From positions 1-36,035 of the forward strand of contig JAHEKS010000009.1 of the NCBI GenBank assembly GCA_024638215.1: DNA of 36,035 nt, in the 5' to 3' direction. The notes beneath the pieces were generated by a model. That model was not told the DNA's origin. It ran no database searches and saw nothing but the letters and a program-made list of their open reading frames with translations. The stretch is from Acidobacteriota bacterium. Its GTDB lineage: Bacteria > Acidobacteriota > Terriglobia > UBA7540. Below, piece after piece: positions 1 to 36,035 of the stretch. Position 1 is the first letter of the stretch, and each line of letters starts with the position of its first letter. The position numbers and the translations under genes are program-made.

Positions 1-1
1 A

Positions 2-2314
<2,313 letters not shown>

Positions 2315-2385
2315 GAGTTGTGGGGGTGACCTGGACTATTTTCTATATTAGAATGGAAGACGGAAAATTGATGGGTTGTCTGGAG

Positions 2386-2424
2386 GGGCTGCCCCGGTTT
2401 CTTGGGGCGGCCCTTTCTCTTTTT
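2386..2424 (+). terminator. Rho-independent terminator after nrdJ
   Basis: GGGCTGCCCC at 2386-2395 pairs with GGGGCGGCCC at 2404-2413, giving a 10-bp stem with one G-U pair and an 8-nt loop. It is followed directly by the pyrimidine tract TTTCTCTTTTT (2414-2424). It lies 72 nt after the nrdJ stop and just before the Shine-Dalgarno of the next gene. Confidence 0.85.
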
Positions 2425-2435
2425 GGGGAGGATCC

Positions 2436-2681
2436 ATGGACGTTCGCGAAGCTCTGAAGGCCATCTGCACCACCCACGAAGGTTTTTGCTGGTATTGCGA
2501 CACGCAACTGCCGGAAGCGGAGGAGGCGATTTCCACCGGCTGGGACGTCAAGCGCCTGGAAGGCGAGCGCGTGGCGAGCATCATCCTGGTTTGCCCGAAT
2601 TGCCAGGCGCAGCGCGCCCAGCTCGGGGAAGAGGAGTTTCTGCGGCATCTCTCCTTGCGCGTGTGCAACGCCACGTGTTGA
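2436..2681 (+). CDS. Small protein with two CxxC pairs (putative zinc ribbon), unknown function
   Basis: An 81-residue protein that I cannot assign to a named family. It carries CWYC (around residue 18) and CPNC (around residue 53), spaced as in a small treble-clef or zinc-ribbon fold; HNH-type nucleases use similar pairs, but no HNH catalytic histidines are evident. The ATG at 2436 is chosen because GGGGAGGA (2425-2432) sits just upstream. A longer reading from 2376 would run through the nrdJ terminator and is unlikely. It has its own terminator at 2703. Being next to nrdJ, which also ends in a cysteine-rich tail, may hint at a redox or metal role, but this is speculation. Confidence 0.7.
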   Translation: MDVREALKAICTTHEGFCWYCDTQLPEAEEAISTGWDVKRLEGERVASIILVCPNCQAQRAQLGEEEFLRHLSLRVCNATC

Positions 2682-2702
2682 AGGTGTCCCTGTAGGGCAG
2701 GG

Positions 2703-2727
2703 CCCGCGTTTCGGCCCCGCGGGTTTT
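2703..2727 (+). terminator. Probable terminator after the CxxC protein gene
   Basis: CCCGCG (2703-2708) pairs with CGCGGG (2718-2723) across a 9-nt loop and is followed by TTTT (2724-2727). It begins 22 nt after the stop codon at 2681. Confidence 0.65.
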
Positions 2728-2743
2728 CATGGCTCCAACAAGC

Positions 2744-2769
2744 CGCAGTCCGTCGCCCGACGGACTGCG
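2744..2769. repeat. Perfect 12-bp inverted repeat with 2-nt centre
   Basis: CGCAGTCCGTCG at 2744-2755 is the exact reverse complement of CGACGGACTGCG at 2758-2769, separated by CC. It lies between the terminator at 2703 and the next start at 2789. It has no following T-run, so it is more likely a REP-like element or RNA hairpin than a terminator. Confidence 0.75.
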
Positions 2770-2788
2770 CCACAAATTCGAGGCTGCC

Positions 2789-3085
2789 ATGGAAGAAAGA
2801 TGGATTCGGGATTTCTTCGAGCACCAAGCGCGCCGGGTGATCGAACGTTCCGCCTCAGAGCCCGAAGGCTTCCTCTCCTATTTCACCGACCATGAGCCCA
2901 AAGACGAAGAAATCCTGGGCCTGCTCTCCGTCTCCACCATGATCGGAGGAGAGTTCCACGACAGGTCTCTGTTCCCCACGCCCGTTGAGGCGCTCGCGGC
3001 CCTGTCCGGGCAGACACGCTCCGAAATCTGCCAATACTTCCGGGACGAACTCGCCGCCTTCCTCCGCACTCTCCACTCGGCGTAA
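2789..3085 (+). CDS. Hypothetical protein, 98 residues
   Basis: Not recognised. The ATG at 2789 is preceded by GAGG at 2780-2783, and this start avoids reading through the hairpin at 2744-2769; an upstream in-frame ATG at 2729 directly abuts a terminator and is less likely. The protein (MEERWIRDFFEHQARR...) is charged, probably helical and soluble. It has no cysteine pairs, signal peptide or membrane segment. Codon use resembles that of the neighbouring genes, which supports a real gene. It stands alone, with about 230 nt of non-coding sequence downstream. Confidence 0.6.
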   Translation: MEERWIRDFFEHQARRVIERSASEPEGFLSYFTDHEPKDEEILGLLSVSTMIGGEFHDRSLFPTPVEALAALSGQTRSEICQYFRDELAAFLRTLHSA

Positions 3086-3318
3086 AGCTGCGACAAGTCA
3101 TCTCATCAGTGACGAGTGACAAGCAAGCGGCCGCCTTATCCCCTGGCGACCGCTAGCACAAGACTCATCGGTGTCGGCGCGGGGCCCGCAGTCATGACCC
3201 AGTGCAGGCGATGTTGGCACCAAATCCGTCCCGGAAGTGGTAACCTGAATGGGCTCGTGCGAGTCAGAATTCATTAGGGCATGTCACATAAAATTCTCAA
3301 GTCGTGCAGGAGGCTTTC

Positions 3319-4365
3319 ATGAGGAAGGTCGTGTTGTTTGCGGGATTATCGCTCATGTTTTGGTGCACGGCGCCAACCGCGGCGCCGGCCGCTCCGCCCG
3401 CTCCCAATTCGGGCTATCACCTGATCAAGAAAGTTCATCTCGGAGGCCAGGGAGGCTGGGATTATCTGGTGATGGACAGCGCCGCCCGCCGCCTCTACAT
3501 TTCGCACAGCACGCACGTCATCGTGCTCGATGCGGACACCTATAAAGTGGTCGGCGACATTCCCGACACGCCGGGCGTTCACGGCGTCGCTTTGGCGCCC
3601 GAATTCGGCCGCGGCTTCACCAGCGACGGCCAGGCGGCGAAGGTGACGATTTTCGATTTGAAGACGCTGAAGAAAATTGGCGAAGCCAAGACCGGCGAAG
3701 GGCCGGACGCCATTCTTTACGACCCTGCCTCGAAGCGCGTCTTCACCTTCAACGGCCGCGCGAACAGTTCCACGACGATTGACGCCGCCACCGGCAACGT
3801 GGCCGGAACGATTGAGCTGGGCGGCCGGCCGGAGTTCGCCGTCTCGGACGAAGCGGGCCACATTTACAACAATCTGGAAGACAAAAGTGAAGAGCTGGAA
3901 ATTGACTCGCGCTCGCTCAAGATTCTCCATCGCTGGCCGCTGGCGCCGTGCGAATCGCCTTCCGGCATGGCGATTGACCGCGAGCACCGGCGGCTCTTCA
4001 TCGGTTGCCACAATGAGATGATGGCGGTGATGGACGCGGCGACCGGCCATGTCATCACCACCGTGCCCATCGGCCGCGGCGTGGACGCCAACCGCTACGA
4101 TCCCGGAACCGGCCTGGCCTTCAGTACCAACGGCTTCGACGGCACGCTCACCGTAGTGCGCGAGGAGTCGCCGGGAAAATTCAGCGTGGTCGAAAACGTC
4201 CCGACCGAGCGCGGCGCGCGCACCATGGCGCTCGATCTCAAGTCGCACCGTATCTTCACCGTGACGGCGAAGTTCGGACCCATGCCGCCGCCCAAACCCG
4301 GCGAGCGCTTTCGCCGGCCTCCTATCCTGCCGGACACTTTCGAGTTGCTCGTCTTCAGCCAGTAG
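3319..4365 (+). CDS. Secreted YncE-like beta-propeller protein (YVTN-type repeats)
   Basis: A 348-residue protein with an N-terminal signal peptide (MRKVVLFAGLSLMFW, then an Ala/Pro-rich stretch), so it probably acts outside the cytoplasm. The body repeats units of about 40 residues of the form 'YISH...VIVLDADTYKVVGDIPDTPGVHGVALAP', typical of the YncE/YVTN seven-bladed beta-propellers. These bind ligands or partners and often have no known enzymatic activity. The ATG at 3319 is chosen because AGGAGG lies at 3308-3313; an in-frame GTG at 3304 would overlap this site. It has no operon partner in tight contact. The fold is clear and the function is unknown. Confidence 0.85.
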   Translation: MRKVVLFAGLSLMFWCTAPTAAPAAPPAPNSGYHLIKKVHLGGQGGWDYLVMDSAARRLYISHSTHVIVLDADTYKVVGDIPDTPGVHGVALAPEFGRGFTSDGQAAKVTIFDLKTLKKIGEAKTGEGPDAILYDPASKRVFTFNGRANSSTTIDAATGNVAGTIELGGRPEFAVSDEAGHIYNNLEDKSEELEIDSRSLKILHRWPLAPCESPSGMAIDREHRRLFIGCHNEMMAVMDAATGHVITTVPIGRGVDANRYDPGTGLAFSTNGFDGTLTVVREESPGKFSVVENVPTERGARTMALDLKSHRIFTVTAKFGPMPPPKPGERFRRPPILPDTFELLVFSQ

Positions 4366-4448
4366 CTGATGCCCGGCGGAAAGACTCTTGGGTTCGCCTG
4401 CACGCCAGCCGCTCCCAGGGTGTATTCTGGAAGGGAAGGAGGTGCATG

Positions 4449-4595
4449 ATGAAGGTTACCGATCCGGTTTGCAAGATGGAGATTGATTCCGAGAAAGCCG
4501 CCAAGAGCGAGTACAAAGGCCAGACGATTTACTTCTGCGCGCCGGGCTGTAAAGCCAAGTTTGACAAGGAACCCGAGAAATTCCTGGCGAAATAG
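4449..4595 (+). CDS. YHS-domain protein, 48 residues
   Basis: A very short gene with a strong Shine-Dalgarno AGGAGG at 4437-4442, six bases before the ATG at 4449; an ATG also lies at 4446. The protein is a complete YHS domain: VTDPVCKMEID at the start, then YKGQTIYFCAPGCKAKFDKEPEKFL. Cys8, Cys30 and Cys34 match the metal-binding cysteines of this family, which occurs alone or fused to copper-transporting ATPases and some oxygenases. A role in binding copper or another soft metal is likely from the family but is not shown here. A -10-like TATTCT lies at 4423-4428. It precedes the esterase gene by 54 nt. Confidence 0.85.
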   Translation: MKVTDPVCKMEIDSEKAAKSEYKGQTIYFCAPGCKAKFDKEPEKFLAK

Positions 4596-4649
4596 AAGGA
4601 AACCTCTGAGCGGCAAATCGGACCCGCTTGTCTAACCGAGGGTCCTGCA

Positions 4650-6077
4650 ATGAAGGCGCGTTACGTCATCCTCGGTTTGGCATTTCTCGTCGCCGTGGCC
4701 GTCGCGAAGCCGGAGGGCTTCCCCCGCGGCCAGGTGGTTTCGCGCGTGGACTGCGCGGGGCCCCCGGGGCAAAGCTACGCGCTGTATCTTCCCACCAACT
4801 ACGGCGCCTTGAAGAAGTGGCCGGCCATTTTTGCTTTTGACCCGATGGGGCAGGGCAGCCGGCCCGCCGGGCTTCTCCAGCCCGCGGCCGAAAAATACGG
4901 CTACATCGTGGTCGCTTCCAATAATTCTCGAAACGGACCCGTCATCGATTCGGTCGAGGCCATGCAGGCGGTGTGGATCGATTCGCGGGCCCGATTTTCG
5001 ATTGATGACAAGCGGATTTACGCGGTGGGCTTTTCCGGCGGGGCGCGCACCGCGATGCGATTTGGATTGTCACTTTCCGGACGCGTGCGGGGTGTCCTTC
5101 CGGCGGGTGGAGGGCTTCCTCCCGACATGGAAGTGAAATCGCCCCCGTCCTTTGCTGTTTACGGCATTGTCGGCATCCGTGATTTCAACTACGGCGAAAT
5201 GAAGGACCTGGACCGCCGATGGGCGGGTTGGGGAGTGCCTCACCATTTGGAAGTGACCGAGCAGGAACATCGTTGGCCGTCCCAGGAAGCGTTCCTGCGC
5301 GGCATCGAATGGATGGAACTGCAGGCGATCAAAAGCGGGAGCCTTCCTCCCAACGCGGAATTGCTCGGCGCGCTTTTTGCGGCCCGCCTTGGCCGCGTGC
5401 GCGAATTGAGGAAGGCGGGAAATATCACCGCGGCCTATCTTGAGAGCGAGTCCGTTCTTCAGGATTTCCAGGGTCTCTGCGATGTTTCCGAGGCGGAAGC
5501 GTGGAGGAGTGAGCTTCAAAAGTCGGCGGACATCAACAAGCTTCTGAAAAGGGAGAAGAAGCGCGAAGCGGAGCGCGAGCAACTCGACGCCCGGCTCACA
5601 GCGCGGCTCGGCGCTGCCCAAGCGAACATTGCCAGTTCGACGGCTGACCCGGCGGCGCTGCGGAAATCGATCAACGCGCTGGACATTGATTCTCTCCGCC
5701 GGGAAGCGCAGAGCGGCAAAGACGAGGATCGCCGCATCGTCGCTGTCCGGCAAATCCAGCGCATCCTAGTGGTGGGCTTTGAGGACGCGAACTTTTATTT
5801 CGGGCAACAAGACCCGAGGAGGGCATTGAAAAGCCTGGAAGTGGCCGCCCTTGGACAGCCCCAGAATCCTGAGATCCAGTTCTTGATGGCTCGCACTTGG
5901 GCCCTCGACCACGACGAGCGGAATGCCCTCAAGGCGCTGGCGAAGGCAGCGGAACTGGGATTTTCCTCCCCGGAACGAATTGAGCGTGAGCCTGCCTTTG
6001 CGCCGCTTCGCCAGGATCCCCGATACGCCGAAACGCTGGCAAAGATTCGAGCCCACTCGGAGTCCGGGAATCACTGA
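4650..6077 (+). CDS. Secreted alpha/beta-hydrolase (esterase-like) with C-terminal TPR region
   Basis: A 475-residue protein starting with a signal peptide (MKARYVILGLAFLVAVAVA), so it is exported. Residues about 30-220 form a poly(hydroxybutyrate)-depolymerase/feruloyl-esterase-like alpha/beta-hydrolase. The nucleophile is Ser129 in GFSGG, and His207 in EQEHRW is the likely catalytic histidine; I could not place the acid with certainty. Residues about 240-470 are helical and charged, ending in TPR-like helices (AALGQPQNPEIQFLMARTWAL). GAGGG at 4639-4643 serves as ribosome site. The substrate is unknown; the hydrolase-TPR pairing suggests a periplasmic or cell-surface complex. Confidence 0.8.
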   Translation: MKARYVILGLAFLVAVAVAKPEGFPRGQVVSRVDCAGPPGQSYALYLPTNYGALKKWPAIFAFDPMGQGSRPAGLLQPAAEKYGYIVVASNNSRNGPVIDSVEAMQAVWIDSRARFSIDDKRIYAVGFSGGARTAMRFGLSLSGRVRGVLPAGGGLPPDMEVKSPPSFAVYGIVGIRDFNYGEMKDLDRRWAGWGVPHHLEVTEQEHRWPSQEAFLRGIEWMELQAIKSGSLPPNAELLGALFAARLGRVRELRKAGNITAAYLESESVLQDFQGLCDVSEAEAWRSELQKSADINKLLKREKKREAEREQLDARLTARLGAAQANIASSTADPAALRKSINALDIDSLRREAQSGKDEDRRIVAVRQIQRILVVGFEDANFYFGQQDPRRALKSLEVAALGQPQNPEIQFLMARTWALDHDERNALKALAKAAELGFSSPERIEREPAFAPLRQDPRYAETLAKIRAHSESGNH

Positions 6078-6242
6078 CGTTGCCGGAGGCCATGCGGCGA
6101 AATACTAAAGTCAATCTCCAAGTCAGGTGCAAGGCGAAACCTGGCAAGGGCCGGGATGGTCTTCGGGCAAACAACGCCACTCTTCCACTTGGCTGTCCCT
6201 CACGACAGGGACTCCAATCAGATACGGCCCGGGCACGCGCAT

Positions 6243-6902
6243 TTAGGCGCGCGGTCTTCTGGGCCAGAGGAGAGGCGTGCGGGCCTTGTATTCGAGATAG
6301 GCTTTCCCGAAGCGGATTTCGAGTTCGCGCTCTTCGTAGGTTTTCAGATAGTAGAGCATCGCCGGCAGGAACAAGCCGATAGTCCAGGCCACAAAAAGTC
6401 CCGAGCGCGTCCACAGCCCGAATGAAACGAAGAATGCCAGCAGGCTCAGGAGCATGGGATTGCGCGTCCAGGCATACATGCCGCTCGCCGCGAGCCGTCG
6501 GCTGAGGTAAATCGCAAAGGGCGCGCCGAGGCCGCGCAAGGCGAGACTCCCCACGGTCAGTGCGACGACGATTCCCGTCGCGATCGTAAGCTGCCAGCCC
6601 AATCCAGGCGGCAGGGGAATGATCCAGCGCGGCGACACGCGAGCCATCTTTACGGACTCGATCACCGCCGAACCGAGCGCGATCATAATAAAGTAGTGCA
6701 AGAAGGGCGCGACTCTTTGCGCGCGCTGAACTGTGGCGTTGGCGTCCAGGATGCTGCGCGCCATTCGCGACGCCGGGAAGATGAGGAGCGCGCCTCCCAC
6801 GGCCAGCGCTGCGCTCCAAGGCGGCGTGAACGCATGGCTTCCCGCCCAGCGCCAAATCAACAAGCAGAGGACAAATCCAAGAATGCGCAGAACTGCATGC
6901 AT
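6243..6902 (-). CDS. Isoprenylcysteine carboxyl methyltransferase-like (ICMT/PEMT) integral membrane protein
   Basis: A protein of about 219 residues with five or so hydrophobic helices. The C-terminal block contains RNPMLLSLLAFF, then YLKTYEERELEIRFGKAYLEY and a final RTPLLWPR. This is the signature of bacterial ICMT/phospholipid methyltransferase-like membrane enzymes, which bind S-adenosylmethionine through the Asn-Pro segment and the E-E...R..G..Y..Y block. The bacterial substrate is generally unknown. The start is uncertain: ATG at 6902 leads straight into the first helix, while an in-frame GTG at 6965 would add 21 basic residues; neither has a good Shine-Dalgarno. It converges on the esterase gene across about 165 nt that include a short inverted repeat (GTCCCT 6195-6200, AGGGAC 6207-6212). 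Confidence 0.8.
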   Translation of the reverse strand: MHAVLRILGFVLCLLIWRWAGSHAFTPPWSAALAVGGALLIFPASRMARSILDANATVQRAQRVAPFLHYFIMIALGSAVIESVKMARVSPRWIIPLPPGLGWQLTIATGIVVALTVGSLALRGLGAPFAIYLSRRLAASGMYAWTRNPMLLSLLAFFVSFGLWTRSGLFVAWTIGLFLPAMLYYLKTYEERELEIRFGKAYLEYKARTPLLWPRRPRA

Positions 6903-7059
6903 GCGACCGCGGCGATGCGCGAATCTTAGCACGGCTCGCCCCGGAACCGGCAATTTCTGCCGCACATGGGCGGCAGTTTATCATTGAGTAATCAGGGTCA
7001 AAATGAACTGTTGCATTCGGAGACGCAAATGAAGACAATGGGCGTACCGAGAAATCATT

Positions 7060-7557
7060 ATGCTGGCTTTTCTTTGTGGCGCAATGGAGTTCGCTCCGGA
7101 CGGCGGGCGCGATTGGCGTGAGAAGATGCGCCGTTGGCTCGAGGAGAACGTCAATCACACCGTCTACGACCCGACCGTCGAGGCCCGGCGCCTGATGAGC
7201 GAAGAGGACCTGCGCGGCCTGCCCGGCTGGAAGACCACCGACCTGGAACGATTCCGCAAGGCGATGCGGTTCATCATCAATCACGATTTGGACGTGATGC
7301 GCAGCCGCGCCGACTACGTGGTCTGCTACTGGGACGCCGCGGCGGCGCGCGGGGGCGGCACGCATGCCGAGTTGACCGCCGCTTATCGCCGCGGCCTGCC
7401 CGTTTATCTGGTGAGCGAGCTCCCCGTGGAGGAAATCAGCGGCTGGGTGGTCGGCTGCACCACGAAGATCTTCCCCGGCCTCGATGAATTGAAATCCTTC
7501 CTGTCCGCGACCTACGGCAAGGAAGCCCGCCAGCGGGCCTTCTGGGGCCCGCGTTAA
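7060..7557 (+). CDS. Nucleoside 2-deoxyribosyltransferase-like protein
   Basis: A 165-residue protein resembling the nucleoside 2-deoxyribosyltransferase fold, which transfers or hydrolyses deoxyribosyl groups of nucleosides or nucleotides. Marks are the N-terminal strand and loop FLCGAMEFAPDGG, a central RADYVVCYWD strand, and the active-site stretch GGGTHAELTAAYRRGLPVYL. There the Glu of HAEL matches the nucleophile of this family. The start ATG has no Shine-Dalgarno, but the first residues already match the family's opening strand, so it is kept. Nearby genes give no pathway, and the substrate is unknown. Confidence 0.75.
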   Translation: MLAFLCGAMEFAPDGGRDWREKMRRWLEENVNHTVYDPTVEARRLMSEEDLRGLPGWKTTDLERFRKAMRFIINHDLDVMRSRADYVVCYWDAAAARGGGTHAELTAAYRRGLPVYLVSELPVEEISGWVVGCTTKIFPGLDELKSFLSATYGKEARQRAFWGPR

Positions 7558-7583
7558 GTTTCCTGGCGCTCTCTCGCCCCGTG

Positions 7584-7589
7584 TATAAT
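7584..7589 (+). promoter_or_regulatory. Perfect -10 box for the pilin-like gene
   Basis: TATAAT at 7584-7589, 37 nt before the ATG at 7627, predicts a leader of about 30 nt containing GAGAGGTGA. The -35 is weak (TTCCTG at 7560-7565 with an 18-nt spacer). Confidence 0.55.
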
Positions 7590-7626
7590 CCAACCCGCGT
7601 TACAATCGTCCGCGAGAGGTGAAACG

Positions 7627-8010
7627 ATGAAAAAGGTCGGCGGCTTGGTGGGACTCGTCCTCGCCCTGGGCATCGGCTACTTCATCTTCAAAGCTCAGAT
7701 GACCACCGGGCCCGCGGGCGGCGCGCCGCCCCAGCAGGTGATTGACACGACCGGCGTCGAAAACGACCTCGTTGCCATCGGGCATGCCGAGCAGATGTAC
7801 CTGGCCAGCCACGGCAGCTACGCTTCGCTCGACCAGCTCAAGCAGGATGCGATGACCACTTTTTCCGACGGCACACGCCGCGGCTACCAGTACACCGTGG
7901 ATTTTGAAGACGGCCAGCATTTTCGCGTCACCGCCACGCCCACCGACCCGGCCAAGAAGAACTGGCCGACCGTGAGCATTGATCAAACTATGCAGGTCCA
8001 AAAGCAGTAA
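7627..8010 (+). CDS. Single-helix-anchored pilin-like protein
   Basis: A 127-residue protein with an N-terminal membrane helix (VGGLVGLVLALGIGYFIF, residues 4-21) and a small C-terminal domain. The segment 'GVENDLVAIGHAEQMYLASHGSYASLDQL' is the pattern in type IV pilin and pseudopilin globular domains, where an alpha helix is followed by a beta-sheet. The usual prepilin peptidase site (Gly-Phe before the helix with Glu5) is absent, so it may be an anchored pilin-domain protein and not a classical pilin. The Shine-Dalgarno GAGAGGTGA is good. Its stop codon (8008-8010) immediately precedes the left arm of the inverted repeats around the four-helix-bundle gene. Confidence 0.7.
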   Translation: MKKVGGLVGLVLALGIGYFIFKAQMTTGPAGGAPPQQVIDTTGVENDLVAIGHAEQMYLASHGSYASLDQLKQDAMTTFSDGTRRGYQYTVDFEDGQHFRVTATPTDPAKKNWPTVSIDQTMQVQKQ

Positions 8011-8014
8011 GGAG

Positions 8015-8060
8015 CAGTCAAACTAGTCAAGACCAGTCAAGACCAGTCATGAGCAGTCAA
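8015..8060 (+). repeat. Left arm: five tandem AGTCAA-type words
   Basis: AGTCAA or AGTCAT begins at 8016, 8025, 8035, 8045 and 8055, with GACC filling most of the intervals. It starts 5 nt after the stop of the pilin-like gene and faces the complementary arm at 8695-8720. Confidence 0.85.
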
Positions 8061-8119
8061 GACCAGCGAAAGGCAGCAGAAAGAAGCGAAGGAAAGTCAA
8101 AGCGGAGAGGGATAGTCTG

Positions 8120-8608
8120 GTGGCAGGCGATCCAGGAAAAGCCGTCGCAAGCCGCAGCGGAAAGCCAGAGGCAGTGGCGTTGGACCCGAAACTTAGTCCG
8201 AGAGTGTCATCCAGGAGGGCGTTTGGATACCGTGACCTCCTAGTCTGGAAGAAAGGCATGCTCCTGGCTAGGCACATCTACGAGTTGACACAAAGGTTTC
8301 CTGCCGAAGAAAAATTCGGCTTGGTTTCACAAATGCGCCGTGCCGCGGTGTCTATTCCGTCGAACGTTGCGGAAGGACACGCGCGCCGCACAGCCAGGGA
8401 GTTCGTCCAGTTCTTGTCTCACGCTGAGGGCTCGCTCGCCGAGTTGGATACCCAACTCGGGCTGAGCGTTGAACTGGGCTACTGCGAGAAAGGCATCGCT
8501 CGGGCAGCTTGGGACTTGGTCGTTGAGCTTGAGAAGATGTTGGCGTCACTGCGCAACTCCGTTGAGGCGCGCCAAGAGCATCGTCCCTTGGGAGGGAGCC
8601 GCGAATGA
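8120..8608 (+). CDS. Four-helix-bundle protein, S23 / Avd-like family
   Basis: A 162-residue protein. From residue about 36 it matches the family found in 23S rRNA intervening sequences and related to the Avd accessory protein of diversity-generating retroelements: YRDLLVWKKGMLLA, FPAEEKFGLVSQMRRAAVSIP, SNVAEGHARR, and GSLAELDTQLGLSVELGY. These proteins form basic pentameric barrels thought to bind nucleic acid. The GTG at 8120 is chosen because GGAGAGGGA (8104-8112) precedes it well; GTG at 8204 would give just the conserved core. Codons such as TTG, ACA, CAA and AGG are more frequent than in its neighbours, which suggests transfer. No reverse transcriptase or 23S rRNA lies in the window. 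The family is certain; the function here is unknown. Confidence 0.88.
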   Translation: MAGDPGKAVASRSGKPEAVALDPKLSPRVSSRRAFGYRDLLVWKKGMLLARHIYELTQRFPAEEKFGLVSQMRRAAVSIPSNVAEGHARRTAREFVQFLSHAEGSLAELDTQLGLSVELGYCEKGIARAAWDLVVELEKMLASLRNSVEARQEHRPLGGSRE

Positions 8609-8694
8609 CTCCTATCGGAGCCGCTGTACGTGAATCGTGAAGCGAACTCCGGTATGTGCTGCTTCCTGCTCTTCGGTGCCGCTCTCGGCTGCTT

Positions 8695-8720
8695 TTGACT
8701 GTCCTCGACTGTTTTTGACT
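8695..8720 (-). repeat. Right arm: three tandem TTGACT-type words (inverted copy of the left arm)
   Basis: TTGACT at 8695-8700, TCGACT at 8705-8710 and TTGACT at 8715-8720 are spaced exactly 10 nt apart. They complement the AGTCAA words at 8016-8060. The arm ends about 45 nt before the start of the GHMP kinase gene. Confidence 0.85.
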
Positions 8721-8765
8721 GTATTCTCCTGCTGTTGATATTTCTGCATTCTTATCGAGGTGAGC

Positions 8766-9791
8766 ATGCGCGTTGAGACACGGGCTCCTGCCCGCGTAGA
8801 TTTGGCGGGCGGAACGGTGGATATCTGGCCGCTCTACTTGTTTCATCCCGGAGCGCAGACGGTGAACATTGCGGTGCGCAGCTACGCTTCCTGCACCATC
8901 GAGACGCGCGCCGACCGGCGCATCGTCTTGTGGTCGCGCGACCAGCAAGTGCGCGAAAGCTACGAATCGCTGACCGAATTGGCGCTGAAGAAATCGCGTT
9001 TGCCGCTGCTGCGCGAGCTGGTGCTTTCCTTCGAGCCCCGGCGCGGGATCAGCGTGAAAACCGGCTCGCAGGTGCCGGCCGGCGCCGGCCTGGGCGGATC
9101 CTCGGCGTTGAACATCGCGATTTGCGGCGCTCTGGCGCGCGTCACGGGGAAGCGCTGCACCAAAACGCAACTGCTCGAAATCGCCAAGAACGTTGAGGCG
9201 ATTGTGATCAAGGTCCCCACCGGCTGGCAGGATTATTTCCCCGCGCTTTACGGCGGGGCCAGCGCCGTCCACTTGAACCGTGACGGTGTGAAGCGCGAGA
9301 AGCTGCCGCTTTCTTTCGCCGACGTCGAAAAACGGTTTGTGCTTTGTTACACCGGCATGCCGCGCGATTCCGCCATCAACAATTGGGAAGTGATGAAGGC
9401 GCACATTGACGGCGATCCGAAGGTGCGCAAAAACTTCGACCAGATCACCACCATCGCCGTGCAAATGCGCGAGGCGCTCCTGGCCGGCGACTGGAACGAC
9501 GTGGCGGAACTGCTGGCCCTGGAATGGGAGAACCGCAAGCGGAATTTCAAAGGCATCTCCACCCGGCGCATTGACACGATGATTTCCGAGACCCGCAAGC
9601 GCGGAGCCCGCGCGGCGAAGGTGTGCGGGGCGGGCGGCGGAGGATGCGTGGTCTTCGTGGTCGAGCCGGGAAGCAAGGCCGCGGTCGAGAATACGCTGCT
9701 CCGGCTGGGCGGCGAGATCCTTCATTTTGGCGTGTCACGCACCGGCCTGGAAGTTCGCTCCAACGGTTCGGCGCCGGGGCGGGAAGCCTGA
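8766..9791 (+). CDS. GHMP-family sugar kinase (heptose/galacto/fucokinase-like)
   Basis: A 341-residue cytoplasmic kinase that phosphorylates a small molecule with ATP. Three GHMP motifs are visible: motif 1 ARVDLAGGTVDIWP (residues 9-22), the phosphate-binding motif 2 PAGAGLGGSSA (about 104-114), and motif 3 KVCGAGGGGCVVF (about 284-296). Motif 1 is closest in style to the 'RVDLAGG' of fucokinases and heptose-7-phosphate kinases, so a sugar substrate is likely; mevalonate-type substrates are less so. GAGGTGA at 8757-8763 supports the ATG at 8766 over the GTG at 8760. It heads a tight cluster with the CPBP protease (14-nt gap) and the gene at 10795. Confidence 0.87.
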   Translation: MRVETRAPARVDLAGGTVDIWPLYLFHPGAQTVNIAVRSYASCTIETRADRRIVLWSRDQQVRESYESLTELALKKSRLPLLRELVLSFEPRRGISVKTGSQVPAGAGLGGSSALNIAICGALARVTGKRCTKTQLLEIAKNVEAIVIKVPTGWQDYFPALYGGASAVHLNRDGVKREKLPLSFADVEKRFVLCYTGMPRDSAINNWEVMKAHIDGDPKVRKNFDQITTIAVQMREALLAGDWNDVAELLALEWENRKRNFKGISTRRIDTMISETRKRGARAAKVCGAGGGGCVVFVVEPGSKAAVENTLLRLGGEILHFGVSRTGLEVRSNGSAPGREA

Positions 9792-9804
9792 AGGAGAGCG
9801 CGGC

Positions 9805-10794
9805 GTGACGGGGAAAGGCTTCTTCACAGTGGATGAGCCCCCGCGGCCCATCTTCCGGTTCCTTCTCTCGGCCTTCCTGGTTTTCTGCGCCTATCTGGGC
9901 ACAGGGATCTTTCTTGGGGTCGTTTTCCGCGTCTTCGGCCTCCTACCGGACATCTACGTGAGTCTCTTTCTGGTTGACCTCGTGCTGCTGGCGGTTCTCG
10001 TCGCCCTCTACAAGCTCTTTTGCAGCGTGCTTGACGGCAAGCCGCTGGCTTTTGTCGGTCTAGCCTTTCACGGGCGTTGGAAGGCCGAACTGGGAATGGG
10101 ATTCGCCCTTGGAGCCATCATGATCCTGGCCGTGGGCCTGCTGGAAGGCATCCTCGGCGTCGCCAGTTTTTCATGGATGCTTTCTGCGGCCGCCTCGCCG
10201 CGCCATATCCTGATTTGGGCAGTGTTCTCGCTGGTCCTTTTTTGCGTGGCCGGGACCGCCGAGGAGCTGTCCTTTCGCGGCTACCCTTTCCAGCGGTTGG
10301 TGGACTCGATCGGGCCGGCCGGGGCCGTGGCGGTTTTTTCGGCAATGTTCGGCCTGGTGCACCTTGGAAACAGCTCGCACACGTGGCTCTCCACCTTAAA
10401 CACCGTGCTGGTGGGCGTAACGTTCAGTGTCGCTTACCTTCGGACGCGCGCGCTGTGGCTTCCCATCGGACTTCACGTCTCCTGGAATGTCTTCCAAGGC
10501 TATGCGCTGGGGTTTCCAGTCAGCGGCATTTTGCTGCCTGCGGCTTTGACCAGGCCGGAAATACACGGCGCCTTTTGGCTGAGCGGTGGCGCTTACGGCC
10601 CGGAAGGAAGCCTGCTTTCGACCGGCGTGATAATCCTGGGCACAGTTTACCTGTTGCTTTCCAAACGCATCTATGTGAGTAAGGAGATGAGGGAACTGGT
10701 TCTCGCTCCCGTCCCTCAGCCACCCAATAGCCGGCAGCCCCCGGCGCCCCCTGACGCCAGTGGCCACGGACTTAAAGGTTTTCAAGGGCCTTAG
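9805..10794 (+). CDS. CPBP-family intramembrane metalloprotease (CAAX protease-like)
   Basis: A 329-residue polytopic membrane protein with about eight hydrophobic segments. It has the three motifs of the CAAX-protease/bacteriocin-processing family: EELSFR (Glu153-Arg158), FGLVH (182-186) and HVSWN (224-228), whose Glu and His residues coordinate the catalytic zinc. Family members cleave within or near membranes; the bacterial substrates are mostly unknown. The GTG at 9805 is chosen because AAGGAGAG (9791-9798) precedes it and it begins after the upstream stop at 9791; a longer reading from 9727 would overlap the kinase gene. The next gene starts at the very next base after its stop, so the two are co-transcribed. 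Confidence 0.88.
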   Translation: MTGKGFFTVDEPPRPIFRFLLSAFLVFCAYLGTGIFLGVVFRVFGLLPDIYVSLFLVDLVLLAVLVALYKLFCSVLDGKPLAFVGLAFHGRWKAELGMGFALGAIMILAVGLLEGILGVASFSWMLSAAASPRHILIWAVFSLVLFCVAGTAEELSFRGYPFQRLVDSIGPAGAVAVFSAMFGLVHLGNSSHTWLSTLNTVLVGVTFSVAYLRTRALWLPIGLHVSWNVFQGYALGFPVSGILLPAALTRPEIHGAFWLSGGAYGPEGSLLSTGVIILGTVYLLLSKRIYVSKEMRELVLAPVPQPPNSRQPPAPPDASGHGLKGFQGP

Positions 10795-11601
10795 ATGACC
10801 GGCGAAACCGCCCATCGCTGGAAGCCTTCTCTGCACCACAGTCGTCGGCGTGCGAGATGTCTGGTTTGCGCGGCCGCAGCGCTGGCGCTGCTCGTGAGCC
10901 CGCGGACGATGTTCCCCGACGAGCCGCTGACCAAAGAGGCGCGGATCAACCTCATCCGCGGCCTGATCAGCGAAATCGCCGTCACCAAGATTCCGCTGCC
11001 GCGCGGGAAACACGGCGTGGTTCTGGACACCAAGGGTACGCTCGACAAAGGCGAGGCCCAAAAAGAAATGCGCAACAACGGCCCCGCCATCCTGCCCGGC
11101 ATGCCGGTGGAAATTACCAGGCTGACGTTCAAGTCCAACCGAATCATCTTCGAAATCAACGGCGGGGGAAAGCGAGGGAAAAAGTGGTATCAGCACATCG
11201 AAATCGGCATCGGTAATCGGACTACGCCCATCGCTCAGCAGCCGCCCGTGCTCACCTATGGATCGTGGATCACGCTCAAGCTCGCTGAGAAAGCCAAGAA
11301 CCTGACCGTCGATCAAGCGAAAAGTCTGCTGGCCGACGTTCTGGACTTCACGCGGCACTCGCCCACCGTCTTGTATGCCCGCACCACGCCTCCCGAGTTC
11401 AAGGAAGCCATCGAGAAACATCAGGTGCTGGTGGGAATGGACCGCGACACGGTGCTCTCCTCCAAAGGTCCGCCCGACCGCAAAGTGCGCGAAGACCGCC
11501 CCGACGGCACCGAGGAAGAAGACTGGATCTACGGCCTCCCACCGCATGTCCTGTATGTCGTCTTTGAAGGCGACACCGTCACGCGCGTTCACCAATACTG
11601 A
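10795..11601 (+). CDS. Exported protein with C-terminal BamE/SmpA-like region, unknown function
   Basis: A 268-residue protein whose ATG directly abuts the stop codon of the CPBP gene. The N-terminus has a basic stretch followed by a hydrophobic helix (VCAAAALALLVSP, about 23-35), which fits a signal peptide or anchor. The middle part is unassigned. The last 60 residues (HQVLVGMDRDTVLSSKGPPD, then EEEDWIYG and VVFEGDTVTRV) follow the pattern 'G.....V...GPPD......EWIYG...V.F..G.V..V' seen in BamE/SmpA-like domains. The assignment is by pattern only. A membrane-quality or cell-envelope role next to a membrane protease would fit but is not shown. Confidence 0.7.
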   Translation: MTGETAHRWKPSLHHSRRRARCLVCAAAALALLVSPRTMFPDEPLTKEARINLIRGLISEIAVTKIPLPRGKHGVVLDTKGTLDKGEAQKEMRNNGPAILPGMPVEITRLTFKSNRIIFEINGGGKRGKKWYQHIEIGIGNRTTPIAQQPPVLTYGSWITLKLAEKAKNLTVDQAKSLLADVLDFTRHSPTVLYARTTPPEFKEAIEKHQVLVGMDRDTVLSSKGPPDRKVREDRPDGTEEEDWIYGLPPHVLYVVFEGDTVTRVHQY

Positions 11602-11743
11602 AGTCGAAGCCACTCTCACTGCTGCATCATCATCCGGCGCGCGCTCGATTGGGTCGGCGCGCAAGACGGCTCGCGCGCTGGCGCGCATTTGACGCGAATC
11701 CCGCGATGGGTTAGGATGACGGGTGACCCGCTCTCCTTTGTGT

Positions 11744-11773
11744 TTGACTTAATGTCAAGCCGCCCTTTACCAT
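11744..11773 (+). promoter_or_regulatory. Probable sigma70-type promoter of the gap operon
   Basis: TTGACT (11744-11749), an 18-nt spacer and TACCAT (11768-11773) lie 45 nt before the gap ATG. The -35 box overlaps a small inverted repeat, TTGAC-TTAAT-GTCAA (11744-11758), which could be a regulator site. Confidence 0.45.
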
Positions 11774-11785
11774 AGTTGTTTCTAG

Positions 11786-12823
<1,038 letters not shown>

Positions 12824-12833
12824 ACTGTCCATC

Positions 12834-12870
12834 GTCCGTGGTCAGCGGTCCTCAACCGCCGGCCACGGAC
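12834..12870 (+). other. Strong RNA hairpin between gap and pgk
   Basis: GTCCGTGGTCAGCGG (12834-12848) pairs with CCGCCGGCCACGGAC (12856-12870) across the loop TCCTCAA: 14 of 15 positions pair, one as G-U. There is no T-run, so it is probably not a terminator; it could stabilise or process the gap-pgk transcript. Confidence 0.75.
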
Positions 12871-12906
12871 AACCGACCACGCATAATTCATAACGGACGG
12901 ATTCCC

Positions 12907-14097
12907 ATGAGCAAACTTTCGATTCGCGATTTAGACCTGAAAGGCAAACGTGTTTTCATGCGCGTGGATTACAACGTTCCGCTCAACGACGCGGGCCAGA
13001 TTACCGACGACACGCGCATTCAAGCTTCCTTGCCGACCGTTCAGTATGCCCTCCACCGTGGTGCGCGGCTGATTCTGGCCTCTCACCTCGGCCGGCCCAA
13101 AGGCAAGCCCAATCCCAAGATGAGCTTGAGGCCCGCCGCTGAACGGCTTTCGAAGCTCCTTTCAAAGCCTGTCGCCTTTGCCAGCGACTGCGTCGGCGCG
13201 GAAGTGGAAAAACAGGCGGCGGTATTGAAGGACGGCGAAATCCTTCTTCTCGAAAATCTGCGCTTTCATCCCGAAGAAGAGAAGAACGATCCCGAATTCT
13301 CGCGCCAGCTCGCCGCAGTAGCCGAGCTTTACGTGAATGACGCCTTCGGTTCGGCACACCGCGCGCACGCTTCGACCGAAGGGATCACGAAGTTTCTCTC
13401 CCCGGCCGCGGCGGGCATGCTGATGGAAAAGGAGCTCGAATACCTCGGGAAAGCCGTTGAACATCCCGAGCGGCCTTACGTGGCCATCGTCGGCGGCGCC
13501 AAGGTTTCCGACAAAATCGAGCTGCTCCAAAACCTGCTGCGCTTTGCGGACACGATCCTGGTGGGCGGGGCGATGGCTTACACGTTCCTGAAGGCGCAAG
13601 GGGTAGACGTGGGCGCGTCGCGGGTGGAAGACGACAAGCTGGATATGGCCCGCGATGTGATGAAATTTGGCGAGCGCCGCACCATCAAGCTGTGCCTGCC
13701 AAGCGATCATGTGGTCGCGGACAAAATTGACGCGAGCGCCAAGGCGGAAATCGTCGGGACGCGTGGAATTCCGGCGGGCAAGATGGGCGTCGACATCGGG
13801 CCCCAGACGCGCGCCGAATATGCCGGCGAAATCGCCCGGGCGAAAACCATCGTCTGGAACGGTCCCATGGGCGTTTTTGAAATTGATCAATTCGCCCAGG
13901 GGACGCTCGAGGTGGCTCGCGCGGTTGCCGCTTCCAAGGCCGTTTCCATCGTGGGCGGCGGGGATTCGGTGGCGGCCGTGCACAAGGCGGGCGTCGAATC
14001 CCAAATCAGCCACATCTCCACCGGCGGCGGAGCTTCGCTCGAGTTCCTTTCGGGATTGAAGCTGCCGGGCGTCGAAGCGCTGACCGAAAAGAAGTAA
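12907..14097 (+). CDS. pgk: Phosphoglycerate kinase
   Basis: A 396-residue enzyme that transfers phosphate from 1,3-bisphosphoglycerate to ADP, forming ATP. Visible motifs are [35 protein letters not shown], the hinge region [16 protein letters not shown] and the nucleotide site GGGDS, then [11 protein letters not shown] at the end. The ATG at 12907 gives the normal family length; reading further upstream would overlap gap. The Shine-Dalgarno is weak. It lies in the gap-pgk-tpiA-secG cluster, separated from tpiA by about 157 nt that carry facing repeat words. Confidence 0.98.
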
Positions 14098-14110
14098 GCA
14101 GCCGGCAGGG

Positions 14111-14234
14111 AGCAGTAGGCAGCGTACGACCGCCGACAGGCAGAGACCGAAACATACGTATGAATGCGCGAGTTGTGGGGAAGAGGGAACGTCTCGATAG
14201 ATGACTGCGGACGGCCTTCTGCTTACTGCCTACT
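14111..14234. repeat. Facing inverted words flanking the pgk-tpiA spacer
   Basis: AGCAGTAGGCAG (14111-14122) faces CTGCTTACTGCCTACT (14219-14234), which reads AGTAGGCAGTAAGCAG on the other strand. The two arms bracket about 96 nt between pgk and tpiA. The build is the same as for the arms at 8015/8695 and 15408/15472, but with a different word. Confidence 0.6.
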
Positions 14235-14254
14235 TCAACCCAAGGATGTGAACC

Positions 14255-15013
14255 TTGCGAAAACCCGTCATTGCAGGCAATTGGAAAATGTACAAAACCA
14301 TCGGCGAAGCGGTGGCCTTCGTCGAAAAGTTGAAACCTAGCGTGGAGAGGGCCGAGCACTGCGAGGTGGTGGTCGGCCCTCCTTTCACGGCGCTGAGAGC
14401 GGTCGCGGATGCCGCGCGCGGCAGCAAGATTGCGGTCGCAGCTCAAGATCTTCACTGGAACAAGCAAGGCGCGCACACCGGAAATGTTTCGCCGTCGATG
14501 CTCTTGGACGCCGGCTGCACGCACGTGATTATCGGCCACTCCGAGCGGCGTCACGATCACGGTGAAACCGACCATCAGGTGAACCTGAAATTGAAAGCCG
14601 CGCTGGCGGCAGGCCTGGTGCCGATCGTTTGCGTAGGGGAAACGCTTGAAGAGCGCGAAGCGGGCGCGACGGACCGCGTGCTGGAACGGCAGTTCCTGGG
14701 CGGGTTCGCCGGGTTGACCCCTTCTGAATTTTCCCGTATCATCATAGCTTACGAGCCAGTCTGGGCAATCGGGACCGGCCGCACGGCGACTCCTGAAATG
14801 GCGGCCGCGAGTCACGCTGTCCTGCGGAAGCTGGCCAGCAAGGAATTCGGCGAAGGCAACGCTGCCGCTTTGCGGATTCTTTATGGCGGCAGCGTCAAGG
14901 CGGAGAATATCGGCAAGCTGATGGCCCAGGAAGAAATTGACGGCGCGCTGGTGGGCGGCGCGAGCCTGGACGCGGATTCATTCCTGGCCATTGTGAATTA
15001 TCCTCGGAATTGA
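14255..15013 (+). CDS. tpiA: Triosephosphate isomerase
   Basis: A 252-residue TIM-barrel enzyme interconverting dihydroxyacetone phosphate and glyceraldehyde-3-phosphate. It begins with the substrate-binding Lys in [10 protein letters not shown] (Lys11), has the catalytic His in VIIGHSERR, the catalytic Glu in [12 protein letters not shown], and the phosphate-binding loops [10 protein letters not shown] and VGGASL. The start is TTG at 14255 with AAGGA at 14242-14246. The ATG at 14246 runs straight into a stop, and no other start yields the conserved N-terminus. It is followed 37 nt later by secG. Confidence 0.98.
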
Positions 15014-15050
15014 AGTTATCTCGGCTTGAGGAAGGGCGGAAAAGGGAATT

Positions 15051-15398
15051 ATGGTAACAGCGGTTCTGGCGCTTCACATCCTGGTCAGCATCCTGCTGAT
15101 CCTTGTTGTGCTGATTCAGGGTGGAGAAAACGTGGACATCACCGCCGCGTTCGGCGGCGTCAGCCAGGCGGCGTTCGGGCCGCGCGGCACGGTGACGACT
15201 TTGGCGAAGATCACCTGGGTGCTGGGCGCGATCTTTGTCGTGACTTCCATCACCCTGGCGGTGTGGGCGACGCGAGGCGGGGGCGGTTCGCTTCTCGAGA
15301 CGAGCCCCGGAAAGTCCGCGCCAGCCCAAAAGGCGCCCGCCCAGCCGCAGCCGGCGCCGGCATTGCCGGGACCGCAATCTCCCGCTCCGCCCAAGTAG
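15051..15398 (+). CDS. secG: Preprotein translocase subunit SecG
   Basis: A 115-residue two-helix membrane protein that assists the SecYEG channel in protein export. The first helix is residues 5-22 (VLALHILVSILLILVVLIQ), followed by the family hallmark cytosolic loop rich in Gly/Ala/Phe (GGENVDITAAFGGVSQAAFGPRG). The second helix is residues 54-75. The C-terminal tail is an unusually long Ala/Pro/Gln-rich stretch that is probably disordered. AAAAGGGA precedes the ATG. The placement directly after tpiA and before a tRNA-Leu is common in bacteria, which strengthens the call. Confidence 0.95.
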   Translation: MVTAVLALHILVSILLILVVLIQGGENVDITAAFGGVSQAAFGPRGTVTTLAKITWVLGAIFVVTSITLAVWATRGGGGSLLETSPGKSAPAQKAPAQPQPAPALPGPQSPAPPK

Positions 15399-15407
15399 AT
15401 TCGAGCG

Positions 15408-15486
15408 GTTGCCAGTCCTCAGCTATCGGAGACTAGCGAGTTCTCGCGAGAAGTTTTGTCACAACCGATGCCTGAGGACTGCCAAC
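15408..15486. repeat. Inverted repeat arms between secG and tRNA-Leu
   Basis: GTTGCCAGTCCTCAG (15408-15422) and CTGAGGACTGCCAAC (15472-15486) are reverse complements at 14 of 15 positions and bracket 49 nt. In the middle is the perfect 12-nt palindrome TTCTCGCGAGAA (15441-15452) followed by GTTTTG. The structure may end the secG transcript, but the short loop makes a classical terminator doubtful. Confidence 0.8.
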
Positions 15487-15495
15487 TCTCAACGT

Positions 15496-15582
15496 GCGGA
15501 AGTGGCGGAATTGGCAGACGCACCAGCTTGAGGGGCTGACGGTCGCAAGACCGTGGGGGTTCGAGTCCCCCCTTCCGCACCA
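15496..15582 (+). tRNA. tRNA-Leu (anticodon GAG), CCA encoded
   Basis: An 87-nt class II tRNA. The acceptor arm is GCGGAAG (15496-15502) with CTTCCGC (15572-15578), the discriminator base is A15579, and CCA lies at 15580-15582. The anticodon loop TTGAGGG gives GAG, reading CUC/CUU leucine codons. A long variable arm (CGGTCGCAAGACCG) and the T-arm GGGGGTTCGAGTCCCCC are present. The outermost anticodon-stem pair appears as C-A, a small oddity in an otherwise perfect cloverleaf. Confidence 0.97.
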
Positions 15583-16134
15583 TACCTTGATTTCCACCTC
15601 ATTTGCTTTCGCTTTTGGAGTGAATGGACGCCTTTGGGTGGATCCCCCTCAGAGTCTGATCGCGCGTCTAGAGTGAATTCCTCCTTTTGTCGTCCCTCCT
15701 CTCAGAACAAGGCGCGGGCGGAAAGGACCTCTTCTAAAAGGGCTGCCGAGGTTCCCGAACTCGCTTCGTGCTTGATTCAACAAAAGAATATTGGGGTCGG
15801 CATTCTCCTCCTCGCTGAGGAATATCCGATAATCGTTTGGACAGACTTGGAGTTGCAAGTGAGCTCTCCTGCCTTGGTGGCCTGTTCATCCTCGAACCAA
15901 CTTACCGCAGAAATCTTCTGGTCGCAGATGGTTACCATGTATTCTGCTGATTCGCAGATCGTTCCAGTACTTATGGTCACGGATTTGTCCTCCCGCTCGG
16001 CTTGTGCGGGAGTATGTGGTTTTCTTGCTAAGGGATAAAGCGGTTTTGGGCCCAGCAGATGGGGGGCGGCTGGGCACACTTCATCCCCGCCCTCCCAAAT
16101 TTGAAATTAGGAAAGCACCAGGCGGCCGCTTGGC
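15583..16134. other. Long non-coding or decayed stretch of lower GC
   Basis: About 550 nt after the tRNA with visibly lower GC than the flanking genes. The longest plus frame begins inside the tRNA and shows no family features. On the minus strand two adjacent frames (about 15777-16020 and 15650-15858) read as soluble protein-like sequence but overlap in different frames and have no good start. This could be a decayed gene. I cannot support any gene here. Confidence 0.35.
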
Positions 16135-16163
16135 TTGACTCACCCTGGAAACCAGATTATCCT
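16135..16163 (+). promoter_or_regulatory. Probable promoter of the exported DUF4412-like gene
   Basis: TTGACT (16135-16140), a 17-nt spacer and TATCCT (16158-16163). The predicted leader is about 50 nt, ending at AGGAGG (16209-16214) and the ATG at 16221. Confidence 0.55.
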
Positions 16164-16220
16164 TTTCGCACAGGGCTCGTGACTAACCACAATTGGGGTG
16201 GGGCGATCAGGAGGATGAAG

Positions 16221-17318
16221 ATGATTCGAAGCCGTGTCTTGTGGGTTGTGGTAGCTGTGCTTTCGGCAGGAAGTCTCTCCTTTGGGGACTTCAAATACTC
16301 TGAAACATCCAAAATCACCGGCGGGGCTCTTCAGGGAATGACGAAGTTTGTGGGGGTGTTCAGCAAGCAGGCCCGTCAGGCGACCCAGCCTACCGAGAGC
16401 ACGACTTACGTCAAAGGGAATCGTCTGCGCTCCGACCATTCCGATGGTCGAGTCGAGATCATTGACCTCGACGGCCGCCGCGTGATCTTCATTGACACTC
16501 AGAAGAAAACCTACTCGATTACCACGTTCGACCAGATGAAACAAGCTCTCGAGCGTGCGCGGGAGCGAGCCAAGGCCGCGTCCGCCGGGAAAGGCCAAGA
16601 GCCACAAGCTCAGCAGGCTAATCTCAAAGTGACCCCTAAAGCCGACATCACTCCTACGGGAAAGACAGCCACCATCCTCAATCTCCCCGCCCACGAAGTC
16701 AAAATGCGCCTGGACATGCAAATGGAAAGCACCGACCCGAAGGCTGAGGGGAAATCGGCGACGATGTGGGTCACTTCCGATTCCTGGGTCACTCCGCAAA
16801 TACCGGGCTATGACGAGGTGATGCAGTTCCGCCAGAAAATGGCCAAAGAAATTGACTGGATGCCGAGCACCCTCCTGGGCGGCAACGCGCAGACGTCGCA
16901 GGCCATGGAGAATTTGCGGAAAAACTCCGCCGCCCTCAAGGGGCTCCCCTTGCTTCAGTACGTGAGCATGGGGATGGAAGCGAGCGGAAACCAGGAGGCT
17001 GCTGGAAGCCAAACCCAGTCGGAGCAGCCCGCGCCGCCATCCGATGTAAGCAACCCTGAGGGTGCAATCGTGAAGGGGCTGGGCGGAATGTTCGGCGGCT
17101 TCGGCCACAAAAAGAAGAAGAAGGAGGAGTCTGCTGCGGGAGAGCAAGCCTCGGCCGAGCCTGCGGCACCGCCCTCTTCCCCCGGCTCGCTGATGGATGT
17201 GACCGTTCAGGTGACATCGTACTCAAGTGACCCGCTGGATTCGAGTCTGTTCGAAGCGCCCGCCGGCTACACTGAACTCCCGTCGAACTTCGAACCCGAG
17301 CTAAGCGGGACCCACTGA
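16221..17318 (+). CDS. Exported protein, DUF4412-like, unknown function
   Basis: A 365-residue protein with a clean signal peptide (MIRSRVLWVVVAVLSAGSLSFG). The first half has an outer-membrane-lipoprotein-sorting-like pattern of beta strands (TTYVKGNRLRSDHSDGRVEI, then VIFIDTQKKTYSITTFDQMK), as in DUF4412-type periplasmic proteins. A second part contains 'ADITPTGKTATILNLPAHEVKMRL' and a Trp-rich 'TMWVTSDSWVTP'. The last third is Ala/Pro/Ser/Gln-rich with a lysine cluster (GHKKKKKEE), probably disordered. The ATG at 16221 is preferred over 16215 because AGGAGG ends 6 nt before it. The domain assignment is by pattern only and the function is unknown. Confidence 0.75.
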   Translation: MIRSRVLWVVVAVLSAGSLSFGDFKYSETSKITGGALQGMTKFVGVFSKQARQATQPTESTTYVKGNRLRSDHSDGRVEIIDLDGRRVIFIDTQKKTYSITTFDQMKQALERARERAKAASAGKGQEPQAQQANLKVTPKADITPTGKTATILNLPAHEVKMRLDMQMESTDPKAEGKSATMWVTSDSWVTPQIPGYDEVMQFRQKMAKEIDWMPSTLLGGNAQTSQAMENLRKNSAALKGLPLLQYVSMGMEASGNQEAAGSQTQSEQPAPPSDVSNPEGAIVKGLGGMFGGFGHKKKKKEESAAGEQASAEPAAPPSSPGSLMDVTVQVTSYSSDPLDSSLFEAPAGYTELPSNFEPELSGTH

Positions 17319-17425
17319 GCGCCGGGCGGCCACCGGAAGCGGCGCCGTTTTGCGCGGGGAGATTCAGCTACTCAGGTATCCCCCGATTTATTCCGGAGCT
17401 TTCGCCTATTTGTGATAGACTGCGC

Positions 17426-17443
17426 CCGGATTTCGATATCCGG
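17426..17443. promoter_or_regulatory. Palindromic operator candidate over the TetR start region
   Basis: CCGGAT-TTCGAT-ATCCGG, an 18-nt site with perfect 6-nt half-sites, ends 2 nt before the ATG of the TetR-family gene. It occupies the place of the ribosome site, and no separate Shine-Dalgarno is present. Autorepression by the TetR protein is inferred. Confidence 0.55.
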
Positions 17444-17445
17444 CC

Positions 17446-18045
17446 ATGGCTGAACACTCCGCCCCCCAACTGAAGCGGCGGGAAATCTGCCGCATCGCCG
17501 CGCGCGTCTTCTACGAAAAGAGTTACGAAGGCGCGTCCATGCAGGATATCGCCGAAGCCGTCGGGCTCACCAAGGCGGGCCTCTATCACTACATCGGGAG
17601 CAAGGACCTGCTCCTGTTTGAAATCATGAATTACGGCATGGACATCCTGCAGGAAACCGTGGTGGACAAGGCCAAGGACATCGCCGACCCCCGCGAAAAG
17701 CTCCGGCGCCTGATCGCGGGCCACATTGATTTGATCGTGCGCGCGCGCGACCTGGAAATAACCGTCATCCTGCATGAGAACCGCTCGCTGCGCGGACCGT
17801 TGCGCAAGAAGATCAACGCCCGCAAGCGGCAGTACATCCAGCTTCTGGAAGAAACCATCCAGCGCGTGCAGGAGCAAACCGGAGGAAAGGAATTACTCCC
17901 CGCTCACGTTGCGACTTTCGGGTTGCTGGGCATAATCAACTGGCTCTACCAGTGGTATCGCCCCGAGGGGCCGGTCAAGCAGGGCGAACTGACGCAAGCC
18001 TACATTGATTTCTTCTTCCGCGGACTGCTCGGCCAACGCGCTTAA
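17446..18045 (+). CDS. TetR/AcrR-family transcriptional regulator
   Basis: A 199-residue DNA-binding protein. The N-terminal helix-turn-helix is typical: IARVFYEKSYEGASMQDIAEAVGLTKAGLYHYIGSKDLL is split across residues 17-56. The C-terminal ligand-binding helices (EKLRRLIAGHIDLIVRARDLEITVILHEN) resemble those of TetR members that sense acyl-CoA or related lipids, such as the FadR/KstR2 group, but the ligand cannot be read from sequence. A perfect palindrome (17426-17443) just before the start suggests autoregulation. The next gene, prephenate dehydratase, is 102 nt away and need not be its target. Confidence 0.93.
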   Translation: MAEHSAPQLKRREICRIAARVFYEKSYEGASMQDIAEAVGLTKAGLYHYIGSKDLLLFEIMNYGMDILQETVVDKAKDIADPREKLRRLIAGHIDLIVRARDLEITVILHENRSLRGPLRKKINARKRQYIQLLEETIQRVQEQTGGKELLPAHVATFGLLGIINWLYQWYRPEGPVKQGELTQAYIDFFFRGLLGQRA

Positions 18046-18147
18046 CCTCGGTAGCTGCGCCTTCTCGGACCAGAGTGTTTCCACCCCCGTTGTCCGCCGC
18101 CGGGCGGCGTGGTAACATCTCGCGCGGATTCGCAAGCGGGAGGGCGA

Positions 18148-18975
18148 ATGTCATCCTTGACGGTTTCATTCCAGGGGGAGCGCGGAGCCTTCAGCGAGGA
18201 GGCGGCTCGCCAGCTTCTGGGTCAGCGCATCCGCGTTCTGCCTTGTGAAACCTTTTCCGCGGCATTCGAGAGCGTAGCCCGCGGCAGGGCGCGTTATTGT
18301 CTCGTGCCGATTGAGAACACCCTGGCGGGTTCCGTTTACGAGAACTACGATCTGCTGCTCGCGAACCATTTGCACATCGTCGGCGAAACCAACCTGCGCG
18401 TCGTGCACAACCTGGTGGCTTTCCCCGAAACTTCCACGCAAAACCTCCACCGCGTTTTTTCGCATCCCGTGGCGCTGGCGCAGTGCGGCAAATTCTTCCG
18501 GAAACATCCCGGGGTCGAGAAAGTTCCTTTTTACGACACGGCGGGGAGCGTGAAAATGCTGGCCGAGCAGCGCATTCCCGGCGCGGGGGCGATTGCCAGC
18601 CGCACGGCGGCGAAGGTGTACCGCGCGCGCGTTCTGGCCACCCACCTCGAAGACCATCACGAGAACTACACCCGATTTCTGCTCCTCTCCAGGAAGCCGG
18701 TGGTTTCGCCGCGCGCCAACAAGGTTTCCATCGTTTTCTCAACGCGCAACGTTCCCGGGGCGCTCTTCAAATGCTTGAGCGTTTTCGCGCTGCGCGACAT
18801 TGATCTGAGCAAACTGGAGTCGCGCCCGCTGCGCGGCAAGCCGTGGGAATACATGTTCTATGTGGATTTCATCGGGAACACGCGCGAAGCGCGCTGCCAA
18901 AAGGCGCTGGCCCACCTGGCCGAGGTCACCAGCCTCCTGCGCGTGCTCGGATGCTATCCAAGCGCGACGCGATAA
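18148..18975 (+). CDS. pheA: Prephenate dehydratase with ACT domain
   Basis: A 275-residue enzyme converting prephenate to phenylpyruvate in phenylalanine synthesis. The N-terminal catalytic part shows FQGERGAFSEEAA, the IENTLAGSVYENYDLL loop, SHPVALAQC and the catalytic Thr-Arg-Phe (Thr175-Phe177 in ENYTRFLLL). The C-terminal ACT domain (about 188-272, with PGALFKCLSVFALRDIDLSKLESRP) is the phenylalanine-feedback site, including the conserved ESRP. There is no chorismate mutase domain, so it is the monofunctional form. GGGAGGG at 18138-18144 supports the ATG at 18148; an upstream reading from 18109 is unlikely. Confidence 0.96.
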   Translation: MSSLTVSFQGERGAFSEEAARQLLGQRIRVLPCETFSAAFESVARGRARYCLVPIENTLAGSVYENYDLLLANHLHIVGETNLRVVHNLVAFPETSTQNLHRVFSHPVALAQCGKFFRKHPGVEKVPFYDTAGSVKMLAEQRIPGAGAIASRTAAKVYRARVLATHLEDHHENYTRFLLLSRKPVVSPRANKVSIVFSTRNVPGALFKCLSVFALRDIDLSKLESRPLRGKPWEYMFYVDFIGNTREARCQKALAHLAEVTSLLRVLGCYPSATR

Positions 18976-19160
18976 AGCACTCGCGACCTCGCTCCTTGCT
19001 TTTCCCCCGCCGAATTTGAACCTCGCTTCCAGGACTCGCTGGCTTGGCGACCTTGCCGCCCCAGCCCGGCGGCGATAGACTGATTGGGAGGTTGGCGGGC
19101 TGCGCGCACCTGGCGGGCCGCCTTCCTGCGAATAAATTCCGAAGCAGGGACCTGAGATTT

Positions 19161-19688
19161 ATGACACCTCGAACTTTGCGACTTGATTCAAGCAAGATGG
19201 GGAATGCAGGACGAATGGTGCTGGGAGCGGCGTGCGCGGCGCTGGTGTTTTTGCCGCTGTGGGCGGCGAACGCTCGCGGCGCCCAGAAAACTCCCGAGAA
19301 AATCGAGGAAATCAACAAAGAGTTTCACTTCCTGGGCCCTGAGGATACGGTCCTGATTCATGAGGAAGACGGAAAACTGAAGGGTCAAATCAACGTGTAC
19401 GCAGGCGAAGAGGAGTCGGACGACATCCTGAGCTACCTGTTCACGATCGGCACGCGCGTCAAAGACCACGTGGAATTCAAAACCTCCAAAGTCCACGAAA
19501 AGTACTTCCGCTTCTCGGGCAGCGTGGAGCGAGGCGCGGGCAAGAAAGAAGAGGACCCGGATTACCTGCGCTTGGTGGGCGCGCTCCAAATCGTTACGGT
19601 CGACGGAATGACCGGCAAAGAGACCACCGAGACCAAACAGGTGGTTTTGAAATCGCTGGGCGCGGACGAGATCGAAGACGAGGACTGA
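19161..19688 (+). CDS. Exported hypothetical protein
   Basis: Not recognised; 175 residues. A signal peptide is seen at about residues 19-40 (MVLGAACAALVFLPLWAANARG), followed by a charged, acidic and probably beta-rich domain with no cysteines (GPEDTVLIHEEDGKLKGQIN) and an acidic tail ending ADEIEDED. ATG at 19161 is the first good start; ATG at 19197 and the later Met just before the hydrophobic stretch are alternatives, and none has a clear Shine-Dalgarno. It converges with mrfB across 36 nt. Confidence 0.6.
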   Translation: MTPRTLRLDSSKMGNAGRMVLGAACAALVFLPLWAANARGAQKTPEKIEEINKEFHFLGPEDTVLIHEEDGKLKGQINVYAGEEESDDILSYLFTIGTRVKDHVEFKTSKVHEKYFRFSGSVERGAGKKEEDPDYLRLVGALQIVTVDGMTGKETTETKQVVLKSLGADEIEDED

Positions 19689-19724
19689 CCGGCGAGCGTC
19701 GAAGTTTGGCAGGGCCGTCTTGCA

Positions 19725-21017
19725 TTACGTCGATTGAACCAATGGAGCAACCCCGGCCGCTTTTTTCTTCAACCTTTCCCGCCGATACGAGACGCGCTTC
19801 AGATAACCCTTGAAATCCGGGGCCACGCGCAAGCAATCGAGGGCGGCCTCGGTAGCGGCGAGCGCGGCAGAGAAATCGCGCCGGCGATGTTCGTAGTAAA
19901 TCGCCAGCTCTTCCAGCGCGAAAATCGAAAACGGTGCTTCGCGGCGAGTGACTTCCTGCCAAAGCTTCGTCGCCTCGCCGTATTGGCGCTGCCGCTTGTG
20001 ATGCGCCGCCAGATGCCACAAGGCGCGCGTCTCGAGCGTCTCCGGCAAACCTGTTTCGAGCGCCCGCTGGCAAGCTGCCAGCGATTTCTCGGTAGCGCCG
20101 GCGCGCTCGAAGATCCGGCTGAGGCTGAAAAGGTCGGCGCCCGGGGCGAGGGTCTCCGCGCCCTGCGCGATCACTTGCGCAAGCTCCACGGTGAGGGCGG
20201 CGAGCGTGATGATGTCGAGCGCGTTGTGATAGAAAACCGGCTGCAGCCCGCGCGCGTCGCCCGTCCGCAAGTAATCGAAGTAGATGCCCGGAATCTCCGA
20301 GCCATCCACATCGCCTTCACGGCCGATTCCCAGGACTTCGGTTTCAAGATGTGTGAGCTTGCAGCTTTCCAGGCGCAGCTTCCACAGGCGCCGCGCCGGA
20401 TGCAGCACGTCGAGGTGCACCAGCCGGGTAAAGGGTGATTTCATCCGTGCGAGCGCGTAACGCGTTTCGAGCAGAGGCACATCAAAGGTCTTGCCGTTGA
20501 AGGTCACCAGGCCCTCGTAGCCTTCGAGGATTTCGGCGAGCGACGCCAGCACGGCTTTCTCTTCGGGATAATCACGCAGGAAAAATTGGCGCACCGCAAA
20601 CTGGCGCCCTTCGATGGTTCCCACGCCGATGAGGAAGGCGCAGGTGCCGGTGCCTCCGGCGAGGCCCGTGGTTTCCGTATCGAGGTAGGCGAGCCGCGCG
20701 GCGGGGGGCAGGAAGGTTCCGTTCAGGAAAATATCGAGCGGGCCAAGCTCGGCGGTGGAAATGTCGCCGATCCTCATCTTTCCGTACGGCCGTCCGAAAG
20801 GCAGCGCCTGGCGTGCGGAGAAAAATTCCCCGTGCGCGTTCGATTGCACGCTCCCATCTACATAGTGCTCAATCCCTTGGGCGACGCGCTGGGCGGGGAG
20901 TTTCTTGGGCGTTTGCTCAATGCGGCGCAGGTATTCGAGCTGGCGCGCGAGGTCGTAGTCCTGCTGCGTCTTCGAAGCGGCCTGCTTGAGGGCGCGGAGT
21001 TTTTGCTCGAGATTCAT
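19725..21017 (-). CDS. mrfB: DEDDh exonuclease with TPR region, MrfB (YprB) family
   Basis: A 430-residue nuclease. Residues about 105-290 are an RNase H-like 3'-5' exonuclease domain with Asp113 and Glu115 in YLDTETTG, Asp180 in FNGKTFDVP, and His265 and Asp269 in YHNALDIIT: the five residues of a DEDDh exonuclease. Residues about 330-410 are TPR helices. This is the architecture of Bacillus subtilis MrfB, which works with the helicase MrfA in repair of mitomycin C-type crosslinks. Here it lies 84 nt downstream of mrfA on the same strand, so both are probably one transcript. The role is by family and synteny, not shown here. Confidence 0.9.
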   Translation of the reverse strand: MNLEQKLRALKQAASKTQQDYDLARQLEYLRRIEQTPKKLPAQRVAQGIEHYVDGSVQSNAHGEFFSARQALPFGRPYGKMRIGDISTAELGPLDIFLNGTFLPPAARLAYLDTETTGLAGGTGTCAFLIGVGTIEGRQFAVRQFFLRDYPEEKAVLASLAEILEGYEGLVTFNGKTFDVPLLETRYALARMKSPFTRLVHLDVLHPARRLWKLRLESCKLTHLETEVLGIGREGDVDGSEIPGIYFDYLRTGDARGLQPVFYHNALDIITLAALTVELAQVIAQGAETLAPGADLFSLSRIFERAGATEKSLAACQRALETGLPETLETRALWHLAAHHKRQRQYGEATKLWQEVTRREAPFSIFALEELAIYYEHRRRDFSAALAATEAALDCLRVAPDFKGYLKRVSYRRERLKKKAAGVAPLVQST

Positions 21018-21101
21018 TGGGCGCTGTTTCGCGGCTTCCTCAGTGAAGAAGTAAAGTCAACGCAGCGATCACGGTCGCTGCAACCGAAACGTCCCGAATG
21101 C

Positions 21102-23552
21102 CTACGGCCTGCTGCTTTCTTCCAACCCCCTCAGAATCGCCAGCGCGACTTCCTTGCCCTTTTCCCCGATTTCGCCCGCCGGTCCGACGCACGAGGGGCA
21201 GCCCGATGAGCACGGACAATTTTCGATGAGGCGTCGCGTATTCTCAAGCAGCGTTTCGCTCAGGCGGAAGAGCGGCTCGCTGAAGCCGACGCCGCCGGGG
21301 TACTTGTCGTAGAGATAGATATTCGGCTCGAAGAGGGCAGGGGTTCGGGTTTCGGATTTCGGGGTTCGGGATTCGGGTCCGGATACGGGAAGACGCTCTG
21401 ATTGCTCCTGACTTCTGACTCCTGAGTCCTGACTTCCCTCGACTCTGTTTTCGCCGACTGAGACTCCCAGGTCGCGCGCGTCGCACATGACCAGCAGCGT
21501 GGCGATGGCCTGGAGCGCGTGCGCCAGGCCGTTCACGCCGTCCTGGCGCTCGGTGCGGCCGTAGGGAAGGCGGCCTAGAAATTCCTGCGGCAGGGTCAGC
21601 CAGTAAGCCGTGGTGTGCATTTCCTGCTCGGGCAGCACCAAGTCGCCCGAGCCCACGTTTTCGTGGGTATGGAACTTGATCTTCTTGAAGCCCACCACCT
21701 GCGTGTTGACCTGCACCTCGCCGTGATTCTTTTGTGCCGCGCCAGCCGCGGCGGAATCGAAAGTATCAATAATGGTTATCTTCGTATAGTCAATGGCATC
21801 CGTATAGTAATCGGTGTCGCAGCGGCGGACGTAGGCTTTGCGGTCGTCATAATCGAGTCGCTCGACGTGATATTGCTGGCCGTCCTGCATGTAGATGGCC
21901 TTTTCGTGCACCGTCTCGAGCGCGCTGGTGAAATCCACTTCGCCGACGATGCGCGGTTCTTCGGTGGTCTCGACGATCACGAAATTGTCGGAAGAGACGG
22001 AGCGCAGGCTGATGGCGTCGGCCGGGTAGCTCTCCGAAACCCAGTGCCAGCCGTCGGCGGAGCGGTGAAGGAAGCCGACCTCCTGCAAATGCTCGCAAAG
22101 CTGGAGGAGGTCGAGGGAACCGAAGTGTTCCTCCTCCTTGAGCGGCAGCTCGAACGCGGCGCACTTGAGGTGGTTGAGCAGAATTTGGAGATTGTCGGGA
22201 TTGATCAGCCCGTGTTCGGGCGAGCGCGAGAAGAAGTATTCGGGATTCTGCACTATGAACTGGTCGAGCGGAGCGCTGGAAGCGACAAGCATCGCGGCCG
22301 AGGTTCCCTTGCGGCGTCCGGCGCGGCCGGCACGCTGCCAGGTGGAAGCAATGGTGCCCGGGTAGCCGGCCAGCACGGCGACGTCGAGCGAGCCGATGTC
22401 AATGCCGAGTTCGAGCGCGTTCGTCGCCACCACGCCGCGCAGGCGCCCGTCGCGCAGGTCGCGCTCGATTTCGCGCCGTTCGAGCGGAAGATAGCCGCCG
22501 CGATAGCCGCGCACCGCGTCGGGCCCGATGGGCAGCCGCGCAAAATCCTCTTTCAGATAGGTCACCAGGATTTCCGTCGCCAGGCGCGAGTTGGCAAAGA
22601 CGATGGTTTCCAGGCCGCGTTCCAGGAACGTCCGCGCCACACGCCGCGTTTCGTTCAAATAGGACCGGCGGATGCCGAGCTGGGGATTCACCACGGGTGG
22701 GTTGTAGAAGACGAAGAATTTCTCCGCCGCCGGCGCGCCGTTTTCTTCGACCAGTTCGACATCTTCCTCGATCAGCCGGGCCGCCAGCTCGGCGGGATTG
22801 GCAATCGTCGCCGAGGTGCAGATGAACTGCGGCTTCGCGCCGTAGAACTTTGCGATGCGCTTCAGCCGGCGCAACACGTTTGCCAAGTGGCTGCCGAAAA
22901 CACCGCGGTAGGTGTGCAGCTCGTCAATCACCACGTAGCGCAGGTTCTCAAACAGGCGTTCCCACTTGGTGTGGTGCGGAAGGATGCCGGCATGCAGCAT
23001 ATCGGGATTGGTGATCACCAGGTTCCCGCGCGAGCGGATGGCGCGGCGCGCGTCCTGGGGCGTATCGCCGTCGTAGGTGAAGGTGCGGATTTCGTCGCCG
23101 AGCTTTTCCGTCCAGCGGTTGAGCTCCGTCAACTGGTCCTGCGAGAGCGCCTTGGTGGGGAAGAGGTACATCGCCCGCGCGTCGGGATTTTCGACCAGGG
23201 CCGTGAGGATGGGCAGGTTGTAGCACAGCGTTTTGCCCGAGGCGGTGGGCGTGACGACCACGAAATTCTTGCCCGCGCGCGCCAGCTCCGCCGAGACCCT
23301 CTGGTGCGAATAGAGACTGGCCATGCCGCGCTCTTTCAGGATTTCCGCCAGGCGGGGCGGCAGAAAATCCGGCAGCGGAACGAGCTTGGCTTCGCGGGCA
23401 GGGAAGTGCTTGAGGGCCGTGACGCCGCCGAGCGCCGGAATCCCGCCCCGGCTGAACTTCTGCTGAATTTCTTCCAGCGCGTCCTGCACGGTGGCCAGTT
23501 CGCGGCTGCCGAGCGCCCCCAAGGTCGTGATAGCTTGCGATTGATTTTTCAA
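21102..23552 (-). CDS. mrfA: DEAD/DEAH-box helicase with DUF1998-type zinc domain, MrfA (YprA) family
   Basis: An 816-residue DNA helicase. Motif I is TPTASGKT (Lys107), motif II is VIDELH (Asp210-His213), with SAT, then 'TNALELGIDIG' and motif VI QRAGRAGRR (about 405-413). The C-terminal zinc-binding part has a cysteine cluster, CPCSSGCPSC (about 778-787), that matches the four cysteines of Bacillus MrfA. It starts at TTG 23552 with AGGAG 6 nt upstream and a TACAAT -10 at 23577-23572. It is longer than Bacillus MrfA; part of the excess is a repeat-encoded insertion at about residues 704-738 (21340-21438). mrfB follows. It is divergent from the kinase gene. Confidence 0.92.
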   Translation of the reverse strand: MKNQSQAITTLGALGSRELATVQDALEEIQQKFSRGGIPALGGVTALKHFPAREAKLVPLPDFLPPRLAEILKERGMASLYSHQRVSAELARAGKNFVVVTPTASGKTLCYNLPILTALVENPDARAMYLFPTKALSQDQLTELNRWTEKLGDEIRTFTYDGDTPQDARRAIRSRGNLVITNPDMLHAGILPHHTKWERLFENLRYVVIDELHTYRGVFGSHLANVLRRLKRIAKFYGAKPQFICTSATIANPAELAARLIEEDVELVEENGAPAAEKFFVFYNPPVVNPQLGIRRSYLNETRRVARTFLERGLETIVFANSRLATEILVTYLKEDFARLPIGPDAVRGYRGGYLPLERREIERDLRDGRLRGVVATNALELGIDIGSLDVAVLAGYPGTIASTWQRAGRAGRRKGTSAAMLVASSAPLDQFIVQNPEYFFSRSPEHGLINPDNLQILLNHLKCAAFELPLKEEEHFGSLDLLQLCEHLQEVGFLHRSADGWHWVSESYPADAISLRSVSSDNFVIVETTEEPRIVGEVDFTSALETVHEKAIYMQDGQQYHVERLDYDDRKAYVRRCDTDYYTDAIDYTKITIIDTFDSAAAGAAQKNHGEVQVNTQVVGFKKIKFHTHENVGSGDLVLPEQEMHTTAYWLTLPQEFLGRLPYGRTERQDGVNGLAHALQAIATLLVMCDARDLGVSVGENRVEGSQDSGVRSQEQSERLPVSGPESRTPKSETRTPALFEPNIYLYDKYPGGVGFSEPLFRLSETLLENTRRLIENCPCSSGCPSCVGPAGEIGEKGKEVALAILRGLEESSRP
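21340..21438 (-). repeat. Two-module tandem repeat inserted in frame within mrfA
   Basis: Reading the minus strand, module A (21438-21404) consists of GTCAGGA, GTCAGAA and similar words. After about 12-15 nt comes module B (21388-21340) with CCCGAAT, CCCGAAC, CCGAAAT-type words. It encodes SGVRSQEQSERLPVSGPESR and SETRTP, matching the linker in nrdJ in composition and frame. It lies in the C-terminal zinc domain of the helicase, outside its ATPase motifs. Confidence 0.82.
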
Positions 23553-23571
23553 GTCCGCTCCTGCACCTGAT

Positions 23572-23577
23572 ATTGTA
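23572..23577 (-). promoter_or_regulatory. -10 box of mrfA
   Basis: TACAAT on the minus strand at 23577-23572, about 20 nt before the TTG start of mrfA. No clear -35 is visible (ATCACG 17 nt upstream). Confidence 0.4.
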
Positions 23578-23630
23578 CGACAGCCGAGAATCAGCGTGAT
23601 ACGAGCTGGCGGTGTGATCCTTTCTTCCGG

Positions 23631-23656
23631 CTTCTGGCTCCTGACTTCTGGCTTCT
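23631..23656 (-). repeat. Short word-repeat patch in the mrfA-kinase divergent region
   Basis: CTTCTGGCTCCTGACTTCTG and the following GCTTCT form a tract of related 7-9-mers. On the minus strand these are AGAAGCCAGAAGTCAGGAG-type words, the same family as module A in nrdJ and mrfA. Confidence 0.65.
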
Positions 23657-23745
23657 ACGCGATATTCGCTTTTTCTTCGCTCATGCTAGCACAGCGCGTC
23701 GGCCTTCCCAAGGGAATTGTTGGCGGGCTGTTCTTGCGCATTCGA

Positions 23746-23774
23746 TTGGACAAGAGCGCGAGGAAGGATATAAT
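23746..23774 (+). promoter_or_regulatory. Promoter giving a nearly leaderless kinase mRNA
   Basis: A perfect -10 TATAAT (23769-23774) and TTGGAC (23746-23751) with a 17-nt spacer. A start about 7 nt downstream would fall at 23780-23782, only 4-6 nt before the ATG at 23786. No Shine-Dalgarno fits that leader. Confidence 0.65.
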
Positions 23775-23785
23775 GCTAACGTCGA

Positions 23786-26530
23786 ATGGGGCTTGAACCC
23801 GGTAAAAAACTTGGGCCGTATGAGATTCTCGCGCCGCTGGGCGCGGGTGGGATGGGCGAGGTGTACCGCGCCCGCGACACGCGGCTGGACCGCGACGTCG
23901 CCGTCAAAGTTCTTCCCGCGCACCTGGCGAACGACCCGCAGCTCAAGCAGCGCTTCGAGCGCGAAGCGCGTACCGTCTCTTCGCTGAATCATCCACACAT
24001 TTGCACGCTCTACGACATCGGGCGCGAAGGCGATACCGACTTCCTGGTGATGGAATACCTGGAGGGCGAAACGCTTCTCAAGCGCCTGGAGCGCGGCCCG
24101 CTTGCGGGCGAGCAACTGCTGCGGACCGCGATCGAGATTTCCGACGCCCTCGACAAGGCGCACCGCCGCGGTGTGACTCATCGCGACCTGAAGCCCGGGA
24201 ACATCATGCTGACCCCGCATGGCGGAGCCAAGGTGCTCGATTTTGGCCTCGCCAAAACGGTGGGGCCGGTCCCGCCCGGCTCCTCTGCTTCGGGGAGAGC
24301 GACGCCGGCCCGGCCGATGGAGGGCATGACGGCTTCGCCCACGATGTCAGCCCCGCTCACCACCGCGGGGTCGGTGGTGGGCACCTATCAATATATGTCT
24401 CCGGAGCAGTTGGAAGGCCGCGAAGCTGACGCGCGCTCCGATATCTTCTCCTTCGGCGCGGTGCTTTACGAAATGGCGACCGCGAAACGCGCCTTTGCGG
24501 GGAAGAGCCGCTACAGCGTGGCTTCGGCCATCCTTGAAAAAGATCCGGATCCCATCCGTTCCGTCGCGCCCACGGCGCCACCCGCCCTCGAACGCGTAGT
24601 GAGCCGCTGCCTGGCCAAAGATCCCGAAAACCGTTGGCAAACGGCTCGCGATGTGACCGTCGAACTCGAGATGATTTCCGAAGGCGATGTGGGGGTGGAT
24701 TTGAAACCCGCCCCCGCCGAGACGGTCGGCGATCATAGATCGCCGCTAAAGAGAATGCTGCCGTGGGGCGTGGCCGCGATCAGCTTCCTTGCTCTCATAG
24801 CGCTTGCTGCAGTTTTCTTCTTGTGGCCCTCGGCGCCACCTCAGCCCGTTCGTTCCCTGATTTTGCAGCCGGACAAGACACTGTTCGCTTTTGATGGGAG
24901 TGAAGGTGGCCCGGTGCTCTCACCCGACGGCACGCGCCTGGTTTTCCCCGCCAACGATGCGAGCGGCAAGGAAGCGCTCTGGGTGCGGCCGCTCGATTCG
25001 CTTTCCTCCCAGCGCCTGGACGGGACAGACGGCGCAACGTTTCCTTTCTGGTCGCCGGATAATCGCCATATCGCCTTTTTCCAGGACGGCAAGCTCAAAA
25101 AGATTGACGTCACGGGCGGGCCCGCCGTAACCCTTTGCGACGTGGGCGATGCGCGGGGCGGGGCATGGAGCCGGAACGACGTTATCGTTTTCGCGCCCGG
25201 AAGTCTGAGCAGCGGCCTTTCGCGTGTGGATGCGGCGGGCGGAGCGCCCACTCCTATTCCGACTCACAAGGGAACGGGCTCGGCTTTCAGCAATCGCTGG
25301 CCGAAGTTTCTCCCCGACGGGAAACACTTTTTGTATCTGAGCGGCGACCTGACCGCCGTCGGCACCTCAAAGCTGGGGATTTATGTCGGCGAGTTGGGGT
25401 CGGACGAGCAGCAGTTTCTGGTTCAGGCCGATTCCAACGCGCTTTACGCCCCGCCCGGCTATTTGCTCTATCTTCGAGGCAGCACCCTGATGGCGCAGCC
25501 GTTCGATGCGGGCAGCCAGAAACTGAAGGGCGAAGCCTTCCCCGTTGCCGAGCAGGTTGATTCCCCACAACTCTTCCGCCTCGGGTATTTCGCGGTTTCG
25601 CAAACGGGGATGATGGTTTATCAGACTGGCGGGGCCGCCAGCAGCGGCCAATTCGTCTGGTTCGATTCCGACGGCAAGCCCGGCACGACGGTCAGCGAGC
25701 CGGGAGCCGAGGGAGAGCCGGAACTTTCTCCCGATGGACGCAGGCTGGCTTACCAGTTGTCGGAATCGGGTGGAAAGAGTGCCGACATCTGGATTTTGGA
25801 CCTTGAGCGAGGCGTTCGCACACGATTCACATTTGGGCCCGAGGTCGCCGACACGCCCGTCTGGTCTCCGGACGGCTCTCGCATCGCCTACGATTTGATT
25901 CAGAAGGGAAGAGGCGACATTTACGTCAAGAATTCCTCCGGCGCAGGCAGTGCGGAACTGCTGTATCAATCCGAAGCGAATAAGACCCCTGTGGACTGGT
26001 CCCGCGACGGCCGGTATATTCTCTTTGATTCTTTGGACCCACAGGGAAAGACCAAGTATGACATCTGGGTTCTGCCAATGTTCGGGGACCGCAAACCCTT
26101 CCCCTTTATTCACTCGGAGTTCGAGGAACCGGAAGCCATGTTCTCGCCGGACACTCACTGGGTAGCTTTCGAATCGAATGAATCTGGAAACTACGAAATC
26201 TATCTCTCTCCCTTTCCGGCCGGCGGCGGGAAATGGCAGGTCTCGCAGGGCGGCGGCGTGCAGCCCATCTGGAATCGCGACGGGCGCACCCTCTATTACA
26301 TTGCGCCGGGCGGCAAGCTGATGGCCGTGAGCATCGAGGAGAAAGGGTCGGCAGTTGAAATTGGCACGCCACGCATGCTTTTCCAGACCACCCTTGCAGA
26401 CGCCGGACCCTTTGGCCGCGCCTACTCCGTCACGCCGGACGGCAAGCGCTTCCTGGTGGAAAAACAGGAGCGGGGTACGGCGCCGCCGCTCACCCTGGTC
26501 GCCAACTGGACCTCGGGGCTCAAGAAATAG
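23786..26530 (+). CDS. Transmembrane Ser/Thr protein kinase with C-terminal TolB-like beta-propeller
   Basis: A 914-residue sensor kinase. Residues about 10-290 are a Hanks-type kinase: glycine loop LGAGGMGEVY, Lys41 in VAVKVL, catalytic HRDLKPGN (Asp134), DFG (Asp152) and YMSPEQ. The activation segment between DFG and SPE is long (about 55 residues) and rich in Ser, Thr and Pro, possibly an autophosphorylation target. One membrane helix lies at about 325-348. Residues about 370-905 are TolB/WD40-like blades with repeated LSPDG(T/R)RL and W(S/T)PDGSRI motifs, expected outside the membrane. This layout is common in Acidobacteriota. The apparent mRNA is nearly leaderless. It diverges from mrfA. 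The ligand and targets are unknown. Confidence 0.93.
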   Translation: MGLEPGKKLGPYEILAPLGAGGMGEVYRARDTRLDRDVAVKVLPAHLANDPQLKQRFEREARTVSSLNHPHICTLYDIGREGDTDFLVMEYLEGETLLKRLERGPLAGEQLLRTAIEISDALDKAHRRGVTHRDLKPGNIMLTPHGGAKVLDFGLAKTVGPVPPGSSASGRATPARPMEGMTASPTMSAPLTTAGSVVGTYQYMSPEQLEGREADARSDIFSFGAVLYEMATAKRAFAGKSRYSVASAILEKDPDPIRSVAPTAPPALERVVSRCLAKDPENRWQTARDVTVELEMISEGDVGVDLKPAPAETVGDHRSPLKRMLPWGVAAISFLALIALAAVFFLWPSAPPQPVRSLILQPDKTLFAFDGSEGGPVLSPDGTRLVFPANDASGKEALWVRPLDSLSSQRLDGTDGATFPFWSPDNRHIAFFQDGKLKKIDVTGGPAVTLCDVGDARGGAWSRNDVIVFAPGSLSSGLSRVDAAGGAPTPIPTHKGTGSAFSNRWPKFLPDGKHFLYLSGDLTAVGTSKLGIYVGELGSDEQQFLVQADSNALYAPPGYLLYLRGSTLMAQPFDAGSQKLKGEAFPVAEQVDSPQLFRLGYFAVSQTGMMVYQTGGAASSGQFVWFDSDGKPGTTVSEPGAEGEPELSPDGRRLAYQLSESGGKSADIWILDLERGVRTRFTFGPEVADTPVWSPDGSRIAYDLIQKGRGDIYVKNSSGAGSAELLYQSEANKTPVDWSRDGRYILFDSLDPQGKTKYDIWVLPMFGDRKPFPFIHSEFEEPEAMFSPDTHWVAFESNESGNYEIYLSPFPAGGGKWQVSQGGGVQPIWNRDGRTLYYIAPGGKLMAVSIEEKGSAVEIGTPRMLFQTTLADAGPFGRAYSVTPDGKRFLVEKQERGTAPPLTLVANWTSGLKK

Positions 26531-26604
26531 ACCTTCCAAGCATTTTTCCCTGCCGCGACCATGCGCCTTCATATTTCGCTTGACGGTGAGGGCCGAATGT
26601 GATA

Positions 26605-26620
26605 GCCTACTATAGTAGGC
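26605..26620. promoter_or_regulatory. Perfect 16-nt palindrome GCCTACTATAGTAGGC
   Basis: A perfect palindrome 75 nt after the kinase stop, with TATAG at its centre. No well-supported gene follows for about 300 nt on the plus strand. It may be an operator for an unseen transcript or a terminator stem without a T-run. Confidence 0.5.
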
Positions 26621-26759
26621 GATATATGCGAAGCAAGCAGGAGAAGAACCGGCCGGCTGCCGCGCGGCGGCGGATCAGGAGCCGCGCACACTCGTCGCCT
26701 TCAGGCGCGGCCCGAAGAAAAAGCGAATGTGCTGCGGAAAACAGGAGGATTTCCGGGGC

Positions 26760-26895
26760 CCGAATTACAAAAACGAAGCCCGAATGTTATTGAAAACACA
26801 GGGGAGGCTTCCAAAAACGAACCCAAAACGAACCCGTAACGAAGCCCGACCGAAGCCAGTTTTCGGGCGAACGAAGCCGCGCTTCGACGAGGTGT
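26760..26895 (+). repeat. Degenerate CGAANCC/ACGAACCC tandem repeat patch
   Basis: Between 26760 and 26895 the sequence is dominated by variants of ACGAACCC and ACGAAGCCC (such as AACGAACCCAAAACGAACCC). It fills most of the 385-nt gap (26531-26915) between the kinase and the receiver gene. Open frames through it are repetitive and not convincing genes. The theme resembles module B of the in-frame repeats. Confidence 0.65.
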
Positions 26896-26915
26896 CAAAG
26901 CGTTGGCTGCGCCGC

Positions 26916-27299
26916 TTACGCGGCGACCGGGTGGACGTGGCTTTCGATCTCGCGCAGCAGGAAGGGCGCGGGAACCGGCATTTCGAGATAATCGAGCGCG
27001 CCCAGTTGCATGGCTTCCAGGTAGGCGCTCATCTCCAGGCAGCGGGTGACCACCAGCACGGGCGTGTGCCGATTCATCTCGGTGGCTTGCTTCACGACCT
27101 CCTGGCCCGCGAAGTTCGGGCCGCCCTGATCCACCAGGACGAAATCGTAGCGCCCGGTCGAAGCACGCGCCGCGCCTTCCACGTAGGAATTGCAGGCGTC
27201 CACTTCGTAGCCTTCGTGCTCAAGAATCGCGCTGCACCAGCGCAGGTCTTCCAGGTTGTCGTCGACGATGAGGATTCTTGACGTGAATTCCGGGCCCAT
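26916..27299 (-). CDS. Stand-alone response-regulator receiver domain (CheY-like), lysine missing
   Basis: A 127-residue single receiver domain. It has the acidic pair Asp13-Asp14 in LIVDDN, the phosphoacceptor Asp57 in DFVLVDQGG, and Thr85 in VLVVTR. The conserved Lys-Pro of receivers is replaced by Met107-Pro108 (YLEMPVPAPF), so it may phosphorylate poorly or act without phosphorylation. No output domain follows. The ATG at 27299 has GGAGGAGGAACC directly upstream; in-frame sequence further upstream is not needed. It is probably a partner or regulator in a phosphorelay, but no histidine kinase is nearby. It could relate to the Ser/Thr kinase upstream, which is unproven. Confidence 0.88.
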   Translation of the reverse strand: MGPEFTSRILIVDDNLEDLRWCSAILEHEGYEVDACNSYVEGAARASTGRYDFVLVDQGGPNFAGQEVVKQATEMNRHTPVLVVTRCLEMSAYLEAMQLGALDYLEMPVPAPFLLREIESHVHPVAA

Positions 27300-27311
27300 G
27301 GTTCCTCCTCC

Positions 27312-27563
27312 GACGGGCCGAGTCCGAGTGCGGATTCGGTTCGTGCCAGTCCTTGGCAACCGGGGCCTGCTCCGAGCCTGAAGTGTGAATACGGTGACAG
27401 TCAGCTGGCGCCGCTCGGAACAAAACTCCAACTGTCTTCTATGGACGCACTCTACTCTTCGCAAGACAGGAAGTCAATGGAAATCCAAAGGCTGAGCCAG
27501 ATGGGGTGCGCGATCTTGAGCGAGGCCTGCCGAGCGGTTGGAAAGCGAAAAGAAAACGGCCGA
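27312..27563. other. Non-coding divergent intergenic region
   Basis: The stretch of about 370 nt between the receiver (minus) and the E1 gene (plus) holds an imperfect inverted repeat, CCGAGTCC (27318-27325) and GGATTCGG (27332-27339), on the receiver side, and the E1 promoter from 27564. I see no gene; short open frames in it have no family features. Confidence 0.5.
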
Positions 27564-27593
27564 TTGACTTTTGCCTCGTTGGAATTTGATAAT
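27564..27593 (+). promoter_or_regulatory. Strong sigma70-type promoter of the E1 gene
   Basis: TTGACT (27564-27569), an 18-nt spacer and GATAAT (27588-27593). The leader is about 70 nt, begins with a G-rich hairpin (GGGGGCGGCCCCC near 27600) and ends in GAGG before the ATG at 27673. Confidence 0.65.
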
Positions 27594-27672
27594 CAGGCAG
27601 GGGGCGGCCCCCGGGGCGGATCGGCTTAGCCCGCCCGGAACGTTCCAAAACCTACTGCTGAAGCGAGGCTTG

Positions 27673-29784
27673 ATGGCCACAACCACGCCGGTGGAGAAAG
27701 CTCCCAGGCTTTCCAAAGATTTGCTGTTGGGCGCTTATCGCACCATGTACCTTTCGCGCCGGGTGGACGACAAGGAAATCCAGCTCAAGCGCCAGAACCG
27801 CGCGTTTTTCCAGATCAACGGCGTCGGACACGAGTGCATCAACGTGGCGGCGGCGCTGCACCTGAAACCCGGCTACGATTGGTTCTATCCCTACTATCGC
27901 GACCGCGCGCTGTGCCTGCAATTGGGCATGACGCCGCTCGACATGTTTCTCGGCTCGGTCGGCTCCAAGGACGATCCCTGCTCGGGCGGACGCCAGATGC
28001 CTTCGCATTGGAGCTCGAAAGCGCTGAACATCGTTTCGCAATCCAGCCCCACCGGGACCCAAATTCTCCAGGCGGCGGGCGCCGCCGAAGCCAGTTCGTA
28101 TTACGCGCTGGTGGGGGAAGCGGCCGAACTGGCGCGCAGCTTCCACCAGGACGAAGTGGTTTATGTTTCGCTCGGCGAGGGCGCCACGAGCGAGGGCGAG
28201 TTCTGGGAATCGCTCAACTGGGCCGCGGGCCGCAAGCTGCCCTTGCTCTACGTCGTCGAGGACAACGGCTACGCGATTTCCGTGAGCGTGGACCTGCAAA
28301 CCGCGGGCGGCAGCCTGACGCCGCTGGTCAAGAACTTCCCCAATCTCCTGAGCCTGGAGTGCGACGGCACGGATTTTCGAGAAAGTTACGACGCGACGGC
28401 CAAGGCCACCGAGCACGTTCGCCGGCGCGAAGGGCCGGCGCTGGTTCACGCGCACGTCATCCGGCCCTACTCGCACTCGCTCTCCGACGACGAGCGCCTT
28501 TACAAGCCGGCGGAAATCCGCCAGGAGGAAGCCAAGCGCGATCCGCTGCCGCGGTTATCGAGCCGGTTGCTGGCGGAACACGTCGTGACCGAAAAGGAAT
28601 TGAAAGAAATTGAGGCGGAGGTTGACCGGCAGGTGCGCGAGGCCGCGGACCAGGCGCTCGAGGCGGAGCCGCCGCGCCCGGAATCGGTCATGCTCTACGT
28701 CACCTCGCCTACGGTGGACGCGACCTCCGACCATTTCGATCGCCCGCCCAAATTCGAGGGCGAGCCGAAGACCATGGTGGATCTGATCAATGCCTGCCTA
28801 CGCGATGAAATGGCGCGCGACCCGCGCGTGGTGGTTTACGGCGAGGACGTCGCCGACTGCACCCACGACGAAGACCTGGGCAAGGTGAAGGGGAAGGGCG
28901 GCGTCTTCAAAGTGACGCACGGTTTGCAGCGGCAGTTCGGCAGCGCGCGCTGCTACAACTCGCATCTGGCGGAAGCGAGCATCGTCGGGCGCGCCATCGG
29001 CATGGCCACGCGCGGCCTGAAGCCGGTGGTCGAAATCCAATTCTTCGATTACATCTGGCCGGCGATGATGCAGATTCGCGACGAGCTGGCCGCGCTGCGC
29101 TGGCGCTCCAACAACGATTTCGCCTGCCCGGTGGTCATCCGCACTGCCATCGGAGGTTATCTGGCGGGCGGCGCGATTTATCACAGCCAGTCGGGCGAAT
29201 CCATCTTCGCCCACCTGCCGGGATTGCACGTTGTCATGCCCTCGAATGCGCTGGATGCGAACGGCCTCCTGCGCACCGCCATCCGCTCGGACGATCCGGT
29301 GTTGTTTCTCGAGCCCAAGCACCTCTACCGGCAGACGCACAACCGCAGCCCTTATCCCGGGCCCGACTACATGATTCCCTTCGGCAAGGCCAAGCTGGTG
29401 CGCGAGGGGCGCGACCTGACGATCGTGACCTACGGTTCGCTGGTTTTTCGCGCCACTCAGGCGGCGAAGGAATTGGAGCACGAAGGCGTGCAGGCGGAGA
29501 TCCTCGACCTGCGTTCGCTTCAGCCCTACGACTGGGACCTGATTTCGGCATCGGTGAAGAAAACCAGCCGCGCCATTGTTCTATATGAGGATAATATCTC
29601 ATTCGGTTATGGCGCGGAAATTGCGGCGCGCATCGCCGACGAGCTTTTCGAGTGGCTCGACGCGCCGGTGCGCCGCCTGGCCGGCAAGGATACTTACATC
29701 CCCTATCACCCGACGCTCGAGGAAGCGGTGCTGCCGCAGCCGGGAGATATTCTGCACGCCTGCCGCGAGTTGGCCGCTTTCTGA
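27673..29784 (+). CDS. 2-oxoacid (pyruvate/branched-chain) dehydrogenase E1, alpha and beta fused
   Basis: A 703-residue thiamine-diphosphate enzyme that decarboxylates a 2-oxoacid and passes the acyl group to E2. The alpha half (about 1-340) contains the cofactor motif around [18 protein letters not shown] and [11 protein letters not shown]. The beta half (about 370-703) contains [37 protein letters not shown] and IVLYEDN near the end. In many bacteria these halves are separate subunits. No E2 or E3 gene is in the window, so the substrate (pyruvate or branched-chain) cannot be fixed. The ATG at 27673 has GAGG upstream and a strong promoter. Confidence 0.93.
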
Positions 29785-29817
29785 GGAGGGCGGCGGCGTG
29801 GCGAACGCCGGCCGGCG

Positions 29818-29973
29818 CTAGCCCATTCCCAGCTCGTCCACTTTTTCAAGCGGCGTGCCGCAGCGGCGGCAGATGACGGCGCCGCAATCCCCGCAGACCA
29901 ATGGATCGTCTACCTCGCGGTCGCACTGGGGGCAATAGAGCGGAACGCTCTCAGGCTCTTCAACTTCGCTCAC
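29818..29973 (-). CDS. Small zinc-ribbon protein, 51 residues
   Basis: A short gene on the opposite strand right after the E1 gene. Its 51 residues hold three CxxC pairs: CPQC (14-17), CGDC (27-30) and CRRC (35-38), followed by GTPLEKVDELGMG. This is a double zinc-ribbon style protein. The GTG start at 29973 has GAGGTGA upstream. Such proteins often bind nucleic acids or other proteins; the function is unknown. It is convergent with the E1 gene, with 33 nt between the stop codons. Confidence 0.72.
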   Translation of the reverse strand: MSEVEEPESVPLYCPQCDREVDDPLVCGDCGAVICRRCGTPLEKVDELGMG

Positions 29974-30031
29974 TCCGTCACCTCACACGACATACAATCT
30001 GCCAAGCTATATATAAACAAGGTAATATCTC

Positions 30032-30895
30032 TCAAGGGCATCGGGGTATAATCTCCAACAGGAAGTCGTGAATCGCGTCGCGGACTTCCTCGAGCCGGCC
30101 GTGGAAGAAGTGCTCCGCGCCTTCAACCCAGTGAATCCGCTTGGGCTCGGAGAGCGACTCAAACACAGCCTGCACGTCCTCGCGGTGGCCATACTGATCG
30201 CGCGTTCCCTGGACAATCAATTTGGGCTTGGTCACGCCGCGCAGGTAACTGTAATCGGAATCAATCGTCGGCAAGCCGAGGCCAGCCAGCGCGGCGACGC
30301 GCGCGTCTTCAGCGCCCACGTGCAGACTCACCCACGCGCCAAAGGAAAATCCCATCACGCAAACAGGAAGGGCGGGAAACCGCGCGCCTAGAAAATCGAG
30401 CGCGGCGCGGACGTCGTCGCGCTCGCCGATGCCCTTGTCGTAAGCGCCGTGGCTCGCGCCCACGCCGCGAAAGTTGAAGCGCAAAGTCGGCAGGCCCGCG
30501 TCACGCGCCGCGCGGGCGGCGCGGAAAACGACCTTGTTGTGCATTGTCCCACCGAACTGCGGGTGGGGATGGCACACGACGGCGGTCATGCGCGCCTCGC
30601 GCCCGGGATCGAATTCCAGGAGCGCTTCCAGTTCTCCCGCGGGACCGGGAATCGTCAACCTTTCAATTTTCGTAAAGCCTCCACGGGTTATGAGATGAGC
30701 GCGACGCACGTGCGGACGAATCGGGCCGCGACGATTGGCCGCCAAGCGGCGCTTCGCCTCCGCATCAATTAGTGTAAAATAGCGGTCAAGACAGGCGCGG
30801 GCAATCGTCTCAGACGCTTGCTGAATAGCGCCTGAAAACGCAGCGTGGATGGGCGGGCTCGGGGAAATCGGTGTTTCTCTCGGCTCGGTTTGCAT
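30032..30895 (-). CDS. Alpha/beta-hydrolase (dienelactone hydrolase-like)
   Basis: A protein of up to 287 residues. The core, from about residue 75 on, is an alpha/beta-hydrolase of the bacterial family often annotated as alpha/beta superfamily hydrolase or YprZ-like: VVCHPHPQFGGTMHNKVV (oxyanion region), the nucleophile Ser in GFSFGAW, an Asp after VQGTRDQYG, and a His in EGAEHFFHG. The start is unsure: ATG at 30895 has no Shine-Dalgarno, while in-frame TTG or GTG codons near residues 51 and 63 (30709 for the GTG) would remove a poorly conserved N-terminal part. The substrate is unknown. It diverges from the SH3 gene across 48 nt. Confidence 0.85.
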   Translation of the reverse strand: MQTEPRETPISPSPPIHAAFSGAIQQASETIARACLDRYFTLIDAEAKRRLAANRRGPIRPHVRRAHLITRGGFTKIERLTIPGPAGELEALLEFDPGREARMTAVVCHPHPQFGGTMHNKVVFRAARAARDAGLPTLRFNFRGVGASHGAYDKGIGERDDVRAALDFLGARFPALPVCVMGFSFGAWVSLHVGAEDARVAALAGLGLPTIDSDYSYLRGVTKPKLIVQGTRDQYGHREDVQAVFESLSEPKRIHWVEGAEHFFHGRLEEVRDAIHDFLLEIIPRCP

Positions 30896-30918
30896 CGGGA
30901 GTCTTGAGAACCTCCCGA
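30895..30918. repeat. 7-bp inverted repeat in the divergent region
   Basis: TCGGGAG (30895-30901) and CTCCCGA (30912-30918) with a 10-nt centre. It lies between the hydrolase (minus) and SH3 (plus) genes and could be an operator. Confidence 0.45.
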
Positions 30919-30943
30919 CGATTCAGAATGCTCGCGGGGTGAA

Positions 30944-31972
30944 TTGAAAAGCCTAAAGGTCTTTCTTGTCGTTTTGTTGTTGGCCGCCGGCGGCGCCGCG
31001 TATTATTTCTTCGTGTATCTGCCGGCGCATCCAAAGATCCACGAAACGGCTTACGTCCTGCCGTCCTCCGTTCCCCTCATTGATTCCCGGGCGGAAATCC
31101 ACAACGTGATTGAGAGCCTGAAAGGCGGGGAACGAGTGGAAATCCTCTCCGAGGATAATAATTGGGCCCATCTCCGCCTGCCGGATGGAAAGCGCGGGTG
31201 GGTTGAGACCCAATACCTGATGGATTCGGAAACCTACGAGGGCGGGCAGAGGCTGCAAAAAGAATTGGAGGGCATTCCCGTTCAGGCGATGGGCCATACT
31301 TCTTACGATGTGAATTTGAGGCTCGCTCCCTCGCGCGACGGTTCGTTGCTGGAGCGCCTGAGCCGCAACCAGAGCCTGCGGGTTTTTGGCAGGCGTTTGG
31401 TGCCGAGATCGGCAGGCGGCGCCGAAGGTCCGGCCTCGACCGCGGAGACCGCGCCCGCATCTTCGGCCCTCGACGCATGGTATTTGGTCGAGGCCGGCTC
31501 CCGCGCCGGCTGGGTGCTGGGAAAGCTGGTGACGCTGGATATTCCGCAGGGAATCTCCGCTTACGCGCAGAACTACAACATGGTGGCTTGGCTGGTGTTG
31601 AATACGGTGGATGACAACGGCCGCCAGGTGCCGCAGTACGTGGCGGCCGACCGTGAGGGCACCGAGGAGTGTGACTTCACGCACATTCGAGTTTTCACGT
31701 GGGGGGCGAAAGAGGGACAGTACGCGACCGCCTACGTGGAAAGCAATCTGAAAGGTTCTTTTCCCATTCAAGTCGATCACTCTGACGGGGTTGCCGAATT
31801 CCGGCTGCGACTGGTGGATGCAAAGGACCGGAAGATTCAGAAGGTTTACAAACTGGTGGACAAGGTGGTGCGGCCGCAGGGAATTATCGAAGGATGGGCG
31901 AGCCGTGCCATGCCGGTCGGCGCGGAGAGATCCGTCCGGCGCCGGCGACGAACTCCGCAAGGGCGCAGATAA
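30944..31972 (+). CDS. Membrane-anchored protein with SH3-type domains
   Basis: A 342-residue protein starting TTG at 30944. An N-terminal membrane helix (VFLVVLLLAAGGAAYYFFVYL) anchors it, with the rest outside. Two bacterial SH3-like domains are suggested: residues about 60-115 (ERVEILSEDNNWAHLRLPDGKRGWV) and about 130-215 (VNLRLAPSRDGSLLERLSRNQ, then AWYLVEAGSRAGWVLGKLV). These domains often bind cell-wall peptides. The remainder is unassigned and includes an Arg-rich C-terminus (RRRRTPQGRR). It is the first gene of a likely operon with three following genes on the same strand. Confidence 0.8.
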   Translation: MKSLKVFLVVLLLAAGGAAYYFFVYLPAHPKIHETAYVLPSSVPLIDSRAEIHNVIESLKGGERVEILSEDNNWAHLRLPDGKRGWVETQYLMDSETYEGGQRLQKELEGIPVQAMGHTSYDVNLRLAPSRDGSLLERLSRNQSLRVFGRRLVPRSAGGAEGPASTAETAPASSALDAWYLVEAGSRAGWVLGKLVTLDIPQGISAYAQNYNMVAWLVLNTVDDNGRQVPQYVAADREGTEECDFTHIRVFTWGAKEGQYATAYVESNLKGSFPIQVDHSDGVAEFRLRLVDAKDRKIQKVYKLVDKVVRPQGIIEGWASRAMPVGAERSVRRRRRTPQGRR

Positions 31973-32013
31973 AGGTCGAGGTAGCCATCCTGGTGACGGA
32001 AAAGGGAGAGAAG

Positions 32014-33384
32014 ATGTCGCAGGATTATTTCAGGTCGTCGCGCCGCCCTTCCGTATCCGGCGGGTACCGATTCGTTCGCATGCTGGTCCGCTTCTTCTTC
32101 ACTCTCCTCTACGGCAAGATGCGCGCGCCAGGAGCGGACGATCTGCCGCAATCGGCTCCGGCGATTTTTGTTGTCACCCATCCGCCGGGATTCCTTGAAG
32201 CCCTGTTTCTTGTCGCCGTTGCCAGCCGCCAAGTTCATTGCCTGCTCGACAGGAAGCACGCGGCGGGGGCGTGGCGGCGGTTTCTGGCGCGGAGACTGGG
32301 CATGATTCTCTATCAGCGGGAGGGCGAGAGCGGCAGGCGGGCCATCGAGGCGGCGTGCAATGTTCTGGGAAATCTCGGCGCGATCGCGATCTTTGCCGAG
32401 CTGGGGGAGATTGACCAGCCTTCGCACTTTGCTCTTTTCCCGGCAACGATCGCGCTTGAGTCGGAATCGCGAAACGCCAACCAACTGGACGTCCACGTCG
32501 TTCCCGTCCATCTTTTCATTCCGGCGGCAAATCTGAAGCCGCGGGAGCCTCTTGCTTACTTCGACCGCCGGATTCCGTCGCAAACCTACATGCTGCCGGG
32601 AAAAGCGCTGGAGGAGCGGCGCCCGGCGCTCTGCGCGGCCCTTGAAGAAGCGTACCGCAAGAACGTCTTCAGGCTGCAGCCGGACGAGGTTCGGCATTTC
32701 CTTGCGGACCTGGAAGAAGTGCTGCTGGCGGACTTGCGGGAAGATTTTTCCGCGCGCGTCCGCTGGAAGCAAAAAGTCGAGGACTTCGAGCTCAGCGGTT
32801 TCGTTCGCGAATGGGTGGAGCAGCTGAATTGTCTTCACCCGGCGCGGCTGGTCGCCCTGCGCGCGTTTGAGAGCGCTTACCGGGAGGCGCTCCGGCAAGC
32901 ATCCCTCGAACGATTGGAAATCGAAGCGGCGGGCGCCTGGATCCAATCGGCGGTGCGAAGGGCTTTGGGCTGGGCCGAGACCTTTGCCGGCTCTCCCCTG
33001 GCGCTTCTTGGACTCGTGAATCATTTGCTGCCCGCGTTGACTTTGCGGATAGCCGGAATCTGGAAGAAGCAGAATGAAATCAACCGCGCCGCGCTGTGGA
33101 TGTCGCGAGGCGCGGTGATCCTTCTCTTCTACATCGCTCAGGTGCTGCTGGCGGATCATTTTCTGGGGCGGGCTGCGGCGGGTTACTATGCCCTGAGTCT
33201 TCCTGTTTCCGGCCTGTATCTTTGGCGATACGCGTGGCTCCTCCGGCACCGCTCGCGGTTGCTGGTATTGCACGCGCGGGCTCCGGGGCGCGCCGCACGG
33301 GCTCGCGAGAGACGTCAGGAATTTGTGCGCCAAGTGAACGCCGCGCGCGAGGCTTACATCGAGGCGCTGGAACTGGCGCATTAG
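32014..33384 (+). CDS. PlsC-like acyltransferase-family protein with C-terminal membrane segments
   Basis: A 456-residue protein. The N-terminal half resembles the lysophospholipid/glycerol-3-phosphate acyltransferase fold: VVTHPPGFLEALFLV (His56, Glu62) stands where the family has H-x4/5-D, followed by a GMILYQREGES-like acceptor block and an 'FAELGEIDQP' region resembling the FPEG motif. The C-terminal part (about 330-440) has two to three membrane helices (ALLGLVNHLLPALTLRIAG and AVILLFYIAQVLLADHF). The ATG at 32014 has AAGGGAGAG before it. The changed Asp and the weak FPEG-like match make catalytic activity uncertain. It lies 41 nt after the SH3 gene. Confidence 0.72.
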   Translation: MSQDYFRSSRRPSVSGGYRFVRMLVRFFFTLLYGKMRAPGADDLPQSAPAIFVVTHPPGFLEALFLVAVASRQVHCLLDRKHAAGAWRRFLARRLGMILYQREGESGRRAIEAACNVLGNLGAIAIFAELGEIDQPSHFALFPATIALESESRNANQLDVHVVPVHLFIPAANLKPREPLAYFDRRIPSQTYMLPGKALEERRPALCAALEEAYRKNVFRLQPDEVRHFLADLEEVLLADLREDFSARVRWKQKVEDFELSGFVREWVEQLNCLHPARLVALRAFESAYREALRQASLERLEIEAAGAWIQSAVRRALGWAETFAGSPLALLGLVNHLLPALTLRIAGIWKKQNEINRAALWMSRGAVILLFYIAQVLLADHFLGRAAAGYYALSLPVSGLYLWRYAWLLRHRSRLLVLHARAPGRAARARERRQEFVRQVNAAREAYIEALELAH

Positions 33385-33423
33385 GTCCGGCTTCGAGCGG
33401 TTTCGCATACCGGGTTGTTGAAG

Positions 33424-34401
33424 ATGGTCGAGCGTTTCCCATTGATCAAGGATTCCGGCGAGGGCGCCGCCGTTTCCGGCGGAGTCTTCAAACTTGCCGA
33501 CCTCAGCTTTACCCGGCTCGACGCGCTGGACCGGAAGCGGACGGTCGTCATCTTCACCGCGAGCCCGTTGGAAGAGCACGGACCGCACCTGCCGGTCGGG
33601 ACGGACGTTATTATTTCCGAATTCTTTGCGCAGCACTTGGCGCGACGGATTGTTGAGGCCAAGCCGGATTGGACGGTGCTGATTGGCCCTCCACTTCCGC
33701 TGGGCGCGTCGGCCTTCGAGCAAGCCGGGACGTTGCTAGCGCGCGCTCGCACGGTGCGGAACGCGGCGCTGGATTACGGCTCGGCACTCGCCCGCCAGGG
33801 TTTTCAATACATCCTCGTGAGCAACGGGCATGCGGGGCCGCGTCATGTCGTAGCCCTGGAAGAGGCGGCGGCGGTTGTCACGCGGCGCTACGGCGTCCGC
33901 ATGCTTTCCCTCAGCGGCCCGGTGCTGTGGAAAGTCTTGCGCGGCGGATTCACCGAGCGCCTGGAACCGCTGCTCGGCCGTCCGCTGACCGATGAGGAAC
34001 GCGAGGCGCTGCGGGGAGACGCCCACGCCGGTTTGTGGGAAACCGCATTGATCCTGCTGGCGCGCCCGGAACTGGTTGACGAAAGTCACTCGCAGTTGCC
34101 GCCCGAGCGCTTCACGCTGCTCGACGCACTGCGGAAGAACTATCCGCTGCGATTGGGCCATCAGATGGGTTACATCGGCTCTCCCGCCGCGGCCACAAAG
34201 GAATTCGGCGAGGCCGCCCGGCGGCTGCTGCTGGATGTGGTTTGGGAGGTTGCACGTCCCGTGCTCGAGGCTGAGGATGAAAGCTGGCAGCGGACTTCGA
34301 TGCTTTACAGGATCCCGTTCATGCGCACGGCCTTTCCTTATGTCGCCGCCGCAGGGGCGGCGATCGTGGCTGCGGGGCTGCTCTTTTGGTGGCTGCGATG
34401 A
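33424..34401 (+). CDS. Creatininase-family amidohydrolase with C-terminal membrane anchor
   Basis: A protein of about 325 residues, of the metal-dependent family that includes creatininase and the coenzyme-biosynthesis proteins MftE and ArfB. Metal ligands are visible: Glu50, His52 and Asp61 in PLEEHGPHLPVGTD, then SNGHAG and HAGLWET. The last 20 residues (VAAAGAAIVAAGLLFWWLR) form a single membrane helix, which is unusual since family members are usually soluble. The ATG at 33424 is used; TTG codons at 33415 and 33418 are alternatives. No Shine-Dalgarno is evident. It lies between the acyltransferase and the ornithine-cyclodeaminase-like gene. Confidence 0.84.
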   Translation: MVERFPLIKDSGEGAAVSGGVFKLADLSFTRLDALDRKRTVVIFTASPLEEHGPHLPVGTDVIISEFFAQHLARRIVEAKPDWTVLIGPPLPLGASAFEQAGTLLARARTVRNAALDYGSALARQGFQYILVSNGHAGPRHVVALEEAAAVVTRRYGVRMLSLSGPVLWKVLRGGFTERLEPLLGRPLTDEEREALRGDAHAGLWETALILLARPELVDESHSQLPPERFTLLDALRKNYPLRLGHQMGYIGSPAAATKEFGEAARRLLLDVVWEVARPVLEAEDESWQRTSMLYRIPFMRTAFPYVAAAGAAIVAAGLLFWWLR

Positions 34402-34451
34402 TCGCGCGGTGTTCTTGTTCCCAGCTACACTATTATCTTATTTGGTGAGCC

Positions 34452-35408
34452 ATGGCCTTGCTACTGACCGAACAGGAAGTTCTCGACCTTTTCCCCATGG
34501 AGCGCGCCCTGGAGCGCGTGGAGGCGAGCTTTCGCGCCCAGCACGGCGACCAGGCCGCCAACCGGTCGCGCGAACGAATCTTCCTTCCTCACGTTTCACT
34601 TCATTACATGGCGGCGATTCCCGAGGAAAACATCCTCGGCATGAAGGTTTACACGGTCACACGCGGCGCTTTCCGATTTGTCGTCTTGCTCTTTGACGCC
34701 GAAGACGGAGACCTGCTGGCGCTGATCGAAGCGGACCATTTGGGGCGCATTCGCACCGGCGCGGCCAGCGGCGTGGCCACGAAATTCATGGCGCGGGAGG
34801 ATGCGTCGCACGTGGGATTGATCGGGACCGGCCGGCAGGCGCGGACCCAACTGGAGGCGGTGGCGGCGGTTCGCAAACTCGCCCAGGTGAAAGTGTTCAG
34901 CCGCAGCGATGAGCATCGGCGTGAGTTCTCGCGCGAAATGAGCGAAAAGCTCGGAATGAAGGTCGAAGCGGCCGAGAGCGCGGAGGCGGCAGCACGCTTC
35001 GGCGATATCGTCATTACCGCGACCAACGCTTCTCAGCCGGTGGTTCAAGGCGATTGGCTGCGTCCCGGGACGCATCTGAATGTGATCGGAGCGAATATAG
35101 TGAACCGCCGCGAAGTGGATGAGCGCACGCTCGAACGTGCCAGCACGATCGCGGTTGACTCCCTGGAACAGGCGAAAAAGGAGGCGGGCGATCTGATTCA
35201 GGGTTTGGGTGCACGCAAAGGCGGCTGGGACACCGTCGTGGAATTACATGAAATAGTTTCCGGCGTACGGGCCGGCCGGAGATCCGCAGACGAGACCACT
35301 CTGTTCAAATCCTGCGGAATCGCGATTTGGGACGTGGCCGCAGCAGGCTATATCTATCGCCAAGCGCTCGAGCAAGGTAAGGGAAAAGAGATTGAATTCT
35401 GTCTCTAG
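34452..35408 (+). CDS. Ornithine cyclodeaminase / mu-crystallin family protein
   Basis: A 318-residue NAD(P)-binding protein. The family includes ornithine cyclodeaminase, alanine dehydrogenase and N-alkyl amino-acid dehydrogenases. Clear marks are IEADHLGRIRTGAASGVATKFMA, the nucleotide loop VGLIGTGRQARTQ, SDEHRREF in the Rossmann part and GTHLNVIGAN near the substrate side. The length is usual. The substrate cannot be told from sequence; imine reduction or amino-acid cyclisation is the family range. It is the last gene of the same-strand series 30944-35408. GGTGA is a weak ribosome site. Confidence 0.9.
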   Translation: MALLLTEQEVLDLFPMERALERVEASFRAQHGDQAANRSRERIFLPHVSLHYMAAIPEENILGMKVYTVTRGAFRFVVLLFDAEDGDLLALIEADHLGRIRTGAASGVATKFMAREDASHVGLIGTGRQARTQLEAVAAVRKLAQVKVFSRSDEHRREFSREMSEKLGMKVEAAESAEAAARFGDIVITATNASQPVVQGDWLRPGTHLNVIGANIVNRREVDERTLERASTIAVDSLEQAKKEAGDLIQGLGARKGGWDTVVELHEIVSGVRAGRRSADETTLFKSCGIAIWDVAAAGYIYRQALEQGKGKEIEFCL

Positions 35409-35452
35409 GGAAGGTTATGCAGTGGGCAAACGGGCTGCGGAGAGCTTCGGCT

Positions 35453-35827
35453 TCAGGGCTTCTTCGCCTCTTTCCCTTGCAACACGATCTTGCTGGCGCT
35501 GATTTCGCCGCTCTCCTCCAGGTCCCCCACAACATGCGCGCGCGCGCCCACTTTCAGGTCCTTGGCTGATCCCTCGCTGCCGTCCGCGCGCTTGATTTCC
35601 GTCTTGTCGTCATAGCGGACGTGGAAGAGGATGTTTTCTTCGGTGTTGACCGTCAGCTTGCCGGACTCTGCTTCGGTGATCTTCCCCTCGAGCGTGAAAG
35701 TTGAGGCGCCTTGCGCGGAAGCCGCAACGCGGCGAGTGGAGTTTTGAGACGCGCTCAGCGGTGAAGTTCCGAAGAGAAGCATGAAGGCTGCAATCAGGAG
35801 TACCGGCCTGCGCAAGCGTGCTGACAT
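35453..35827 (-). CDS. Small exported protein with OB-like beta domain (DUF5666-like)
   Basis: A 124-residue protein. The N-terminal signal peptide MSARLRRPVLLIAAFMLLFGTSPLSA indicates export. The mature part (TFTLEGKITEAESGKLTVNT, DDKTEIKRADGS and GARAHVVGDLEESGEISASKIVL) has the small beta-barrel pattern of DUF5666-like domains, in which a repeated 'G.I......G.V.V...T.I......L..G..V.V.G' occurs. The function is unknown. The ATG at 35827 has AGGA before it; in-frame sequence upstream to 35938 is not supported by a ribosome site. It converges with the ornithine-cyclodeaminase-like gene across 44 nt. Confidence 0.75.
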   Translation of the reverse strand: MSARLRRPVLLIAAFMLLFGTSPLSASQNSTRRVAASAQGASTFTLEGKITEAESGKLTVNTEENILFHVRYDDKTEIKRADGSEGSAKDLKVGARAHVVGDLEESGEISASKIVLQGKEAKKP

Positions 35828-36035
35828 CAGTCCTGATTCTAGTGCGAGACGGTTCGGCGTCCAAATGTTTTTTGGGGGATCAATGTTTTTCAAGGCGGAT
35901 GGCCACCGCATTCTGCGAGGCGGTCTTGCCTCTATCAATCCGGACCACGCTGGCGGGCAACGACCACCGAGGCTAGCCTGCAGGGGATTTCAGCACGGCA
36001 CGCAACGCCAAACGCCAGTTGGGTTGGAAGGCCGT

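Follow-up and report, generated by a model that had tools for sequence, protein, structure and literature searches.

Inverted tandem-word arms accompany four-helix-bundle (S23/IVP) genes in Acidobacteriota and other bacteria

Described repeats and proteins closest to the element

Tandem heptamers are reported to outnumber all other intergenic periodic repeats in a broad range of prokaryotes, with 'no clear clue' to their function (PMC6344855), and descriptions of them have remained without a function (PMC6344855, PMC4692102, PMC4679880); in Xanthomonas, the word GGGAATC forms 70-75 convergent inverted pairs per genome (PMC4692102). The elements described below resemble the cyanobacterial STRR repeats, the GGGAATC repeats of Xanthomonas and the TAACTGA repeats of Beggiatoaceae in that all are built of 7-nt tandem words in spacers. 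The 7-nt criterion for intergenic heptamer repeats is met by 92 of 101 armed elements in relatives, which makes uncommon the 10-nt period of the element that lies in the window (the whole 36,035-nt stretch of Acidobacteriota contig JAHEKS010000009.1 that was analysed). No published link between intergenic heptamers and any protein was found in a search restricted to open-licence papers.

The second related system is the intervening sequence (IVS) of 23S rRNA. IVSs replace rRNA hairpin loops (PMC4990558, PMC11270868), and in Coxiella the IVS, which is cut by RNase III, carries 3-4 tandem heptamers GACAGAT before its S23 ORF (PMC4990558). With the S23-encoding IVSs of Coxiella and Leptospira the present elements share the protein family, ends that pair into a stem and a sporadic distribution, and the defining IVS property of complementary termini that form a stem is met by the window's element. 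Unlike IVSs, the elements of this family lie, as far as a motif scan shows, outside rRNA, occur in many copies per genome, have words specific to each locus and are accompanied by hairpins without a gene.

REPIN/RAYT systems pair a protein family with many more non-autonomous hairpins per genome, and protein and repeat are co-specific. The four-helix family likewise has more gene-less hairpins than genes and shows co-specificity of protein and word; it differs in encoding PF05635 only, with no Y1 transposase, in having arms of tandem words rather than single palindromes, and in a word that varies by locus. With Avd of the diversity-generating retroelements the window's protein shares its fold (TM-score 0.88 by target length, AF2 model versus 4dwl), but neither a reverse transcriptase nor a template repeat is present within the window's element or next to it. 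Among solved structures the nearest is XCC0516 of Xanthomonas campestris (PDB 2gsc), at 42-44% identity and with a TM-score of 0.92-0.94 by target length; it is reported to assemble from five four-helix bundles. Structures of S23/IVP proteins have been available since 2006 and, to our knowledge, no function has been assigned to them.

The element at 8015-8738

The window's element spans 8015-8738 and lies between two genes that define its site:

7627..8010, + strand: upstream neighbour, a 127-aa ORF, found beside the kinase in relatives too and defining the orthologous site
8011..8076, + strand: 5' arm of degenerate 10-nt words (AGTCAAGACC type), directly 3' of the stop codon of the upstream ORF
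8120..8608, + strand: four-helix-bundle (S23/23S_rRNA_IVP) gene, longest ORF from a GTG (PF05635, 7.9e-36; TIGR02436, 1.4e-33)
8684..8738, + strand: 3' arm of 10-nt words complementing the 5' arm (TTTTGACTGT type)
8760..9791, + strand: downstream neighbour, a GHMP kinase gene, the other border of the orthologous site

The phased, facing words that the first-pass annotation had pointed out are indeed present. Words of the AGTCAA/AGTCAT type start at 8017, 8025, 8035, 8045 and 8055 (spacing 8, 10, 10 and 10), and the facing words TTGACT, TCGACT and TTGACT at 8695, 8705 and 8715. TRF detects the 5' array at 8015-8066 with a period of 10 (score 76) and the 3' array at 8684-8722 with a period of 20, equal to two 10-nt words (score 64), and these are the top-ranking arrays in that part of the window. 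The arms are also inverted, as had been claimed: positions 8025-8067 and 8678-8720 are 74% complementary, and the hairpin score of the spacer, 15.5, exceeds that of every one of 30 shuffles (mean 9.5, maximum 11.5). At a few sites the word is similar to the last stretch of the adjoining gene (7983-8000 versus 8018-8035, for instance), as it would be if words were derived from their target site; this idea was set aside because the arrays fade into their flanks.

The single gene between the arms is S23-like, in agreement with the same annotation, with 122.9 bits for PF05635 (cut-off 33.8) and 115.4 bits for TIGR02436 (cut-off 24); the true start may lie further in, since the conserved domain covers 8231-8545. 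The bAvd/Avd models align only weakly, NF033474 reaching 24.1 bits and thus not meeting its cut-off of 80. The AF2 model (mean pLDDT 88) has four helices and finds its best structural match in XCC0516 (Foldseek E 2.7e-8), Avd being more remote. PF05635 is the sole gene between the arms; neither a transposase in general nor a Y1 (RAYT) transposase in particular is found in the element. The absence of rRNA and of reverse transcriptase, noted previously, holds for this locus: the site is flanked by the 127-aa ORF, which has no Pfam match, and the GHMP kinase rather than by an rRNA gene, and no reverse transcriptase or TR/VR pair was seen in or beside the element, a statement that covers the element and its two neighbours and not the whole genome.

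The element could in principle act as RNA, its transcript forming a long stem that an enzyme such as RNase III processes and to which the S23 protein binds, selection then falling on the RNA stem as in IVSs. Folding the transcript, which had been suggested as a check, pairs the arms with z = -3.3, none of 20 shuffles being equally stable; the Coxiella IVS offers a precedent in which RNase III cleavage, heptamers and an S23 ORF coincide (PMC4990558), and the fold matches Avd, which is part of an RNA-handling reverse-transcriptase complex. Selection at the RNA level should, however, favour arm mismatches that G-U pairing on the gene-sense RNA can tolerate, and these are not consistently favoured (113:132 in one count, 129:96 in another), so that a wobble asymmetry in support of such selection is lacking. 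The earlier suggestion of an RNA-structure-forming element is accordingly upheld only insofar as the RNA can fold, with nothing further in its favour, and we regard an RNA-level element as unlikely. Because of the inconsistent G-U counts, action at the DNA level is slightly preferred; the evidence is weak, and the choice between DNA and RNA has not been demonstrated.

Arms and site occupancy across the PF05635 family

The window's genome contains 13 PF05635 genes, and reading their flanks directly places nearly all of them between inverted arms of tandem words, each locus with its own word, usually of 7 nt: GTCCGTG/ACGGACCACGGAC at C311, TCAGCNN at C355, AGAAATC at C163 and an 8-nt word at C241. 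The copies have diverged from one another and hence give no sign of a recent burst. Further word classes among homologues include TCAGTTN and GGAGTCAGAA. Arms were scored by aligning the 350-500 nt upstream of each gene to the reverse complement of the 350-500 nt downstream of it, with upstream and downstream regions taken from different loci as the control. After clear arms had been found in nearly all of the 42 loci of a first family set, the enlarged family set gave scores of at least 15 at 101 of 122 loci, most of the other 21 showing short word arms by eye. In the phylum set 27 of 29 loci are armed, as against 1.7% of cross-locus control pairs; on GTDB contigs (Bacteroidota, Clostridia, Cyanobacteria, Planctomycetota, Proteobacteria, CPR and others) 48 of 74 loci score at least 16, as against 0.9% of control pairs; and seven of eight loci on cyanobacterial and Gemmatimonadota plasmids are armed. 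At several loci below the score threshold the 5' word array is still visible by eye. The arms therefore belong to the gene family throughout bacteria and not to the window's locus alone, and they complement their own-locus partner although the words differ between loci.

A period of 7 dominates (79 of 94 elements in one set, besides the enlarged family set already given), the others being 8, 9 and the window's 10. The arms have a polarity, with G exceeding C in the 5' arm of 87/101 and 60/68 elements. Their unit order also appears mirrored (0.886, versus 0.790 at a one-unit shift), a value that we set aside because the alignment itself maximises the unshifted figure. A motif scan gave no convincing rRNA context around the other four-helix loci, the phage records searched contained no match, and no PF05635 match was found in the 14 well-known control genomes searched.

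Three states were seen among orthologous sites, which are empty, carry a gene-less hairpin or carry a hairpin together with the gene. Both neighbours of the window's element were found in 12 relative genomes and the four-helix gene in none of these, which answers the question, raised with the initial observation, of whether close relatives lack the unit here. Eight of the 12 carry a gene-less hairpin that scores above all of its shuffles, one (G001) has the 5' array only, one (G031) has an unrelated spacer, and in two a mere 10-28 nt separate the neighbours. The words at this site differ among genera and drift even inside one genus, g2 (TCAGTTT, GTTGTCC, GTCCTTT); every 3' arm nevertheless complements its own 5' arm, and some of the hairpins (L393, L400) are nested. 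An orthologous locus with the gene and no arms would have refuted the initial reading; what was found is the reverse, namely arms and hairpins without the gene.

Other sites vary in the same manner. At the L035 site, three species of genus g11 carry the gene with arms, a fourth has a word array and a short hairpin without the gene, and another genus has a word-less spacer. Genus g18 offers two spacers adjoining pgk: site A has the gene with arms in one species and gene-less hairpins of the same word in two, and site B has the gene with arms in one species, a gene-less hairpin in another and no words in a third. In genus g2, site C1 is occupied in one species and word-less in the others, and at site C2 species differ in which of two four-helix lineages they carry, and in its word, a further species having an array only. 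The site A element with the gene (L069, 2417-3515, in the pgk-tpiA spacer) also holds an HNH-associated ORF, which encodes a PF18780 homing-endonuclease-associated protein, seemingly frame-shifted from its HNH part. This ORF was seen in one element and, while fitting a mobile element, is not general.

No transposition event or excision product was seen in these comparisons, nor any target-site duplication, the orthologous empty sites being too diverged for base-exact borders. Of the earlier proposal of a free-standing, possibly mobile unit, the unit with arms of its own is thus supported by the family, and mobility is inferred from presence and absence without having been observed. Hairpins in the window and in relatives often begin at a stop codon, as would be expected if they were ordinary intergenic regulatory hairpins (terminators or mRNA stabilisers) into whose spacers an unrelated host gene had come by chance. 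Against this stand the pairing of arms with their own partner and not with the arms of other loci, the erratic occupancy of sites among close relatives, and words whose conservation follows the protein rather than the neighbouring genes; this last coupling, described below, already disfavours the explanation, which we consider very improbable.

Protein-word coupling, gene-less arrays and a proposed mechanism

The coupling was measured on 106 armed family elements, using the 4823 pairs whose members belong to different genera and lack homologous flanks. The more alike two proteins are, the more alike their words tend to be (Spearman 0.274; none of 500 permutations above 0.096), and strong word matches rise from 2% of pairs at low protein similarity to 46% at a relative score of 0.65-0.7 and 75% at 0.7-0.8. 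Among pairs with 66-72% amino acid identity, consensus heptamers agree at 6 or more of 7 positions in 37-40%, against a baseline of 2%; in the same range fourfold-degenerate sites are saturated (0.29-0.30, versus 0.285 in unrelated pairs), and the DNA between arm and gene, with 0% strong matches in these pairs, is unconserved. As far as sequence comparison can show it, protein lineage and word are thus conserved together, and neutral sites and internal spacers are not. Since linkage or recent transfer would also have preserved spacers and synonymous sites, and only the arms are kept, recognition of the word is the likeliest reason; the data suggest, in the absence of any binding measurement, that the four-helix protein recognises the word of its own arms.

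In one case the word led to a prediction across phyla that was then borne out. The closest family protein of a Nostoc plasmid element with AGGAGTCAGAAGTCAG words belongs to an Acidobacteriota group with the same AGGAGTCAGAAGTCAG words (relative score 0.72). The overall cross-phylum correlation of protein and word is not significant (54 of 500 permutations), only the closest bins being enriched, and it is likewise not significant in the GTDB-only and phylum-only sets. The coupling does not extend to the window's own protein: the words of its nearest relatives in the family (59-68% identity) are 7 nt long and do not resemble its own 10-nt word. Two gene-less period-10 arrays with related words (L015/L129 and L125) occur in its genome, and the one at L015 (~1440-1560 on contig C346) is a gene-less hairpin of 10-nt words resembling those of the window's element.

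Sites without a gene are far more numerous than genes; GAGTCAGAAGTCAG, with at most one mismatch, occurs at ~20 genome sites and has a gene at only two. In the 14 family genomes sampled, period-7 arrays are denser where there are more PF05635 copies per Mb (rho 0.82, p = 4e-4), with 7 arrays per 100 kb in the window's genome, none in 326 kb of genome G010, which has no PF05635 gene, and none in 100 kb of E. coli K-12. The density samples are unbiased and small (42-326 kb), the correlation has no phylogenetic correction, and E. coli K-12 is the sole outside replicate. In addition, gene-less arrays of the window's genome match the words of the resident genes no significantly better than foreign words (20 of 200 random sets were as good). 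The window itself contains such arrays at three places, each presumed to be a related footprint:

1635..1715, + strand: gene-less 7-nt arrays AGGAGTC and TCCCGAG, in frame in a ribonucleotide reductase gene
21340..21432, + strand: gene-less 7-nt arrays GGGGTTC and CTCCTGA, in a minus-strand helicase gene
23624..23656, + strand: gene-less single 7-nt array CTTCTGG

The first lies in the large-subunit gene (ORF 14-2314), between the barrel and TSCPD domains, and consists of a G-rich array followed by a C-rich one whose words are not complementary. In the MrfA/HRQ1-like helicase that holds the second, the 80-position MZB domain is spread over 114 residues, as if by an in-frame insertion.

The abundance of gene-less hairpins, exemplified by GAGTCAGAAGTCAG, could also mean that tandem-word hairpins are separate repeats, either slippage-grown palindromes or small mobile repeats, with the four-helix gene a passenger in their loops and the arms not its ends. 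Such a separation would fit the presence at one orthologous site of hairpins with different words, some of them nested, and the replacement of rRNA hairpin loops by IVSs (PMC4990558, PMC11270868). It is difficult to reconcile with words that stay with a protein lineage even where sites are unrelated and genera differ, and with the lack of similar gene-less arms in the PF05635-less genome G010, and we hold it to be doubtful. A selfish or mobile minimal element, composed of inverted word arms and a four-helix protein that recognises the word-hairpin around its gene, is in our judgement the probable explanation, mobility and binding both being inferred; hairpins without a gene would then be either non-autonomous copies or remnants.

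In the mechanism that we propose for this minimal element, the protein, a putative pentamer by homology to XCC0516, would bind the repeated hairpin words, probably as DNA, and the element and its gene-less hairpins would colonise further intergenic sites, frequently next to stop codons and perhaps within the loops of existing hairpins. Movement would have to rely on host replication or recombination, or on an enzyme supplied in trans, because neither a nuclease nor a transposase is recognisable in the usual element. Solo hairpins may result from deletion of the gene, or a factor acting in trans may have mobilised them; single arrays may be what is left once one arm has decayed. The 23S rRNA IVSs that carry S23 ORFs would be elements of this type whose insertion site is an rRNA hairpin, and they do look like a special case of the word-armed elements. 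A preference for stop-codon-adjacent spots and existing hairpins would explain both the variety of words found at one site among species and the position of IVSs in rRNA hairpins.

More tentatively, and with somewhat less than even confidence, the elements may constitute a new class of selfish element, in which the tandem word is read by a pentamer of the four-helix protein, inverted arrays serve as the ends, existing hairpins are the targets, gene-less copies and remnants make up much of the bacterial intergenic heptamers, and S23-bearing rRNA IVSs are members that landed in rRNA hairpins. The parts were known before; the combined system was not found described in the open-licence papers to which the search was confined. 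It joins two old puzzles, the function-less tandem heptamers and the function-less S23/IVP proteins, and a protein-word code, if true, would yield sequence-specific binders, a whole family of them, in which the DNA flanking each gene reveals the target, and would offer a direct bench test for both. It would also explain erratic insertions in the spacers of operons, here at cas6-cas4, ribonucleotide reductase and pgk-tpiA.

Several further repeats came to light. A gene-less word hairpin lies in frame inside hisF (L077, ~2130-2270, genome G018); 9-nt words TAATCTGCG occur at L163 (7565-7660, genome G027) with no four-helix gene nearby; and L061 (3447-3556, genome G003) is an unrelated ~110-nt repeat with more than 30 dispersed copies. 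On two cyanobacterial plasmids, four-helix elements (L380, L385) lie between cas6 and cas4 of CRISPR loci, in a context whose cas1d is annotated as type I-D in Anabaena sp. 90; such four-helix genes were earlier read as possibly CRISPR-linked (PMC3936711).
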